Part shown: positions 1 through 64,000 of the stretch, piece by piece
Layout of the letters: each line of letters starts with the position of its first letter
Position numbering within the stretch: position 1 is the first letter of the stretch
Translations under genes and position numbers: made by a program
From: an uncultured Bacteroidia bacterium
Lineage (GTDB): Bacteria > Bacteroidota > Bacteroidia > Bacteroidales > F082
Assembly: GCA_902794155.1 (NCBI GenBank)
Contig: CADBGN010000001.1
Span: 86,395 to 150,394, forward strand
Length of the DNA: 64,000 nucleotides
Direction: 5' to 3'
The notes under the pieces: generated by a model
Seen by the model: the letters and a program-made list of their open reading frames with translations, nothing else
The model's database searches: none
What the model was told of the DNA's origin: nothing

Positions 1-291
1 GGCGACTTGACTAATGCTATTGTGTTTGTCAACCGCAATGTTTCGTCAGAAGAACTAGACCACATTGCCGCTTTCTTCAAGAAACCGAAAGTCACGGTCA
101 AGGAATGCGGTATCCTGAACAATGTGGAACTCTATTTCGAAAACGAGCCCGCCCGTCACAAACTGTTGGATGTCATCGGTGACCTCACTTTGGTCGGTCG
201 TCCTATTCTTGGTAAAGTGACTGCAGTGAAGCCTGGCCACTTCTCCAACACCTCTTTCGCTAGGAAGATAAAGCACACCTTATTATATTAA
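1..291 (+). CDS. lpxC: LpxC, UDP-3-O-acyl-GlcNAc deacetylase (3' end only)
   Basis: C-terminal 96 codons of the zinc deacetylase that commits UDP-acyl-GlcNAc to lipid A synthesis; the gene starts left of the window. Visible family features are the NEPARHKLLDVIGDL segment (His and Asp zinc ligands) and the KPGH segment carrying the second active-site His. The reading frame stops 17 codons after that His, whereas most Bacteroidota carry a fused FabZ dehydratase domain here. lpxA starts 2 bases after the stop, so the two are almost certainly co-transcribed. Identity is secure; the lack of FabZ is read directly from the sequence. Confidence 0.9.
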   Translation, partial: GDLTNAIVFVNRNVSSEELDHIAAFFKKPKVTVKECGILNNVELYFENEPARHKLLDVIGDLTLVGRPILGKVTAVKPGHFSNTSFARKIKHTLLY

Positions 292-293
292 GC

Positions 294-1085
294 ATGAACC
301 AGCCTTTAGCCTATATTCACCCGAATGCCCGCATCGCTGAAGATGTGAAGATCGAGGCTTTCGCATGGATTGGCGAAGACGTGGTGATTGGTAGTGGCAC
401 ATGGATCGGCCCCAATGCTGTCATCATGGACGGTGCCCGCATCGGAAAGAATTGCAAGATTTTCCCTGGTGCGGTTATCTCTGCCATTCCACAGGACTTG
501 AAATACAAAGGTGAGACTACCTATTGCTATATCGGCGACGGTACAACGGTGCGTGAGTCGGCAACGGTCAACAAAGGCACAGCTGCCTCAGGGAAAACTG
601 TTGTGGGCGATGATTGCCTGCTCATGGCTTTCACCCATGTCGCGCACGACTGCTACCTTGGCAACCATGTCATCATGGCCAATGCGGCTACTTTGGCGGG
701 TCATATCACCGTTGATGACTGGGCTATCTTTGGCGGTTTGGCAGCGGTGAGCCAGTTCTGCCGTATTGGTTCCCATGTGATGATTTGCGGTGGTGCCTTG
801 GTTAATAAGGACATTCCGCCGTTTGTGAAGACAGGCCCTGGCTATCCTGTGTGCTATGCAGGCGTCAATTCCATTGGTCTGATGCGTCGTGGATTCTGCC
901 GTCAGCGCATCAATGCCATTCAGGATGTCTATCGAGTGATTTACAGCGTCGGAATGAATATCAGCCAATCGGTGCAATATATCCGTGAAAACCTTCCCGT
1001 TTCGGAAGACCGCGATTTTATCCTTGATTTCATTGAAAGTTCCAAAATCGGCATCATGAAGAATGCCATCGGGAACGAGGAATAA
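294..1085 (+). CDS. lpxA: LpxA, acyl-ACP--UDP-N-acetylglucosamine O-acyltransferase
   Basis: First enzyme of lipid A synthesis, a cytoplasmic trimer that moves a 3-hydroxyacyl chain from ACP to UDP-GlcNAc. At 263 residues it matches the usual length. Left-handed beta-helix hexapeptide repeats fill the N-terminal two thirds, followed by a helical C-terminal domain. The catalytic His lies in THVAHDCYLGNHVIMANAAT, which closely matches the E. coli signature. It begins 2 bases after the lpxC stop and ends at a hairpin terminator shared with the convergent serpin gene. Confidence 0.97.
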   Translation: MNQPLAYIHPNARIAEDVKIEAFAWIGEDVVIGSGTWIGPNAVIMDGARIGKNCKIFPGAVISAIPQDLKYKGETTYCYIGDGTTVRESATVNKGTAASGKTVVGDDCLLMAFTHVAHDCYLGNHVIMANAATLAGHITVDDWAIFGGLAAVSQFCRIGSHVMICGGALVNKDIPPFVKTGPGYPVCYAGVNSIGLMRRGFCRQRINAIQDVYRVIYSVGMNISQSVQYIRENLPVSEDRDFILDFIESSKIGIMKNAIGNEE

Positions 1086-1103
1086 CCTTTTGGTTTACAT
1101 AAT

Positions 1104-1137
1104 AAAAAACCGCTGTCAAGTTGGGCAGCGGTTTTTT
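1104..1137. terminator. Bidirectional rho-independent terminator
   Basis: A perfect CCGCTG/CAGCGG stem with a 10-base loop is flanked by six A on the left and six T on the right. It sits between convergent lpxA (+) and the serpin gene (-) and should work in both directions. Confidence 0.85.
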
Positions 1138-1157
1138 GTTTTGTCGTTGTTTGGGAC

Positions 1158-2381
1158 TTATTTCCCTGTGTATTTTCCGATGAAAAAGATGGCTCCCGTC
1201 GACTTTTCGCTAATGGCATAAAGAAAGGTGCGGTCAGCATGGAAAACGGCATAGGGCAGTTCTGGCTCTTCTTCAACAGAAGTGGTGTTCATACCTGTTA
1301 CCGTAACTGCAGCAGCCTCAGTGCCTTCTTCGTCCAATTTGATTTTGGCCACTTGTTTCATGAGTTCGATATAAGTGGGGGCGTTGCAGAAATCATCAAA
1401 ATGGGCTTGGTTGGGGTCAAAAGCAGTCGGCATACCTAGTCTTGACATGATTTCTACTAGATTCAAGTCCGTGTTGGTCTCGAAACGTGGAAGTTTCACG
1501 TCGACGATGTGGGTGTACATCTGATGGAGGTTGTTGTTCCAGCTTTGTCCGTTCAACTGATTGAGGATGTCGTCAGTGGTCTTGCCTTCGTGAGGCAACA
1601 TGACGGTCATGTAATAGGCACCGTTACCGTAAGGCAGGCAGAGGGATTGATATGTGTCGTTGTCGGCATAGGTGAGTTCGCATTCCTGGTGCATCATCGG
1701 CACTTTTTCTCCCTTGTTGAAAGGCTCGTTTTGGGTTTCACTCTTGTTGAATTTCATGCTCCATTTTCCTTTGAAATAGATGGCGTTGAGCAGATAACTC
1801 ACCGCCTCAGGATTGAATTCGTTTTCCTCAAGAGCTTTCTTGATCATTTGTTCGGTGTGGTCGCTGGCCCATTGGTTGATGACGTCGAGTGTGCGCCCGT
1901 CTTTGAAGTCGCGCGATTCAGGCTTGGCATCGTAGTAGGTGCTGGCTTTCTCGACAAAAGATGGTTTAAGTTCATAGCCTTGGCCGCTGTTGACAAAGAT
2001 GGTGTTGGCAATCATCACTTTTGTCATTTTGTCGAGGGTAGGGGCTTCAGCCAGCATCTTTTTGCAGAAGTCGTTGATGGCATCGGTGCCCGCGTCACCA
2101 AAACCAAGCACGGTATTGATTTCTTGTTGGGTTTGGCCAGTAGCTCCATTGTTGAGCATTCCCAAAGCGTAGGTGATGCTCAGTGGCGAAATGATTTGGC
2201 TCCCCTCGTTTTGCGCATTGCGGAAAAGGTTGAAGGCGAAGTCGTTGTTGTCGCTGACCAATTGTCTCTCGGTATTGGTCAATTGGATGTCAGCTCTTGG
2301 GTTGTCGTTAGGCTTGGGCTCTTTCTTGCAGCCCGTCATGGCCACCATAAAGGCGATGGCAATCAATGCAATCTTTTTCAT
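1158..2381 (-). CDS. Serpin-family protease inhibitor lipoprotein
   Basis: Serine/cysteine protease inhibitor predicted to be membrane-anchored. The start is placed at the Met opening a lipoprotein signal peptide (MKKIALIAIAFMVAMTGC, lipid-modified Cys18); 18 codons further upstream are open but do not fit a signal peptide. The serpin fold covers residues about 50-407. The reactive-loop hinge EEGTEAAAVTVT (about 351-362) is of the small-residue type expected of inhibitory serpins, and the FHADRTFLYAI strand follows. Counting from the hinge puts P1 near Thr in NTTS, which is only an estimate. Miropin of Tannerella forsythia is a comparable bacterial example. It ends at the shared terminator. 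Confidence 0.93.
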   Translation of the reverse strand: MKKIALIAIAFMVAMTGCKKEPKPNDNPRADIQLTNTERQLVSDNNDFAFNLFRNAQNEGSQIISPLSITYALGMLNNGATGQTQQEINTVLGFGDAGTDAINDFCKKMLAEAPTLDKMTKVMIANTIFVNSGQGYELKPSFVEKASTYYDAKPESRDFKDGRTLDVINQWASDHTEQMIKKALEENEFNPEAVSYLLNAIYFKGKWSMKFNKSETQNEPFNKGEKVPMMHQECELTYADNDTYQSLCLPYGNGAYYMTVMLPHEGKTTDDILNQLNGQSWNNNLHQMYTHIVDVKLPRFETNTDLNLVEIMSRLGMPTAFDPNQAHFDDFCNAPTYIELMKQVAKIKLDEEGTEAAAVTVTGMNTTSVEEEPELPYAVFHADRTFLYAISEKSTGAIFFIGKYTGK

Positions 2382-2468
2382 TGGATTGAACTTTAGAGGA
2401 TAATACGATAATGCTGTTTGCTGTATTAACAACAAAAATGGAATATTATTGTGTGAAGTGGATTTTTT

Positions 2469-4121
2469 TTATTTTAAAAGCACTTCGGCGGCTTTCAAAG
2501 CTTCAGGCGTCACTTGGTCGTTGCTCAGCATCTTGGCGATTTCAGTGATGCGATCTTCGCGTTGTAAAACGCGAATATGAGATTGCGTGCGTTCGCCTTC
2601 GTTGTTCTTGTAAATGAAATAATGATGCTCGGCTTGGCTGGCCACTTGGGGCAAATGGGTGATGGAGATGAGCTGCAAAGAATGTCCCATCTGTCGCATG
2701 ATACCACCGATTTTTGCCGCCACTTCGCCCGAAACGCCCGTATCAATTTCGTCGAAGATGAGGGTAGGGATGTAGTTGTAGCTTGACACTGCGCTCTTGA
2801 TGGACAGCATCAAGCGCGACAATTCGCCACCTGAGGCCACTCGGCGGAGGTCGTCAACGGCTATGCCTTTGTTGGCAGAGAAGAGGAAACGGATTTCATC
2901 ACAGCCCTTGCTGCCAAAGTTGACTTGGCTTTCCACTTTGACTTGGAACTGGGCAAAAGGCATGGCCAACTGCCGCACCAGTGTGGTGACTTTCTCCCCG
3001 AAAGCCGTGGCAGCTTGGCAACGCTTGTCATGCAAGACCTTGGCATGGCTTGAAAGCCGTTTTTCGCTTTCTTTCAGCTCTTTTTCAGCCTTGATGATGG
3101 CTTCGTCGATGTTTTCGAAGGCATTTACTTTCTCTTTTAGATTGTCTCTCAAGGTGATGAGTTCGTCAAAGCTGTTCACGCGGTGCTTCATCATCAGGCG
3201 GCTGAGCAGGTCGTAGCGTTCCTGAAGGCTTTGCAGTTGTTCTTCGTCAAATTGGGTATCGTCTTCCTTGCGGCGCAAGTCGTAGGCAATGTCTTTCAAC
3301 TCCACTCTTAGATTCTCGACACGCTCTCCAATATTCCCGGTGTCGGGAATGAGTTGATTCATACGATGCAAAGTGCTTACTAAAGCATTCATTTGTCCCA
3401 GTATGGCATTTTCCGAATCGTCCATCAATCCATTGGCTGTGACGAGCAGAGTCTTGATTTCTTCCGCGTTTTCCATCACGCCAAGTGTCTGCTCAATGTC
3501 GGCATATTCGCCTTCCTTGAGTTGGGCTTTGTCGAGTTCGTCCAATTGGAATTTTAGGTAGTCGTTCTCGGCAGTGTTCTTGGTCGCCATCTCCTTCAAT
3601 TCGTTTAGCCTTCGCTTGACCGAGTTGTAATTGCCGAATTCTGCTTGATAATCAGCTAAAGTCTCATTGTTTTGTGCGATTTCGTCCAATAACTTGATTT
3701 GAAAGTCGGCATCGGTAAGCAAAAGGGAATCGTGTTGAGAGTGAATGTCAACCAATTGACCGCCAATCTCTTTCATGGTCTGCAAGGCCACGGGTGTGTC
3801 ATTGATAAAAGCTCTGCTTTTCTTCTGTGGGTTAAGTTCTCGTCGGAAAATGCACTCGGTTTCAAAGTCGAGGTCGTTTTCTTCGAATAAAGGTCTTAGC
3901 GTATCATTTGTCAAGGAAAATATGGCTTCCACGACACATTTCTTGTCTTTGTCGAAAAGCACATTGGTGTCGGAACGGTCGCCTAAGGCAAAACCAAGGG
4001 CTCCTAGTAAAATGGATTTACCCGCGCCTGTTTCTCCTGTGATGACGTTGAAACCAGATTCAAAACTGACACTCAGTTCGTCAATCAAGGCGTAATTGCT
4101 GATGTGCAGTTGTTGAAGCAT
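2469..4121 (-). CDS. recN: RecN, SMC-like DNA repair ATPase
   Basis: Double-strand-break repair protein related to SMC and Rad50, acting on the nucleoid. Its 550 residues are normal for the family. Walker A is GETGAGKS at 29-36; a long coiled coil fills the middle (about 150-370); the ABC signature ASGGELSRLMLSIK and Walker B TLIFDEIDTGVSG lie in the C-terminal part. It starts 13 bases downstream of the DUF4835 gene stop, so it is probably the distal gene of the bamD-rpoZ-DUF4835-recN run. Confidence 0.97.
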   Translation of the reverse strand: MLQQLHISNYALIDELSVSFESGFNVITGETGAGKSILLGALGFALGDRSDTNVLFDKDKKCVVEAIFSLTNDTLRPLFEENDLDFETECIFRRELNPQKKSRAFINDTPVALQTMKEIGGQLVDIHSQHDSLLLTDADFQIKLLDEIAQNNETLADYQAEFGNYNSVKRRLNELKEMATKNTAENDYLKFQLDELDKAQLKEGEYADIEQTLGVMENAEEIKTLLVTANGLMDDSENAILGQMNALVSTLHRMNQLIPDTGNIGERVENLRVELKDIAYDLRRKEDDTQFDEEQLQSLQERYDLLSRLMMKHRVNSFDELITLRDNLKEKVNAFENIDEAIIKAEKELKESEKRLSSHAKVLHDKRCQAATAFGEKVTTLVRQLAMPFAQFQVKVESQVNFGSKGCDEIRFLFSANKGIAVDDLRRVASGGELSRLMLSIKSAVSSYNYIPTLIFDEIDTGVSGEVAAKIGGIMRQMGHSLQLISITHLPQVASQAEHHYFIYKNNEGERTQSHIRVLQREDRITEIAKMLSNDQVTPEALKAAEVLLK

Positions 4122-4134
4122 AAGAAGAATGTAA

Positions 4135-5052
4135 TTATCTGCCTTTGTTTTGCAGCATTTCGTCGTAGCGTGAGGCTTGCGAAGGGTCGATGGTCTTCAT
4201 GATGTTGGCGGCCTCGGTCCTGATTTTCGTGTCGCCTTGTGAGTACACTTGGATGATTTCATCGCGCTTGCTTTCGATGAGTAGCTGTAAGAAATAGCAC
4301 ATCGGATTGCGATCATAAACGGCTTGCAATTGTGCGATTGCATTTAAAATGAACTCACGGGCCTGATCAGGCTTCTCCGCCATTAAGTCCAAACCTTGGC
4401 GGTGATAGTCGTAAATGAATTGCCGTAGCGGCTGATTTGAGGGATTGTTGATGTCACTGATGATTGCATAGCGGTTTTGACGCCCCGTTGTGCTCCAGCC
4501 ATTTTCTGTCCCTGGATCCTGAGGAGCAGTATGCGCAATGGTCTCGGCAATGGCGAAGAATGGGTCGCCACCATTGGGAGAGAAGGAGTCGAAATCGAGG
4601 CCGAGGAAGAGGTAGACGTAAAAACCTATGGTGCTTGTGATGTTGGAAATGTAGGTGTTGGGATTGAAATCCAGGGTTTGTCCGTCGGTGTATTCGAAGT
4701 AGAACTTGCGGTCGATGTAGTTAAACATCGGAGTGTTGTAGTTTGACTTGTAGACAGGACGACGTAAGGCTAAATTAATCTCAGCAGAGAAATAGTTTCC
4801 TTCACGACTGGTCACATCAACGAGCATTGAGCACTCGATTTTTTCATTCTGTCTGAAATTGATGTCAGTGAATTTTGTGCTGTTGATGAACTCATAAAGG
4901 GAGGTTTGCAAGTTCTGGTAGATGGTCTTGTCGCTACCTTGCAACTTGTTGGAATTGACTCGCACGTCACATTGTAGCTCTTGAGCCTGCAATGTACCGA
5001 AACTCAATAGAAAGCTGAGTGCTATGAGGAGTGTTGCAATGACGCTTTTCAT
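4135..5052 (-). CDS. DUF4835 family protein, PorD-like T9SS-associated
   Basis: Exported 305-residue protein with a cleavable signal peptide (MKSVIATLLIALSFLLSFGTLQA). The start was chosen because it opens the signal peptide and an AGGGAG-like ribosome site lies just upstream; an upstream in-frame extension overlaps rpoZ. The sequence fits DUF4835, a Bacteroidota family whose members have been annotated as the T9SS protein PorD; its biochemical role is unclear. In many relatives it sits beside recN and rpoZ, as here. The assignment rests on family pattern and neighbourhood, not on a catalytic motif. Confidence 0.85.
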   Translation of the reverse strand: MKSVIATLLIALSFLLSFGTLQAQELQCDVRVNSNKLQGSDKTIYQNLQTSLYEFINSTKFTDINFRQNEKIECSMLVDVTSREGNYFSAEINLALRRPVYKSNYNTPMFNYIDRKFYFEYTDGQTLDFNPNTYISNITSTIGFYVYLFLGLDFDSFSPNGGDPFFAIAETIAHTAPQDPGTENGWSTTGRQNRYAIISDINNPSNQPLRQFIYDYHRQGLDLMAEKPDQAREFILNAIAQLQAVYDRNPMCYFLQLLIESKRDEIIQVYSQGDTKIRTEAANIMKTIDPSQASRYDEMLQNKGR

Positions 5053-5089
5053 GGGATCTCCCTTTATGATGTTTTTTATCAGAATGAAA

Positions 5090-5428
5090 TCAGAAGGCCT
5101 CCTGGTTTTCCTTGGCAGGGTTGCGGAAATAGATTTGGTCGTGAAGGAATTCGTGGATGGCAATCAGTGTAGGTTTGGGCAAACGCTCATAGAACTTGGC
5201 GATCTCAATTTGTTCCTTGTTTTCAAACACTTCTTCCAAGCTGTCATTGGTGGCAGCTGCAAACGACTCAATCTTCTCGTTAAGTTCGGCCTTCATCTCA
5301 GAGGCGATTTGATTGGCCCTAATTGAAAGGATGGCAACGGTCTCATAAATGTTGCCAGTGCCTTTGTAGAATTGGTCTTTCTGACGGGTGACCACCGTCG
5401 TTTCGGTCTTAATCTTCTTGAAATCCAT
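5090..5428 (-). CDS. rpoZ: DNA-directed RNA polymerase subunit omega (Bacteroidota form)
   Basis: Small RNA polymerase subunit of the Rpb6/omega fold that helps assemble beta-prime. This 112-residue Bacteroidota version has the NIYETVAILSIRANQIA segment equivalent to the omega core, followed by a charged helix. It starts 2 bases after bamD ends and is followed by the DUF4835 gene. In many relatives coaBC lies between rpoZ and the DUF4835 gene, but it is absent here. The call relies on sequence pattern and conserved bamD-rpoZ order. Confidence 0.85.
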   Translation of the reverse strand: MDFKKIKTETTVVTRQKDQFYKGTGNIYETVAILSIRANQIASEMKAELNEKIESFAAATNDSLEEVFENKEQIEIAKFYERLPKPTLIAIHEFLHDQIYFRNPAKENQEAF

Positions 5429-5430
5429 GG

Positions 5431-6228
5431 TTATTTTATGTTTTCTAATTTCTTTCTTGCTTTGTCGGCAATACCGTTTACATCTTGCAGGTATTTGCTG
5501 TTAGGATAAAGGTAGACCAATGCATTGCATTGCTCGACACATGATTCGTAACGTTCACGCTGTTTTTCAGTGACGCTGTTCTCGGCATAGTCGTAATAAG
5601 TTTTGGCCATGTCGTATATAATCTCCTCGCGGTGAGGGGTGTTGGGATATTTCTTCAGCAAGTTTTCGAACGAGGTGATGGCCGCGCTGTAGTTTTCCAT
5701 GCGATAGAAAAGCCTGCAGATGTTGTAGTCTTTCTCCTCCAACTTGTTATTGAGGTCGGTCAAAAGCTTTTGTGCACGCTGCAAACTGTCGCTTTTCGGA
5801 TATTGCTCCATGAAGCTCTTCAACTGCTTGATGGCAGTATGGGTGTTGGTTTGATCCAAACCTGACTCTGGAGAGACCCGATAACTGCAATAGGCACTCA
5901 TATAAGCGGCTTTCTCGGCATCCTTTGAAAAGGGGTAGGTCTGCACAAACCGGTTGAAATAATAGCTAGCGATGTCGTAGTCGTCTTGGTTGAAGTAACA
6001 GTAGGCTGTCTTGTACGTGATTGACTCGCCTTTGGGTGTGTTGCGGAACGAGGCCTGCAACAGGTCAAACAACTGAAGGGCATGGTTGTAGTCGCCGCGT
6101 TCAAAGTAGTCCACCGCCACTTCGTACTTCATTTCATTGTCGGTGCTTTTCACCAGACGGCTGAAATCGTTGCACGAAGTGAAGGCAACAAGCCCCAAAA
6201 CTGCCATTATCAAAAGTCGCTTTTTCAT
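5431..6228 (-). CDS. bamD: BamD, outer membrane protein assembly factor
   Basis: Lipoprotein component of the BAM complex that inserts beta-barrels into the outer membrane. The signal peptide ends in AFTSC with lipid-modified Cys19. TPR repeats follow (for example YFERGDYNHALQLFD and YRMENYSAAITSFENLL). Its 265 residues are typical. A -7 box (CAAAATTA on the + strand, 6236-6243) lies about 8 bases before the ATG, implying a very short or absent mRNA leader. It heads the bamD-rpoZ-DUF4835-recN run. Confidence 0.95.
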   Translation of the reverse strand: MKKRLLIMAVLGLVAFTSCNDFSRLVKSTDNEMKYEVAVDYFERGDYNHALQLFDLLQASFRNTPKGESITYKTAYCYFNQDDYDIASYYFNRFVQTYPFSKDAEKAAYMSAYCSYRVSPESGLDQTNTHTAIKQLKSFMEQYPKSDSLQRAQKLLTDLNNKLEEKDYNICRLFYRMENYSAAITSFENLLKKYPNTPHREEIIYDMAKTYYDYAENSVTEKQRERYESCVEQCNALVYLYPNSKYLQDVNGIADKARKKLENIK

Positions 6229-6235
6229 CGGGCTG

Positions 6236-6243
6236 CAAAATTA
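6236..6243 (-). promoter_or_regulatory. -7 promoter box for bamD
   Basis: On the minus strand this reads TAATTTTG, matching the Bacteroidota TAnnTTTG box. It ends 8 bases before the bamD start codon. No clear -33 TTTG was found. Confidence 0.5.
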
Positions 6244-6279
6244 CTCATTTTTGCGTTATAAACGAGGGATTTCGGCTTT

Positions 6280-8823
6280 TTATTTTTCTATGACTATTTT
6301 TTCGATTTGGGTTTCGTCCGCTGCCAGTTGTAGGAAATAAATGCCTGGATTCAAGCTGGAAGCGTCTATCAAGGTCTTGCCATCGCCTTCGCCTGACATG
6401 ACTTGCTGGCCGATGCTGTTGAAGAGCCTGAAGCTGAATTTTCCTATGATGTTGACGGTTAAAATGCCATTGGTGGGGTTGGGATAAATGACAGGTGCGC
6501 AGTAGTCCTCGGGCACCGACCAATTCCTGATGGTGACGGTGACTTCTCCTGATGCGATGATGCCTTCATTGTCGGTCACAATGACTTTGTATGTGGTTTC
6601 AGGGTCGGTGGGTATGGCCACAGGATTAGCGATGTTTGGATTATCGAGGGTTTCAGCGGGCTCCCAAACGTAGATGTATTCTCCTGAACCACCGGTGGCA
6701 ATCACGTTGAGTTGGCTACTTTCGCCTTCGTTGATGACTTCGGGGTCGGCAGTGACAATGAGGCTGATCGGATTATCGTATACGCAGCTTATTTGAGCCT
6801 CCCATCCAGCGGCATTCACGGCTTGGTCGGAATTGAAGCGGAAAGTAAGTGCTCCATCCGAATTGGTGGCTGTAATGGTGCCAGGACTGTCAGTGCCATC
6901 GTAGCGACCGATTTGCGGGGCTGATGTGGAGGTGCCATCGTAAATGTAGAAGTAGTCGTAGCCGGCTTCAGTGTTGAAACTGATGAAATTGGCACTGATC
7001 TTGCGATTTGGACCAGAAGGAAGGAAAGTCATGGTGTAGTCCTTGCGATCCCTATAGTTGCCTTCAGGGCCACCATCGTCATAAAACATGGCATCGCAGG
7101 TAGTGATGGAACCGTTTTGCATATTGTAAGCCTCGCTCACTGTGATGTAGTTTTGCTTGGTTATGGTCTCAGTCATACCGTTGCTGTTGGTAACAGTCAA
7201 CGTGACATCGTAGGTGCCATTTTGGTTGTAAGTGATGCCGCTGGGATTCTGCTCATTGGAAGTTGCTGGTTCGGCACCTTCAAAGGTCCATTCCCAACTG
7301 ACCAAATAAGCTCCCCAAGTGTTGTCGGTGAAATTGATAATGTCACCTGGCGAGACATTGGTTCTGTTGGCAATGAAATCAGGGACAAGCGTTCCATCGG
7401 CTTCTAGCTGGATGTTTTGAGTGACAGTTTCTCCGTCAGCTACCGTAATGGTCACGGTTTGAGGAAGATAGCCACTACAGCTGTAGGTTACATCGTAGGT
7501 CCCAGCTTTGATGGGACGGTGATAGTCGCCCGCTGGTAGATGACTGCTGACAGTAGAGTAGGCATCGTCGTGGTTGGCAATGGTGACATTGGCGGCAAGA
7601 GGTTCTCCAGTGGCCATGTCGGTAATTACGCCATGTATACCATAAAGGCATTGGTTCATATAGGCGAAGATGCCTTCTTTGTTGTAGGTCCAGAAGGTTG
7701 GAAGTTGGTTCGCATTGGGAAGTTTTGTGTTGGAACATTCAATAGTAACCTCTCGGCATTGTGCATAACCGTTCATATAATCCTGTCGGCCACCTCCAAT
7801 CATGTACCATTTGGCTCCATTGATGATGCCGTTGTCGGCATATTGGTGTTGCATGTTCATGTAATTTGGATTGTGAGTATGGCAAAGGTCGGCATATTCA
7901 TGGCAAACCAGTTGCCACCAGGAATTATCGGCAGTTAAGGTGTAGGTGTTGTCCCAAGGATAGTTCACCACCTCGGCACCGCCATGATAGTTTGCCGCCA
8001 TCACGAAAGGAATGTCTTGAGCAAACTGCATGAACCATTGGGTTTCAAGTTGATATTCTTTGTTGTCGGGGTGTGGACCGCTATTTGGATCAGGATAGTT
8101 GCGGTTCATGTCAACACCGTTGGCATTCTCACGAGTGGCACCGTTCACATTGTTGTTGCCACTATGGTATGTGCCGTCGGGATTGGTGAGAGGGCCAATG
8201 TAAAGGTCGATGTTTTCCAATACATTGGCACATTCAGGTAAAGTGGGATTCTCAAGGATATAGTCAATCAGGCGGAGCATCATAATCCATCCTGTTGTTT
8301 CGTCACCATGAATGGTGGAAGTATAGAGGAACTTGGGCTTGCCTTCACCAGAACCGTTGTTGAGATGTGCAATTAGGATCTTACGGTTGCTGGGAAGTGT
8401 GCCAAGGGTGATGATTTCGCATTTGTCGGGATGGTTGGTTTGGAAGCTGAACATCATGTCCTCATAGGCTTCGTAAGTCGGATAGCTGTCCCAATCGTAT
8501 TCGGCTCGGTTACTACCGTCCCACATGGCAACTTTTTCGAGCAGAGAGGGCGGAGTTTGTAACGTGACTTCGTAACCTAGTTTTTGAAAGTTATAGAAAT
8601 CCTCGTTGTTGGCGTAGGCTGTCACCAAATTGCCATCAATACGGTCCACCGAAATGGCATGGACGATGGTGTTCAAGTCATCGTGTCCGTTCAGTTCAAA
8701 AGTAAAATAATACTCATTGCGTTGCTGCATGAGCTGGTTCAATTCCTGCTGGCTTCTCTGAGCAAATGTGCTGCCGCAAACCACGACGGCAAACATCAAA
8801 ACAAAACAGCGTAAAAACTTCAT
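6280..8823 (-). CDS. M14 zinc carboxypeptidase with PKD, CUB-like and T9SS sorting domains
   Basis: Secreted metallocarboxypeptidase, 847 residues. In order: signal peptide (1-21); N-terminal propeptide-like region; M14 domain with zinc ligands His172/Glu175 (HGDE) and His280, substrate-binding Arg231 and Asn240-Arg241, and catalytic Glu362 in EVTIECS; a carboxypeptidase-regulatory-like domain (about 395-475); a PKD domain (about 480-570); a CUB-like domain (about 575-690); an Ig/PKD-like domain; and a C-terminal T9SS type A sorting domain beginning near YPNPTNG. The layout resembles Porphyromonas gingivalis CPG70. The active site looks complete. It begins 1 base after the dapA stop, so it is probably co-transcribed with dapA. 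Confidence 0.93.
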   Translation of the reverse strand: MKFLRCFVLMFAVVVCGSTFAQRSQQELNQLMQQRNEYYFTFELNGHDDLNTIVHAISVDRIDGNLVTAYANNEDFYNFQKLGYEVTLQTPPSLLEKVAMWDGSNRAEYDWDSYPTYEAYEDMMFSFQTNHPDKCEIITLGTLPSNRKILIAHLNNGSGEGKPKFLYTSTIHGDETTGWIMMLRLIDYILENPTLPECANVLENIDLYIGPLTNPDGTYHSGNNNVNGATRENANGVDMNRNYPDPNSGPHPDNKEYQLETQWFMQFAQDIPFVMAANYHGGAEVVNYPWDNTYTLTADNSWWQLVCHEYADLCHTHNPNYMNMQHQYADNGIINGAKWYMIGGGRQDYMNGYAQCREVTIECSNTKLPNANQLPTFWTYNKEGIFAYMNQCLYGIHGVITDMATGEPLAANVTIANHDDAYSTVSSHLPAGDYHRPIKAGTYDVTYSCSGYLPQTVTITVADGETVTQNIQLEADGTLVPDFIANRTNVSPGDIINFTDNTWGAYLVSWEWTFEGAEPATSNEQNPSGITYNQNGTYDVTLTVTNSNGMTETITKQNYITVSEAYNMQNGSITTCDAMFYDDGGPEGNYRDRKDYTMTFLPSGPNRKISANFISFNTEAGYDYFYIYDGTSTSAPQIGRYDGTDSPGTITATNSDGALTFRFNSDQAVNAAGWEAQISCVYDNPISLIVTADPEVINEGESSQLNVIATGGSGEYIYVWEPAETLDNPNIANPVAIPTDPETTYKVIVTDNEGIIASGEVTVTIRNWSVPEDYCAPVIYPNPTNGILTVNIIGKFSFRLFNSIGQQVMSGEGDGKTLIDASSLNPGIYFLQLAADETQIEKIVIEK

Positions 8824-8824
8824 T

Positions 8825-9712
8825 TTATAGGTCTTTTAATTGTTTCCATTCTTCAATGATTTCAGCCTCTACCTTGTCATTTACTGTCACTAGAGGCAGA
8901 CGCAAAACATTCTCACACAAGCCCATGTGGCTCATCAGACACTTGATGCCCGCAGGATTGCCGTCAGCAAAAATTAGTTGGTTCATGTGTAGCATGGCGT
9001 AATGCAGGCGAAGCGCCTCGACAGTATGACCTTCTTTCATGGCATGCATCATACGGCTGAAGGGGGCAGTATAGGCATTGGCTGCCACTGAAATCACACC
9101 TTGAGCACCAAGGGCCATTAGAGGTTGGGTGATGCCGTCGTCGCCTGACAGAACGTCGAAGTCGGAAGGCTTGTCGCGCAAAATCTCCATGATTTGCTGC
9201 AAGTTGCCCGAGGCCTCTTTTACGGCGATAATATTTGGGTGCTTTGCCAATTCCACACAGGTGGTGGCTTGTAAGTTGACGCCTACACGACCTGGAACGT
9301 TGTAAACCACGACGGGTACAGGGCTGGCATCAGCGATGGCCTCGAAGTGAGCCCTCATGCCGCGCTGGTTGGGCTTGTTATAATAAGGTACGACACTCAA
9401 AATGCCTTGGATGCCGCTGAAATCCTGTGTTTTTATGGCCTCAATGACGGATTGGGTGTTGTTTCCGCCCATTCCAAGCAGCACCGGAAGTCGGTTGTTG
9501 TTGGCTTTGAGGATGGTGTCAACGACGAGTTTTTTTTCTGTAGCGCTGAGCGTGGGCGCTTCTGAAGTGGTTCCAAGAGCAACAAGGAAATCGGCACCAT
9601 TGTTGATGACGTGGTTGACAATACTTATAAGAGAATCTGTGTCAACAGATAGGTCTTGCTTAAATGGAGTGATAAGGGCAATGCCCGTACCTTTAAAAAT
9701 GTTGTTTTTCAT
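8825..9712 (-). CDS. dapA: DapA, 4-hydroxy-tetrahydrodipicolinate synthase
   Basis: Condenses pyruvate with aspartate semialdehyde in the lysine/diaminopimelate pathway. A 295-residue TIM barrel. The Schiff-base Lys lies in IAVKEASGNL, the catalytic Tyr in VVVYNVPGRVG, and the N-terminal part has GTTSEAPTLS. It follows the DUF6913 gene by 58 bases and is followed immediately by the carboxypeptidase gene. Confidence 0.97.
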   Translation of the reverse strand: MKNNIFKGTGIALITPFKQDLSVDTDSLISIVNHVINNGADFLVALGTTSEAPTLSATEKKLVVDTILKANNNRLPVLLGMGGNNTQSVIEAIKTQDFSGIQGILSVVPYYNKPNQRGMRAHFEAIADASPVPVVVYNVPGRVGVNLQATTCVELAKHPNIIAVKEASGNLQQIMEILRDKPSDFDVLSGDDGITQPLMALGAQGVISVAANAYTAPFSRMMHAMKEGHTVEALRLHYAMLHMNQLIFADGNPAGIKCLMSHMGLCENVLRLPLVTVNDKVEAEIIEEWKQLKDL

Positions 9713-9770
9713 TTTGTTTGGATATTGTCGTTAAATATCTTATGTCTCGAATTCGCTTGTTCCACATTTG

Positions 9771-10316
9771 TTATTGCTGAGACCCAGCCAATGCTTTCAG
9801 ATAATTATGTAGCACATGAATGTTGGAAACAGGGTCGGTGGCACGTGGGTTTTCGATGAGCAGGTCGTATATCTGTGAGTTCTTGCTTTCGTGGAAACAG
9901 ATTCTGAAGTCTGACTTGGGCAGTGTGCATAGGTAGTCGCTGATTTCAGCGTTTTTTGCTGCCATGTTGATAAGCAATGCGCTGAAAGGCAGTTTTTTGA
10001 TGAACTCATGTTGGTCAGGTTTTAACACACTCATGAAGCCGAAGTCCTTTGGGGTAATCTCGGTGTAGAGATCACTTTGCAAGATTGTATCCGACATTTG
10101 GTTACAAAGAATGATGAATCCGCAGCGGCTGACGCCAAACAGGCTTTTTGCGCTGCTCTCGATGTTCTTGACGATGCTTTTATCACTTTCGTCGAGAATA
10201 ATCAACATGGAGCTAAGCCGCTGGAGATTAGGCATTTTTGCCATGGGTTTCTCCGCGAGAAATTGCTCCAAGGAGCGCTTTAAAGCCCTGTTTCTAAGAT
10301 ATGAAGAGAAATTCAT
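9771..10316 (-). CDS. DUF6913 family protein
   Basis: 181-residue cytoplasmic-looking protein with no signal peptide or membrane segment. It resembles the Bacteroidota-restricted DUF6913 family, often found just upstream of dapA as here; function unknown. A -7 box (TACATTTG on the minus strand, 10321-10328) ends only 5 bases before the ATG, so the message may be leaderless. No catalytic motif is evident. Confidence 0.75.
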   Translation of the reverse strand: MNFSSYLRNRALKRSLEQFLAEKPMAKMPNLQRLSSMLIILDESDKSIVKNIESSAKSLFGVSRCGFIILCNQMSDTILQSDLYTEITPKDFGFMSVLKPDQHEFIKKLPFSALLINMAAKNAEISDYLCTLPKSDFRICFHESKNSQIYDLLIENPRATDPVSNIHVLHNYLKALAGSQQ

Positions 10317-10320
10317 GCTG

Positions 10321-10328
10321 CAAATGTA
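10321..10328 (-). promoter_or_regulatory. -7 promoter box for the DUF6913-dapA run
   Basis: Minus-strand TACATTTG matches TAnnTTTG and is followed by GCAGC and then the ATG. The transcription start would fall at or inside the start codon. Confidence 0.5.
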
Positions 10329-10370
10329 GGGAAATTATATGAGATAGGAGTTTTTTTGTCCAAAAAACGC

Positions 10371-10378
10371 TATTTTTG
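10371..10378 (+). promoter_or_regulatory. -7 promoter box for the MBL-fold gene
   Basis: TATTTTTG followed by C matches the Bacteroidota -7 box, 61 bases before the ATG. No -33 element is obvious at the usual spacing. Confidence 0.4.
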
Positions 10379-10439
10379 CCTTTTTATTTTAGTTCATGGA
10401 ATAACCCAGCCATAAAATATGTCTGGATTTTGTAAAAAT

Positions 10440-11201
10440 ATGATTATCACTGTATTAGGTACTGGGACATCGCAAGGTGTTCCTGTCATTGGTTGTACTT
10501 GTCCTGTGTGTCAATCCAAAGATCCACGCGATAAGCGTCTCCGCACCTCTATTTTGATTCAGACCGATGAAGTGACAATAGCAGTGGATGCTGGCCCCGA
10601 CTTCCGTCAACAAATGTTGCGTGAGAATGTCACCAAGCTTGACGCTGTTCTCATTACTCACGAGCATAAGGACCATATTGGAGGCCTTGATGACCTTCGC
10701 CCATTCATCTTCAAACAGCAAAAGCCCATGACGCTTTATGTCGATGATACTGCTTTGCCAGAGATCAAACGAGAGTATTCATACGCTTTCGACGAGCATC
10801 CGTATCCTGGTGCGCCTACCTACGACATACATCGACTTGATGAAACGCCTTTCGATATCGGTGATATGCATTTCATCCCTATCAAATTGAAGCATTACAC
10901 CTTGACTTGCTATGCTTTTCGCATCGGAATTTTTGCCTATGTCACAGACTTGAGTGAGATATCCGAAGAAGCGATTGAAAAATTGCAAGGCGTTGAATAT
11001 CTGATTATTGAAGCATTGCAGAAGAAAAAGCACTATTCGCATCTTACCTTGGACGAAGCGATAGAAGTTTCTCGAAGGGTAGGAGCGAAGAAGACTTGGT
11101 TTACGCATTGCAGCCACAGCATGGGTCTTGCCGCTGATGTCAATCGCGAACTGCCTGAAGGTATGATGCTTGCCTATGATGGACTGAAAATAAAGATATA
11201 G
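10440..11201 (+). CDS. MBL-fold metallo-hydrolase (PhnP-like)
   Basis: 253-residue metallo-beta-lactamase-fold hydrolase. The metal-binding motif THEHKDHIGGLDDLRPF is intact; the N-terminal GTGTSQGVPVIGCTCPVCQS carries the two-Cys loop typical of PhnP-like phosphodiesterases; a further ligand His lies near the C-terminus in FTHCSH. The start is placed at MIITVLGTGT because the family begins there; an in-frame ATG seven codons earlier is possible. It is divergent from the DUF6913 gene. The in vivo substrate is unknown; a cyclic nucleotide or phosphonate-derived phosphodiester is plausible from family knowledge. Confidence 0.88.
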   Translation: MIITVLGTGTSQGVPVIGCTCPVCQSKDPRDKRLRTSILIQTDEVTIAVDAGPDFRQQMLRENVTKLDAVLITHEHKDHIGGLDDLRPFIFKQQKPMTLYVDDTALPEIKREYSYAFDEHPYPGAPTYDIHRLDETPFDIGDMHFIPIKLKHYTLTCYAFRIGIFAYVTDLSEISEEAIEKLQGVEYLIIEALQKKKHYSHLTLDEAIEVSRRVGAKKTWFTHCSHSMGLAADVNRELPEGMMLAYDGLKIKI

Positions 11202-11266
11202 CTATCAGCCGTCAGCCGTCAGCTATCAGCTCCGATTTGCCCACGCTGTAAGCTGACGGCTGACAG
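11202..11266. repeat. Inverted repeat after the MBL gene
   Basis: CTATCAGCCGTCAGC at 11202-11216 pairs with GCTGACGGCTGACAG at 11252-11266, one mismatch in 15. The left arm also contains a tandem CAGCCGT. It could end transcription weakly but lacks a T-run. Confidence 0.6.
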
Positions 11267-11373
11267 CCAAACAATTGACTACGTCGAATTATCATTTCAA
11301 CGATTAAACAAATCGAAGATTGGCTAACGCCGAATTAAAATTTCAACGAAGTTAAATAAACAATTCAACAATA

Positions 11374-11832
11374 ATGAAATCTACCTATTCCCAAAGACTG
11401 ATTAAACTCGCCGACCTCAATCACCACCAAACTTTTTTTGCAGGTCGCTGTTCCGAATACTTTTTAGAGAGTTCGTATTTCGCTGTGGCGCAGTATGTTG
11501 ACACGAAAGATACCGTCCTTCTCGTTCTCCACGGCATTGATTTTAAGTTCCCGATTTTCGCGGGCGACATTGTCACCTTCGAGAGCAAGGTCATCTCTGT
11601 GGGTCGCAGCACATTGACGGTCTATACAAAGATGTACCGCAGCCGCGAGCCCGAAAAGATTGCCGCCGATGGCTTCGCCACCTTCTCTTATTTGGATGAG
11701 AACCACCATTCGCGCCCCCATGGGATCACACTGGAGCCTGAAAATGATGAAGAAAGGTTCCTGCAGCAGCAAGCCTTGGAGGTGATGGAGGACTCGAAAC
11801 GCCGGGCAAAGGCGATGAACCAACGGCTTTAA
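11374..11832 (+). CDS. Hotdog-fold acyl-CoA thioesterase
   Basis: 152-residue single hotdog domain of the acyl-CoA thioesterase type. The helix segment with GRCSEYFLESSYFAVAQYV and the strand core FAGDIVTFESKVISVGRSTL are recognisable. It presumably hydrolyses acyl-CoA or a related thioester in the cytoplasm; chain-length preference cannot be read. It is preceded by a 172-base non-coding stretch rich in small hairpins. Its stop overlaps the stop of the convergent HD-domain gene by 4 bases. Confidence 0.8.
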   Translation: MKSTYSQRLIKLADLNHHQTFFAGRCSEYFLESSYFAVAQYVDTKDTVLLVLHGIDFKFPIFAGDIVTFESKVISVGRSTLTVYTKMYRSREPEKIAADGFATFSYLDENHHSRPHGITLEPENDEERFLQQQALEVMEDSKRRAKAMNQRL

Positions 11833-13064
11833 AGTTCTAACTCCTTCGGGTAGCAAATGAAATGCTTCACCACGGGCTGCGAAAGCACCGAAATGTTCAG
11901 TTGGTCGGAAGCTTCGCTTATGTCCTTCAACGTACCGTCTTTATAAAGAATGTTGATGGCCGACTTTTTGGGATGGTAAGCGTGGTTCGACGAAATGCCT
12001 TGTAGCAGCGCAAAATCCGCCTCCTCTTTTGTCCAGCCGTAGTATTTGGCAATCTTATTCCTTATGGCCTCAATATAGTTCGTGTCGAATGCTTCCTCAC
12101 GCATCTCAATCTTGAATAAATGCCTGTCGGTCAGGCGTCTGCAGAGTTCAGAAAGCACACGGTCTTCATCATCGCACCAAGCTTTTACGGCGGTCATCAC
12201 GTCGTAGTCGTCCAACTGGCAGAATTTGTTCAAAACGTAGTCGGGGTCGTCGTTTTCGAAAGGATTAAGGTTCTTGAGGAAGAACGATAGGGCGGGGGTG
12301 GCAAACAAGTCGCGTTCCTGGCTGAGCATCTTGGCGCGCTTCAGGATGTTGCGCAACATATACTCGGCGCTCAGCACGGCCTTGTGCATATACACCTGCC
12401 AATACATAATGCGTCGCGCCACGATGAAACTCTCCACGGAATAGATGCCCTTGGCCTCAATGGCTAACTCGTTGCCAACGACTTCCATCATCTCCAGCAG
12501 TCGCTCGGCATTTACGCTGCCTTCGGCCACGCCAGTGAAGAAGCTGTCTCGCTTCAGATAGTCGATGCGGTCAACATCCAACTGGCTGGAAATGAGTTTT
12601 GTAAGAAAACCTTTCTTATAGTCTCCTTTGAACATCTCAATGGCCATATCCAGTTGTTCCTCATGGATTTCGTTGAACTTCTGCATCACCTTCAGCGAGA
12701 GTTCCTCATGCGTAACACCCTGTACAATGCTGTTTTCCAAGGTATGAGAGAATGGCCCGTGACCGCTGTCGTGAAGTAGTATGGCCAATGATGCGGCTTC
12801 AAGTTCCTCATTCGTAATCTCATAACCTTTGCCACGTAGCAGTTGTATGGCACGCCGCATAAGGTGCATAGTACCAAGGCTATGGGCGAAACGGGTGTGG
12901 TTGGCACCCGGATAGACTAAATTGGTCATGCTGACCTGCTTGATGCGTCTAAGGCGTTGGAAATAAGGGTGTTCTATGATGTCGAAATGCAGTTCGTCGG
13001 GGATGCTGACGAAACCGTAAATGGGGTCGTTGAAGATTTTCTTTTTGTTGGATGCGCTTGCCAT
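11829..13064 (-). CDS. HD-domain phosphohydrolase (SAMHD1/dGTPase-like)
   Basis: 411-residue metal-dependent phosphohydrolase. The HD motif is seen in HTRFAHSLGTMHLM followed by LAILLHDSGHGPFSHTLE, and a later SSQLDVDRIDYLKRDS segment supplies the final Asp, as in dNTPase/SAMHD1-like enzymes. The substrate may be a nucleotide but is unproven. A -7 box on the minus strand (13083-13090) lies 19 bases upstream. It converges on the thioesterase gene with overlapping stops. Confidence 0.88.
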   Translation of the reverse strand: MASASNKKKIFNDPIYGFVSIPDELHFDIIEHPYFQRLRRIKQVSMTNLVYPGANHTRFAHSLGTMHLMRRAIQLLRGKGYEITNEELEAASLAILLHDSGHGPFSHTLENSIVQGVTHEELSLKVMQKFNEIHEEQLDMAIEMFKGDYKKGFLTKLISSQLDVDRIDYLKRDSFFTGVAEGSVNAERLLEMMEVVGNELAIEAKGIYSVESFIVARRIMYWQVYMHKAVLSAEYMLRNILKRAKMLSQERDLFATPALSFFLKNLNPFENDDPDYVLNKFCQLDDYDVMTAVKAWCDDEDRVLSELCRRLTDRHLFKIEMREEAFDTNYIEAIRNKIAKYYGWTKEEADFALLQGISSNHAYHPKKSAINILYKDGTLKDISEASDQLNISVLSQPVVKHFICYPKELEL

Positions 13065-13082
13065 GTGCCGCTAATTTTGCCG

Positions 13083-13090
13083 CAAAGGTA
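13083..13090 (-). promoter_or_regulatory. -7 promoter box for the HD phosphohydrolase
   Basis: Minus-strand TACCTTTG followed by C matches the consensus, 19 bases before the ATG. Confidence 0.5.
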
Positions 13091-13126
13091 ATGCTTTTTT
13101 CGAAAAGTTGCCGTCTTATGGTTGCA

Positions 13127-13196
13127 GGCCTCAACAGGTATGTCATCCCCAGGCTGGCTAGTGGGCAAAGGCAAGGGATCTATAGCTGTTGAGGCC
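13127..13196. repeat. Palindromic element D, intergenic
   Basis: Arms GGCCTCAACAGGTA and TAGCTGTTGAGGCC pair with one mismatch. The interior starts TGTCATCCC and ends GGGATCTAT, the same core as the copies inside aroB and aroA. It lies in the 319-base gap between the HD gene and porX, which otherwise holds only element E. Confidence 0.8.
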
Positions 13197-13225
13197 GTCA
13201 TGTTGAGTCTGTTACCATTTGCCCC

Positions 13226-13303
13226 GCCTTCCATAGATTGACTACGTCGAATCTTTGATTTCCATGCCCTCGCACATATCTTCGCAGGAATGACATGGAA
13301 GGC
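13226..13303. repeat. Palindromic element E, inverted, with nested 21-base insert
   Basis: Perfect arms GCCTTCCAT/ATGGAAGGC. On the minus strand the core reads GTCATTCC ... GGA and then ATCTATGG. The final segment is split by a 21-base insert (13240-13260) flanked by AATC-like sequence. Same family as element D, opposite orientation. Confidence 0.75.
13240..13260 (-). repeat. 21-base micro-insert, copy 1
   Basis: On the minus strand it starts AATCAAAGATT and ends GACGTAGTC, two small hairpins with three-base loops. It differs from copy 2 (14982-15002) at two positions although the host palindromes are unrelated. Confidence 0.6.
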
Positions 13304-13383
13304 TGTATTGGAATCTCAAAAAAGTTCATTCCTTTAAAACAAAATGTCTATTTTTACGTTTCCTCCATATAAACACGTTAACT

Positions 13384-14937
13384 ATGGACAAAACCACAAT
13401 CCTTTGGGCAGACGATGAGATTGATCTCCTGAAGCCCCATATTATGTTTCTGGAACAGAAAGGCTATGAAGTAGTTACTGCCAACAACGGTTCCGATGCC
13501 ATCGACCTCGTGCGCCAACGCCATTTCGATATTGTATTTCTTGATGAACAGATGCCAGGTATCTCGGGCATCGAGGCCCTCGAAGTCATCAAGCGCGAAT
13601 ACCCCAACCTCCCCGTGGTGATGATCACTAAGAGCGAGGAGGAACGCATTATGGAGGATGCAATCGGTTCAAATATAGCTGATTACCTCATCAAACCTGT
13701 CAACCCTAACCAGATCCTACTTTCGCTGAAACGCAACCTTGAGAACAAAAAACTCCGTGACGAGAAGTCGACGATGAGCTACCAACAGGAGTTCCGCAAA
13801 ATCAGCATGGACCTCAACAACAATCTCAACTTCGACGAGTGGGTTGACCTATATAAAAACTTGGTTCGTTGGGAATTGGAACTCCAAAAGTCGACCGACG
13901 AAGGCATCAAAGGCATCCTCGCCGACCAAAAACAAGAAGCCAACACGCAATTTACGCGCTATATCGAGCGGAATTATGTGGACTGGATTCAAGGCAAAGC
14001 GGAGAAGCCTGTGATGTCGCATACCGTGGTGCGCGACAAGGTAATCCCGCGTCTCGATGATACCGACAAGCCGCTCTTCCTCATCGTCATCGATAACTTG
14101 CGCTACGACCAATGGAAGGCCATCCAGCCACTGATTGAGACCTATTTCCACGTGGAGGCCGACGACATCTATTATAGCATACTGCCTACCACCACGCAAT
14201 ATGCCCGCAATGCCCTCTTTGCCGGGCTGATGCCTCTTGAAATCCGCCGCCGTTACCCGAAATGGTGGATCGACGAGGAGGACGAAGGCACGAAGAACCA
14301 GTTTGAAGGCGAACTTTTGGGTGAGCAATTGAAGCGCTTCGGCAAGAACATCAAGTACTCTTATAATAAGGTGTTGAACTTGCAGGCCGGCAAGAAACTT
14401 TACGATCAGATGGCCAATCTGATGCCTAACAAGCTGAATGTCATTGTTTATAACTTTGTTGATATGCTCTCTCATGCCCGCACCGAGATGGAAATCATTC
14501 GTGAACTGGCCGATGACGAGGAAGCCTACCGCTCGTTGATGTACTCGTGGTTCGAGCATTCCAGCCTTTTCGACATGATGCGCTTCATCGCGGAGAAGGG
14601 CTGCGACATGATCATCACCACTGACCACGGCTCCACATACGTCGAAAAGCCCGTCCGTATCCTTGGTGACCGCGAGGTGAACACCAACCTGCGCTACAAG
14701 TACGGCAAGAACTTGAAATACAACCCCAAGGAAGTCTTCGAGGTGAAAGACCCCGAGAAGATCTTCCTGCCGAAGGTCAACTTGAGTACCACATACGTCT
14801 TCGCCGGGGAGAGCGACTTCTTCGCTTACCCGAACAACTACAACTATTACGTTAGTTATTACCGCAACACCTTCCAACACGGTGGCATTTCGATGAACGA
14901 AATGTTGATCCCGGTGACGCATCTCACGGCGAAGTGA
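13384..14937 (+). CDS. porX: PorX, response regulator with PglZ/alkaline-phosphatase domain
   Basis: T9SS regulator: an N-terminal receiver domain (1-125; phosphoacceptor Asp54 in IVFLDEQMPG, acidic DDE at 10-12, Lys in YLIKPVNP) linked to a C-terminal alkaline-phosphatase-like PglZ domain (about 200-517) containing LFLIVIDNLRYDQW and the PTTTQYARNALF segment. In P. gingivalis PorX works with the sensor PorY and sigma factor SigP to control por genes, and its phosphatase domain acts on nucleotide substrates. No sensor kinase is next to it. Length (517) is typical. The upstream gap carries two palindromic elements and no clear -7 box. Confidence 0.95.
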   Translation: MDKTTILWADDEIDLLKPHIMFLEQKGYEVVTANNGSDAIDLVRQRHFDIVFLDEQMPGISGIEALEVIKREYPNLPVVMITKSEEERIMEDAIGSNIADYLIKPVNPNQILLSLKRNLENKKLRDEKSTMSYQQEFRKISMDLNNNLNFDEWVDLYKNLVRWELELQKSTDEGIKGILADQKQEANTQFTRYIERNYVDWIQGKAEKPVMSHTVVRDKVIPRLDDTDKPLFLIVIDNLRYDQWKAIQPLIETYFHVEADDIYYSILPTTTQYARNALFAGLMPLEIRRRYPKWWIDEEDEGTKNQFEGELLGEQLKRFGKNIKYSYNKVLNLQAGKKLYDQMANLMPNKLNVIVYNFVDMLSHARTEMEIIRELADDEEAYRSLMYSWFEHSSLFDMMRFIAEKGCDMIITTDHGSTYVEKPVRILGDREVNTNLRYKYGKNLKYNPKEVFEVKDPEKIFLPKVNLSTTYVFAGESDFFAYPNNYNYYVSYYRNTFQHGGISMNEMLIPVTHLTAK

Positions 14938-14959
14938 TGATGGAATGATTGTCGCTTCG

Positions 14960-15059
14960 CGTCATTGCGAGGAACGAAGCAAATCGAAGATTCGACGAAG
15001 TCAATCCCGATAAAGAGCTATACATCTGGATTGCTTCGTCGTTCCTCCTCGCAATGACG
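14960..15059. repeat. 100-base palindromic repeat between porX and tsaE
   Basis: The left arm starts CGTCATTGCGAGGAACGAAG and the right arm ends CTCGCAATGACG; removing a nested 21-base insert (14982-15002) makes the arms near-complementary for about 26 bases. This CGTCATTGCGAGG...GAAGCAATCC type is a common dispersed repeat in environmental genomes. It ends 48 bases before tsaE. Confidence 0.8.
14982..15002 (+). repeat. 21-base micro-insert, copy 2
   Basis: Begins AATCGAAGATT and ends GACGAAGTC, and is followed by AATCC. It interrupts the GAAGCAATCC motif of the host palindrome, with AATC on both sides like a short target duplication. Near-identical to the insert at 13240-13260. Confidence 0.6.
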
Positions 15060-15079
15060 TAAAACGAACGAAAAAGTAT

Positions 15080-15087
15080 TATCTTTG
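15080..15087 (+). promoter_or_regulatory. -7 promoter box for tsaE-aroB-aroA
   Basis: TATCTTTG followed by C matches the Bacteroidota -7 box, 19 bases before the tsaE ATG and 20 bases after the 100-base palindrome ends. Confidence 0.5.
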
Positions 15088-15106
15088 CAGCGCAAATTAC
15101 AAAGAA

Positions 15107-15544
15107 ATGAATTCCAAAGAATTCCATATTAGCGGTGTGGAGCAACTCTCGGAGGTCTCCGATTACTTGATTTCCTTGCGTGATGAAGCCGACATCATCG
15201 CGTTTTACGGCGCGATGGGTGCAGGCAAGACCACGTTAATCAAGAACTTATGCCACAAAATGGGTGTCACCGATGAGGTGAACAGCCCGACTTTCGCCAT
15301 CGTGAATGAGTATGTCACAGAGGAAGGTGAGTCGGTCTATCACTTTGATTTTTATCGTATTAAGAAGTTGGAAGAAGCTTACGATATAGGATACGAGAAC
15401 TATTTCGATAGCGGTAACCTCTGCCTCATCGAGTGGCCCGAAATGATTGAACCGCTTTTGCCCGAGAGGTACATCAGAGTTGATATTCAGCATGGCAAGA
15501 CGGATGACGAACGCGTGATTCTTTGTCAAGTGGTCGAAGAATGA
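15107..15544 (+). CDS. tsaE: TsaE, tRNA threonylcarbamoyladenosine biosynthesis ATPase
   Basis: ATPase partner of TsaB/TsaD in making t6A37 of ANN-decoding tRNAs. 145 residues with P-loop GAMGAGKTT, the conserved SPTFAIVNEY segment, and YHFDFYRIK followed by LCLIEWPEMIE. It overlaps aroB by ATGA (15541-15544), suggesting translational coupling. Confidence 0.95.
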   Translation: MNSKEFHISGVEQLSEVSDYLISLRDEADIIAFYGAMGAGKTTLIKNLCHKMGVTDEVNSPTFAIVNEYVTEEGESVYHFDFYRIKKLEEAYDIGYENYFDSGNLCLIEWPEMIEPLLPERYIRVDIQHGKTDDERVILCQVVEE

Positions 15545-16665
15545 GAAAAGTGATGGATATGACCCAAGCCTCAGAATGCATAGATTCCCGCCAACGCACG
15601 GGTCAACCTTGGAATGACATGCATCCTGAGGCTTTAGAAAGCATGTCATCCCTACGGGGGGATGAGCGGGGCATGGGATCTATGCTTTCTAAAGCCTCCC
15701 AAGTCTTCATCCTCACCGATGAGAATGTGGCACCCTTCTGGCTGCCTGAGGTAGCTCATTGGCTGCATTGTGATTCGGCAATTGATATTGTCATCAAGGC
15801 AGGCGAACAGCACAAAAACCTGCAAACCGTCCAGCGCATTTGGAAAACCTTGATGAAGCATCACGCCGACCGCAACGCCTTGATGATCAATCTGGGTGGT
15901 GGCACTGTCACCGACTTGGGTGGATTCGCAGCCTCGACTTACAAACGTGGTATCAGATTCATCAGTGTACCGACCACTCTGCTTGGAATGATTGATGCGG
16001 CGATAGGAGGGAAGACAGGAATCGATTTTGGTGGTGCGAAAAATCAAATCGGCACATTCGCTGAGGCTGAAGAGGTGGTTATCGACCCTGTTTTTTTGGA
16101 GACTTTGCCTCAAAGGGAACTGCTTTCAGGCCTTTCTGAAATGCTGAAATATGGTTTTGTGGCCGATTCTAAATTATTGGAAACCAATCTGGAAAACTAT
16201 CGGCAATTCATTGTTCGTGCCGGTGAGATCAAGCGTGAGATTGTGGCAAAAGACCCGACAGAAAATGGTCTGCGCAAGATATTGAACTTCGGTCATACTC
16301 TTGGCCACGCCATCGAAAGCCATTGTTTGACGACGGATGCTCCCCTGTTGCATGGCGAAGCCGTTGCCGTCGGTATGCTTGCCGCATTATGGCTATCTGT
16401 GAAACAATGTGGACTTAATGAACAAGTTCTAAAGGACTACGAGGAAAAGTTGCCTGTGTTGCTTTCAGAAGCGGAGATTTCGCTTTCGGAAGCCGATATA
16501 GAAGCGGTTTTAGGTTATCTTGCTCACGACAAGAAAAACAAAGGGGAGAAGCCGCAATTTGTGCTGGTTGAAGCCATTGGAAGACCCGTGTGGGAGGTTA
16601 CGGAAGACTATGACACCATCAAAAGGTCACTTGAATACATCATAAATGAATATGGGAAACGCTGA
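15541..16665 (+). CDS. aroB: AroB, 3-dehydroquinate synthase with palindrome-encoded N-terminal segment
   Basis: Second shikimate enzyme, converting DAHP to 3-dehydroquinate using NAD and a divalent metal. Core motifs are intact: GGGTVTDLGGFAASTYKRG, VPTTLLGMIDAAIGGKTGID, LSEMLKYGFV, NFGHTLGHAIES and LLHGEAVAVGM. The ATG overlapping the tsaE stop gives 374 residues. About 45 residues near the N-terminus (about 9-52) are encoded by two palindromic elements (15566-15698), with normal AroB sequence resuming at VFILTDEN. A shorter product could start at the in-frame ATG at 15682 inside the second element. Part of the usual first strand may have been replaced. Confidence 0.93.
   Translation: MRKVMDMTQASECIDSRQRTGQPWNDMHPEALESMSSLRGDERGMGSMLSKASQVFILTDENVAPFWLPEVAHWLHCDSAIDIVIKAGEQHKNLQTVQRIWKTLMKHHADRNALMINLGGGTVTDLGGFAASTYKRGIRFISVPTTLLGMIDAAIGGKTGIDFGGAKNQIGTFAEAEEVVIDPVFLETLPQRELLSGLSEMLKYGFVADSKLLETNLENYRQFIVRAGEIKREIVAKDPTENGLRKILNFGHTLGHAIESHCLTTDAPLLHGEAVAVGMLAALWLSVKQCGLNEQVLKDYEEKLPVLLSEAEISLSEADIEAVLGYLAHDKKNKGEKPQFVLVEAIGRPVWEVTEDYDTIKRSLEYIINEYGKR
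15566..15634. repeat. Palindromic element A inside aroB, inverted copy
   Basis: Arms AGCCTCAGAATGCAT and ATGCATCCTGAGGCT pair with one mismatch. On the minus strand the core reads GTCATTCC ... GGGAATCTATGC, the family consensus. It is in frame in aroB, and its right arm shares GAGGCTTTAG with element B. Confidence 0.85.
15628..15698. repeat. Palindromic element B inside aroB
   Basis: Perfect 17-base arms GAGGCTTTAGAAAGCAT/ATGCTTTCTAAAGCCTC. The core is GTCATCCC ... GGGATCTATGC. It encodes EALESMSSLRGDERGMGSML followed by SKAS, in the same frame as element C in aroA. Confidence 0.9.
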
Positions 16666-16679
16666 CCAGAATGCAATAC

Positions 16680-16749
16680 GCCGTCACCCCAACACAGAGT
16701 CGTGTCCTTCTTGTTCGGGAGATTGCGGGTCTGGGCCCGCAATGACGGC
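16680..16749. repeat. Palindromic element F at the aroB/aroA junction
   Basis: Outer arms GCCGTCA/TGACGGC enclose a strong inner hairpin (GCGGGTC ... GGCCCGC) ending GCAATGACGGC; a further CATGG/CCATG hairpin follows at about 16750-16766. This is a different family from A-E, of the 'GCGGGTC..GCCCGCAATGACG' dispersed type. It lies upstream of, or inside, the aroA N-terminus depending on the start used. Confidence 0.7.
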
Positions 16750-16762
16750 ATGGAGGTCCGCC

Positions 16763-17959
16763 ATGAGGACAAGGAGCGGGAGAGTGTTGCGTTTTGGTGA
16801 GGTTACTCTTCCTGCCAGCAAAAGCGAAAGCAACCGCGCTTTGATGATTGCTGCGTATGGTGGTTTTGCGCCTGATTTCCAGAATCTTTCGGATTCTAAT
16901 GATACCCAAGTGTTGAATGAAGCTTTAGTAAGCATGTCATTCCAGCGTGGGGTAGTGCGGGGCAGGGAATCTATGCATACTAAAGCTTCATTCATAGACA
17001 TCGCCGACTGTGGAACAGCAGCTCGCTTTATGACCACCTATCTGGCATGTCATGAAGGCGATTGGATCCTGATGGGCACGGAACGCATGAAACAGCGCCC
17101 CATTATGCCGCTTGTGAAGTCTTTGCGTGAATTAGGTGTTGATATTCAGTATGTTGAAAAAGAAGGATGTTTGCCTTTGCGAATCATAGGAAAACCGATT
17201 TCGGGCGGGAAAGTCCGAATAGAGATGCACCAAAGCAGTCAATTCGCGTCGTCCTTGCTTTTGGCTGCTCCGATGTGGCCTAAGGGGCTTGAAATGGACC
17301 TCATTGGCGAACTTGCTTCTATGCCTTATCTCGAAATGACCTTGGCAATGATGCGACATTTCGGGGCAGAGGTGGAGAGAAATGGAAGAATGATTTTTGT
17401 TAATCCAAAGCCTTATCAATCAAATAGTTTTGTGGTTGATGGGGATTGGAGCGCGGCTTCGTATTGGTACGAAATGGCAGCATTGAGTGAGGAATGCGAG
17501 ATAAGACTGCGAGGCTTGTCAATGTCATCGTTACAAGGTGATGTGGTTATTGTGGATTGGATGAAGCAATTGGGAGTTGGTACTTTTGTTGAAAAAGATG
17601 CTATTGTCCTGAAAAAAAATCCTTTTGAGAAACGTCCTGTTTGCTTCGATTTTGCTGCGCATCCCGACTTGTATCCGACCATGGCTGCCACTTGCGCAGG
17701 ATTGAATATTGATGCCACTTTTACGGGTCTCGATAACCTTGCTTTGAAAGAGTCGGATAGGGTGGGAGTTATGCAAGCGGAATTATCGAAATTGGGTTGT
17801 CGTCCTCTACATTTTTGTGCGCATAATGACCATCGTATTGTCATGGCATTGGCGCCCTTGGCACTCCTTTATGGACCGGTCGCTTTTGACCATCCCGAAG
17901 TGGTGGAGAAATCCTACCCAGGATTCTGGTCTGACTGCCCTTTTTTGCATGCGTTTTGA
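16763..17959 (+). CDS. aroA: AroA, 3-phosphoshikimate 1-carboxyvinyltransferase (EPSP synthase) with palindrome-encoded insert
   Basis: Sixth shikimate enzyme, adding PEP to shikimate-3-phosphate. Family motifs: LPASKSESNRALMIAAY, DCGTAARFMTTY, MKQRPIMPLVKSLRELG, LALKESDRV and NDHRIVMALAPL. The start at 16763 gives the usual distance to LPASKS; in-frame ATGs at 16646, 16652 and 16742 are alternatives that would overlap aroB or translate element F. Between VLNEAL and FIDIADCGTA, just before the conserved GTAxRF loop, about 27 residues are encoded by palindromic element C (16914-16994). All core motifs survive, so the enzyme is probably active. Confidence 0.92.
   Translation: MRTRSGRVLRFGEVTLPASKSESNRALMIAAYGGFAPDFQNLSDSNDTQVLNEALVSMSFQRGVVRGRESMHTKASFIDIADCGTAARFMTTYLACHEGDWILMGTERMKQRPIMPLVKSLRELGVDIQYVEKEGCLPLRIIGKPISGGKVRIEMHQSSQFASSLLLAAPMWPKGLEMDLIGELASMPYLEMTLAMMRHFGAEVERNGRMIFVNPKPYQSNSFVVDGDWSAASYWYEMAALSEECEIRLRGLSMSSLQGDVVIVDWMKQLGVGTFVEKDAIVLKKNPFEKRPVCFDFAAHPDLYPTMAATCAGLNIDATFTGLDNLALKESDRVGVMQAELSKLGCRPLHFCAHNDHRIVMALAPLALLYGPVAFDHPEVVEKSYPGFWSDCPFLHAF
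16914..16994. repeat. Palindromic element C inside aroA
   Basis: 22-base arms starting TGAATGAAGCTTTAGTA pair with the right arm ending CTAAAGCTTCATTCA, one mismatch. The core GTCATTCC ... GGGAATCTATGC matches elements A, B and D. It encodes NEALVSMSFQRGVVRGRESM and then HTKASF in frame within aroA. Confidence 0.9.
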
Positions 17960-18002
17960 GAAAAAACGCACTATTTTTAATTATATAAGGTGTCCTATTG
18001 GG

Positions 18003-18028
18003 AAATTCCGTACTTTTGCACGGAATTT
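18003..18028. promoter_or_regulatory. Promoter and possible operator for the CCG-domain gene
   Basis: A perfect 9-base inverted repeat AAATTCCGT/ACGGAATTT (8-base spacer) exactly brackets a -7 box TACTTTTG (18011-18018). This is a plausible repressor site overlapping the promoter, 15 bases before the ATG; it could also be a chance stem. Confidence 0.45.
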
Positions 18029-18042
18029 TGCGCACTAGTGTT

Positions 18043-18765
18043 ATGAAAGTTGAGCTGTTTGTACCTTGCATCATCGACCAGTTTTTCCCTTCCGTGGCAG
18101 CACACACCATGAAAGTGTTGGAACGCACGGGTGTAGAGGTGGAATACAATCCAGAGCAAACTTGTTGCGGACGCTTTGCCTACAATTCAGGTTTTGTGGA
18201 AGAAGCGAAGGATTTGGGCGACAAATTCCTCAATGACTTCTCCTACGATGGCCCCGTGGTGGCCCCATCTGCCGCTTGTGTGCATTATATCAAGAAACGC
18301 TATCCTGAACTCTTTTTCAACACGGCCAACCATTTGAATTTCAAACGCATGGTGGCAAATGTCTATGAGTTGACTGATTTTTTGGTCAACAAGGTGCATT
18401 TTGACGACTTCGGGGCTGAATTTCCCTATAAGGTCACTTTCCACGATAGCTGCAGTGCTTTACGAGGCTTGGGTTTAGGCAAAGAGGCTCGCCAGCTGCT
18501 TTCGAAGGTTAGAGGACTGGAGTTGGTGGAGATGAAGCAGACTGACATGTGTTGTGGTGCCGATTTTTCATTGGAGGTTAATCAGGAGTCGCTGTCAATG
18601 GGTATGGCTAGCCACAAGGTGAAGAATGCCCTGAATACAGGTGCAGAGTATATTGTCTCGACCGACATGACTTGTCTCATGCACCAGAAAGCTTATATTG
18701 AGAAGGAAGGCTTGCCCATCAAGGTGATCCATATCGCTGATGTGCTGGCATCGGGGTGGGAATGA
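18043..18765 (+). CDS. LutA/LldE-like CCG-domain (Fe-S) protein
   Basis: 240-residue protein with two cysteine-rich CCG domains: QTCCGRFAYNSGF (first) and HDSCSALRGLG ... TDMCCGADFS with a later Cys in STDMTCLMH (second). Such proteins bind an Fe-S cluster in lactate or glycolate oxidation and heterodisulfide-reductase-like complexes. LutB and LutC are not adjacent, so the partner is unknown. The start at 18043 follows the promoter; an open stretch to 17998 overlaps the promoter and is unlikely to be coding. Confidence 0.85.
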   Translation: MKVELFVPCIIDQFFPSVAAHTMKVLERTGVEVEYNPEQTCCGRFAYNSGFVEEAKDLGDKFLNDFSYDGPVVAPSAACVHYIKKRYPELFFNTANHLNFKRMVANVYELTDFLVNKVHFDDFGAEFPYKVTFHDSCSALRGLGLGKEARQLLSKVRGLELVEMKQTDMCCGADFSLEVNQESLSMGMASHKVKNALNTGAEYIVSTDMTCLMHQKAYIEKEGLPIKVIHIADVLASGWE

Positions 18766-18773
18766 AAATCTAA

Positions 18774-18812
18774 GGTCCCTGAGCCCTGAGCTCGTCGAAG
18801 GGTTGAAGGACC
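18774..18812. repeat. Small palindrome before the polysaccharide locus
   Basis: GGTCC/GGACC arms enclose CCCTGAG ... CTCGTCGAAGGG, a dispersed repeat type. It lies between the CCG-domain gene and the first polysaccharide gene. Confidence 0.5.
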
Positions 18813-18833
18813 GTCTTTTAAAAGAACCTAACA

Positions 18834-19406
18834 ATGAACGACTATTATATTCACGAAAGCAGTTATGTCGACGATAATGTCAGTATTGGCAAGGGTACCA
18901 AAATCTGGCATTTCTGTCATATCCAGAAAGGTGCTGTTATTGGTGAGAACTGCTCTTTCGGACAGAATGTCAATGTGGGCAACAATGTGAAGATTGGCAA
19001 TGGGGTTCGTGTGCAGAACAACGTTTCCATATACGAAGGCGTTGAGATTGAGGATAACGTGTTTTGTGGTCCGAGTTGTGTGTTTACCAACGTGACTACG
19101 CCTCGTGCCCATTTCCCTGTGCATGGTGTCTATGCCAAGACGAGGATTTGTGAAGGAGCCTCATTAGGTGCCAACTGTACCGTGGTCTGCGGCCATACCG
19201 TGGGAAAGAGTGCCCTCATCGCCGCTGGAGCAGTGGTGACCAAGGACGTGAAACCCTACGCGCTGATGGCCGGTGTGCCCGCCCGTCAGATTGGTTGGGT
19301 GTGCGAATGTGGCAAGCGCCTTGATGCCTCCTTGCAATGCGAATGCGGTAGAAAATATGAGGAGATTAACGGGAGTTTGGAAAGAATGCAGAATGAGGAA
19401 TGCTGA
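18834..19406 (+). CDS. WbpD-type UDP-amino-sugar N-acetyltransferase
   Basis: 190-residue left-handed beta-helix acetyltransferase close to WbpD/WlbB, which N-acetylates UDP-2-acetamido-3-amino-2,3-dideoxyglucuronate. Hexapeptide repeats run through residues about 5-150 (VSIGKGTKIWHFCHIQKGAV, NVGNNVKIGNGVRVQ). The C-terminus holds a CECGKRLDASLQCECG cysteine pair cluster as in many WlbB-like proteins. It precedes the WbpE-type aminotransferase gene, its pathway neighbour. The oxidase/dehydrogenase steps (WbpA/WbpB) are not in the window. Confidence 0.88.
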   Translation: MNDYYIHESSYVDDNVSIGKGTKIWHFCHIQKGAVIGENCSFGQNVNVGNNVKIGNGVRVQNNVSIYEGVEIEDNVFCGPSCVFTNVTTPRAHFPVHGVYAKTRICEGASLGANCTVVCGHTVGKSALIAAGAVVTKDVKPYALMAGVPARQIGWVCECGKRLDASLQCECGRKYEEINGSLERMQNEEC

Positions 19407-19454
19407 ATGCTGAATGAATTGAACAACTGAACAACTGAATAACTGACAACTGAT
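19389..19454 (+). repeat. Short direct repeats between wbpD- and wbpE-type genes
   Basis: Two short repeat types in series: GAATGCT units, then AACTGA/AACAACTGA units, running up to the next start codon. Possibly slippage-prone; no regulatory function can be read. Confidence 0.55.
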
Positions 19455-19458
19455 CAAA

Positions 19459-20589
19459 ATGCAATTCAGAGATCTAAAGACACAATATAACGTCCTAAAG
19501 GACGAAATGGACAAGGCCATCCTCGATGTGGTCGCGTCTTCGGCTTATGTCATGGGACCGAAAATCAAGGAAATGGAGGTGGCTTTCGCCGACTATGTTG
19601 GTGTGAAGCACTGCATTGCTTGCAACAGCGGCACCGACGCCCTATTATTGGCCCTGAAGGCTTGGGACGTGAAACCCGGTGATGCCGTTTTCGTTCCCAG
19701 CTTCACTTTTTTCGCCTCGGCCGAAGTCATCGCCATGCAAGGTGCAACGCCCGTTTTCGTCGATGTTGACAAGGACACTTTCAACATGGACGTGGATGAC
19801 CTTGAACATAAGATTGAGCAGACGTTGAAGGCAGGCAAGCTTACTCCCCGCGTCATTATTGCCGTCGACCTCTTTGGCCTTCCTGCCGATTTCAAAGCCA
19901 TCCGCAAAGTGGCTGATAAACATGGCCTTTATATTCTTGAAGACGGTGCGCAAGGTTTTGGAGGCCGCATTGGCGACAAGAAAGCCTGTGCTTTTGGCGA
20001 CATTTCAACGACTTCTTTCTTCCCTGCCAAGCCCGTGGGTTGCTATGGGGATGGCGGTGCAGTGTTCACGGATAACGACGAATGGGCGTCTCTTGTTGAA
20101 TCGTATCATATTCATGGCAAGGGCAGCGATCGTTACGATAATGTTCGTATCGGCATGAACTCGCGCTTGGACAGCATTCAAGCAGCTATTCTCTTGGTTA
20201 AGCTAAAGGCTTTTAAGGCGTATGAGCTGGTTGATGTCAACAAGGTAGCTGAAAGATACACCGAAAAGTTGAAGGATGTGGTGAAGACGCCTGTCGTCCC
20301 TGAGGGTTATTATTCCAGTTGGGCACAATATACGCTTCAAGTGGAGAATGGGGAAGTGAGGGCTGGACTGCAAAACGCTCTTAAGGCACTTGACATTCCA
20401 ACGGCCATCTATTATCCCATCCCGATGCACCGCCAGACGGCGTTCAACTATCTGAATCTGGATGAAAACCGTTGCCCGGTGTCAGACCAGTTGGCCGACA
20501 CGGTCATCTCTTTGCCAGTACATCCTTATCTCTCCGAGGCGGATCAGGACTTGATTTGCGACGCTGTCCGTCGTTATTTGATTCAGTAA
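19459..20589 (+). CDS. DegT/DnrJ/EryC1/StrS aminotransferase, WbpE/PorR-like
   Basis: 376-residue PLP enzyme predicted to aminate the 3-keto group of UDP-2-acetamido-2-deoxy-3-oxo-glucuronate. The cofactor Lys is in FFPAKPVGCYGDGGA; ACNSGTDALLLAL and LEDGAQGFGG are further DegT signatures. Next to the WbpD-type acetyltransferase gene it forms the expected two-step 3-amination/acetylation pair. P. gingivalis PorR belongs to the same family and is needed for the A-LPS that anchors T9SS cargo, but orthology here is inferred. Confidence 0.88.
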   Translation: MQFRDLKTQYNVLKDEMDKAILDVVASSAYVMGPKIKEMEVAFADYVGVKHCIACNSGTDALLLALKAWDVKPGDAVFVPSFTFFASAEVIAMQGATPVFVDVDKDTFNMDVDDLEHKIEQTLKAGKLTPRVIIAVDLFGLPADFKAIRKVADKHGLYILEDGAQGFGGRIGDKKACAFGDISTTSFFPAKPVGCYGDGGAVFTDNDEWASLVESYHIHGKGSDRYDNVRIGMNSRLDSIQAAILLVKLKAFKAYELVDVNKVAERYTEKLKDVVKTPVVPEGYYSSWAQYTLQVENGEVRAGLQNALKALDIPTAIYYPIPMHRQTAFNYLNLDENRCPVSDQLADTVISLPVHPYLSEADQDLICDAVRRYLIQ

Positions 20590-20601
20590 CCATTGGTGGG
20601 C

Positions 20602-21723
20602 ATGAGTATCAGGTCGTTTTTTAGCAATATGATTGCTCGTGACAACTACGACGAGGTGATGGAATACCTTGCCGTGACTGAGACACAGCATGCCCCAATG
20701 TTTGAGTTTGATAATGCGCCTGAGGAACTCCGTGAGTTGATACAGGTGGCCGAAACACCACGTAGTCAGGAGCGCTCAAAATGGCTTAACGACTATGCTG
20801 AAAAGTCATGGCAAGTGCCTGATGGAGAGGCAGAGGTCCTGTTGGCCAATGACCATTTGAATGCCATCCGTTATCTGAATCGTTATCTTCGAAGTGCTAA
20901 TGCCAAGCTGAAGCAAGACGGCTATTTCGTTTGTGGTTTCGATACCTCACAAAAGCGTCGTGCCCAATTCTTCAGCAAATATCCAAAGATCATTGCATAC
21001 ATCCTGTATTTCTATGATTTTCTTTGGCATAGAGTGTGCCCCAAGCTCGGCATAACACGTCGTTTCTACTATTTCTGCACAAAGAAGGTGAGAAAAGTGT
21101 TTCCCAGACCGGAGGTGTTAGGAAGGTTGTATTATTGCGGTTTCGAAGTGGTCAGTGAGCAATACATCCACGACCGTTATTGTGTCATCGCCCAAAAGAA
21201 GCGTCAGCCCAGTCACGATCAACACACCTACGGTATGTTGATCAAGCTGAGAAGGATAGGCAAGGACGGGAAGAAATTCAATGTGTTTAAGTTCAGGACG
21301 ATGTACGCCTATTCCGAGTATTTGCAGACCTACATTTATGAAAACAACGACCTTGATGTCGGGGGTAAGTTCAGCGACGACTACCGTGTTACGGAATGGG
21401 GAAGGTTTCTGCGTAAGACTTGGCTCGATGAACTGCCCATGATTTTCAATATATTGAAGGGACAGATGAAACTGGTTGGGGTGCGACCTTTGAGCCAGCA
21501 GTATTTTGATCTTTATACTAAAGATTTACAAGAACTTAGAATCAAGACCAAACCAGGATTGTTGCCTCCGTTCTATGTTGACATGCCTGAGACGCTGGAC
21601 GAGATTCAGGACAATGAGCGGCGCTATCTTGAGGCCTATTTGCAGCATCCTTTCCGCACCGATTGGAAGTATTTCTGGAAAATCATTGGCAATATCGTTT
21701 TCAAAGGCGAGAGGTCCAAGTGA
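20602..21723 (+). CDS. Sugar-phosphate transferase with N-terminal methyltransferase-like region
   Basis: 373 residues. The C-terminal half (about 205-370) is a bacterial sugar transferase that would start the undecaprenyl-linked glycan: RRIGKDGKKFNVFKFRTMYA, then DDYRVTEWGRFLRKTWLDELPMIFNIL and MKLVGVRPLS. The usual N-terminal membrane helix and KR..D...S start are missing. The first 200 residues look like a degenerate SAM-methyltransferase-like region (NDHLNAIRYLNRYLRSANAK) with one hydrophobic stretch (IIAYILYFYDFLW). ATG at 20602 is preferred over a TTG three codons earlier. It follows the aminotransferase gene closely. Confidence 0.82.
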   Translation: MSIRSFFSNMIARDNYDEVMEYLAVTETQHAPMFEFDNAPEELRELIQVAETPRSQERSKWLNDYAEKSWQVPDGEAEVLLANDHLNAIRYLNRYLRSANAKLKQDGYFVCGFDTSQKRRAQFFSKYPKIIAYILYFYDFLWHRVCPKLGITRRFYYFCTKKVRKVFPRPEVLGRLYYCGFEVVSEQYIHDRYCVIAQKKRQPSHDQHTYGMLIKLRRIGKDGKKFNVFKFRTMYAYSEYLQTYIYENNDLDVGGKFSDDYRVTEWGRFLRKTWLDELPMIFNILKGQMKLVGVRPLSQQYFDLYTKDLQELRIKTKPGLLPPFYVDMPETLDEIQDNERRYLEAYLQHPFRTDWKYFWKIIGNIVFKGERSK

Positions 21724-21774
21724 CAGCAAGTTAAAAGTCCGTTTTTTTTCTTGCTTTATTTGAAAAATAATCCT

Positions 21775-21782
21775 TACTTTTG
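21775..21782 (+). promoter_or_regulatory. -7 promoter box upstream of wzm
   Basis: TACTTTTG followed by C in the 199-base gap before wzm. An imperfect hairpin (AAAACCGCT ... AGTGGTTTT, about 21825-21863) lies between it and the gene, which could be an attenuator or a weak stem. Confidence 0.45.
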
Positions 21783-21922
21783 CAGTTTGTAAATTTAGGT
21801 GTACTATAGCCTGAGTTTTCAAAAAAACCGCTACTTTCTTATGTTTAAGATAAGTGGTTTTAAAACAAATAGTTATGCTTTCTTGATGTGAGTCAAGTGG
21901 CAGAGCTTTATACTTTTTTGAA

Positions 21923-22801
21923 ATGAGCCAGACAACAGAGAACGAACAATGGACCACCATCATTAAGCCTCATAATAAGCTTTTTGAGGTGAACTTGAAG
22001 GAAATATGGGATTATCGTGACTTGTTAACTTTGTTTGTGAAGCGAACTATCACGGTGCAATACAAACAGACCATTTTGGGACCGCTTTGGTGGATTATCC
22101 AGCCTGCTTTGACGGTTATCATGTACATGGTAGTGTTTGGTGGCATCGCGGGCATCCCTACGGATGGCATCCCGCAGCCTTTGTTTTACTTGGGAGGCAT
22201 TGCCCTATGGCAGTATTTTTCGGATTGTCTTGGAAAGACTTCAAACACCTTTGTTTCTAACGCAGGTATCTTCGGTAAAGTATATTTCCCGAGGATGATC
22301 ATGCCCCTCTCCAGTGTCATCAGTAACCTAGTGCGTTTTGGTATCCAATTGGGATTGTTTATTGTGGTCTATCTATATTATGTCATCATTGGCCAGGCAC
22401 CAAGTCCAAATTGGTATCTTGCCTTGTTCCCCTTACTGGTGGTGATGATGGCAGGCTTGGCCTTGGGCTTTGGTATCATCATTTCTTCGATGACGACAAA
22501 ATACCGCGACTTGCAGATTCTATTCTCCTTCTTTGTGTCGCTTTGGATGTATGCCACTCCTATTGTTTATCCTTTGAGTCAGGTTGCAGGTAAGAAAGTC
22601 CTGGGAATGGACCTTCAGACGATCATGTGCCTCAATCCGGTTACGCCAGTCATTGAGACCTTCAAGCATGGCGCTTTGGGGGCAGGCGAATTTGTTGGTT
22701 GGGGGTGGCTCGGCTACAGTTTCGCATTCATGCTCGTCGTGCTCGCCCTTGGCATTTTGATTTTCAACAAGGTGCAGAAGAGCTTTATGGATACGGTGTG
22801 A
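21923..22801 (+). CDS. wzm: Wzm, polysaccharide ABC transporter permease
   Basis: 292-residue inner-membrane subunit of an ABC-2 exporter for lipid-linked O-antigen or capsule. About six hydrophobic segments follow the cytoplasmic N-terminal segment (LLTLFVKRTITVQYKQTILGPLWWIIQP, a family hallmark, given here in part: TVQYKQTILGPLWWIIQP). Its ATPase partner wzt is not adjacent but begins 6.4 kb downstream. Preceded by its own likely promoter. Confidence 0.93.
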   Translation: MSQTTENEQWTTIIKPHNKLFEVNLKEIWDYRDLLTLFVKRTITVQYKQTILGPLWWIIQPALTVIMYMVVFGGIAGIPTDGIPQPLFYLGGIALWQYFSDCLGKTSNTFVSNAGIFGKVYFPRMIMPLSSVISNLVRFGIQLGLFIVVYLYYVIIGQAPSPNWYLALFPLLVVMMAGLALGFGIIISSMTTKYRDLQILFSFFVSLWMYATPIVYPLSQVAGKKVLGMDLQTIMCLNPVTPVIETFKHGALGAGEFVGWGWLGYSFAFMLVVLALGILIFNKVQKSFMDTV

Positions 22802-22811
22802 TTCTGTTGCC

Positions 22812-22830
22812 AGTTAGGAGTTAGGAGTTG
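22812..22830 (+). repeat. Small tandem repeat GTTAGGA
   Basis: AGTTAGGAGTTAGGAGTTG: two and a half units of a 7-base repeat just after wzm. Nothing else is recognised in this 116-base gap. Confidence 0.5.
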
Positions 22831-22917
22831 ATAGTTTAAGACGTCTTCTTGCGGGATTGAATAATGTGAAAGCATAACCTTAATTAAATTAAAGCGAATT
22901 ATAGGTTAGTGTAGTAT

Positions 22918-23958
22918 ATGAAAATACTCATAACAGGAGGAGCTGGATTTATCGGTTCGTATGTAGCGCAGATGTTAGCCGTGCGAGGAAATGCTGTTGT
23001 TGTAGTGGACAATATTAATGACTATTATGATGTCTGTCTCAAATATGCACGTCTTCGAGAATTACTTGGTGTTGGCGTTGGTGACGAAGAAATGGAATTT
23101 GGGAAGGAACAAAACTCTTCTATATTTCCAAATCTTGTCTTCATTCGTCTTTCTATAGACGATAAAGAATCGTTGGATGCTTTGTTTGTGAAATATGGAT
23201 TCGATGTAGTGGTGAACCTTGCTGCACAAGCGGGGGTGCGTTATAGTATTACGCATCCATATGTGTATATGCAGAGTAATTTGGTGGGCTTCCTAAATAT
23301 ATTGGAGGCTTGTCGGTTTAGTCATGTTCCGAAGTTGGTGTATGCTTCCTCTTCTTCAGTTTATGGGATGAACGAGAAGGTGCCATATAGTGAAGATGAC
23401 AAGGTGGATACGCCGGTCTCGCTATATGCCGCCAGTAAGAAGAGCAATGAACTGATGGCGCATAGCTATAGTAAACTTTATGGGATTCAGTGTATCGGGC
23501 TTCGCTTTTTTACGGTATATGGTCCTTGGGGACGACCTGACATGTCACCCATGATTTTTGCCCATGCCATCCTTGATGGTGAGCCCATAAAGGTGTTCAA
23601 CTATGGCGATATGCTCCGTGATTTTACCTATATTGACGATATAGTAGAGGGTACGGTCAGGGTGGTCGAGCATGATTTATATGCGGAGAATTGCCCCAAT
23701 GGAGTCGCGTATAGAATCTACAATATTGGCAGTGGCCATCCTATTCGACTGATGGATTTTATCGCTGGGTTGGAGAAGGTTTTCGGCAAATCGGCAAGGA
23801 AAGAGTTTTTGCCCATGCAGCCTGGCGATGTTTATCAGACCTATGCCGACACAACATTACTTGAGACTGAAATGGGCTATCATCCCCGATGGTCACTTCA
23901 TGAAGGTATTACCGAGTTTGCAAATTGGTATCAGAACGAAAAGAGCCTTTTGGGTTAG
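22918..23958 (+). CDS. UDP-glucuronate 4-epimerase family (copy 1)
   Basis: 346-residue extended SDR, most like CapI-type UDP-glucuronate 4-epimerases that make UDP-galacturonate. NAD-binding TGGAGFIGSYVA, DNINDYYDV, NLAAQAGVRYSI, catalytic Ser in YASSSSVYG and YAASKK (Tyr-xxx-Lys). A 20-residue low-complexity insert (GVGVGDEEMEFGKEQ) lies at about 50-65. A second copy is at 37354, also beside a DUF616 gene. Confidence 0.87.
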   Translation: MKILITGGAGFIGSYVAQMLAVRGNAVVVVDNINDYYDVCLKYARLRELLGVGVGDEEMEFGKEQNSSIFPNLVFIRLSIDDKESLDALFVKYGFDVVVNLAAQAGVRYSITHPYVYMQSNLVGFLNILEACRFSHVPKLVYASSSSVYGMNEKVPYSEDDKVDTPVSLYAASKKSNELMAHSYSKLYGIQCIGLRFFTVYGPWGRPDMSPMIFAHAILDGEPIKVFNYGDMLRDFTYIDDIVEGTVRVVEHDLYAENCPNGVAYRIYNIGSGHPIRLMDFIAGLEKVFGKSARKEFLPMQPGDVYQTYADTTLLETEMGYHPRWSLHEGITEFANWYQNEKSLLG

Positions 23959-23985
23959 TCACTTTTTTCTTATCTGTTTTTTGAA

Positions 23986-24915
23986 ATGCAAGAATCAAAG
24001 AAATTTGTGGTTTATACTGTAATGGTTGGAGGATATGATGAAATCCTTCAGCCATTGGTCTTGGACGAAAGGTTCGATTATGTGCTTTTCACTGATGTGA
24101 AAAGTAACGAGCGGTTGGGTGTTTGGGAAATAAGGACTTTTGACTATCATAATGATGATAAAACCCGCGAGTCTCGTTATCCTAAGATGCATCCAGAAGA
24201 GTTGCTACCGGAATATGAAGCGTCTTTATACATTGATGCAAACGTGCAAATCGCTGATGCCCAACTTTACGAGAAAATCATTTCTTTGAATGCGGAAATG
24301 GTGGATTGGGCCGGCGTTTCCCCTTATCCAACTGATTTGCAAGATTGCATATATGAACATGCCTACTGGATTCTGGTAAATGAGTTGGATTCTGAAAAGT
24401 CTATGTTGGAAATTTGTCATTTTTTAAGAAAGGAAGGCTATCCGCGCCATAATGGTTTGTTCGAGAATAACGCAATTTTCAGAAAGAATAATGAGAGATG
24501 CTATCGAGCAGATACCTTATGGTGGGATATTTATGATCGGTATTCTCGTCGTGATCAGCTCTCTCTTGGTTACGCTTTGTGGAGAAATCCTGATGTTAGG
24601 GTGGATTTTTTGTTGCCAAAGGGCGAAAGGGTTTTTAGTTCATCCTTGTTTTGCACAAATACTCATACTCCTGATGGTTTGAAAAGACGGATAGTTAAGC
24701 AGAGTAAAATGGCTCATTTCCGAACCCGGCTTCGAGTTGGGATGCCAGAAAGATTTGATAGTTTTAGGGAACTCCATTTTAAGCTATACGCCTTCCCCGT
24801 TCCGATAGCCCGTGTTGTTTTGTCTTTTTTGGGGCTGGTTGGCGTTGTGGTTTATGGGCCAAAGTTAAAGTATATTGCTTATAAGCATCGTAAGCTCGGA
24901 GTGCTCGCTACTTAG
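23986..24915 (+). CDS. DUF616 glycosyltransferase-domain protein (copy 1), 3' end possibly remodelled
   Basis: 309 residues of the DUF616/TOD1-like glycosyltransferase family: VVYTVMVGGYDEILQP at the start, FDYVLFTDV, ASLYIDANVQI (acidic nucleotide-sugar site) and FENNAIFRKN. A paralogue is at 36423. The last codons overlap a shifted-frame fragment of a GT2 gene (24903 onward), so the natural C-terminus may have been altered by recombination. Acceptor sugar unknown. Confidence 0.78.
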   Translation: MQESKKFVVYTVMVGGYDEILQPLVLDERFDYVLFTDVKSNERLGVWEIRTFDYHNDDKTRESRYPKMHPEELLPEYEASLYIDANVQIADAQLYEKIISLNAEMVDWAGVSPYPTDLQDCIYEHAYWILVNELDSEKSMLEICHFLRKEGYPRHNGLFENNAIFRKNNERCYRADTLWWDIYDRYSRRDQLSLGYALWRNPDVRVDFLLPKGERVFSSSLFCTNTHTPDGLKRRIVKQSKMAHFRTRLRVGMPERFDSFRELHFKLYAFPVPIARVVLSFLGLVGVVVYGPKLKYIAYKHRKLGVLAT

Positions 24916-25440
24916 AGCAGCGGCTGGATAGCGTGTTTAACTATGCTTGTTAATTGATTGGTTTTGTATTATGGAGTTACACCAACCAGAAGTCAGAGTT
25001 CTTGCGTATTATCTTCCCTAGTTTCATCCCATTACAGAGAATGATGTATGGTGGGGAAAAGGCTTTACTGAATGGACCAATGCAGGGAAGGCCAAACCAT
25101 TTATCCGGGTCATTATCAACCTCGTGTTCCTGCCGATTTGGGATACTACGATTTAAGAGTGCCAGAAACCCGTGAAGCGCAAGCACAATTGGCACGTGAA
25201 TATAGTGTGGATGGATTTGTTTATTGGCATTATTGGTTCGGTAACGGTAAACGGCTTTTGGAACGGCCATTCAACGAGGTACTTGCCAGTGGGAAACTAG
25301 ACTTTCAGTTCGCGTTGGCATGGGTGACATTCTGATGCCTGATTGTATTGAAACATATGTGGATTATGTATGCAAACACTCCGATACCATTTGAGATAAC
25401 AACGATTTGTTCAGATGATGCATTATTGTGGAAAATTGTT
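24903..25440 (+). pseudogene. Degraded WbsX-like gene flanked by GT2 fragments
   Basis: Three remnants fill the 566-base gap. First, 24903-24950 encodes ARYLEQRLDSVFN, a fragment closely matching ARYLKQRLDSVFN of the next intact GT2 gene. Second, 24971-25335 encodes a WbsX/GH99-like N-terminus (VRVLAYYLP, stop, [20 protein letters not shown]) with an in-frame TAG at the Gln codon and a one-base loss near 25103 before [20 protein letters not shown]; it ends at CDS position FALAW. Third, 25326-25394 encodes GDILMPDCIETYVDYV, possibly from another GT2 gene. None is functional as it stands. Confidence 0.8.
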
Positions 25441-25481
25441 GTAAGAATTTATAAGTTTTTGTTTTCCATTAAATAGTTAAT

Positions 25482-26411
25482 ATGGGCAATTTGAATCCAC
25501 TTGTATCCGCCATCATACCCAACTACAACCATGCTCGTTATCTTAAGCAGAGGTTGGATAGTGTGTTCAATCAGACGTATCAGAATTTTGAGGTGATTGT
25601 CTTGGATGATTGCTCAACGGACAATAGCCTGGAGGTTATTAATCGTTATAAAGATAATCCGCATTTGTCGCAAATTGTGGTTAATGAAGCAAATTCAGGC
25701 TCTGTGTTCAAACAATGGGATAAAGGGATAAACCTGGCAAAAGGCGAACTAGTTTGGATCGCGGAGAGTGATGATTATTGTGAGTTGAATTTTTTGAATG
25801 AACTTGTCAAAGCCTTTGCCGAAAAGAAGAATGTCGTTTTGGCTTGTGCTCAATATGTTTTTTTCAATGATGAATATTCGTATAAGATAAAAGAGAGAAA
25901 AACGAGATGCTATAAAGGTAAAGATTATATATGTAATAGGCTTATCCGGTATTGCGAGATTAGAAATGCGAGCGGTGTGGTTTTCAGTAAAGAAGCCTAC
26001 TCGAAAATCTCAAAGAATTATCTTGCATATTGTAGTGCTGGCGACCTACAGTTTTGGACGGAAATCTTACAATATGGTAATTGTGTGAGAGTTGGAAAGA
26101 ATTTGGCATATTTTAGACAGAATTCTTCATCAGTTACAGGGACTAATGCTACGAAAGGGATTGTTTCAAGAGAGGACAAACGAGTATATGATTATGTAAC
26201 AACAGTGTATCATTTGACGACTTGGCAAAACTATATGGTCCACCTGCGTAAGGCCAGGCAGTATCAGACTCATCCGTATGATAGCGAAGACATACGTGAT
26301 GAGATATTACAGCTATGGGGTTTAAATAAGGGTGAAGGCTTTTCGTTGTTGGATGTTTTTTTAATATGGCTTTCAGGTTTATTGGAGCGGCATTTTGGAG
26401 TACTAATTTAA
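25482..26411 (+). CDS. Family 2 glycosyltransferase
   Basis: 309-residue GT-A inverting glycosyltransferase: VSAIIPNYNHARYLKQRLDS at the start, VLDDCSTDNSLEVI and WIAESDDYCE (DxD-like site). No membrane segment apart from a weakly hydrophobic C-terminus. Donor and acceptor cannot be read. The nearby pseudogene carries a fragment homologous to its N-terminus. Coding here is visibly AT-richer than in the housekeeping region. Confidence 0.88.
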   Translation: MGNLNPLVSAIIPNYNHARYLKQRLDSVFNQTYQNFEVIVLDDCSTDNSLEVINRYKDNPHLSQIVVNEANSGSVFKQWDKGINLAKGELVWIAESDDYCELNFLNELVKAFAEKKNVVLACAQYVFFNDEYSYKIKERKTRCYKGKDYICNRLIRYCEIRNASGVVFSKEAYSKISKNYLAYCSAGDLQFWTEILQYGNCVRVGKNLAYFRQNSSSVTGTNATKGIVSREDKRVYDYVTTVYHLTTWQNYMVHLRKARQYQTHPYDSEDIRDEILQLWGLNKGEGFSLLDVFLIWLSGLLERHFGVLI

Positions 26412-26422
26412 GGATAAAAGGC

Positions 26423-27448
26423 GTGCTTAAACTTACCTATATCATTCCTGTATATAATTCAGTTGATTGTGTTATTGTTTGTCTTGAGGGCATTTACTCT
26501 CTTCCATTCAATGAAAATGGTTTTGAGGTGATTGTAGTAGACGATTGTTCAACAGATAATACGTTGGATGCTCTTAATGACTATGCTTCCAAACATTCCA
26601 ATATGGTTGTGTTGCATCAGGAAGTCAATCAAAGGCAAGGCGCGGCAAGAAACAGGGGCATTGATGTCGCTAAAGGGGAATACATTGCCTTTTGTGACGC
26701 TGATGATACGATTGTTGCTAATGGTGTGATGAATGCTTTGAGGGCGGTTTCGGAGACTAAGGCGGATATTTGTTATTTTGATTTTGAGTATGAGACATCG
26801 GATGGAGCATGGCGATTATTTGAAATGCCTAAAGAAACGCGTAATAAGATACTCACCGCCTCAGATTATCTAAACATTTATTACACATGCTATTATAATG
26901 CACCTTGGCGTAATCTATATAGGACTGATTTCTTACGCAAAACTGGTGTTCGTTTTGTTGAAGGTGTTCGATGGGAGGATTGTGATTGGACGGTGAAAGT
27001 ATACGCTCAAGCAAAGACTATCCAGTTTGTTGAAGGAGTGGGGTATAGGTATGCTTTCAATGAGAAGTCGGTTTCGAAACAGAGGTCTGTCAAGGCCATG
27101 TCGGAAAGGGTCTATGCGGGGTTGCGTCTTATTAAGTTAGGGGATGAGGTTAGGGAGCAAATGCCTTCCTTGTCCAAAACCATAAGCGATGAAGGGAAGA
27201 ATTATTATGTGGACGATACGATTAGACTGCGAAATCTGACGAAATATTCATCAAAACAATGTGCAGAATTGGTTGAGAACATAGGAGAAGATCATCTAAA
27301 TGCTTTGGCTCATTATTCATGGCCAGCATGGGATTCTTTTTTTATTAACCATAGGCATTTGTCTAGTTTTTTTCTCCTATTTGCATGCCCAATGGCGGGA
27401 GCTGGTAGAAAATTAGTTAATACTTTAAGAGTTAGCCGTAAAAAATGA
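26423..27448 (+). CDS. Family 2 glycosyltransferase
   Basis: 341 residues if started at GTG 26423, which directly precedes KLTYIIPVYNS as expected for GT2 proteins; an ATG at 26366 would overlap the previous gene by 46 bases and add an atypical N-terminus. GT-A motifs VVDDCSTDNTLDAL, GAARNRGIDVAKGEYIAFCD and DADD are present. It ends ATGA-overlapped with the GT32 gene. Confidence 0.85.
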   Translation: MLKLTYIIPVYNSVDCVIVCLEGIYSLPFNENGFEVIVVDDCSTDNTLDALNDYASKHSNMVVLHQEVNQRQGAARNRGIDVAKGEYIAFCDADDTIVANGVMNALRAVSETKADICYFDFEYETSDGAWRLFEMPKETRNKILTASDYLNIYYTCYYNAPWRNLYRTDFLRKTGVRFVEGVRWEDCDWTVKVYAQAKTIQFVEGVGYRYAFNEKSVSKQRSVKAMSERVYAGLRLIKLGDEVREQMPSLSKTISDEGKNYYVDDTIRLRNLTKYSSKQCAELVENIGEDHLNALAHYSWPAWDSFFINHRHLSSFFLLFACPMAGAGRKLVNTLRVSRKK

Positions 27449-28215
27449 TCCCCAAAACCATCCATTACTGTTGGTTCGGTCGTGGTAAGCTGTCGCCCGA
27501 GATAGAGATGTGTATAGCATCGTGGCGAAAGCATTGCCCTGATTTTGAAATCAAGGAGTGGAACGAGGACAATTCGCCGATGTTTACACCGTGGATTCGT
27601 GATGCCTACAAGCACCGAAAGTATGCTTTCGTGGCGGATTACATGCGGTTTTATGCGCTTTATCATGAAGGTGGTGTCTATATGGACACGGATATGCTAC
27701 TTGTGCACCCAATCGATGGTTTCTTGCAAGATGGACTGTTTCTCGGCAGGGAGGATGCTTTTAATGCATCAATGGGAATTATTGGTTCTGAAAAGGGTAG
27801 TGCTTTTTGCAAAATGTGTCTTGACTACTACGATAACACTAAATTTGATGTTGTCAGCCCGCCTATCATCACACGGTTCATTACACCCCAGCTTTTCCAA
27901 TATGGCTTTACCGAAGAGGACACGACGCAACGTTTGGCAAATGGATTGACCGTATATCAATCATCGTATTTTTATCCGATTCATTATTCGCAAGAATTTG
28001 CATTTGAGGATGTGATGCAGTATGCTAAACCTGATACGTATGGTATCCATCTCTGGAACAAGTCATGGACGGATGAGCTTCAATTGTTGTCAGTGGGCCA
28101 ATATAGGAAAGGATTTGAATTGGCATGGAATCATATTAGGAGAACGCCAAACCTGCCTTTGAGATATTATAAAAAAATGGTAAAATACTTTGTTTATTGG
28201 ATAATTAGGAAATAA
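27445..28215 (+). CDS. Family 32-type glycosyltransferase (capsular sugar transferase)
   Basis: 256 residues of the Gly_transf_sug/OCH1-like type: PKTIHYCWFGRGKLSPEIEM at the N-terminus, YAFVADYMRFYALYHEGGVY and the catalytic DTD in YMDTDML. Overlaps the upstream gene by ATGA. A related protein is encoded at 47952. Linkage unknown. Confidence 0.87.
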   Translation: MIPKTIHYCWFGRGKLSPEIEMCIASWRKHCPDFEIKEWNEDNSPMFTPWIRDAYKHRKYAFVADYMRFYALYHEGGVYMDTDMLLVHPIDGFLQDGLFLGREDAFNASMGIIGSEKGSAFCKMCLDYYDNTKFDVVSPPIITRFITPQLFQYGFTEEDTTQRLANGLTVYQSSYFYPIHYSQEFAFEDVMQYAKPDTYGIHLWNKSWTDELQLLSVGQYRKGFELAWNHIRRTPNLPLRYYKKMVKYFVYWIIRK

Positions 28216-28217
28216 GC

Positions 28218-29207
28218 ATGAGTTTACCTCTCCAAATTGTCATGACCCCTGTCCGTAATGAAGGGTGGGTGCTGCGCGCTTTTCTGGAAGCCACTTCTTT
28301 ATGGGCTGATTATATCATCATCGCCGATCAGATGTCGACTGATGGAAGCCGCGAGATTGCCAGGGAATATCCCAAGGTGATTTTGATTGACAACAAAAAT
28401 CCTGAGTTCAACGAGGCTGAGCGACAGAGTATGTTGGTGGCTAAAGCACGTGAGGTGGCAGCAGGCCGTGACACATTGCTATGGGGTTTGGATGCCGATG
28501 AAGTGCTGGCGGCCAATACTTTCGAGACGGATGATTGGAAGCACATTCTGAATTCTAAACCTGGCGATGTGTTTTGGTTCAAATGGGCGGAGATTTGCCC
28601 GAACCAAAAAGAGTATTGGCTTTCGCCAACCACCTATTATCCTTGGCTCTTCCATGACGATGGCAAGGAACCACACGGCAACTATGTCCGAAATATGCAT
28701 TCCATGCGCATCCCGTATCCGATTGAAGAAAAGCAGATGTATTATGTGGACGATTTCAGGGTTCTGCATTTGGCCTATTTGAATGAGCACAGGGTGGCTT
28801 CCAAGCGACGTTTTTATCAGTTTGTAGATTGGGAGATGAATCATCGTTCGCCTATTGTATTGAGTAGAAGTTATACTCAAACAAAAAAGGGCGAGCTAGT
28901 TATTCCTTTGCCTGATTCATTCTTGTACAAGAAAGGCAATTGTGGTTCTGACCTACTAGGGTTAGTGGATACAGAAGTGGCCAAATGCTATATGGATGAG
29001 TATATTATAGAACGTTTCTCGCGTCATTCGATGAAGGAGTTGCGGAAACTTGACATTTGGGACGATGTGTTTCTCAAAACCTATCACTTGGACGATCCGC
29101 AGATTATGATAGACCATCATGTCCATTCATATTTGAGGAATACCGCAATGAAGAAAGATGGTATAGTGATTCGTATTTTAGATAAAGTGCTTAAAAAACT
29201 ATATTGA
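28218..29207 (+). CDS. Family 2 glycosyltransferase (WaaE-like)
   Basis: 329 residues beginning LQIVMTPVRNEGWVLRAFLE, with IIIADQMSTDGSREIA and LLWGLDADEVLAA giving a GT2 fold with DxD. The shape resembles LPS-core beta-glucosyltransferases of the WaaE/KdtX group. It lies just ahead of wzt, which starts 2 bases after its stop. Confidence 0.83.
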   Translation: MSLPLQIVMTPVRNEGWVLRAFLEATSLWADYIIIADQMSTDGSREIAREYPKVILIDNKNPEFNEAERQSMLVAKAREVAAGRDTLLWGLDADEVLAANTFETDDWKHILNSKPGDVFWFKWAEICPNQKEYWLSPTTYYPWLFHDDGKEPHGNYVRNMHSMRIPYPIEEKQMYYVDDFRVLHLAYLNEHRVASKRRFYQFVDWEMNHRSPIVLSRSYTQTKKGELVIPLPDSFLYKKGNCGSDLLGLVDTEVAKCYMDEYIIERFSRHSMKELRKLDIWDDVFLKTYHLDDPQIMIDHHVHSYLRNTAMKKDGIVIRILDKVLKKLY

Positions 29208-29209
29208 GT

Positions 29210-30496
29210 ATGCCAACAGCAATAGAATTCAATAATATAAGTAAACTATACCGCTTGGGTTTGGTGTCGAGCGGGACATTGAGCCACGACCTTGAAAGAT
29301 GGTGGAAAATGAATATCTTGGGCAAAGAAGACCCCTTCCTCAAGGTGGGTTCGGTGAACGACCGTTCCAAGGCGGCCGATAGCGACTATGTTTGGGCCTT
29401 AAAGGATATTGACTTCAAGGTGGAACAGGGCGATGTGGTGGGCATCATTGGCAAGAATGGAGCGGGAAAGAGCACACTTTTGAAACTCCTTTCCAAAGTG
29501 ACGGGTCCGACTACGGGTACAATCAAGGCCAGAGGCCGTATTGCTAGTTTGCTTGAGGTGGGTACAGGTTTCCATTCAGAGTTGACAGGTCGTGAAAACA
29601 TTTATATGAATGGCACTATCTTGGGTATGACCAAGAAGGAGATAGACAGTAAAATAGATGAAATTGTGGATTTCTCGGGGTGTGAGCGCTATATCGACAC
29701 CCCTGTGAAACGTTACAGTTCTGGCATGACCGTGCGTCTTGGTTTCGCCGTGGCCGCTCATCTCGACCCTGAGATTTTGGTGGTTGATGAGGTCCTGGCG
29801 GTGGGTGATGCCGAATTTCAAAAAAAAGCCATTGGAAAGATGCAAGATGTGAGCAAGGGAGAGGGACGGACGGTGTTGTTTGTGAGTCATAACATGACGA
29901 GCATCAAGGCCCTTTGTAAACGAGGGATAATTTTGAAAAACGGAATGTTGGTAGATGACGGCGATGTGGATACTGTTGTGACGCACTATTTGCGAGGGGA
30001 TAATGTCGCTGAAAACTATAAGATTTGGGATACTCCCGAAATTAAAGGAAAAGGATTTGAACTGCTCGAGATCGGCGTGAGAAAGAAAGGAGGAGGCTAT
30101 TCTGACGTGATGAGGATGGACCATGAGTTGGAACTTGTTATGCGTTATAGGTTGACGAGGCCGATGAATTCGTTTTGGATTACTTTGCACATGAAGAACG
30201 AGCAAGGCAATAAGATATTCTCCTTCTCAGGAGGTTCGCGTTGCTATGATAAGTATCACGAAGCAGGTGAATATTTGCAGACATGCATAATACCAGCTGG
30301 TTTCTTGAATTGGGGAAACTATGCCATTGATTTCATGGCATTCAACCAAATCAATAACATAGATTTGTTGGTTGAAGATAATGATATTATTTCATTTACT
30401 TTGGCTAACCGACAAGTGGCGATTGGTGGTTATATGGGCAAAGAACCGGGAGATATTACTCCAAAGTTCGATTTCGTTGAGGAAAAATTGAAATGA
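29210..30496 (+). CDS. wzt: Wzt, polysaccharide ABC transporter ATP-binding protein with C-terminal glycan-binding domain
   Basis: 428 residues. The ATPase domain (about 5-255) has Walker A GKNGAGKST, signature RYSSGMTVRLGFAVAAHLDP, Walker B ILVVDEVLAVGD and the H-loop SHNM. The C-terminal domain (about 270-428) is the Wzt immunoglobulin-like fold that in known cases reads the glycan's terminal modification before export. Partner of Wzm at 21923. ATG at 29210 is preferred over a TTG two codons earlier. Its stop overlaps the following DegT gene by ATGA. Confidence 0.94.
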   Translation: MPTAIEFNNISKLYRLGLVSSGTLSHDLERWWKMNILGKEDPFLKVGSVNDRSKAADSDYVWALKDIDFKVEQGDVVGIIGKNGAGKSTLLKLLSKVTGPTTGTIKARGRIASLLEVGTGFHSELTGRENIYMNGTILGMTKKEIDSKIDEIVDFSGCERYIDTPVKRYSSGMTVRLGFAVAAHLDPEILVVDEVLAVGDAEFQKKAIGKMQDVSKGEGRTVLFVSHNMTSIKALCKRGIILKNGMLVDDGDVDTVVTHYLRGDNVAENYKIWDTPEIKGKGFELLEIGVRKKGGGYSDVMRMDHELELVMRYRLTRPMNSFWITLHMKNEQGNKIFSFSGGSRCYDKYHEAGEYLQTCIIPAGFLNWGNYAIDFMAFNQINNIDLLVEDNDIISFTLANRQVAIGGYMGKEPGDITPKFDFVEEKLK

Positions 30497-31605
30497 ATAA
30501 TCCAGACAATATTACGGTTACCCAACCTTTGCTTCCCGACCTGGATGAATTCCATGCGATCTTGAGTGATATATGGGATAGCAAATGGGTGACCAACAAC
30601 GGGCGGTTCCATAAGCGTCTGGAAGATGCGTTGTGCGAATACCTACAGGTGCCGTACATCAGTTTGTTCACCAATGGAACTTTGCCTTTGCTGACAGCAT
30701 TGCAGGCGCTCCGCATTTCTGGTGAGGTGATTACGACACCATATAGTTTTGTTGCTACCACTCACGCCATTTGGTGGAATGGTTGCAGGCCTGTTTTTGT
30801 GGACATCGATCCGTCGAATTGCGGTATGGATCCAGAAAAGATTGAGGCAGCCATCACGCCAAGCACAACGGCCATCATGCCAGTGCACTGCTATGGCAAG
30901 CCATGCAATACGGAACGTATTCAAGCTATAGCCGACAAATTTGGCCTTAAAGTGATTTACGATGCAGCCCATGCTTTCGGCGTGGAGGTGAACGGCGAAT
31001 CCGTCCTAAAACAAGGAGAAATGTCGACATTGAGTTTTCATGCCACCAAGGTCTATAATACCTTGGAAGGAGGTGCCTTAGTCGTCAAGGATGCGGAGAC
31101 CAAACAACGCATTGATTATTTGAAGAACTTCGGTTTTGCTGGGGAAACGGAGGTGGTTGCCCCCGGCATCAATAGCAAGATGGACGAGGTGCGTGCCGCA
31201 TACGGTTTGCTGAATCTGAGGCAAGTGGACGAAGCCATAGAGAAACGTCATCAGGTGGCCATCAAATACCGTGAGGCTTTAAGAAACGTGAAAGGTATCC
31301 GCTTCTTCAACGACATGCCAGGTGTGCGTCATAACTATAGTTATTTCCCCATCTTCATCAATGCGGAGGAGTATGGCATGACACGGGACGAACTCTACTT
31401 CAAGATGAAGGGGCAAGGCGTTCTAGGAAGAAGGTATTTCTATCCGCTTATCAGCACTTTCAGTACCTATCGTGGTTTGCCGAGTGCCGCTCCCGAGAAT
31501 CTACCTGTGGCGACGCGTATTGCAAACGAGGTGATTTGTCTACCAATGCATCACGATTTGAGTGAAGAGGATTTGGCTAGGATATTGGGTTTAATTGTAA
31601 GATAA
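30493..31605 (+). CDS. DegT/DnrJ/EryC1/StrS aminotransferase
   Basis: 370-residue PLP sugar aminotransferase of the type that makes 4-amino-4,6-dideoxy sugars. Cofactor Lys in SFHATKVYNTLEGGA; FTNGTLPLLTAL and IYDAAHAFGVEVNG are DegT signatures. First gene of a cassette with an ATP-grasp enzyme, a second PLP-fold protein and a GNAT, all joined by overlaps of 1-4 bases or very short gaps. The sugar substrate is not identifiable. Confidence 0.9.
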   Translation: MNNPDNITVTQPLLPDLDEFHAILSDIWDSKWVTNNGRFHKRLEDALCEYLQVPYISLFTNGTLPLLTALQALRISGEVITTPYSFVATTHAIWWNGCRPVFVDIDPSNCGMDPEKIEAAITPSTTAIMPVHCYGKPCNTERIQAIADKFGLKVIYDAAHAFGVEVNGESVLKQGEMSTLSFHATKVYNTLEGGALVVKDAETKQRIDYLKNFGFAGETEVVAPGINSKMDEVRAAYGLLNLRQVDEAIEKRHQVAIKYREALRNVKGIRFFNDMPGVRHNYSYFPIFINAEEYGMTRDELYFKMKGQGVLGRRYFYPLISTFSTYRGLPSAAPENLPVATRIANEVICLPMHHDLSEEDLARILGLIVR

Positions 31606-32807
31606 TGCAAAAGAAGCTCATGCTGTTGGGTGGTATCCGTTATCTCCTGCCCGTTATCAAGGCGGCGCATGAGCAGGGATATTATGTGATAACTGCTGAT
31701 TATCTACCCGATAACATAGCCCACAAATATAGCGACGAGTATGTGAATGTGAGCATCATTGACAAGGAGGCGGTGCTGAAGGTTGCCAAAGAGAAGCAAA
31801 TAGATGGCATCATGTCGTTTGGTGTGGATCCTGGCGTGGTAAGTGCTTCGTATGTTCAAGAAAAAATGGGATTGCCTTCTTTCGGACCTTACGAATCGGT
31901 TTGCATTCTTCAGAATAAGGATCGTTTTCGTGCATTTTTGGCAGAGCATGGCTTCAATGTTCCGAAAGCAAAAAGCTATGCTTGCGTTAAAGATGCCTTG
32001 GCAGATAAGGAAACACTAGATTATCCAGTAATGGTGAAACCCACGGATTCAGCTGGTTCCAAGGGCGTTAGTCGTGTGGATGAGCCTGAACAACTGGAAG
32101 ACGCAGTTCTGTATTCTTTAAATAAATCCATTTCTGGACACATCATCATTGAGGATTTCATAGAGAAACAAGGCTGCTCGTCTGATACGGATAGTTTCTC
32201 TCTGGATGGTAAGTTGAAATTTGTCAGTTTCAATGCACAATATTTTGATGAAAAAGCGGCCAATCCATACACGCCAGCCGCATATACGTGGCCATCGACA
32301 TACACTAAGGAACAAGAGGCTTATTTGACTTCTGAAATACAACGTCTCATCACTTTACTTGGGATGAAGACGAATATCTATAACATAGAGACACGAATTG
32401 GGACAGACGGGAAGCCGTACATTATGGAACTCACGCCTCGTGGAGGAGGTAATCGCCTTTGCGAGATGCTACGCTATGCCACGGGTGTTGATATGATAAC
32501 GGCAATGACGCGTTATATCGTTGGTGATTCTGTGCCTAAGATTAAGCAGAAAACATACAATGGCCATTGGGCAGAGGTGATTCTCCATGTTGATGAGGTT
32601 GGGTTTTTTGATCATATTGAAATCTCGAAGGATTTACCTGCTAAGGTTGTGGAGGAAGATTTGTGGGTGCAGAAAGGCGAGTATGTGAATGCTTTTGAAG
32701 GTGCTAATAATGCCATTGGGACATTGGTGCTGAGTTTTGAAAGTAAGGGAGCGATGGAGGAATGTATTTGTAATATCCCTTTTTGGTTGAAAGTAAAGGT
32801 TATTTAA
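31605..32807 (+). CDS. ATP-grasp ligase
   Basis: 400 residues: N-terminal Rossmann-like part (LMLLGGIRYLLPVIKAAHEQ), then an ATP-grasp domain with YPVMVKPTDSAGSKGVSRVD (ATP-binding loop), IIIEDFIEKQGCSSDTDSFS and METAL-site IETRIG ... IMELTPRGGGNRLCE. Such enzymes join a carboxylate to an amine via acyl-phosphate. Placed directly after a sugar aminotransferase gene (TAATG overlap), it may acylate the new amino group with an amino acid or hydroxy acid; this is inference. Confidence 0.82.
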   Translation: MQKKLMLLGGIRYLLPVIKAAHEQGYYVITADYLPDNIAHKYSDEYVNVSIIDKEAVLKVAKEKQIDGIMSFGVDPGVVSASYVQEKMGLPSFGPYESVCILQNKDRFRAFLAEHGFNVPKAKSYACVKDALADKETLDYPVMVKPTDSAGSKGVSRVDEPEQLEDAVLYSLNKSISGHIIIEDFIEKQGCSSDTDSFSLDGKLKFVSFNAQYFDEKAANPYTPAAYTWPSTYTKEQEAYLTSEIQRLITLLGMKTNIYNIETRIGTDGKPYIMELTPRGGGNRLCEMLRYATGVDMITAMTRYIVGDSVPKIKQKTYNGHWAEVILHVDEVGFFDHIEISKDLPAKVVEEDLWVQKGEYVNAFEGANNAIGTLVLSFESKGAMEECICNIPFWLKVKVI

Positions 32808-32810
32808 GGA

Positions 32811-33752
32811 ATGGAACCTATCGGTGGCTATTTTGAATTGGAGTTGTCTAAGGGTGAGCATTATCACAAAGATGCTATAAAGCTTAATACTGCCCGGAAT
32901 TGTTTTGAATATGTTTTGCGAGTTCGCCATTACTCAAAGGTGTATATTCCATATTACACTTGTGAAGTAATATTAGAACCCTTAAGAAAACTGGGAATAA
33001 ATTATGAGTTCTATCATATCAATGAATTAATGGAGCCAGTTTCATTTCCAAAACTTAGTAGGGCAGAAGCGTTTCTTTACACCAATTATTTTGGATTGAA
33101 GCAGGGTTGTGTAGAACTACTTGCAAAGAAATACGGTGATTATCTTATTGTAGATAACGCCCAAGCCTTTTTTGCAGAGCCCATTGAGGGAATAGATACG
33201 TTTTATTCAGCCAGGAAGTTTTTCGGTGTGGCAGATGGAGCATATCTATATACAAAAAATAGATTGGAACAAGAATTTGAGAATGATGTTTCGTATGAGC
33301 GAATGTCCCATCTTTTGAAACGCATTGACTTGGGTGCAGAGTCAGGTTATCAGGGATTTCGACACAATGATGACTCTCTTTGCAACCAAGACATCAAGTT
33401 GATGTCAAAATTGACGGAGGCCATCTTATCTGGAATTGATTACGAATCGGTTAAACAACAAAGAAGGGAGAATTATTCTTTTTTGGATAAAGCTTTATCC
33501 GATTCCAATCTGATTCAGTTGGAAATGGATACTGCTGCTGCCCCAATGGTTTATCCGTATTTAACGGATGATACTTTGTTAAAACAAAGGTTGATTGATA
33601 ACAGAGTCTTTGTGGCAACTTATTGGCCGAATGTGAGAGAAAATTGTGCAGAGGATATGCTGGAATATCAATTGATGGACAGAGTGGTTCCAATACCAAT
33701 AGATCAAAGGTATGGACTAAATGAGATGAAATCAATAATTGAAACAATATGA
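32811..33752 (+). CDS. DegT-like PLP-fold protein
   Basis: 313 residues, shorter and more divergent than standard DegT enzymes. The probable cofactor region is TFYSARKFFGVADGAYLYT with one Lys after SAR; IVDNAQAFFAEPI resembles the DegT Asp-binding strand. It may be an aminotransferase, or a dehydratase/epimerase on the same fold. Ends in ATGA overlap with the GNAT gene. Confidence 0.68.
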   Translation: MEPIGGYFELELSKGEHYHKDAIKLNTARNCFEYVLRVRHYSKVYIPYYTCEVILEPLRKLGINYEFYHINELMEPVSFPKLSRAEAFLYTNYFGLKQGCVELLAKKYGDYLIVDNAQAFFAEPIEGIDTFYSARKFFGVADGAYLYTKNRLEQEFENDVSYERMSHLLKRIDLGAESGYQGFRHNDDSLCNQDIKLMSKLTEAILSGIDYESVKQQRRENYSFLDKALSDSNLIQLEMDTAAAPMVYPYLTDDTLLKQRLIDNRVFVATYWPNVRENCAEDMLEYQLMDRVVPIPIDQRYGLNEMKSIIETI

Positions 33753-34303
33753 ATATCAAAGGAAAAATAGTCACGTTGCGTCAAATGTCTTTAGCTGATA
33801 TGCCAATGATTTGTGACATTTTCAATGATCCTGAGTTGGAGAATCTAGTAGTTGGTTGGGCGTTCCCGCTTTCAATAGAACAGCAGAAACAATGGTTTGA
33901 AAAAAACATTGGTGACAACCGTAATTTTCGTTTCGTCATCGAAACACCTGAAGATGGTGCAGTTGGGATTGCCACATTGGTTGAGCTGGATTGGAAGAAT
34001 AGGAGAGCCGCTCATGGAATTAAACTTGCAAATAAAGAGAGACGCTCAAAAGGAATTGGCACCGATGCTGTGATGGCTATAATGAGATATGCATTTGATG
34101 AATTGGGACTTCATAGGTTGGATGGAGCATGGTTTGATTTCAATATTGCATCAAAAGCAATGTACACCAAATGTGGGTGGAAAGTAGAAGGTGTCAGAAA
34201 AGAATATGTGTTTAAAGGAGGTGAATGGCGAGATTTGACTGTGGTTGGTGTTTTGGAATCGGATTATCGGAAACTAATTGCATCCAATCATTATTGGGAT
34301 TGA
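33749..34303 (+). CDS. GNAT family N-acetyltransferase (RimJ/RimL type)
   Basis: 184 residues: VTLRQMSLADMPMICDIFND at the start and acetyl-CoA loop NKERRSKGIGTDAVMAIMRY. In sugar clusters such proteins (WecD, PseH, FdtC) acetylate amino sugars; the preceding aminotransferase supports this. ATGA overlap with the upstream gene. Confidence 0.82.
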   Translation: MNIKGKIVTLRQMSLADMPMICDIFNDPELENLVVGWAFPLSIEQQKQWFEKNIGDNRNFRFVIETPEDGAVGIATLVELDWKNRRAAHGIKLANKERRSKGIGTDAVMAIMRYAFDELGLHRLDGAWFDFNIASKAMYTKCGWKVEGVRKEYVFKGGEWRDLTVVGVLESDYRKLIASNHYWD

Positions 34304-34340
34304 TTTTTTTTAAGAATTGTGTAGGATTGCCAGAGATTCA

Positions 34341-35360
34341 ATGAGTAAAGAACGAAATCTGTACATTCTTAGTGTCCAATGTATGACCTACAACCAGTCG
34401 GCCTACATCATCGATGCGTTGAACGGCTTCACTATGCAGAAGACCAATTTCCCATTTGTGGCTGTTGTGGTTGATGATGCTTCTACTGATGGTGAGCAGG
34501 AGGTAATCAAATCCTATATAGACGAGCAATTTGACCATTCAATAGGAACTGGCTATAAAGAATGGGAAACAGAGGATGCCTTGTGGACCTTTGCTCAGCA
34601 TAAAGAGAACGAAAATTGTCATATTGTTGTTGCCTGTCTGAAAAGAAACCTTTATAGAGAACAAGACAAAAAAGAAGGAGTAATAAAGGATTGGATGAAT
34701 GCCAAATACATAGCCCTTTGCGAAGGCGACGACTATTGGACAGATCCTTTGAAGTTGCAAAAGCAGGTGGATTTTATGGAAACATACCCTGATTATTCTT
34801 TGTGTTTTACAAACACGATAGTGAAACATGTGGGTTTTGACGAGGTCGCGGTAAACCATGTTTGGGATACATACAATATAGAGGATTTGATTGGCAATAA
34901 CGCTTTGAATGCAAAGAGTAGGGGGGATAATATTGTTTCTTGCGGGCATACATCGACATTGCTGTATAGGAGACCGGAATCGCCATTGCCCAATTGGATA
35001 TCGCGATGCTATATCGGCGACGAACCTTTGTTTATAGCCTTAGCGCAATACGGTAAGGCCAAATTCATTAATGAACAAACATCAGTGTATAGGGCCCTGG
35101 TTGGAGTTTCCTCAAAAGACTTTAAGCAGGAGGTGGATTGGCAGAATAGAATTCAGATGTATGAGATAATCAACGAGGGGTTGGGGTATAAATATAGGAA
35201 GATTATTGATCCGATTATAGCGCAGTGGTATCTCAAGTTGTGTAAGTTGACATGGAAGAAAAAAAACAAGAAGGAAGCAATAATGTATTTTTATAAATCT
35301 ATTGTTGTTGACGGGAAGACAGTGATGAGGTGGATAACCGGCAAGATTAGAAGCCATTGA
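34341..35360 (+). CDS. Family 2 glycosyltransferase
   Basis: 339 residues. ILSVQCMTYNQSAYIIDALN, then VVVDDASTDGEQEVIKSY and YIALCEGDDYWTDPLKLQKQ, the last being a typical EGDDYW acceptor-side motif of capsule GT2 enzymes. The start is ATG 34341. Followed by a 139-base gap in which nothing is recognised. Confidence 0.87.
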   Translation: MSKERNLYILSVQCMTYNQSAYIIDALNGFTMQKTNFPFVAVVVDDASTDGEQEVIKSYIDEQFDHSIGTGYKEWETEDALWTFAQHKENENCHIVVACLKRNLYREQDKKEGVIKDWMNAKYIALCEGDDYWTDPLKLQKQVDFMETYPDYSLCFTNTIVKHVGFDEVAVNHVWDTYNIEDLIGNNALNAKSRGDNIVSCGHTSTLLYRRPESPLPNWISRCYIGDEPLFIALAQYGKAKFINEQTSVYRALVGVSSKDFKQEVDWQNRIQMYEIINEGLGYKYRKIIDPIIAQWYLKLCKLTWKKKNKKEAIMYFYKSIVVDGKTVMRWITGKIRSH

Positions 35361-35499
35361 ATGTCATTGGCGCAGCGCTGTTGCTGACTGTGAGGTGTCT
35401 AGAAGGTTTTGTGTTGCTAGATTTGAGTTTTTTGACAGTAAAAATGTGATGAAACATTAGGCGAGTGGATAGAACTTCCATAAAGATGACATTGCTACA

Positions 35500-36408
35500 A
35501 TGTTTCGTAAACTAAAGAGATATATTCGCGACCCTTATCACGAGATTGGGTATGATATGCTTTGGAGGCATCCCAATTGGATGTCGGACAAATGGTATCT
35601 GAAATCGCTATGGAAGCGGACTTTTGGGTATGAATTGGACTTGAAGCATCCGAAAACCTATAACGAGAAGCTTCAATGGCTGAAACTATACGATAGGAAG
35701 CCTGAATACACATTGATGGTTGATAAATGTCAGGCAAAGCATTGGGTGGCAGACAGGATTGGAGGACAATACATCATTCCTACGTTGGCTGTCTATAATT
35801 CTGTTGATGAAATTGACTTGGACAAGTTGCCTGACAGGTTTGTGCTGAAATGCAATCATGACAGCGGTAGTGTGTTGATCTGCAAAGATAAATCTACATT
35901 TGATTTGCAAGCAGCAAGAGAAAAGTTTGATGCTGCATTGAAGAATGATTACTATTTGAAATGGAGAGAATGGCCATATAAGAATGTTAAGCCGTGTGTT
36001 ATGGCGGAAATGTTTTTGGAGGATTTGGAGGGAGTGAACGATTACAAGTTCTTCTGTTTTAATGGAAAGGTACGGGCCTTGTTTGTGGCGACGGAGCGGC
36101 AAAACGAAGAGAAGGAAACAAGGTTTGACTTTTTTGATGAGAACTATAATCACCTTGACTTTACCAATGGCCATCCCAATGCTGAAGTTGTGCCGGAAAA
36201 GCCAAGGCATTTTGCTTTAATGAAGAGTCTGTCTGAGACCCTGTCAAAAGAAATTCCTCATGTAAGAGTAGATTTTTATGATGTGAAGGGGCAAGTTTAT
36301 TTCGGCGAGATGACATTTTATCATTGGGGAGGTTTTATGCCTTTCCAGCCGAAGAAATGGGACGATGTTTTTGGTGGTTGGATAGCGTTGTCCACAGATC
36401 TCAGTTGA
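35500..36408 (+). CDS. TupA-like ATP-grasp fold polysaccharide protein
   Basis: 302 residues matching the ATPgrasp_TupA family, often annotated as glycosyltransferase in capsule loci: TYNEKLQWLKLYDRKPEYTL near the N-terminus, DRFVLKCNHDSGSVLICKDK, YKFFCFNGKVRALFV and VRVDFYDVKGQVYFGEMTFY. Teichuronopeptide protein TupA is the namesake; ligase or transferase activity here is unproven. Confidence 0.82.
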   Translation: MFRKLKRYIRDPYHEIGYDMLWRHPNWMSDKWYLKSLWKRTFGYELDLKHPKTYNEKLQWLKLYDRKPEYTLMVDKCQAKHWVADRIGGQYIIPTLAVYNSVDEIDLDKLPDRFVLKCNHDSGSVLICKDKSTFDLQAAREKFDAALKNDYYLKWREWPYKNVKPCVMAEMFLEDLEGVNDYKFFCFNGKVRALFVATERQNEEKETRFDFFDENYNHLDFTNGHPNAEVVPEKPRHFALMKSLSETLSKEIPHVRVDFYDVKGQVYFGEMTFYHWGGFMPFQPKKWDDVFGGWIALSTDLS

Positions 36409-36422
36409 GATAAATAGTGATA

Positions 36423-37325
36423 ATGGCAAACAAATATGTAGTCTATACTGTGATAACAGGTGGTTTTGACGCCGTCAAACAGCCAGATGTGATAGACCCT
36501 CGCTTCGACTATATCCTGTTTACCGATTCAGTGACAAGCACAAAGTTAGGAGTGTGGTCGGTGCGAGAGATAGGGTATGATTGCAAGAATTTGCGACAAA
36601 AGTCTCGTTACCCGAAAATACACCCTGAATTGTCATTATCTGGGTATGAAGCTTCATTATATATTGATGGTAACATTAGTATTACTTCGCAATTTGTGTA
36701 TGACCGATGCATAGAGTTGGCAAGGGAAGGAGTTGAATGGGCCGGCATCAAGCATCGGCGTGATTGTGTGTACGACGAGATGAATGCCATCATTGGTTTG
36801 GGTTGGGTGCATGATTATGAAGTATTGGATTGGTACCGGTTTTTGAGGTCTGAGGGTTTCCCTGACCATGAAGGGCTATTCGAAAACAACATCATTTTTC
36901 GCCTGCATTCGCAAACCGTTGGAAAAATCGATGACATCTGGTGGTGGACTATCGAAAAACGGAAAGTCAAAAGAGACCAGTTCTCGCTGATGTATGCGAT
37001 ATGGAAGACTCCAGGCGTAAAGAAATCGTTTTTTCTAGCAGAAAATGAGAATGCGTGGTACAATGCGGGTCACTTTGATTGCGGGAATCACCAACCTCAT
37101 AAACGAGTGCTGGTGAAAAGCCTATGGGAAAAAATGAGAGATAGATATGTAAGGATGTTTTATTGGCATGGCGGATGGGAAGTCTTTTATACCCATTGGT
37201 TCGACAAACTGTTGAAGTACCCTTTTCCTCATTTGGCGATGCATCTTTGGACGGCTTGGATAGCCGTTAGGTATGACCACAAGACCCTTTTTAATAGGAG
37301 TAAGAGTCGTTTGGCTCGGAGTTAA
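36423..37325 (+). CDS. DUF616 glycosyltransferase-domain protein (copy 2)
   Basis: 300 residues with the same layout as the product at 23986: YVVYTVITGGFDAVKQPDVI, FDYILFTDSV, EASLYIDGNISI and LFENNIIFR. The C-terminal third differs. Followed 28 bases later by UDP-glucuronate 4-epimerase copy 2. GTG two codons upstream is an alternative start. Confidence 0.78.
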   Translation: MANKYVVYTVITGGFDAVKQPDVIDPRFDYILFTDSVTSTKLGVWSVREIGYDCKNLRQKSRYPKIHPELSLSGYEASLYIDGNISITSQFVYDRCIELAREGVEWAGIKHRRDCVYDEMNAIIGLGWVHDYEVLDWYRFLRSEGFPDHEGLFENNIIFRLHSQTVGKIDDIWWWTIEKRKVKRDQFSLMYAIWKTPGVKKSFFLAENENAWYNAGHFDCGNHQPHKRVLVKSLWEKMRDRYVRMFYWHGGWEVFYTHWFDKLLKYPFPHLAMHLWTAWIAVRYDHKTLFNRSKSRLARS

Positions 37326-37353
37326 GAATAACCATTGTTTTATAGTTAATTAG

Positions 37354-38418
37354 ATGAAATCAATTCTAATAACAGGTGCGGCTGGTTTCATAGGAGGCTT
37401 TTTGGCCCAAAGAATCTTGTCGGAGGACGATGGAATCGTTGTAGTGGGACTGGATTGTTTGAACGACTATTACGATGTCGCCTTGAAAGAATATCGTTTA
37501 AGTCAACTCAGACATACGGCAGAGCAACATCCCTGTAACAAATGGGTATTTGTGAAAGGTAACCTTGTCGACAGGCCGTTATTGGACCATCTGTTTTCTG
37601 AGTATCATTTTGAAGTGGTGGTCAATCTGGCAGCGCAGGCTGGGGTGCGTTATTCTATCATCAATCCCGATGCATACATCGAATCGAATATCATCGGTTT
37701 TTACAATATCCTGGAAGCTTGTCGCCATAGCTTCGATGATGGCAAGGATGGCGTGAAACATCTTGTGTATGCGTCTAGTTCCAGTGTTTATGGCAATAAC
37801 TCTAAGGTGCCCTATTCGGTTGAGGATAAGGTTGACGAGCCCATGTCGCTGTATGCCGCAACGAAAAAATCGAATGAATTGTTGGCTCATGCCTATTCCA
37901 AGTTGTATGGAATACCTTCTACGGGGCTTCGGTTTTTTACGGTGTATGGCCCTGCAGGTCGGCCTGACATGGCTTATTTCAGCTTTACTGACAAATTGTT
38001 GAGAGGTGAGAAAATCCAGATCTTCAACTATGGGAATTGCATGAGGGATTTCACATACGTTGATGATATAGTAGAGGGGATCGTTCGTGTGATGAATCAT
38101 GCTCCTGAAGTGAAGACTGGCGAGGACGGACTCCCGATGGCACCTCATTCGTTGTATAATATTGGAAATTCCAATCCGGAGCAGTTATTGGATTTTGTTG
38201 GCATCCTTGCAGAGGAATTGATTCGCGCGGAAGTGTTGCCTGCTGACTTCGATATCAATAGCCATTTGGAGTTGGTGCCCATGCAGGCTGGCGACGTGAT
38301 GACCACTTTTGCCGATGTTAGCGGATTGAAAAACGACTTTGGCTTTGCCCCTCGGACATCCTTGAGGGAGGGTTTGAGGAAATTTGCTGAATGGTATAAG
38401 TGTTATTTTGGTGTGTAA
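37354..38418 (+). CDS. UDP-glucuronate 4-epimerase family (copy 2)
   Basis: 354-residue extended SDR paralogous to the one at 22918: TGAAGFIGGFLAQ, DCLNDYYDV, NLAAQAGVRYSIINP, YASSSSVYGNNSKVPYS and YAATKK. Expected product UDP-galacturonate. Two copies in one locus may serve differing substrates or mark duplication by recombination. Confidence 0.87.
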   Translation: MKSILITGAAGFIGGFLAQRILSEDDGIVVVGLDCLNDYYDVALKEYRLSQLRHTAEQHPCNKWVFVKGNLVDRPLLDHLFSEYHFEVVVNLAAQAGVRYSIINPDAYIESNIIGFYNILEACRHSFDDGKDGVKHLVYASSSSVYGNNSKVPYSVEDKVDEPMSLYAATKKSNELLAHAYSKLYGIPSTGLRFFTVYGPAGRPDMAYFSFTDKLLRGEKIQIFNYGNCMRDFTYVDDIVEGIVRVMNHAPEVKTGEDGLPMAPHSLYNIGNSNPEQLLDFVGILAEELIRAEVLPADFDINSHLELVPMQAGDVMTTFADVSGLKNDFGFAPRTSLREGLRKFAEWYKCYFGV

Positions 38419-38437
38419 ATAATTGTGTTGCTTTTAT

Positions 38438-40516
38438 ATGAAACTATTAATCATAGGTGGTGGAGCCATAGCCGACTCCACACACATCCCAGCAGCAAAG
38501 AAGCTGCTTGATTTGGACAATGTCGTTTTGGCAGAGCCCAATGCTGCTCAAGCGGAAAAGCTGATGAAGAAGCATGGCCTTATTCATGTGGTAAGTGATT
38601 TCCACGATGCCTTGGCTGAAGTGGACGCTTGTGTGATTTGCACGCCTCCCCATGTGCGCAATGGCATCCTTAAAGACTGCATTGCAGCACATAAACACGT
38701 TCTTTGTGAGAAACCCCTTTCTCCTTCATCAGCAGAAACCAAAGAGATACTAAAAGATGCCCCAGAGAATCTAGTCATTGGCATGTGCCACACTTACCGA
38801 TTGTTCCCCAATCGGAGGAAGGTGCAGCAACTTGTCAGGGACGGTTTTTTCGGGGCGCAGGTGTCGGTGTCGATTCATGAGGGAATGCCCTCAAATTGGC
38901 CAACCGTTTCGGGTTATTGCTTCCGCAAGGAACTGGTCCCTGGTGGCGCACTTTATGACAATGGCATCCACTCGTTGGATTTTCTATTGTGGTGTCTTGG
39001 TCAACCTGACCAGATCCAATATGAGGACGACGCCATGGGCGGGTTGGAAAGCAACCTGACCATCAACATGAGATTTGGTCAGGCCACAGCGTTTTATAAG
39101 CTAAGCCGCACACGGAAGTTGTCGAATGCGATTGTGATCGAAGGCAACGGACATAAGGCCGAACTGGAGATTTTTGAGAAAAGAGCATTCGTGTTGGATG
39201 GTAAAGAAATCATTGCAGCAGAAACAACCCTCGATGTGGGCAAGGAGCAGTTGTCCAATTTCATGATGGCTACACAAGGGAAGGAAGTGATTATGTGTCC
39301 GGTGTCGGGTGGCATCGACGTTATCGAACTTTTGGAGCGATGCTATGCCCAAAAAAAGTCCAAATCATACGAGAAACGTCCCATTGGCGGTTTGGAAGGA
39401 AAACGCGTTTTCGTGACGGGTGGCACTGGATTCATTGGCGGTCAGTTGGTCGAGCAATTGGCGCTACATGAGGACGCCAAGGTGCGTGTATTGGTGCACA
39501 ATTGGGGTAAGGCGGCTTATGTCAGCCGCTTTGATGTCGAGTATGCGCAAGGCGACATCTGTGATGCAGAAGCCATGACGGAAGCCATGAGGGATTGTGA
39601 CTATGTTGTGCATTGCGCTATTCTAGGGGGAAAGGGACATGAAGCATTTGTCCAGAACAATGTGAAAGCCATAGAGGCCTTGATGACGGCAGCCAAGCGA
39701 AATGGAATCAAACATGTTGTTTCGTTGAGCAGTGTTGTAGTCCATGGCAAAACAGTCCCCGAGGACCTGACGGCCGATGCGCCACTTGTTAGCTATGGCG
39801 ACACTTATGCTGACGGAAAACTTGAGGCTGAGAAGCGTTTCTGGCAATTACTAAAAGAATATGGCTTGCATGGAAGCGTTGTTCGTCCCACCTATGTTTG
39901 GGGGCCGTATTCCATGTGGTACACCATCTATGTCGCCGAACAGATGCAAAAGGGCGATTTCATGTGGGTTGACGATGGGAAAGGCATCTGCAATGCGGTG
40001 TATGTGGGCAATGTCGTGGACCTGTGCTTGCAATGTTGCGTCAACCCCAAGGCTGATGGGCAAGCTTTCCTCGCTACCGATGGCGAGCAAGTCACATGGC
40101 GAGATTTCTATGGCCATTATCTCTCGGTTTTGGGCTTGCGTCCGGATCAATTCCAATCCGTGCCACTGAAAGATGATTGGATGCGAAAGAAGGGCAAGTC
40201 GATTAAGAAATCGCTCCAAAAAAAGATCGATGCCTTATGGCGTCAGGTGGAAGCAGTTGAACCTACCAATCCGACCAAGGCCCGTTGGCGCTATCGTGCA
40301 CCCCGAAAAGTGTTGCGCATGATGCAGCGGCAGGTCATAAAACGAGTGCCCGAGATGGTTGCCACTCAGATGGCCATCTATAGTCAGTATTTCTCAGTTG
40401 ACATCACGAAAAACAAGGAATTGCTCGGCTTCTCGCCCCGTTACTCCGTTGAGCGAGGCATGTCCATCACTTGCGATTGGTTGCGCTGGAGCGATGTGAA
40501 TTCACCAAAAGCATAG
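38438..40516 (+). CDS. Gfo/Idh/MocA oxidoreductase fused to NAD-dependent epimerase/dehydratase
   Basis: 692-residue two-domain enzyme. N-terminal Gfo/Idh/MocA half (1 to about 320): Rossmann IIGGGAIADSTHIPAAKKL, HVLCEKPLS (catalytic Lys) and ALYDNGIHSLDFLLW. C-terminal extended SDR (about 323-692): VFVTGGTGFIGGQL, YVVHCAI, SLSSVVVHG and YADGKLEAEK (Tyr-xxx-Lys). Presumably two successive steps on one nucleotide sugar. Both halves keep their key residues, so the fusion looks functional rather than a joining error. A GT2 gene follows after 3 bases. Confidence 0.87.
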   Translation: MKLLIIGGGAIADSTHIPAAKKLLDLDNVVLAEPNAAQAEKLMKKHGLIHVVSDFHDALAEVDACVICTPPHVRNGILKDCIAAHKHVLCEKPLSPSSAETKEILKDAPENLVIGMCHTYRLFPNRRKVQQLVRDGFFGAQVSVSIHEGMPSNWPTVSGYCFRKELVPGGALYDNGIHSLDFLLWCLGQPDQIQYEDDAMGGLESNLTINMRFGQATAFYKLSRTRKLSNAIVIEGNGHKAELEIFEKRAFVLDGKEIIAAETTLDVGKEQLSNFMMATQGKEVIMCPVSGGIDVIELLERCYAQKKSKSYEKRPIGGLEGKRVFVTGGTGFIGGQLVEQLALHEDAKVRVLVHNWGKAAYVSRFDVEYAQGDICDAEAMTEAMRDCDYVVHCAILGGKGHEAFVQNNVKAIEALMTAAKRNGIKHVVSLSSVVVHGKTVPEDLTADAPLVSYGDTYADGKLEAEKRFWQLLKEYGLHGSVVRPTYVWGPYSMWYTIYVAEQMQKGDFMWVDDGKGICNAVYVGNVVDLCLQCCVNPKADGQAFLATDGEQVTWRDFYGHYLSVLGLRPDQFQSVPLKDDWMRKKGKSIKKSLQKKIDALWRQVEAVEPTNPTKARWRYRAPRKVLRMMQRQVIKRVPEMVATQMAIYSQYFSVDITKNKELLGFSPRYSVERGMSITCDWLRWSDVNSPKA

Positions 40517-40519
40517 AAG

Positions 40520-41494
40520 ATGCCGTTAAGATTGTCCATTATTATTCCGTTCTACAACGTCGAGCAATACATTGCTGAATGCTTGGAAAGCGTGTATCAG
40601 CAAGATATTCCGGAAGAGGAATATGAGGTGATATGCGTCAATGATGGATCGCCTGACCGTTCTCGTGATATTGTTTTGGAATATCAAAAGAAGCATTCCA
40701 ACCTTGTTTTGGTCGAGCATGAGGTGAATAAGAAGCTAGGCGCGGCACGCAATACGGGTCGTGCCGCAGCAAAGGGATACTACATTTGGAATGTTGATTC
40801 TGATGACAAGATTGTAACCAACTGTTTAGGAAACTTGATGAGGATTTGTGAGGAAAATGAGTTGGATGTGTTAGACTTTGGAAGAAGTAGATTCTGGGAG
40901 GGAAAAAGCACAGAAATGCCGAATGTCAAACCAACGGATGGGGTAATTTCGGGTCTGGATTATATGGAGCAGTTGAAATCAAACGAGTTGTCGAGAATGT
41001 GCGTTGTTTGGAGAAGGGTGATACGCCGAGCCTTTTTGGACGAAAACAAAATATTCTCTCCAGAAATCAATATGGGAGAAGATGTGCCCTATTCATTCAA
41101 GGTTCTGATGTCGGCCAAGCGTATGATGGTAATACACGACAGCTGTTATTTATATCGCGCTAATCCTGAGTCGTTGACGGGAAAGCAATGGAAACCATCG
41201 CCAAAAACATTGTATGAGAAGTGTTTTGTGGATTCACGTTTGATTTATGACGTGGCCATGAAAGTGCCCAAACAATATATGAATGTACGGGACTCATATT
41301 TTAATACGGCTCGTTATACATTGAGCCAGTATGAGCATTATCTGTCTCTTATGACTTCTGACGAGCGGAAAGAATTTAGAAACAAATGTAGAAAAGCATT
41401 CTTCGAGAATGGATTTGTTAGGGATTTGTTGCCCAAGAAAAGATATGCCCATTACCAGTTGTGGTTATGGGGCGTTAAGTCGTTGCCGAAATGA
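40520..41494 (+). CDS. Family 2 glycosyltransferase
   Basis: 324 residues: LSIIIPFYNVEQYIAECLES, VNDGSPDRSRDIV, GAARNTGRAAAKGYYIWNVD and SDD. ATGA overlap with the following GT4 gene. Typical length and motifs; specificity unknown. Confidence 0.9.
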   Translation: MPLRLSIIIPFYNVEQYIAECLESVYQQDIPEEEYEVICVNDGSPDRSRDIVLEYQKKHSNLVLVEHEVNKKLGAARNTGRAAAKGYYIWNVDSDDKIVTNCLGNLMRICEENELDVLDFGRSRFWEGKSTEMPNVKPTDGVISGLDYMEQLKSNELSRMCVVWRRVIRRAFLDENKIFSPEINMGEDVPYSFKVLMSAKRMMVIHDSCYLYRANPESLTGKQWKPSPKTLYEKCFVDSRLIYDVAMKVPKQYMNVRDSYFNTARYTLSQYEHYLSLMTSDERKEFRNKCRKAFFENGFVRDLLPKKRYAHYQLWLWGVKSLPK

Positions 41495-42576
41495 AGCAAG
41501 TTGTCTGTAATACAAAATTCAAGTTAAATCCTTTTGGTGATGGAGGTAGCAAGAGGAGCGTCCAAATCAGGAATTTGATGGCCGGAGAGGATTTCTCCTT
41601 TGTGGACGATCCGTTTACTCTTCCTAAAGGACCAACTAGACGTCAGTTGATGCAATGGGCTTTTAGGGCGATTAAGTTCGTTAGGAACCACTATCCGAGG
41701 AATAAAGTTGGGTCTTTGTCCAATCGCATAAGATTGGTGAAGTATTATGCGTTAAGAATCCCCATTGTTTATGACAAGTATTTGCATCAGAATGTCGTGT
41801 TTTTATGGGAAAACACCAATGATAGGGATATGCTGTATTTAATGAAAGCTACAGGTCATCCAGTTATTGGTTTGCCACATAATATAGAATCACTGGTTGC
41901 TAAGCAATGCGTTGAAGCGTTAAGGGAGGAAATCCTCAATTTGCAACAATGTGATTGTTTGTTTGCTATCTCGAAAGAGGAGACTTGGTTGTTGAGACTT
42001 CTGGGGATGAATGCATTTTACCTTCCCTATTATCCTCCCACAGAAGCGGAAGTGCAACTGCTCTCCATTCGTAAACGTCGTGAGGACAGAAAAACCAATC
42101 CGCGGAAAAGATTCCTGCTCCTTGGTTCTGTTACTAATTCTCCTACGAAGAAAGGTATGCAATTGTTGCTTGATTATGCGGCGGGCAAGTCGCTGTTTTT
42201 CGATTTATGCGTAGCTGGATTTAAGACCGAAACATTAAGTGTCAATCGGAATCAGGGTATTTCTTTGTTGGGAACGATGAAGAATGATGAATTGAGCCGA
42301 CTCCTTGAAGAGATTGATGCGGTGTTGATTTACCAACCTCCTACAACGGGTGCTTTGACGCGCATTCCCGAAATGTTGGTGGCAGGTGTCCCGGTATTTG
42401 TGAATTTTGATGCTGGACGAAGTTTTTTGGGAACGAATGGCGTGCATCTGTATGATACTTTTGATGATTTGTTCGCCACATTGAAAAGTTTTGAACCTTA
42501 TCAGCCGGAATTGTTGCAAAAGGATGTTGTGGCTGAAAGACGCTTTGTTAAAACAATAAAGGATGCATTTGGATGA
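41491..42576 (+). CDS. GT-B (family 4-like) glycosyltransferase
   Basis: 361 residues with a GT-B fold appearance: N-terminal GLPHNIESLVA, LFAISKEETWLL, then RFLLLGSVTNSPTKKGMQLL and LTRIPEMLVAGVPVFVNFDA in the donor domain. Divergent from canonical GT4 enzymes; the E-x7-E is not clear. Overlaps both neighbours by ATGA. Confidence 0.78.
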   Translation: MKQVVCNTKFKLNPFGDGGSKRSVQIRNLMAGEDFSFVDDPFTLPKGPTRRQLMQWAFRAIKFVRNHYPRNKVGSLSNRIRLVKYYALRIPIVYDKYLHQNVVFLWENTNDRDMLYLMKATGHPVIGLPHNIESLVAKQCVEALREEILNLQQCDCLFAISKEETWLLRLLGMNAFYLPYYPPTEAEVQLLSIRKRREDRKTNPRKRFLLLGSVTNSPTKKGMQLLLDYAAGKSLFFDLCVAGFKTETLSVNRNQGISLLGTMKNDELSRLLEEIDAVLIYQPPTTGALTRIPEMLVAGVPVFVNFDAGRSFLGTNGVHLYDTFDDLFATLKSFEPYQPELLQKDVVAERRFVKTIKDAFG

Positions 42577-43562
42577 AAAGTAATTTGGAAAGAATAAATA
42601 TACTCTGTGCTACGGACAATAACTATGCACCGTATTGCGGAATCATGCTTACGTCTTTGTTTGAAAGCAATAGGGATTGTTTGTTTGATGTCTTTGTTTT
42701 TATTGACGGTTGCCTTTCTGACATCAATAAAAAAAAGTTTAAGAAACTGGAGCAAAAGTATGCATGCATTGTCAATATTATGACAATTGATGATCGATTG
42801 TTAGAGAATTGTCCGATTAACAACCAAAAAAATGTTGACAACCATTCATGGGTCAGTAAGCCAACCTATTACCGTCTTCTTGCCGCGGATTTATTGCCCG
42901 AAGAAGTAAAGAAGGTATTGTATTTGGATTGTGACATTGCTGTTGTGGGCGATATAAAACCCTTGTGGAATGTGGATTTGACGGGAAAGGCAATCGCCGG
43001 TGTGACTGATTGCGATGAGGGGAAAAACAGAGATAGATTAGGCATCCCTTCTTGTTTTACTTATTTTAATGCAGGGGTCGCTCTTTATAATTTGGACTAT
43101 TGGCGTAAAAATCTTTTGAGTGACCGCTTTTTTGAATACATTCGTAAGAATGAAGCCGAATTGTTGTTGATGGATCAGGATGTGGTGAATGGTGTACTTC
43201 ATGACAAAATGCAATTAGTGCCTGAGAGATATAATTTTCAGGTTGCTTTTTTTTCTAAGGGGTATTGGAGAATCTATTCGGAAGCGTTTCAAAGTACGCT
43301 CTTGTCAGAAAACAAGGTGGTTACGATTGTTCATTATGTTGGAGAAATCAAACCATGGGATTATAGATACTACGGTTCCCCGTATTATGCGGTTTGGAAC
43401 AAGTTCAGGAAAAGGTCCTTGTGGAAGAGAAATCACATTACCCAACCTTTGGTTACATATATTAATTTCCTTATGAAGAAGAACTTGTTTTCAAAAGTGC
43501 TGAAACTCAAACGACAAGCGATTTGGATTGTTGTACCGGAGAATGAGTTTTGTTTTATTTGA
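42573..43562 (+). CDS. Family 8 glycosyltransferase
   Basis: 329 residues of the GT8 (galactosyl/glucosyl, LgtC-like) type: INILCATDNNYAPYCGIMLT, VSKPTYYRLLAADLLPEEVK and the DxD in VLYLDCDIAVVGDI; FNAGVALYNLDYWR and MDQDVVNGV follow. Last gene before the DUF4143 insertion. Confidence 0.92.
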   Translation: MKSNLERINILCATDNNYAPYCGIMLTSLFESNRDCLFDVFVFIDGCLSDINKKKFKKLEQKYACIVNIMTIDDRLLENCPINNQKNVDNHSWVSKPTYYRLLAADLLPEEVKKVLYLDCDIAVVGDIKPLWNVDLTGKAIAGVTDCDEGKNRDRLGIPSCFTYFNAGVALYNLDYWRKNLLSDRFFEYIRKNEAELLLMDQDVVNGVLHDKMQLVPERYNFQVAFFSKGYWRIYSEAFQSTLLSENKVVTIVHYVGEIKPWDYRYYGSPYYAVWNKFRKRSLWKRNHITQPLVTYINFLMKKNLFSKVLKLKRQAIWIVVPENEFCFI

Positions 43563-43665
43563 TGTTGTTCTAATTGCTAAAGTTTTGAACATTGGGTAAA
43601 AAGATGCATTTTTTTTCGTTGTCATCAACCGCAATAATACCTATTTTTGACGCGTTTTGTACTAA

Positions 43666-43769
43666 AATCGCAGATTTATTCTCAAAGATTTGAAGATTTT
43701 TTCAGAAAGAATCGCAGATTTTTTAATGAACTTTTGAAGATTTTTTCGATAAGAATCGGAGATTTTTTA
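43666..43769 (+). repeat. 44-base tandem repeat upstream of the DUF4143 ATPase
   Basis: Units begin with AATCGCAGATT or AATCGGAGATT at 43666, 43710 and 43754, i.e. a 44-base period and about 2.4 copies. Inside each unit a second TTGAAGATTTTTTC recurs. The array ends against the -7 box at 43770. The rest of this 236-base gap shows nothing else. Confidence 0.8.
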
Positions 43770-43777
43770 TACCTTTG
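43770..43777 (+). promoter_or_regulatory. -7 promoter box for the DUF4143 ATPase
   Basis: TACCTTTG followed by CAG, a strong match, 21 bases before the ATG. No clear -33 box; that position falls within the tandem repeat. Confidence 0.55.
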
Positions 43778-43798
43778 CAGCCTAAAAACAAGTGAGTT

Positions 43799-44986
43799 AT
43801 GATTAGGAGGCAACAAAACGATTTTTTGATTTCGTATATCAACGAACCGAGAAGAACGATTCAGGTTGTGGTAGGTCCTCGGCAGGTGGGAAAAACCACC
43901 ATGGTGAAGCAGGTGCTGAAGGAAATCGCTGTTCCGTCAAAGTTCTTCAATGCCGATGGAGTTGCACCCGACGACAACACATGGATTGCCACTCGTTGGG
44001 AAGATGCTCGGGCGCAGATGCGGTTTGGCCAAAGTCAGGAGTTTCTGATCGTTTTCGATGAAATACACAAAATCAACAACTGGAGCGAACAGGTGAAAAA
44101 AGAGTGGGATGCCGACTCGTTCAATGATGTGAATATGAAGGTTGTGCTACTTGGCTCGTCCCGGTTGTTGCTGAAGAAAGGACTGACGGAGTCACTCGCG
44201 GGGCGCTTTGAATTGATGCCTATGGGCCATTGGTCGTATCAGGAGATGCACGAGGCCTTTGGTTTCGACATCAACCAATATGTTTATTATGGCGGTTACC
44301 CAGGCAGCGCAGCGTATTTGCCCAATGAGAGTCGATGGAGGAGATATATGCGTGATTCCATTGTGGCTCCTGCGATTGAGAAGGATGTGCTGCAAACTAC
44401 TTATATTTACAAACCTGCACTAATGCACCAGCTTTTCCGTCTTGGTTGTGCCTATTCGGCGGAACAACTGTCCTATAATAAAATGTTAGGTCAGTTGCAA
44501 GACGCTGGCAATGCCACCACTTTGGTCAACTATTTAGAAGTGCTTGGCGAAAGCAAGTTGCTTATCGGTTTGCAGAAATATGCGGTGGATAAGTCAAGAA
44601 AGTACCGCTCTATTCCCAAGTTGCAGGTGTTCAATAATGCCTTGCTCACGGTGATGAGTGATGGCATGACCTTTGAGAAAGCCTATACCCACCCAACACT
44701 ATGGGGAAGATGGGTGGAGTCAGCGGTAGGTTGTTATTTGTTGGACAAGGCTGACGAGTTGGAATATCAATTGTATTACTGGAGAGAAAGTGATGAGGAG
44801 GTCGACTTCGTGATCGCTCGGGGCGATAGTCTGGTTGCCATTGAGGTGAAAAGTGGACGACGGCAAAACAACACAGGCTTGAGTACCTTCCGCAATATGT
44901 ATCATCCTCGGTATTCCTTGGTCGTTGGCGGCGAGTCCATGCCGCTTGAGCAGTTCTTTACCGGCAATTTGGCCAATTTGCTTTGA
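43799..44986 (+). CDS. AAA ATPase with DUF4143 (PDDEXK-like) domain
   Basis: 395 residues: Walker A GPRQVGKTT at 26-34, Walker B EFLIVFDEIHKI, LLGSSRLLLKKGLTESLAGR, then a DUF4143 C-terminus with a nuclease-like EVDFVIARGDSLVAIEVKSG. Function of the family is unproven. It is unrelated to glycan synthesis, has its own promoter and repeats, and sits in the middle of a glycosyltransferase operon with only 2 bases to the next gene, so it looks like an insertion. Confidence 0.9.
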   Translation: MIRRQQNDFLISYINEPRRTIQVVVGPRQVGKTTMVKQVLKEIAVPSKFFNADGVAPDDNTWIATRWEDARAQMRFGQSQEFLIVFDEIHKINNWSEQVKKEWDADSFNDVNMKVVLLGSSRLLLKKGLTESLAGRFELMPMGHWSYQEMHEAFGFDINQYVYYGGYPGSAAYLPNESRWRRYMRDSIVAPAIEKDVLQTTYIYKPALMHQLFRLGCAYSAEQLSYNKMLGQLQDAGNATTLVNYLEVLGESKLLIGLQKYAVDKSRKYRSIPKLQVFNNALLTVMSDGMTFEKAYTHPTLWGRWVESAVGCYLLDKADELEYQLYYWRESDEEVDFVIARGDSLVAIEVKSGRRQNNTGLSTFRNMYHPRYSLVVGGESMPLEQFFTGNLANLL

Positions 44987-44988
44987 TT

Positions 44989-45834
44989 ATGAAACTCTCC
45001 ATTATCACAATTAACCGTAATAATGCCGCCGGTCTTGAAAAGACCATGCGAAGCGTTTCAACTCAAACCTTCAAGGAGTTTGAGTACTTCGTCGTTGACG
45101 GTGCTTCAACGGATGGGAGTGTGGAGGTGATAAAGCAATTGGCGCCTGTATTTGAGCACTTAAAATGGGTCTCGGAACCTGATTCGGGCATCTACAATGC
45201 CATGAACAAGGGCATTCACATGGCTACGGGAGAGTATATTCAAATCCTCAACTCGGGCGACTGCCTCGTTGCACCTGACGTGACGGAGATAATGTTGAAA
45301 TCCCTTGAAGAGAAAGGCAGCCCCACAATCCTCTATGGCAATATGGTGAAATGCTTCCCCGATGGGAAAAGAAAGGTGGACAAATGTTTTGCCGGGCAGG
45401 AAATCACCATGCTGGGCATGTTTACAGGAACTTTGAATCATGATCCTGCTTATATCCGAGGTGACTTGTTTGAGAAATACGGCTATTATGATGAAAGCCT
45501 TAAGATTGTCTCCGATTGGAAATGGTATTTGCAAGCCATTATCCTCGGCGAAGAAAAACCTCAATACGTCAACGTTGATGTCTCTTTGTTCGACATGACA
45601 GGCATTAGTGAGACAAATAAAGAACTAGACAAGACTGAGCGTAAATATGTATTGGATCAATTGTTCCCGAAGGCAGTCTTGGCCGATTACGAACGATTTG
45701 CTTTCCCGTTAGAGCAAATGAAAAGGTTGCAACGGCATCCTTGGGCATACAAGATGGTGTGGTTTCTGGAGCGTTGTTTGTTTAAGTTGGAAAAGGCAAA
45801 AAGTAAGAGGAACCATATTTCACAATACGTATGA
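44989..45834 (+). CDS. Family 2 glycosyltransferase
   Basis: 281 residues: LSIITINRNNAAGLEKTMRS, FVVDGASTDGSVEVI, SEPDSGIYNAMNKGI and YIQILNSGDCL, the hallmark motifs of the WcaE/Colanic-type GT2 group. Overlaps the next GT2 gene by ATGA. Confidence 0.9.
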   Translation: MKLSIITINRNNAAGLEKTMRSVSTQTFKEFEYFVVDGASTDGSVEVIKQLAPVFEHLKWVSEPDSGIYNAMNKGIHMATGEYIQILNSGDCLVAPDVTEIMLKSLEEKGSPTILYGNMVKCFPDGKRKVDKCFAGQEITMLGMFTGTLNHDPAYIRGDLFEKYGYYDESLKIVSDWKWYLQAIILGEEKPQYVNVDVSLFDMTGISETNKELDKTERKYVLDQLFPKAVLADYERFAFPLEQMKRLQRHPWAYKMVWFLERCLFKLEKAKSKRNHISQYV

Positions 45835-46787
45835 AGTTTTCAGTCATCATCTCACTTTACAACAAAGCTCCTTACGTGGCCAAGGCCATAGGCAGTGTGT
45901 TGGCGCAAACTTACGCCGACTATGAACTGGTGATTATGGATGATGGCAGTAAGGACGATTCCTTTGCGTTGGCGTTGAAAGCCATAGAAGGTATGCCACA
46001 ATGCCACATTTATCGTCAGAACAATGGAGGCGTTAGCCTGGCTCGCAACAATGCCGTGTCGTTGTCGCAAGGAGAATATCTCTGTTTCTTGGATGCCGAT
46101 GATTGGTGGGAACCAACCTTTCTAGAGGAAATATCAAAAATGATTGACGAGTTTCCTGATGCAGGCATTTTTGGTGCCAATTACACCATCGTGAATGAGA
46201 CCAAGCGAAAGACGCGGGTGGCTGATGTTGGTGTAGAGAAAGGCTTCGAGAAAGGCTATATCAACTATTGTCAAGTGTATGCCAAGACTTTAGCTATGCC
46301 CCTTTGGACAGGTGCAGTTTGTATGCCTCGAAGGGTGTTTGATGAAATGGGTGGCTTCCCTGAAGGAATCAAATTAGGCGAAGACTTTTTGCTGTGGATT
46401 CGTGTCGCTTTGAAATATAAGGTAGCTTTTTTGAACAAACCTTTGTCTAATTACAACCAAGATGTAGATGTGGTGAATAGGGGCGTGGGTCGGTTGCACC
46501 GTCCCGAGCATCACATGCTTTGGAATTTGGGCTTTCTTTCGGAAGAGGAGAAAACTAATCCAGATTACAAGCGGTTGATTGATAATTTGCGTACTTACGA
46601 TTTGCTCCCATACTATCTTTCCAGAGATTATCATGAGGCGGCAAAGGAGGAATTGGATAAAGTGGATTGGGGAAGACAACCAGTAATTACGAAACGTTTG
46701 TATTCCAAACCTTTGTGGTTTTTGAAGCTTAGACAATGGTTGTTGGGGTTTGCTTCAAGAATAAAGAAAAGGCTTTGGCTTGTTTGA
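45831..46787 (+). CDS. Family 2 glycosyltransferase
   Basis: 318 residues: FSVIISLYNKAPYVAKAIGS, VIMDDGSKDDSFALAL, NNGGVSLARNNAVSLSQGEY and FLDADDWWEP. The C-terminal half has LGEDFLLWIRVAL. Standard GT2 of a surface glycan locus; linkage unknown. Confidence 0.9.
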   Translation: MKFSVIISLYNKAPYVAKAIGSVLAQTYADYELVIMDDGSKDDSFALALKAIEGMPQCHIYRQNNGGVSLARNNAVSLSQGEYLCFLDADDWWEPTFLEEISKMIDEFPDAGIFGANYTIVNETKRKTRVADVGVEKGFEKGYINYCQVYAKTLAMPLWTGAVCMPRRVFDEMGGFPEGIKLGEDFLLWIRVALKYKVAFLNKPLSNYNQDVDVVNRGVGRLHRPEHHMLWNLGFLSEEEKTNPDYKRLIDNLRTYDLLPYYLSRDYHEAAKEELDKVDWGRQPVITKRLYSKPLWFLKLRQWLLGFASRIKKRLWLV

Positions 46788-46797
46788 TTATTGTTTT

Positions 46798-47955
46798 ATG
46801 AATAGACAAATAAAAAGAGTTTTACTCGTTTTTGGAACTCGGCCAGAAGCTATCAAAATGGCTCCTTTGGTTGATGAATTCAAGCAGCACGATGATTGTT
46901 TTGAAACCTTGGTTTGTGTGACAGGACAACATAGGGAGATGTTGGATCAAGTGCTGGATCTTTTTCAAATAGTTCCAGATTATGACTTAAACATAATGCA
47001 GCCAAACCAGGATTTGTATGATGTTACCAGCAAGGTTTTGTTGGGAATGCGTGATGTGTTGAAAAAGGCGAGTCCAGATATTGTTTTTGTTCATGGTGAT
47101 ACGACTACTTCTATGGCATCGGCATTGGCTGCTTTTTATCAGCAAATACCTGTTGCCCATGTTGAGGCTGGATTGCGTACAGGCAACATCTATAGTCCCT
47201 GGCCAGAGGAGATGAATCGCTCTATTACTGGACGTATTGCCATCTATAATTTTGCACCTACCAAGTGTTCGAAACGGAATTTGCTGAAAGAAAATGTTTC
47301 GGAAAACACTATTGTTGTTACAGGAAACACGGTGATAGATGCACTCCATTGGGTAGTGGATAAGATAGCCTCTGATACTAGCTTGCAGGATAGCTTGCAA
47401 AAAGAAATCGAGTTGTTGGGGTATGATACCAATAGGTTGATTGATAGACGAATGGTTCTAATCACAGGACATCGTAGAGAGAATTTTGGTGATGGTTTTT
47501 TGAATATCTGTCACGCTATAAAAGGTTTGGCAGAAAAGTATCCCAATGTGGACTTCGTCTATCCTATGCATTTGAATCCTAATGTTAGAAAACCGGTTTT
47601 GGAGATTATTGGTTATAGTACACCTAATGTGTTCTTGATCGAACCACTGCAATACCTTCAATTTGTGTTTTTGATGGAAAAATCATATTTGGTGCTTACT
47701 GATAGTGGAGGGGTGCAGGAAGAAGCTCCCGGGCTAGGTAAGCCTGTCTTGGTAATGCGTAACACGACGGAACGACCAGAAGCTGTCGAGGCGGGAACGG
47801 TGTTGTTGGTAGGAGCTAATGAGGATAAGATAGAAAAAAGCGTGTCGAAGTTGTTGGAAGATTATGGACATTATGAAAAAATGAGTAAGGCGGTTAATCC
47901 GTACGGTGATGGGAAAGCATGCAAACGTATTGTGAACTATTTGATGAGAATATGA
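46798..47955 (+). CDS. wecB: UDP-N-acetylglucosamine 2-epimerase, non-hydrolysing
   Basis: 385 residues making UDP-ManNAc. VLLVFGTRPEAIKMAPLVDE, VTGQHREMLDQVLDLF, HGDTTTSMASALAAFY, VEAGLRTGN, TGHRRENFG and TDSGGVQEEAPGLGKPVLVM are all intact. ATG 46798 is preferred over a TTG six codons earlier. ATGA overlap with the GT32 gene downstream. A second, decayed 2-epimerase gene is at 54592. Confidence 0.95.
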   Translation: MNRQIKRVLLVFGTRPEAIKMAPLVDEFKQHDDCFETLVCVTGQHREMLDQVLDLFQIVPDYDLNIMQPNQDLYDVTSKVLLGMRDVLKKASPDIVFVHGDTTTSMASALAAFYQQIPVAHVEAGLRTGNIYSPWPEEMNRSITGRIAIYNFAPTKCSKRNLLKENVSENTIVVTGNTVIDALHWVVDKIASDTSLQDSLQKEIELLGYDTNRLIDRRMVLITGHRRENFGDGFLNICHAIKGLAEKYPNVDFVYPMHLNPNVRKPVLEIIGYSTPNVFLIEPLQYLQFVFLMEKSYLVLTDSGGVQEEAPGLGKPVLVMRNTTERPEAVEAGTVLLVGANEDKIEKSVSKLLEDYGHYEKMSKAVNPYGDGKACKRIVNYLMRI

Positions 47956-48665
47956 TACCTCGAGTAATACACTATTGTTGGTTTGGCCAAGGTGCAATGC
48001 CTGAGTTGGCTACTAAGTGTATCGATTCTTGGCATAAGTTCATGCCGGAGTATAAGTACAAATTATGGAATGAGGAGAATTTTGACGTAAATGCAGTGTC
48101 TTATACAAAGGAAGCATACGAAGCACGGAAGTTCGCCTTTGTGACGGATTATGTTCGTTTGTGGGCATTGTATTCGGAGGGCGGTATATATATGGATACC
48201 GATGTTGAGATTTTGAAGCCGTTGGATGATTTGTTACATTTATCTGCTTTTACTGGCTATGAAGGAAGTAAGACACAACCGCCAGTTACTGGTTTAATGG
48301 CTAGTGTTCCAAAAGGTGAATGGGTTAAAGAACAGTTGGATTCATACAAAGATGCACATTTTATAAAAGAAGACGGCTCTTATGATATGACGACAAATAC
48401 GCTTCGTATTTCTAGAATTATGAGAAACAATGGTTTTGTTCAAACTGGGAAATATGGTGTATATAAAGATTTGCATGTGTTTCCTTCAGAGTATTTTTGT
48501 CCTCGACAAACTACTGGTGAGTTTTTCCTGACAGAGAACACCTATTGTGACCATCATTTCATGGGTACATGGAATGATAATGGACGAAAAGGCTGGCTAT
48601 GGAGTGTCATAGGTCAGAGAAATGTGACGCGACTAATCAAGTTGAAACGTAGATTATTTGATTAA
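47952..48665 (+). CDS. Family 32-type glycosyltransferase
   Basis: 237 residues: PRVIHYCWFGQGAMPELATK, FAFVTDYVRLWALYSEGGIY and YMDTDVEILKPLDDL with the DxD. Paralogous to the product at 27445. Starts in ATGA overlap with wecB. Confidence 0.88.
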   Translation: MIPRVIHYCWFGQGAMPELATKCIDSWHKFMPEYKYKLWNEENFDVNAVSYTKEAYEARKFAFVTDYVRLWALYSEGGIYMDTDVEILKPLDDLLHLSAFTGYEGSKTQPPVTGLMASVPKGEWVKEQLDSYKDAHFIKEDGSYDMTTNTLRISRIMRNNGFVQTGKYGVYKDLHVFPSEYFCPRQTTGEFFLTENTYCDHHFMGTWNDNGRKGWLWSVIGQRNVTRLIKLKRRLFD

Positions 48666-48706
48666 TAAAATAAATACCTGCTATTGCAGTCAAAAAAGTG
48701 ATTTAG

Positions 48707-50104
48707 ATGTTAACTTATTTTCCACAATACTTCTCGACGCGTGCTATTATTTGCTATGTGGTCACCTTGGCGTTGGTCAGCGCATTTTTTATGAGTTATG
48801 CCATGCCTTTCCAATTCATGTTGTTTGGTCTTATTCCGATTTTCATCTTTTTTACTTATGCCACAAAACTTACTAGGGATTGGCAAAAGTATAGTGAGCG
48901 GACTTTTACTAATAGATTGTTTACAATAGCTTTGGTTATACGGGTCATTTGCGTGATTTTTATCTATTTTTATTTCATTTCTGCAACGGGGAGGCCGTTT
49001 AAATACGGCACAGGTGATGAAACATTCTATTGGGATATGGGACGTCTTTGGCGAGAGTATGGTTTCCAAGAAACGGTGAGATTATTGCGAGAATATGCGA
49101 TTTTTTCCGACCGTGGGTATTGCTGGTGGCTTTCGTTTGAAGGCCTGTTGATGGGTACTCATGTGCTGCCTCCTCGTATTTTCAAGTGTTTTATTGATGC
49201 TTTTTCTTGCGTGTTGGTCTATCGTCTGGCCAAACGCAATTTTGGTGAATCCACGGGTCGTATGGCTGCCATTTTTTGTATGCTTATGCCCAACATGTGG
49301 TATTATTGCAGTGTGACGCTGAAAGAGACAGAAATGACCTTTCTTCTCATACTTTTCACAGAACGAGCTGATGCTGCACTTCATTCTCCCAAGATTACTT
49401 TGAGTAACATTATCCTTCCAGGCATTGTGATTTTAGCCATGTTTACATTTAGAACGGCACTGGCTGCGGTGATGATGGCGGCTTTGTCTGGTGCTTTGAT
49501 TTTGAGTTCGGGGAAGCAGTTGCAGGCATGGAAAAAAGTACTCTATAGTGCGGTGTTTGTGATATGGATGTTCCTGACCGTAGGCGCGGAAATGATTGAG
49601 GAGACCCAAGAGTTGTGGACGGCTAGGACAGAGAGCCAGGCTACTGGATATGAATGGCGAGCGGAAACAAATTCATTCGCAAAATATGCCTCTGCGACGG
49701 TTTTCGCCCCCTTGATTTTTACCATACCTTTTTCATCCATGGTGGCTACACCTGGCCAGGAGAATCTGTTGATGATGAATGGGGCCAATTTCATTAAAAA
49801 CATTATGTCGGGACTTACCATTCTTGCTCTTTTCTTGCTGCTGATGAGAGGGGATTGGCGAAAGCATGTGCTTCCTATCGCTGTGTTGGTGGGCTATTTG
49901 GTGGTGTTGGTGTTTAGTAATTTTGCCCACTCTGAGCGTTTCCACTTCCCTATTTTGGCGTTGGAATTGATGTTTGCAGCTTATGGTGTCACCCAACTGA
50001 CCAACAAGCACAAGCGATGGTACGTGATTTGGCTGATAGGTATTACCATGGCAAACGTTGTTTGGGCCTGGGTGAAACTTGCTGGTAGAGGTTATACTGT
50101 ATGA
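48707..50104 (+). CDS. Polytopic membrane protein, candidate O-antigen polymerase or GT-C transferase
   Basis: 465 residues with about 10 hydrophobic segments, including two near the N-terminus (AIICYVVTLALVSAFFMSYA, MLFGLIPIFIFFTYA). A soluble loop after the third contains GTGDETFYWDMGRLWREYG, reminiscent of the acidic first loop of GT-C enzymes. Wzy polymerases also vary widely, so both roles remain open. It overlaps the following GT4 gene by ATGA. It is the only candidate Wzy in the window. Confidence 0.7.
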   Translation: MLTYFPQYFSTRAIICYVVTLALVSAFFMSYAMPFQFMLFGLIPIFIFFTYATKLTRDWQKYSERTFTNRLFTIALVIRVICVIFIYFYFISATGRPFKYGTGDETFYWDMGRLWREYGFQETVRLLREYAIFSDRGYCWWLSFEGLLMGTHVLPPRIFKCFIDAFSCVLVYRLAKRNFGESTGRMAAIFCMLMPNMWYYCSVTLKETEMTFLLILFTERADAALHSPKITLSNIILPGIVILAMFTFRTALAAVMMAALSGALILSSGKQLQAWKKVLYSAVFVIWMFLTVGAEMIEETQELWTARTESQATGYEWRAETNSFAKYASATVFAPLIFTIPFSSMVATPGQENLLMMNGANFIKNIMSGLTILALFLLLMRGDWRKHVLPIAVLVGYLVVLVFSNFAHSERFHFPILALELMFAAYGVTQLTNKHKRWYVIWLIGITMANVVWAWVKLAGRGYTV

Positions 50105-51027
50105 GGGTCCTTATTGTCGCATCGTTCAACAAAGGTAGTTATGCCCCTTTCATTGTCGAGCAAGCCGAAGCACTTAAGGCATTGGGATGCGAGATTGGTT
50201 TCTTTGGTTTGGAAGGAAAAGGATTGAGAGGCTATTTGAAAAACCGCACCCTCTTGAAACAAAGAATTGTTTCGTTCCAATCTGATATTGTGCATGCCCA
50301 CTATGGTTTGTCGGGAGTGCTAGCTAACCTGCAGCGAAAAGTGCCTGTGGTGGTGACTTATCATGGTTCCGACATCAACGATCCTCGGGTACGGCGTTTT
50401 TCCAAAATAGCCATGCGCTTGTCGGCGTGGAATGTTTTTGTTTCAAAAAAGACTTTGGAAATAGCATCACCTCAAAAGAAATACACACTTGTGCCTTGTG
50501 GCATTGACTTCGCGGATCTTCAGCTGACGAAAAAAGCAACTGCGAGAGAACAAATGCATTTGTTGGCTAACAAGAGATATGTTCTCTTTGCCGGAGCGTT
50601 TGATAATGAGGTAAAAAACGCTTCATTGGCGCAACAAACCATTGCGAAGTTACGTGATGACAATACGGAACTGATAGAGATGAAAGGCTATTCTCGGGAG
50701 GAGGTGACGCTTCTCATGTGTGCTGCCGATGTCCTTCTAATGACTTCGTTGACAGAAGGTTCTCCTCAAGTCATCAAAGAAGCTTTGGCCTGTGGCTGTC
50801 CGATTGTGAGTGTGGATGTGGGTGACGTGCGGGAACGAACCGAGGGCGTTGAAGGCTGTTTCGTAGCCGAAACGCGAGATTCAGAGGAATTGTCAACTCT
50901 GCTTCGAAAGGCTTTCGCTTTCGTTGGCAAGACCCGGGGACGAGAAAGACTGGCTGCGGATGGGTTGGATAACAGAATGGTGGCGCAAAAACTATTGGAA
51001 ATCTATAAGTCTGTATGCCAAAAGTAA
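50101..51027 (+). CDS. Family 4 glycosyltransferase
   Basis: 308-residue GT-B enzyme: VLIVASFNKGSYAPFIVEQA, DIVHAHYGLSGVLA, VVTYHGSDIND, VPCGID and the donor-site motif SLTEGSPQVIKEALACGCPI with the two Glu of E-x7-E. The next gene overlaps it by 13 bases. Confidence 0.92.
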   Translation: MRVLIVASFNKGSYAPFIVEQAEALKALGCEIGFFGLEGKGLRGYLKNRTLLKQRIVSFQSDIVHAHYGLSGVLANLQRKVPVVVTYHGSDINDPRVRRFSKIAMRLSAWNVFVSKKTLEIASPQKKYTLVPCGIDFADLQLTKKATAREQMHLLANKRYVLFAGAFDNEVKNASLAQQTIAKLRDDNTELIEMKGYSREEVTLLMCAADVLLMTSLTEGSPQVIKEALACGCPIVSVDVGDVRERTEGVEGCFVAETRDSEELSTLLRKAFAFVGKTRGRERLAADGLDNRMVAQKLLEIYKSVCQK

Positions 51028-52016
51028 TTGCGGTAGAGGAAGTCAATAGTAGGGTATGGGACGCTTTGGCAAAAGCCTCATCTGTGACATCTTGGTTCCA
51101 GACCCGAGAAGCCTATGACTTCTTTGGAGGACTTTCGTTTCTTGAGGCATTTGCCTTTGGGGTTGAGGATGAAGGAGCGTTGAAGGGTGTCGTGGTCGGA
51201 TATATCCAAAAAGATGGAGGAAGGCTTAAACGATTCTTTTCTCGAAGAGCCATCATTTTAGGAGGGCCCTTGCTGGCAGATGAAATATCTGATGAAGAAT
51301 TGGTCCTGTTGCTCAAAACCTTGAAGAAACAATTGAAGCATAAAGCGATCTACATTGAGTCGCGTAATTTTAATAATTATGGCCGATGGAGGCTTGCTTT
51401 TGAACAATGCGGTTTTGCCTATGAACCCCACTATGACATTTGGGTCGACACTTCCTCTGCGGACGTGGTCAACGTCAACTTGGGGAAGAGCCGAAAACGC
51501 GATATACGAGTGTCGCTGCGCGATGGAGCGACTGTCGTGGTCCGGCCTACGATGGAACAAGTCAAAGAGTACTATGCAATTTTGAGCAATTTATATAGGA
51601 ACAAGGTGAAGACACCTTTGTTCCCTTTGGAGTTTTTTGAAAAACTGTATGACCTTCCATCATCAATGTTTCTTTTGGTAGAATATGGTGGAAAAATAGT
51701 GGGAGGCACGGTTTGTGTTGGCCTTAACGGCAAGGCATTGTATGAGATGTATGCATGCGGTCTGGATGGTGTGAATAAAAACATTTTTCCATCAGAGTTG
51801 GCTACTTTTGCAGGCCTTCAATTTGCCTCAGACCATGGCTTCCCACGATTTGACATGATGGGGGCGGGAAGACCCGATGACGGAGGCTACGGCGTGCGCG
51901 ATTTCAAGTTGAAGTTTGGCGGGGAATTGGTCGAATTCGGGCGGTATATCCATGTCTGCAACCGTTTGCTTTTTGGTGTTGGCAAAATGGGGGTAAAACT
52001 AATGAAGAAACTATGA
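51015..52016 (+). CDS. FemAB/GNAT-like acyltransferase
   Basis: 333 residues resembling the FemAB/BioF2-like double-GNAT fold (RAIILGGPLLADE, AIYIESRNFNN, LGKSRKRDIRVSLRDGATVV, and C-terminal GAGRPDDGGYGVRDFKLKFG). Such proteins transfer an amino acid or acyl group, and occur in exopolysaccharide loci. Substrate unknown. Confidence 0.78.
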   Translation: MPKVIAVEEVNSRVWDALAKASSVTSWFQTREAYDFFGGLSFLEAFAFGVEDEGALKGVVVGYIQKDGGRLKRFFSRRAIILGGPLLADEISDEELVLLLKTLKKQLKHKAIYIESRNFNNYGRWRLAFEQCGFAYEPHYDIWVDTSSADVVNVNLGKSRKRDIRVSLRDGATVVVRPTMEQVKEYYAILSNLYRNKVKTPLFPLEFFEKLYDLPSSMFLLVEYGGKIVGGTVCVGLNGKALYEMYACGLDGVNKNIFPSELATFAGLQFASDHGFPRFDMMGAGRPDDGGYGVRDFKLKFGGELVEFGRYIHVCNRLLFGVGKMGVKLMKKL

Positions 52017-53098
52017 ACATCCTGATTGATATTAACCATCCGGCGCATGTGCATTTGCTTCGCAATGTGTATTTTTTGCTTTCCGAGAGGGGACACGATG
52101 TCCAAGTGGTGGTGAAGGAGATCCCATCTGCAATGAGGTTGTTGGATCTTTATGGCATTCCTTATATTAACATCGGAAAGAAAGACGATGCCCTTATGAA
52201 AAAGGGGGTGGATCAATTGGTTTATGACCGCAGGTTGTTGAAACTAGTCCGAAAAAAACACATTGATTTAGGTGTGGGTTCCTCTATCAATATTGCTCAT
52301 GTTAGCAGGTTGTGCAGAATGAAAAGCATCATCTTGGATGACGATGACGATGAAGCGGAGCCTTTGTTCGTCAAGTTCGGGCATCCTTTCGCCGACACCA
52401 TACTGACACCTTCTGTCATTAGGCGAAAGTCATCCAAAACCGTCTATGTAGATTCCTATCATGAGTTGGCATATCTCCATCCTAACCATTTTGACCCCGA
52501 CCCGAGCGTATTGTGTGATGCAGGCATTGAGGGAGGAGAACCTTATTTCATATTAAGGTTCAACGCCTTTAAAGCACATCATGACATTGGTGCAGAGGGC
52601 TTGTCCATCGAAAACAAGCGTCTGCTTGTGGAACGTTTGTCAGCCTATGGGAAGGTTTTCATCACCACCGAACGGAACATTGATGATGAATTTAAGCCAT
52701 ACCAACTATCAGTATCACCTGACAAGGCACATTCGTTGATGTTTTATGCCACGATGTTTGTCGGCGACAGCCAAACGATGATATCTGAAGCCGCTGTGCT
52801 GGGTACTCCTGCAGTCAAATGCAATAGTTTTGCAGGACGTTTGTCTGTGCCTAATGAATTGGAGCAACGATATGGTTTGTGCTATTCGTTTTTACCAGAA
52901 CAACAAGAGGCTTTCTTTTCCAAAATAGAAGAATTGCTTGGCATGCCCGACCTGAAAGAGGAGTGGCAGCGACGGCGGCGTCGTTTGTTTTCTGAGAAGA
53001 TTGACTATACTAGCTTTTTGGTATGGTTTGTTGAGAATTATCCGGAGAGCGGCAAGATCATGAAGGAGAATCCTGAGTTTCAATACAGGTTTAAATAA
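52013..53098 (+). CDS. DUF354 glycosyltransferase-like protein
   Basis: 361 residues of the DUF354 family (GT-B-like): NILIDINHPAHVHLLRNVYF, LDDDDDEAEPLFVKFGHPFA, YVDSYHELAYLHPNHFDPDP and VGDSQTMISEAAVLGTPAVK. ATGA overlap with the upstream gene; last gene of this overlapping run before the toxin-antitoxin pair. Confidence 0.85.
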   Translation: MNILIDINHPAHVHLLRNVYFLLSERGHDVQVVVKEIPSAMRLLDLYGIPYINIGKKDDALMKKGVDQLVYDRRLLKLVRKKHIDLGVGSSINIAHVSRLCRMKSIILDDDDDEAEPLFVKFGHPFADTILTPSVIRRKSSKTVYVDSYHELAYLHPNHFDPDPSVLCDAGIEGGEPYFILRFNAFKAHHDIGAEGLSIENKRLLVERLSAYGKVFITTERNIDDEFKPYQLSVSPDKAHSLMFYATMFVGDSQTMISEAAVLGTPAVKCNSFAGRLSVPNELEQRYGLCYSFLPEQQEAFFSKIEELLGMPDLKEEWQRRRRRLFSEKIDYTSFLVWFVENYPESGKIMKENPEFQYRFK

Positions 53099-53135
53099 AT
53101 ATGCTGTTTTGTGATTGTGAGTCGGAGAGAGTTTG

Positions 53136-53143
53136 TATCTTTG
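53136..53143 (+). promoter_or_regulatory. -7 promoter box for the hipB-like gene
   Basis: TATCTTTG followed by C; a TTG lies 18 bases upstream (53115-53117), a plausible -33 element. Confidence 0.5.
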
Positions 53144-53184
53144 CAAAAGTTTAATGATACAATAATGTTTTTAATTGATGTATT

Positions 53185-53508
53185 TTGATAATAAACAACA
53201 CTATAATATCAATTGATAAAAAGTCCCCCGGAGAGGTTTTGCTCTCGGTTCGCAGTCGTGTGCGAGAACGCCGGCTGGAATTGAATCTGACGCAAGCCGA
53301 GTTGGCTCAAAAAGCAGGAATTCCTTTGCCAACCTATCGGAAGTTTGAGAGGACTGGTGTCATTGCTTTCTCTAAGTTGCTTCAAGTAGCGATGGCACTT
53401 GATGCCTTGGACGACTTTGAGGCTTTGTTCGGTCAACGCCGCTACTTGTCAACGGAGGATGTTTTGAACGAAGGGAAGAAACGTGAAAGGGCTAGACACC
53501 ATGGATAA
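53185..53508 (+). CDS. HipB-like XRE-family antitoxin/repressor
   Basis: 107 residues with a helix-turn-helix: LNLTQAELAQKAGIPLPTYR within residues about 35-60. No in-frame ATG precedes the domain; TTG at 53185 is the best start and fits the family N-terminus. It overlaps the HipA-like gene and would bind the promoter and neutralise the kinase, as in HipBA modules. Confidence 0.82.
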   Translation: MIINNTIISIDKKSPGEVLLSVRSRVRERRLELNLTQAELAQKAGIPLPTYRKFERTGVIAFSKLLQVAMALDALDDFEALFGQRRYLSTEDVLNEGKKRERARHHG

Positions 53509-54589
53509 TCTAAGGCGTCTGGAGGTTTGGCTTCATGGGCAAAAAGTGGGTTGGCTTGCAATGACCAACGACCATCTTTGCACGTTTGAATACACAGGCG
53601 ACTTTCTGAGTAACGGTTTCTCCATTTCGCCTTTTGAACTTCCTTTGCAAAAAGGGGTATTTGTCGCAAAACAACATCCTTTTGAAGGAGGTTTCGGCGT
53701 GTTTGACGATTCGCTCCCCGACGGATGGGGCCTGCTGATTCTTGACAAGTACCTTCAATCCATTGGGACGAAACCAGCCTCGTTGAATTTGCTCGACCGT
53801 CTTGCTATAGTTGGTAACACGGGTCGAGGAGCGTTGGAATTTGTTCCCGATAGAAGTGTTATGCCGTCATCTCAAGAGGCAGATATCGAAAAGTTGGCCA
53901 AGGAAGCATCGGCGTTGTTGGAGGAAAAAAGCTATTATGGCAAGAACATTGTGGAATTGTACCAAAGAGGAGGCTCGCCAGGAGGAGCAAGGCCGAAGAT
54001 CTTTGTCAAGGAAGATGGTCAAGAATGGCTGGTGAAATTTCCAGCGAAGAGCGATCCTGAAACGATAGGAAAAACTGAATACGAGTATGCCTTGCTCGCC
54101 CAAGAATGCGGCGTTGAAATGCCGGAGGTGCGCTTGTTTGAAGGGAAATATTTTGGAACTCGGCGCTTTGACCGCAAAGAAGGCGAAAAAACGCATGTGA
54201 TTAGCATGGCAGGTCTTCTTCGTGCCGACTACCGGACCCCCTGTCTGGATTACTGGCAGGTATTTCAAGTTTCTATGGCGCTTTCCCATGATGTGGAGGA
54301 ATTGTGGCGGGTGTTCCGACTAATGTGCTTTAATTATCTTATTGGCAATAAAGATGATCACGCCAAAAACCTCTCGTTTATCTATGATAATGGAACATGG
54401 CAGCTTTCGTCCGCATACGATTTGCTGCCTAGCGATGGTTTTGGCGGCTATCATACTACTTCAATCAATGATAGTATTGCACCGAAAGATTCTGATTTGT
54501 TGGCACTTGCGGGAAAAGCGGGTCTGGAAGTAAAAACTGCTGAACGTATTCTAGAAGAGATGAGGTCGGTTATTAAAACTAAGATTTAA
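53501..54589 (+). CDS. HipA-like Ser/Thr kinase toxin
   Basis: 362 residues. N-terminal HipA domain (VWLHGQKVGWLA, GGFGVFDDSLPDGWG), Gly-rich loop GGSPGGARPK, ATP-contacting LVKFPAK, catalytic NKDDHAKN at 283-290 and metal-binding YDLLPSDG. In E. coli HipA phosphorylates GltX and causes persistence; the target here is unknown. All kinase residues are present. ATG at 53501 lies within the 3' end of the hipB-like gene. Confidence 0.92.
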   Translation: MDNLRRLEVWLHGQKVGWLAMTNDHLCTFEYTGDFLSNGFSISPFELPLQKGVFVAKQHPFEGGFGVFDDSLPDGWGLLILDKYLQSIGTKPASLNLLDRLAIVGNTGRGALEFVPDRSVMPSSQEADIEKLAKEASALLEEKSYYGKNIVELYQRGGSPGGARPKIFVKEDGQEWLVKFPAKSDPETIGKTEYEYALLAQECGVEMPEVRLFEGKYFGTRRFDRKEGEKTHVISMAGLLRADYRTPCLDYWQVFQVSMALSHDVEELWRVFRLMCFNYLIGNKDDHAKNLSFIYDNGTWQLSSAYDLLPSDGFGGYHTTSINDSIAPKDSDLLALAGKAGLEVKTAERILEEMRSVIKTKI

Positions 54590-54591
54590 CG

Positions 54592-55320
54592 ATGCGTCAT
54601 ATTACCCTTATTGCGGGCGTGCGCCCCAATTTTTGAAGATTGCTCCCCTTATCCGTGCTATTCTAAAGGCTGAAAAGGGAGGAAAAGACATCCATTATCG
54701 TCTTGTGCATACTGGTCAGTACTATGACCATCAAATGAGCGAGACTTTTTTTTGAGGAGTTGAATATCCCTAAGCCAGATGTCAATTTGGGTTGTGGGGG
54801 AGGCTCGCAGGCAGAGCAAAAGGCCGCCATCATGGTGGCTTTTGAGAAGGATTTGATGGCGCATCCCGCCAATGTGGATGAAGCGGAAAAGTTGAAACGG
54901 CTTATGAATGAGATCGTAACCAATTTGCATGGCATGCCTATCGTGTTTCCAATCCATCCACGTACTGCAAAGATTTTCCATGAGTTGGGCATCCAGGCCG
55001 ATAACCTTCATATTGTGGAGCCTATGGGATACTTGGAGTTCAACTACTTGGTGGAACGCGCCAAGGCGGTTGTTACCGACAGTGGTGGTATTACCGAGGA
55101 AACGACGGTGATGGGCGTGCCTTGCATTACCTTGCGCGACAACACGGAACGACCTGAGACATGTACCATTGGCGCCAATGAGTTGATTGGCACGAATCCC
55201 GACAACATCAAGCCGGCTTTGGACAAGCTGTTCGCTGGACAATGGAAGCAAGGTGGCATCCCTCCACTTTGGGATGGACGTGCTGCAGAAAGGATTGTGG
55301 ACGTTTTAGTTGGTTTGTAA
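54592..55320 (+). pseudogene. Decayed UDP-GlcNAc 2-epimerase (wecB-like)
   Basis: Begins RHITLIAGVRPNF-like and ends SGGITEETTVMGVPCITLRD plus IVDVLVGL, the 2-epimerase signature. Three lesions are visible. One base is lost near 54636 (AATTTT[A]TGAAG); one extra T sits in the run at 54746-54753; and an in-frame deletion joins IMVAFEKDLMA to HPANVDEAEKLK, removing roughly 120 residues including central catalytic residues. It is a different subfamily from the intact gene at 46798. An open frame from 54760 remains but should not be functional. Confidence 0.88.
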
Positions 55321-55323
55321 GTT

Positions 55324-56109
55324 ATGGACTTTACACTGAAGAAATACACAGAACTGCTTCAGGAGTTGCTCGACAACCACTATCGTTTTGTTACCTTTGA
55401 ACAGTATTACTCGCATAAGACGGAGTTGGAAGCAGAGACCTTTGTCATCCTTCGTCATGATGTGGATTTGAAGGCCGAAAATTCGCTGGCTACTGCCCAA
55501 ATTGAGCATACTCTTGGGATCAAGGCATCCTACTATTTCCGTGTGGTCAAGCAAAGCAACAAGCCGGAAATCATCAAAGCCATTGTCAAGTTGGGACATG
55601 AAATAGGGTATCATTACGAAGATATGGCCCTTTGTGGAGGCGATAAAGAAAAAGCCATGGACCATTTCAAGAAGCAATTGGTGTATTTTCGGCAGTTCTA
55701 TCCTGTTAGGACCATTTGCATGCATGGCGCGCCACGCAGCAAGTTCGACGGTCGTGATTTGTGGAAGCAATACAATTATCATGACTTCGGTATTATAGGC
55801 GAACCTTATTTTGATGTGGACTTTTCAAAGGTTTTTTATCTGACGGATACAGGTCGCCGATGGGACGGTTTCAATGTGAGTCTTCGCGACAAGATACCTG
55901 TATATCAAGATGAATGGATTCGGCAAGGTTGGGTTTATCATTCCACCGACGATGTGCTGGATGCTATAACGAAACAGTCTTTGCCGCAAAAAATCATGAT
56001 TACCACCCATCCCCAAAGATGGACGAACCGGTGTGGTGCCTGGCTCAAAGAAGCCACTATGCAGTCGGCTAAAAACATCGTGAAAGGCATGATGGTGAAG
56101 AGGAAATGA
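55324..56109 (+). CDS. Polysaccharide deacetylase-like (NodB-fold) protein
   Basis: 261 residues with FVILRHDVDLKAENSLATAQ (RHDVD metal motif), GHEIGYHYED and a closing MITTHPQRWTNR, all typical of NodB-like enzymes associated with 2-epimerase genes. Probably removes an acyl group from a glycan or nucleotide sugar. It follows the decayed wecB by 3 bases. Preserved although its neighbour is broken. Confidence 0.8.
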   Translation: MDFTLKKYTELLQELLDNHYRFVTFEQYYSHKTELEAETFVILRHDVDLKAENSLATAQIEHTLGIKASYYFRVVKQSNKPEIIKAIVKLGHEIGYHYEDMALCGGDKEKAMDHFKKQLVYFRQFYPVRTICMHGAPRSKFDGRDLWKQYNYHDFGIIGEPYFDVDFSKVFYLTDTGRRWDGFNVSLRDKIPVYQDEWIRQGWVYHSTDDVLDAITKQSLPQKIMITTHPQRWTNRCGAWLKEATMQSAKNIVKGMMVKRK

Positions 56110-56162
56110 TTTTTTTTTGTGGAATTGCTAGGCTTTACACCTGTTTGTCTGAAAAAAATGTG

Positions 56163-56170
56163 TATTTTTG
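56163..56170 (+). promoter_or_regulatory. -7 promoter box for wza-wzc-cpsB
   Basis: TATTTTTG followed by C, 30 bases before the ATG; a TTTG lies 15 bases upstream (56144-56147), a little close for -33. Confidence 0.5.
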
Positions 56171-56200
56171 CAAAATAATCTAGGGATAAACTATATGCTT

Positions 56201-56995
56201 ATGAAAACAAATAGAATAACCTTCTTTTTTCTTTTAGTATTATTGGCGGTGGGTGCCTCATCTTGTGTTACGCCTAAGCATGTGCGTTATTTGCAGGACA
56301 TGCCCAAGTATGGCATGCCCATCAATGAGTCGTTGGAGGCTACAGTGGCGCCTTTCGATGAGTTGAGAATTTTAGTGTTAAGCAATACAGGAAAAGAAGA
56401 CGAACTGGTCAAGCCTTTCAATGCGGTGCATTCTATGGGCCAAATCGGCAGTTATGGGAATGGGAACAATAATATGGCAGGTTATCTTGTTGATGCCGAT
56501 GGGAATATTGACTTTCCTGTTCTGGGCAAACTTCATGTGGCAGGTTTGACCCGACTTCAGTTGCAAGACACCATTGCCGCGCAACTGATCAGCAATGGTC
56601 AACTGAAAGATCCGTTGATTGTGGCGCGTTTCCTCAACTTTAAGATTTTTATGCTGAGTAGTGCGGGGGGCAAGGTCATCAATGTCACTAATGAGCGCTG
56701 CACCTTCTTAGAGGCTTTGGCCATGGCTGGAGGATTGGATTGGTACACGCGTCGCGATCGTATCGGTGTGATGCGGGAGGTAAATGGCAAACGGGTGATC
56801 CATTATCTCGACCCGCGTTCTACCGACATTTTCAATGACGAGTTTTTTGTGCTCCAGCAAAACGACATCATTTTTACAGAGGAACGTCCCTACAAGTTCT
56901 TCAGCGGCAATTTGAACACCGTCCTAGGTCTCGTCTCATCGCTAGTCTCGGTTCTTGCCATCTATACAATGGTTTCTAGTCTCTTCAAAGAATAA
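56201..56995 (+). CDS. Wza-like polysaccharide export lipoprotein
   Basis: 264 residues, outer-membrane export channel component. Signal peptide with lipobox GASSC (Cys22). Poly_export domain: YLVDADGNIDFPVLGKLHVA then GLTRLQLQDTIAAQL; SLBB-like region FMLSSAGGKVINVTNERCTF. C-terminal hydrophobic helix (VLGLVSSLVSVLAIYTMV), as in the barrel helix of Wza. The start is placed after the promoter; earlier in-frame codons overlap it. Followed by wzc. Confidence 0.92.
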   Translation: MKTNRITFFFLLVLLAVGASSCVTPKHVRYLQDMPKYGMPINESLEATVAPFDELRILVLSNTGKEDELVKPFNAVHSMGQIGSYGNGNNNMAGYLVDADGNIDFPVLGKLHVAGLTRLQLQDTIAAQLISNGQLKDPLIVARFLNFKIFMLSSAGGKVINVTNERCTFLEALAMAGGLDWYTRRDRIGVMREVNGKRVIHYLDPRSTDIFNDEFFVLQQNDIIFTEERPYKFFSGNLNTVLGLVSSLVSVLAIYTMVSSLFKE

Positions 56996-57027
56996 TACAG
57001 ATTCGTTCAACGTAAACCTTGATATCC

Positions 57028-59586
57028 ATGTCAAACGAAAACAATAACGTAGTCAATAACGCAATCAACAACGCGAACAAAAGGCCCGACGACATCAGTA
57101 CGTTTTTTGATGAGAGTGCCAACAGCGGCTTCAAGTTCAAGGATGTGGTCTTTCTTGTGTTGCGCAACTTGCATTGGTTTCTCCTCTGCGCTTTGGTTGG
57201 CGGCCTTATTGCCTATTATAAGGTTAGGAAAGAGGATAGGATTTATTCCAGTTACGCCTCGTTGCTGATTAAGACTTCCATGAGTAGTGGCTCTGAGTCT
57301 ATGCGTGGTTCAGCTGCCTTGAATGCCCTTTCCAGTGGCCCCATCATCAGTACGGTCAACAATGAGATCATGATTTTGAAGTCGCAGTCGAATATGGAGA
57401 GCATGGTGCGTTTACTGAACTTGAATGTTGCCTATTCTTATAGTACGAAAGTCTCGAAAAGAAACAAAGACCTTTATAAAGAGTCGCCGGTTGAGGTGGA
57501 CTTTCTTGGGTTGGATGATGAAGTCAAGGCCTCGTTTAGTGTAAAGCCGGTGGATCAAAACCATGTCATCCTTGATGACTTTGGTGGGAGCATTCCGGCG
57601 ATGAAGGTCCGCTTGAATGATACGGTGATTTCGCCGATTGGAAAGTTTGTGGTGAAGCCTACCTGGCGTTACAATGATTTCCACAACATCTCCATAACGG
57701 TGAAGCGTCGTCCTGTTTCTATGGTTGCATCTTTCTATCGTAGGCGCGTCAGCGTGATAAGAGACAATGAGAAAAACGCCATTCTGCGACTCTCGGTGAA
57801 TGATACTTCACCCTTACGTGCCGCCGATGTGCTCAATGCCCTCATGGATGTCTATAACAAAGAGTCTATCGCCGACCAGCAACGTGTGCTTGACTATACG
57901 GAGGAGTTTATCAACAACCGTATAGACTACCTGATGCAGGACATCAAGGACTATGAGCAGGTGTCAGTCGACTTTAAGCGCAGCCACAATATCATCGATA
58001 CGAAGAGCTATGGGCAAGCTTATGTTGCGGCAAGTACTGCTTTGTCGGAAGAAGCCAAAAAACTTGACCAACAAGCCGACATGGTGCGCTATCTGCTCAA
58101 TTTTGCCAGAATCAATGCGGACCAATTGATTCCTATTGGCGCTGTTAGTGTTTCGAACGAGGCTTCTGCCATGATTAACAAGTTCAATGATAACTTGGTG
58201 AAGATTGAGAAATACAAGGCTGATGGTACAATCAATAACCCTGTCGCGCAAGGTTTGATGGAAGAGCAGGTAACCCTTCACGCGAGTATCATCGGCGTTC
58301 TTGAGACCAATCTTCGTACTTTGGAAGACCGCATCGAGGCGGCCAATCGTGATCGTAGCATTGCCAATTCGCAAATCCAAAACGTTCCCGTTGCGCAACT
58401 GGAACTCGGTTCGGTTGAGCGTATGCAAGGCATTAAGGAGAAGCTTTATCTCCAACTGTTGACCAAGCGCGAAGAACTATTGATGACTAGTCCCCAACTG
58501 GAAGCTACGGGCAAAGTGATCGATTACGCGTACCCTAACAACACGCCTGTATCGCCTAATGAGGCGAGATCCACTTTGATTGGTGTGCTGATTGGCCTTG
58601 CGGTGCCGATTGTCGTCCTGCTTTTGAAGAACCTGCTTGATACTACCATTCACGATAGAATTGATGTGCAAAAGACCTCCAATGTTCCATTCTTGGGCGA
58701 TATTACGTATGATAGTTCGGTTCAAGGTCATGCTATCATGGTTAGGGAGAACGGGCGAGATTCGCTTTCAGAGGCATTCCGTTTGATACGATCTAGTCTT
58801 GAATATATGAAGGACCGGAAGAATGGCGGCCATGTCATCATGTTCACTTCCTTTATGGTGTCATCGGGTAAGACCTTTGTGTCCACCAATTTGGCAACGA
58901 GTTTCGCCTTGGCCAAGAGAAAGACTGTTATCGTAGACTTGGATATTCGTAAAGGTACCTTGTTTAAAGTATTTGGCGTTAATACCAGGGCTGGCGTGTC
59001 CAATTATCTGTCGGGTAAGACGGATTCCATTGACGACATCATCCACGCCGATGCTTCGTCAAGTGGGCTTGACATCGTTTTCTCAGGTCCTGTTCCGCCC
59101 AATCCTGCTGAGTTGTTAATGAGTACTCGTTTGGAAGACCTTGTCGCTGAACTCCGCAAACGATACGAATATGTCTTCCTCGACAATGTGCCTGTTGGTA
59201 TGGTTGCCGATGCCGATATCGTGAAACGTGTGGCCGACACTACCATCATGGTGCTTCGCGCTGGCAAGACCGATAAGCGCTTGCTCTTTGATGTCGATAA
59301 ATTCTATAAGGACGGCAAATTCCCGAATCTTTGTGTTGTGCTTAACGGTGTCAGCAAGACGCGTCGTGGTTATGGCTATTATGGCTATGGTTATGGCTAT
59401 GGTTATGGCTATGGTTACGGATATGGTTATGGCTATGGTTACGGCTATGGTTACGGCTACGGCAACGAAGATGAAAAGAAAAAGAAGAAGAAGTGGTATC
59501 AGCGTATTTTCCACAAGAAGCATCACCACCATCATCATTCTCATTCTCATAGTCATCACAACTTTTCTGACGACGGTAAAGAATAA
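57028..59586 (+). CDS. Wzc-like polysaccharide copolymerase and tyrosine kinase with Gly-Tyr tail
   Basis: 852-residue inner-membrane protein that sets chain length and works with Wza. Transmembrane helix at about 41-64, large periplasmic Wzz domain with coiled coils, second helix near TLIGVLIGLAVPIVVLLLKN, then the BY-kinase domain with Walker A SSGKT (612-616), VIVDLDIRKG (A') and YVFLDNVPVG (B). The tail is unusual: 31 residues of alternating Gly-Tyr (781-811) holding 16 tyrosines, then a Lys run and a His-rich end. The Tyr cluster is the autophosphorylation site expected for the family. ATG 57028 preferred over an upstream TTG. Confidence 0.95.
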   Translation: MSNENNNVVNNAINNANKRPDDISTFFDESANSGFKFKDVVFLVLRNLHWFLLCALVGGLIAYYKVRKEDRIYSSYASLLIKTSMSSGSESMRGSAALNALSSGPIISTVNNEIMILKSQSNMESMVRLLNLNVAYSYSTKVSKRNKDLYKESPVEVDFLGLDDEVKASFSVKPVDQNHVILDDFGGSIPAMKVRLNDTVISPIGKFVVKPTWRYNDFHNISITVKRRPVSMVASFYRRRVSVIRDNEKNAILRLSVNDTSPLRAADVLNALMDVYNKESIADQQRVLDYTEEFINNRIDYLMQDIKDYEQVSVDFKRSHNIIDTKSYGQAYVAASTALSEEAKKLDQQADMVRYLLNFARINADQLIPIGAVSVSNEASAMINKFNDNLVKIEKYKADGTINNPVAQGLMEEQVTLHASIIGVLETNLRTLEDRIEAANRDRSIANSQIQNVPVAQLELGSVERMQGIKEKLYLQLLTKREELLMTSPQLEATGKVIDYAYPNNTPVSPNEARSTLIGVLIGLAVPIVVLLLKNLLDTTIHDRIDVQKTSNVPFLGDITYDSSVQGHAIMVRENGRDSLSEAFRLIRSSLEYMKDRKNGGHVIMFTSFMVSSGKTFVSTNLATSFALAKRKTVIVDLDIRKGTLFKVFGVNTRAGVSNYLSGKTDSIDDIIHADASSSGLDIVFSGPVPPNPAELLMSTRLEDLVAELRKRYEYVFLDNVPVGMVADADIVKRVADTTIMVLRAGKTDKRLLFDVDKFYKDGKFPNLCVVLNGVSKTRRGYGYYGYGYGYGYGYGYGYGYGYGYGYGYGYGNEDEKKKKKKWYQRIFHKKHHHHHHSHSHSHHNFSDDGKE
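59368..59460 (+). repeat. In-frame GGYTAY repeat in the wzc tail
   Basis: 93 bases of 6- and 12-base repeats (GGTTATGGCTAT) encoding Gly-Tyr. Because units are multiples of three, slippage changes tyrosine number without breaking the frame. Confidence 0.85.
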
Positions 59587-59593
59587 TTGATTT

Positions 59594-60325
59594 ATGTTTG
59601 GATTAGGAAGACACAGTTTGCCGGAAGACTTCTTTCGTGGGGCATGTGATGTCCATTGTCATCTTTTGCCTGGAGTCGACGATGGTTTCCCCACCGTGGA
59701 GAAATCGCTTCATGCATTGAAGAAACTCGAACAGCGTGGTGTCAAGAAAATGGTGTTCACTCCTCATTTCATGAAGGACTATCCTGACAACCACAGGGAA
59801 GCCATCATGGCCAAATTTGAGGCCTATAAGGCAGAAGCTGCACAAGTATGTGGAATAGAGCTTCATCTTGCCGCCGAGTATATGTTGGATGCATGCTTCT
59901 TGGATCATTTCAAGGAGGGCTTTCTGACCTTGGACAAAGGTGGGAACCATGTATTGTGTGAGACCTCATACATGATGTATGAGCATGGCATCACCGAGAT
60001 GATTTATGAAATCATGTGTGCAGAATACCAACCTGTTATTGCCCATCCTGAGCGGTATGAGTATGCCAACAGGGAGATTTATTTCCGGTGGAAAGACAAG
60101 GATTATCAGTATCAGCTGAATCTTTTGTCATTGGCTGGGACGTATGGCAGCAATGCAGTGGCCAAGGCACGCTATTTGCTTAAGGAAGGCATGTATGACT
60201 ATGTTGGCTCTGACATGCATGGCTTGAGCAATTTTGAGCATTTTCTTCCGGAGATTCGCTTGGACAAGAAATGTCTTGAACAGTTGGAACGGCTAATTGA
60301 GAATAACAAGAGACTTGTAGGCTGA
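59594..60325 (+). CDS. CpsB/CapC-type PHP tyrosine-protein phosphatase
   Basis: 243 residues with PHP-fold metal motifs DVHCHLLPGVDDG, TPHFMKDYPDN, VIAHPERYEYA and YVGSDMHG. It should dephosphorylate the Wzc-like kinase, completing the on/off cycle of capsule polymerisation. Starts 7 bases after wzc. Followed by the terminator that ends the locus. Confidence 0.92.
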   Translation: MFGLGRHSLPEDFFRGACDVHCHLLPGVDDGFPTVEKSLHALKKLEQRGVKKMVFTPHFMKDYPDNHREAIMAKFEAYKAEAAQVCGIELHLAAEYMLDACFLDHFKEGFLTLDKGGNHVLCETSYMMYEHGITEMIYEIMCAEYQPVIAHPERYEYANREIYFRWKDKDYQYQLNLLSLAGTYGSNAVAKARYLLKEGMYDYVGSDMHGLSNFEHFLPEIRLDKKCLEQLERLIENNKRLVG

Positions 60326-60351
60326 TTATTGGCTTTTTCTTGTCAGTGTAC

Positions 60352-60394
60352 AGCAATCCCGATGAGTAAGACTCGTCGGGATTGCTCGTTTTTT
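60352..60394 (+). terminator. Rho-independent terminator ending the polysaccharide locus
   Basis: 15-base stem AGCAATCCCGATGAG/CTCGTCGGGATTGCT (one G-T pair), 5-base loop, then a six-T run. Oriented for the + strand. Confidence 0.9.
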
Positions 60395-60399
60395 AGAGG

Positions 60400-62712
60400 T
60401 CAGAAGTTGTATCCTATTGAGAGGTAGCTTGAGACTTGCTTCGTCCCATTCGACCACTGTACGGTGAAGGAGATGGGGCCAAGGAAGCTGTCGTAGGCAT
60501 ACTTTATGCCTATACCGGAATAGTGCATCGTGCTGTTATGTGCGCGATTCGTCCCGAAAGGATAAAAGCCGTAAAGGAAGTTGTAGGTGGCTGTCAGAAA
60601 ATGCTTCCCGAAGATGTTGTATCTAAGGTCCAGACGGGCAATAGACGTGAAATCAGGTGCTTCCTTCACGTGTGCGATGCCGATGAAAGGCATCTGGAAA
60701 TCGGAGTGTCGCTCAGCAATCTCACCACCGACGACGTTCCATAGGTTGGCGTAAGCAGGTTCGCCGAAGATGAAGCGGCTGTATAATTGGGGGATGATGG
60801 TGAATTTACCATTGCGGGGAGTGATGTATCCCTGCAATGAATATCCTACATCTTGAGTGGTGTTGGAGCTTCCGGTCAGGTCGAAGTTGATGTTACCGGT
60901 GAGTGCAGTCTTAACGCCATGACGGGCAAAATAGGGATTGTCAAGGTTGTCGTAGCTGATTTTGACGAATGGACTGAGCAGATGGTTGGTGCCAAAATGG
61001 GAAATGGAAGACAAGTCGGAATGGATGGTGTCGTTGGTATAGCTTAGCAAGCCGGCATCGTCAAAAGATGTGGCACGATAAGCGATGCCTATGGCACTGT
61101 TGATGTTGAGCAGATGAAACTGCGAAACGTATGCACTGACTTTGTTTTGTACGTAGTTGATGCTGGAGACATTACGGTCGAAGCCATTGTACTTAAAGTG
61201 CTGGCTGCGGTAGTCGTATGCCACTTTGAAAGTGGCGAGGTTAAGGCTAGAATACGCACCCGTGATGTTGATCCTCGGGTTGTAGCTCAGTCTCGCGTTG
61301 AGGCTCACTTTATACCCCGTCAGCCGCTTTTCGTTGAGGCCAATATTGAATAGCATGGCGGCACCTTCTTCGGTGTCGTAGCGTATTCCAAGACCGATGA
61401 TATGGGGCTGTGTGGGCTTGAAGTTCATAGTGAGTGTGTAGCTGTCCAAAGTGTCCTGTTCGTTCTCGGTGAGGTTGTAGGTGATGTCATCGAAGGCCCC
61501 CGTGCCTCTATACACGTCAACAGCGCGGTTGATTTCTTTTTCAGACATCATTTCCCCGACTCTAAGCTTGCCTTTGTTGAGCAGCCATTCGGTTTGCTGC
61601 TGATCACTCTGGTTGATGATGATTGAGCTGACATATAGTGGCGAGTCGGCGAGATTCCTTGCTTTCGAGGCACGGAGTTTCTTGCCTAGGGGTGCTCCCT
61701 GTACGGATTCGAGATGCAGTCTGATTTGTATTAACGGATCCCTGAATTCTTTGGCCTTCTTATAGCCTCTGTTGACGAGTGTGTCGATGGCCTCATGCGA
61801 GAAACTCAAAGTGCCATATCCTGTGACGTCAGGGGCAAGATAGATGTTGCAAAGCTCTCGGTTTTCTTTTCTTTTTGAACTGACAGCATTATCAATCAAA
61901 CTATTGAGTACATCGGGGAGCGAGATGTTCTCATCATTGCTATCGTCCGTTTCAGGGTCAGGCACTTCGACACCGATAATGATGTCGGCTCCCATCTCTT
62001 TCAACACGTCGACGGGGAAGTTGTTCACCAACCCGCCGTCAACCAACATGTGCCCGTCAATGTAAACAGGGGAGAAAACACCAGGGATGGCCATGCTTGC
62101 TCGCATGGCGGTGGGTACGCTGCCATGACGGATGACGACTTCCTTGCCTGTGTGGATGTCGGTGGCTACGCATGCAAAAGGTATAGGCAAGTCGTTGAAA
62201 TCCATTTCTTTCTGATAGCCAACGCACAGATTGTTGAATAAGTTGATTAGAGCCGTATTGTTGACGTAGGCGCTCGGAAGGAAACTAACTGGCGTGCGGT
62301 TTTCCGTTTTGTATAGCAGACCATCCAAACTGAAGGGTATGTTGACGACCATGGTGCTTGAGCGTTGTCGGCTTTCTTCCGACATGGCGGAACGGTCCAT
62401 GCTGTTGCCCACATATTGCGACCAATCCATCTCTGCAATCAGTTGTGCCAGCTCATCAGGCGAGTAGCCCATGGCATAGAGTCCGCCAATGATGGAGCCC
62501 ATGCTGGTGCCTGCCACATAATCAACGGGAATACCCAACTCTTCAAGGTATTTCAATACCCCGATGTGGGCTGCACCTTTTGCACCACCACCGCCCAACA
62601 CCACGCCCACCTTCGGGCGGGGTGGGGCAACTTTGATGGTTTTGTGTTTGCCTTGTGCATGGACATCCATCATGCAGAGGCAGGCCAACAAAAGAAGCAC
62701 AATACGTTTCAT
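60400..62712 (-). CDS. Patatin-like phospholipase with BamA-like barrel (PlpD-type)
   Basis: 770 residues: signal peptide (MKRIVLLLLACLCMMDVHAQ), patatin domain with oxyanion loop GGGGAKG, nucleophile GTSMGS and catalytic Asp in LVDGGLVNN; then a POTRA-like segment (about 370-460) and a 16-strand-like barrel domain ending IGYNF. This is the type Vd autotransporter design, placing a lipase at the outer membrane. Start chosen at the signal peptide; an extension to 62784 overlaps a palindrome. It is transcribed toward the polysaccharide locus terminator. Confidence 0.93.
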   Translation of the reverse strand: MKRIVLLLLACLCMMDVHAQGKHKTIKVAPPRPKVGVVLGGGGAKGAAHIGVLKYLEELGIPVDYVAGTSMGSIIGGLYAMGYSPDELAQLIAEMDWSQYVGNSMDRSAMSEESRQRSSTMVVNIPFSLDGLLYKTENRTPVSFLPSAYVNNTALINLFNNLCVGYQKEMDFNDLPIPFACVATDIHTGKEVVIRHGSVPTAMRASMAIPGVFSPVYIDGHMLVDGGLVNNFPVDVLKEMGADIIIGVEVPDPETDDSNDENISLPDVLNSLIDNAVSSKRKENRELCNIYLAPDVTGYGTLSFSHEAIDTLVNRGYKKAKEFRDPLIQIRLHLESVQGAPLGKKLRASKARNLADSPLYVSSIIINQSDQQQTEWLLNKGKLRVGEMMSEKEINRAVDVYRGTGAFDDITYNLTENEQDTLDSYTLTMNFKPTQPHIIGLGIRYDTEEGAAMLFNIGLNEKRLTGYKVSLNARLSYNPRINITGAYSSLNLATFKVAYDYRSQHFKYNGFDRNVSSINYVQNKVSAYVSQFHLLNINSAIGIAYRATSFDDAGLLSYTNDTIHSDLSSISHFGTNHLLSPFVKISYDNLDNPYFARHGVKTALTGNINFDLTGSSNTTQDVGYSLQGYITPRNGKFTIIPQLYSRFIFGEPAYANLWNVVGGEIAERHSDFQMPFIGIAHVKEAPDFTSIARLDLRYNIFGKHFLTATYNFLYGFYPFGTNRAHNSTMHYSGIGIKYAYDSFLGPISFTVQWSNGTKQVSSYLSIGYNF

Positions 62713-62729
62713 AAAACCCTGTTTTTGTT

Positions 62730-62801
62730 TGTAGGGCTGTCGTACCACGGCAGCCGCTGTTTTGTTTTTCACAGCGGCTACCACGATGTAACAGCCCTAC
62801 A
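62730..62801. repeat. 72-base palindrome between the M3 and patatin genes
   Basis: Outer arms TGTAGGGCTGT/ACAGCCCTACA and inner arms AGCCGCTGT/ACAGCGGCT, with partly paired sequence between. No T-run for a classic terminator. Resembles dispersed palindromic repeats, or an mRNA stem between co-oriented genes. Confidence 0.75.
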
Positions 62802-62820
62802 TTGTTTATTATTTAAATCT

Positions 62821-64000
62821 TTATTTCAGTCCGCGTGCTTTCAGGTAAGGCTCATAATCGGGGTCTTGGCCACGGAACTTGCGGTACTGCACCATGCCTT
62901 CGTCGTTACCACATTCCTGCAGGCAGTTCTTGCGGAAAGAGGCTGCAAGCTCGGGATTGAAGAGGTCGCCTGAACTCTTGAAGTAGTTGAAGGCGTCCTT
63001 GTCGAGTACCTCAGCCCAGGTGTAAGCATAATATCCAGCACTGTAGCCGCCGTTGAAGATATGTGCGAAATTGGTGCTGCGGTAACGAGGCAGAATTTCT
63101 GGCATCAATCCGATGGCATCCATTTGTTGCTTTTCGAAAGCATCCACGTCAAGGTTTTTGATTTCGTCGATGGAAGTGATTTCATGGAATTTCATATCCA
63201 AAATGGATGCTGCGATAAGTTCAGTGGTCATGAAGCCTTGGTTGAACAGGGCGCTGTTTTCGATCTTGGTGATGAGACTATCGGGCATTGGCTCGCCGGT
63301 TTTGTAATGCTTGGCATACATGCGGATGACCTCGGGCTCGGCAACCCAATTTTCCATGATTTGTGAAGGCATTTCCACGTAGTCGTGAGGCACATTGCCG
63401 CAGGTGCGCGTGTAGAGGCCGTCGGAGAAGAAGGCGTGAAGCGAGTGACCAAACTCATGCCACATCGTCTCGGTCTCGTCCCATGTGAGCAGGGCAGGGG
63501 TGTCGCCCGAAGCAGGGGTGAAGTTCATCACCAAAGAGATGACAGGATAGATCTTCTTTCCGTTGATGTCATGTCCGCTCTCACGGAAACTGGTGCACCA
63601 GGCACCGCCGCTCTTCGACTCACGCGGGTAGTAATCCAAATAAAGGATGCCGAGGAAATCACCGTTGGCTTCCTTCACTTCGTAGGTCTCCACGCCAGGA
63701 TAATAGATGGGCAAATTGGTATTTTGTGTAAAGGTGATGCCGTATAACTTATTGGCAGCCATAAACATGCCGTTGCGTACATTGTCGACTGTGAGGTAAG
63801 GCTTGATGTAGTTCTCATCAAAGTCGTATTTGGCTTTGCGGAGTTTTTCGGCGTAATACCACCAGTCAGAACCATAGATTTTATTGACTCTGTCTTTGGG
63901 TTTAACAATTTCTTCTTTTTCAAAGGTGCGTGACATATACTCTTTGTAGCGGATTTCCTGCATCTCGGCCAGTTCCTTTTTGGCCAGATCTTGTGCAGGT
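62821..64000 (-). CDS. M3 family metallopeptidase (3' part; oligopeptidase/Dcp-like)
   Basis: 393 codons of a zinc peptidase running off the right edge; the frame is open past the first in-window Met at 63963. Zinc motif HEFGH in TMWHEFGHSLHAFFSD and the later Glu are present, with the ending FNGGYSAGYYAYTWAEVLDK typical of peptidyl-dipeptidase Dcp/OpdA. It cleaves peptides in the cytoplasm or periplasm; whether it has a signal peptide cannot be seen. Confidence 0.9.
   Translation of the reverse strand, partial: PAQDLAKKELAEMQEIRYKEYMSRTFEKEEIVKPKDRVNKIYGSDWWYYAEKLRKAKYDFDENYIKPYLTVDNVRNGMFMAANKLYGITFTQNTNLPIYYPGVETYEVKEANGDFLGILYLDYYPRESKSGGAWCTSFRESGHDINGKKIYPVISLVMNFTPASGDTPALLTWDETETMWHEFGHSLHAFFSDGLYTRTCGNVPHDYVEMPSQIMENWVAEPEVIRMYAKHYKTGEPMPDSLITKIENSALFNQGFMTTELIAASILDMKFHEITSIDEIKNLDVDAFEKQQMDAIGLMPEILPRYRSTNFAHIFNGGYSAGYYAYTWAEVLDKDAFNYFKSSGDLFNPELAASFRKNCLQECGNDEGMVQYRKFRGQDPDYEPYLKARGLK

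Follow-up and report, generated by a model that had tools for sequence, protein, structure and literature searches.

How can a palindromic element sit in the middle of an enzyme gene and be read through, and has the family to which it belongs become adapted to coding DNA? The locus that raises these questions is tsaE-aroB-aroA in the window, by which we mean the whole 64,000-nucleotide stretch of DNA analysed here, taken from the draft genome of an uncultured Bacteroidales bacterium (G000, 3.28 Mb, 88.55% complete). The initial annotation had placed a palindrome, element C, in frame inside aroA, had seen a related one, B, read in the same orientation and frame in aroB, and had proposed that the family is adapted to persist in coding DNA.

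Three palindromic elements in aroB and aroA

Arm complementarity and fold delimited element C at positions 16914-16994 (plus strand). Its two 22-nt arms (16914-16935 and 16973-16994), with 37 nt between them, are 95% complementary, and the predicted fold of -40.2 kcal/mol (z -6.86) was as stable in 0 of 200 shuffles. The 41-nt core (16934-16974, plus strand, ATGTCATTCC..GGAATCTAT) is read as MSFQRGVVRGRESM, and the element appears in AroA as EALVSMSFQRGVVRGRESMHTKAS, directly ahead of IDIADCGTAARF. Its arms extend into the host flank as TGAATGA/TCATTCA, an extension that template switching may have produced. The gene around it, aroA (16763-17959, plus strand), encodes an EPSP synthase, with matches to TIGR01356 (2.1e-83; 280.5 bits, slightly below the cut-off of 287.25) and to EPSP synthases in the PDB down to 1e-55; its likely start was inferred from relatives, and the open frame begins at 16646. 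This was the single AroA match in the genome. AlphaFold was run on the window AroA and four relatives; the model had a mean pLDDT of 54.1, falling below 50 at insert residues 59-74, and is at most consistent with a loop for the insert. Given so poor a model, the loop position rests on alignment.

Two further elements occupy the N-terminal part of AroB, a 3-dehydroquinate synthase encoded by aroB (15541-16665, plus strand; TIGR01357 at 3.7e-96 and 322.3 bits, above the cut-off of 305). The aroB start was inferred from sequence, and its ATG overlaps the tsaE stop. Element B (15627-15698, plus strand; core 15643-15683, read as MSSLRGDERGMGSM) appears in AroB as EALESMSSLRGDERGMGSMLSKAS, with the same reading in relatives, and is 81% identical to C over 72 nt (15627-15698 against 16918-16989). 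Element A (15566-15634, minus strand; core 15580-15620, read as IDSRQRTGQPWNDM) is a reversed copy adjoining B in the same AroB. Fold z-scores were -4.3 for A, -4.6 for B and -6.9 for C, and Rfam gave 0 matches in the window at the gathering threshold. These results confirmed the initial placement of C, through its arms, its fold and the AroA profile match, and the AroB and AroA readings bore out the common orientation and frame of B and C. The statement that C must be translated if AroA works was likewise supported, the element lying in frame inside the sole AroA found.

Other palindromes lie nearby. A further copy outside long ORFs has its core at 13140-13183 (plus strand; arms ggcctcaacaggt/agctgttgaggcc), and close to it is a degenerate reversed copy at 13257-13295 (minus strand, TGTCATTCC..GGAAATC). 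The interval between aroB and the likely aroA start holds a hairpin at 16721-16747 (minus strand, CGTCATTGCGGGCC..GACCCGCAATC) that resembles CGTC REPs as presented in the accessible part of PMC3733652. A second CGTC-type hairpin lies upstream of tsaE at 15029-15059 (minus strand), and both have the form CGTCATTGCG..GCAATC.

A repeat family found mainly in one genus

The core pattern ATGTCAT..ATCTAT had 36 matches in the window's genome and 0 for a reversed-pattern control, and the strict NCC..GGN form gave 27 copies. A pattern near the core named in the initial annotation (GCATGTCATYCC..GGRATC) matched the genome six times, again with 0 for the reversed-pattern control; the 12-base motif alone, with up to two mismatches, showed no excess in the window (15 matches vs 12.65 expected in shuffles). 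Sister genomes yielded 32 (G016), 68 (G019) and 66 (G021) listed copies with a slightly looser pattern, and 66 (G046), 36 (G040) and 46 (G048) with the strict one. In a survey of 60 genomes of the genus, every one had at least one loose match; 16 had at least 20, and the other 44 had 1 to 17, partly by chance. Across 295 genomes of the order, drawn from 183 genera, strict matches were many only in G000 (27) and G259 (20), both of this genus. Two other genera had one strict match each, and there was none in two further genomes of the same genus or in the rest of the 295.

The family is real, and it is concentrated mainly in one Bacteroidales genus of uncultured gut bacteria. Among the matches listed, the relatives were mostly uncultured Bacteroidales or Bacteroidia assemblies, many of them labelled RUG or derived from yak, deer, goat or sheep gut samples, and unrelated phyla were also present. 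Because the patterns required exact ATGTCAT..C and G..ATCTAT ends, degenerate copies such as those in the aroA genes of G021 and L150 are absent from the counts, which come from draft assemblies, many of them MAGs, where palindromes may be misassembled. A second subfamily, ATGTCATACCGA..GTATCTAT, was frequent in G003, and G075, with 74 loose matches and 1 strict match, probably carries this or another subfamily.

The arms vary from copy to copy (gcagcc, gcctccc, ggcctcaacaggt, ggcttcagaaagc and others). In 96 copies from G000, G016 and G021, positions one to six, counted outward, paired at 0.85-0.94 within copies vs 0.32-0.58 between copies, and within-copy matching fell to background at about position 14. 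An origin of the arms purely from the target was rejected: gcagcc, gcctccc and ggcttcagaaagc recur at many sites, so that the arms are at least partly element-borne.

As a candidate mobiliser we considered the Y1 transposase (PF01797), which was present in 15 of 16 element-rich vs 27 of 44 poorer genomes of the genus (Fisher p 0.023; Spearman 0.38; kinship ignored). The exception among the rich genomes was G075, which has 1 strict copy. At the ten Y1_Tnp loci examined of the many listed, no TGTCAT..ATCTAT element lay within about 1.5 kb, and four of the ten had loose GTCAT matches only. With no element beside these ten loci and a weak association with copy number, a RAYT as linked mobiliser was not borne out.

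Copies inside genes are a non-random subset

Coding copies beyond the window, on which the idea of a family suited to genes would depend, proved abundant. From 413 parsed copies, 56 without arms were dropped, leaving 357 armed ones. ORFs were called stop to stop, and a copy was taken as coding when its ORF had at least 200 codons, with at least 25 codons on either side of the element. On this definition 85 of the 357 lay in long ORFs and 272 did not. The 85 coding copies fell into 30 ORF families (BLASTP), of which 21 matched a known domain (through NCBIfam for AroB, through Pfam for the others) and nine did not. In ten families the element lay inside or between Pfam matches, namely those of EPSPS, GT4, FAD oxidase, radical SAM, PrmC, GH20, GH3, polyprenyl synthetase, Mfd and UvrA. 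The thresholds put window C, 48 codons from the end of the locus, and window A, 24 codons from the start of the frame, among the 272 others, together with other such copies; this misplacing of edge copies blurs the contrast between coding and other copies and does not create it.

Core length differed between the two groups. Lengths of 2 modulo 3 were found in 73 of 85 coding copies vs 156 of 272 others (Fisher p 6e-7, with each orthologue as a separate count), and 41-nt cores in 68 of 85 vs 132 of 272. When each reversed coding site was counted once, 19 of 23 had 41 nt, against the same 132 of 272 (p 0.0008); these 23 sites were listed by hand, and five of them lack a domain match. The data support the view that coding copies are a non-random subset of the family. 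One site in the gene for an FAD-oxidase/Fe-S protein is filled in L045, L123, L238, L326 and L354, where the cores measure 45, 45, 45, 42 and 39 nt, in steps of three, and are all forward and in the CHS frame. In the PrmC gene of L055 (G000, C69), one element is apparently nested in the loop of another, and the gene is open through both.

Reading frame of forward and reversed cores

In the reversed core, two of the three frames meet a stop, TAG at the start of the core and TGA at the end. Outside long ORFs, reversed 41-nt copies were stop-free in 130, 0 and 0 of 132 cases in frames 0, 1 and 2, so that A and the 49 reversed coding copies of 41 nt have their frame dictated by these fixed stops. 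The forward copies of this length outside long ORFs were open about as often in one frame as in another (115, 124 and 97 of 132 cases in the same three frames), yet 17 of the 19 forward 41-nt coding copies were in frame 0. By site, frame 0 was found in aroB, aroA, topoisomerase, PrmC and GH3, which are all five of the domain-supported forward 41-nt sites and share the frame of C (5/5, p 0.005); with L388 and L403, two ORFs that match no domain, counted in, it was found at 5/7 sites (p 0.05). We also listed forward sites of all lengths by hand, each once and PrmC as three. The favoured phase, in which third codon positions are paired, occurred at 7/15 of these (p 0.20), and at 7/11 of the domain-supported ones (p 0.04).

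Across species, forward copies in the PrmC loop take all three frames, as do those in the AroA loop. One universal reading frame was rejected on this ground, and the idea that forward cores of 42 and 45 nt owe their frame to inversion alone did not stand up. The shared frame suggested initially thus holds for B and C and for all five domain-supported forward 41-nt sites, but not for the family, whose forward copies occur in all frames. The agreement between B and C is real, with a chance of about one third taken alone, and reflects what copies of 41 nt tend to do, without being a rule. Tolerance and stop-codon filtering account for most of the pattern in frame and length.

The AroA loop and a probable inversion of the core

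The AroA loop is an insertion hotspot. In G018, G022, G007 and relatives further removed, nothing is inserted in it ahead of GTAARF, and a single element would add 13 to 16 residues relative to G018. The core is forward in the window and L130, and reversed in G016, G019, G021, L229, G046 and, in degenerate form, L150. Apparently nested elements occur in G003 (L068), where the gene is open through both, a reversed-forward pair in L149 and in G040, and two elements in G048. In G046 (L343) the loop has undergone a tandem duplication that includes the element, one copy carrying a further insert and the frame staying open, and in G020 it holds a CGTC-type hairpin. No listed AroA match of the relatives has an internal stop. 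A second AroA loop, before the (S)LQGD motif, has in-frame inserts in L058, L059, L062 and L149, of the VGPST type in L058 and L059 and longer in L149.

Comparison of the filled loops suggests that the core was inverted in place between L130 and its reversed relatives. The arms TGCCTTTT/AAAAG are common to L130 (forward) and to G016, G019, L229 and G021 (reversed; degenerate in G021). The L130 core differs by five changes from those of G016, G019 and G021, and 0/97 other 41-nt cores come as close; it differs by seven from L229 (5/97 as close) and by 13 from L150. The opposite orientations might instead reflect independent insertions with no inversion, and a hotspot that has taken nested elements, pairs, two elements, a duplicated stretch and a CGTC-type hairpin would allow for this. 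The common arms speak against such an origin, as does the finding that three reversed copies hold the cores nearest to that of L130, and we consider it unlikely. This is the only well-supported inversion.

Element C has a different set of neighbours. Its core is six changes from the L130 AroA core and 8 to 13 from those in reverse orientation, and its closest core outside AroA, at five changes, is that of aroB-B in L130. Its arms are unlike the AroA arms of the sister species and resemble those of aroB-B. With arms and core nearest to aroB-B, and the 72-nt likeness to aroB-B of its own genome, C is perhaps no inversion product; it may have been inserted more recently, or have arisen by conversion from aroB-B. 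In the AroB tree the window groups with G016, G021 and L149 (support 97/94), and the 12-row clade around this group contains filled and empty sites.

Codon positions and arm pairing in AroB

Over seven genomes, pairwise differences in the AroB-A core numbered 6, 28 and 52 at codon positions 1, 2 and 3, as would be expected for a constrained peptide; in the downstream gene they numbered 891, 387 and 2374. The AroB-B core showed no third-position bias in the same comparison (45, 72 and 61). The AroB-B arms were paired in 98 of 105 cells over 15 pairs, with both-side changes in four pairs. Three of these four join third codon positions, so that both changes can be synonymous. In the AroB-A arms 83 of 98 cells over 14 pairs were paired, with both-side changes in one pair only. 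Another way in which the arms might stay paired is selection acting on structure, whether of RNA or of DNA.

Neither G018 nor G022 has an element at the corresponding places in aroA and aroB. At the start of aroB in G003 (L068), A and B are absent and an apparent remnant of the right arm of B, MLSKAS, is present. We considered this gene as an ancestral empty site and found that less likely: the scar, together with the position of G003 among genomes that bear A and B, makes a later in-frame deletion of both elements the probable history.

A probable explanation: tolerated REP-like elements and template switching

At a probability of about 70%, the observations reflect selfish REP-like elements that are tolerated in protein loops and whose arms and orientation are reworked by template switching. 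A small repeat of REP type, with a TGTC tag, an AT-starting stem and an unpaired tail, would have spread through one Bacteroidales genus, perhaps mobilised by a RAYT-type Y1 transposase, and would occasionally have landed in genes. There it would survive only if it kept the frame, had no stop in frame and lay in a loop or linker, and the surviving copies, whose frame and position are seen directly, would be translated as extra residues. Each imperfect palindrome would also be a hotspot for template switching by DNA polymerase. Copying of one arm from the other would make arms match within a copy and differ between copies, the same copying would let arms grow into the host flank, and template switching could invert the core in place. 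One process would thereby explain matching arms, arm growth and inversion; the matching and the inversion come from comparison of copies, and template switching is the cause that we infer for them.

In frame 0, most 41-nt cores are free of stops on both strands, and in-place inversion would then leave the gene readable. A more far-reaching proposal, possible but tentative, is that the elements act as invertible coding modules. The both-strand-open core and self-homogenising arms would then let replication flip the core within a working gene, exchanging the loop peptides MSFQRG..RESM and IDSR..WNDM, and selfish palindromes would recurrently vary the loops of essential enzymes.

The initial annotation's wider proposal, that the family is adapted to coding DNA, with frame and length selected for read-through of genes, draws on the abundance and non-randomness of coding copies, on the excess of 41-nt cores among them (68/85 vs 132/272) and on the five domain-supported forward 41-nt sites in frame 0. 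Against it, forward copies occur in all frames, the favoured phase is taken at 7/15 sites, the p value for frame 0 rises to 0.05 once ORFs without domains are counted, and the reversed frame is forced by fixed stops. A filter on survivors suffices to yield the same bias without adaptation, which we regard as possible but doubtful. The palindrome might otherwise be conserved as RNA structure, for example for stability of the tsaE-aroB-aroA transcript, with the peptide as a by-product. The strong folds of A, B and C, the both-side changes in the AroB-B arms and the 272 of 357 armed copies outside long ORFs lend themselves to this, but aroA and aroB lack the element in G018 and G022, aroB of G003 resembles an in-frame loss, and no Rfam family reached the gathering threshold in the window; such conservation is in our view quite improbable. 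Very improbable indeed is that the insert is skipped in translation by ribosome bypassing, or that AroA is inactive. Palindromes are bypassed in Magnusiomyces mitochondria, according to the accessible part of PMC6649704, but the coding copies counted here are stop-free and in frame (by construction), core lengths at the one site in the FAD-oxidase gene vary by threes, and the listed AroA matches of relatives are without internal stops.

Comparison with known systems

Tolerated REP-like elements reworked by template switching would have counterparts in several described systems. CGTC REPs are short hairpins tagged with CGTC, or in many repeats with TGTC, and have AT-starting stems and a short unpaired tail; they occur in Bacteroidetes among other phyla, some wholly inside ORFs and some inside longer palindromes (PMC3733652, in its accessible part, as for the comparison that follows). 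The present copies have the terminal TGTC tag, although the search pattern required TGTC, and AT-starting stems, with ATTCC/GGAAT as well as ATCCC/GGGAT and ATGCC/GGCAT pairs. CGTC REPs have 8-9-bp stems and 4-5-nt loops, in contrast to a paired block of about 5 bp and about 22 nt between its sides here: the predicted folds of C and A have a block of 5 bp below the core, B is able to form an 8-bp stem, and the commonest core is 41 nt. The tail of CGTC REPs is mostly CCA, and here it is CTAT, which the search pattern itself required. The copy-specific complementary arms that flank each present element are a further difference.

The Rickettsia palindromic elements RPE-4, RPE-6 and RPE-7 often carry an ATGAC motif and occur in ORFs (PMC3767692, accessible part), and in-frame RPEs are summarised in a review (PMC10969869, accessible part). 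Like RPEs as described there, the present elements are in-frame palindromes in genes, are kept at orthologous sites and differ near one site from species to species; in-frame insertion in genes of known function is seen in the 21 of 30 ORF families with a domain match. The ATGAC motif is the complement of GTCAT here, a likeness drawn from description and motif and not from the element sequences. RPEs belong to a different phylum, and here the core is inverted between the same arms. With the stem and loop sizes of CGTC REPs departed from and RPEs compared by description, we class the elements as a variant, not as members of either group.

In the coding DNA of yeast, template switching between short inverted repeats leads to arm homogenisation and spacer inversion (PMC8604942, accessible part); that case concerns any short inverted repeat, and ours a dispersed repeat family in bacteria. 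Template switching has also been put forward for the palindromes in mitochondrial genes of Nematomorpha (PMC6649704), where, as here, inverted repeats lie within translated genes and both arms are coding. The longest repeats there avoid the phase that joins third codon positions, which is the phase of the 41-nt frame-0 copies here, and the accessible part of that paper describes no dispersed core such as the present family has.

A literature search found nothing on such elements in rumen Bacteroidales, which may nonetheless be in print. Translated palindromes were already known in Rickettsia and Wolbachia, and REPs inside ORFs in some other genomes. The present family is dense, each of several sister species having tens of copies in its genome, and one and the same site is found filled, empty, nested and inverted. 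Such a family would permit tests of the way in which essential enzymes gain loops from selfish repeats, and of whether template switching or selection keeps palindromes intact in coding DNA.
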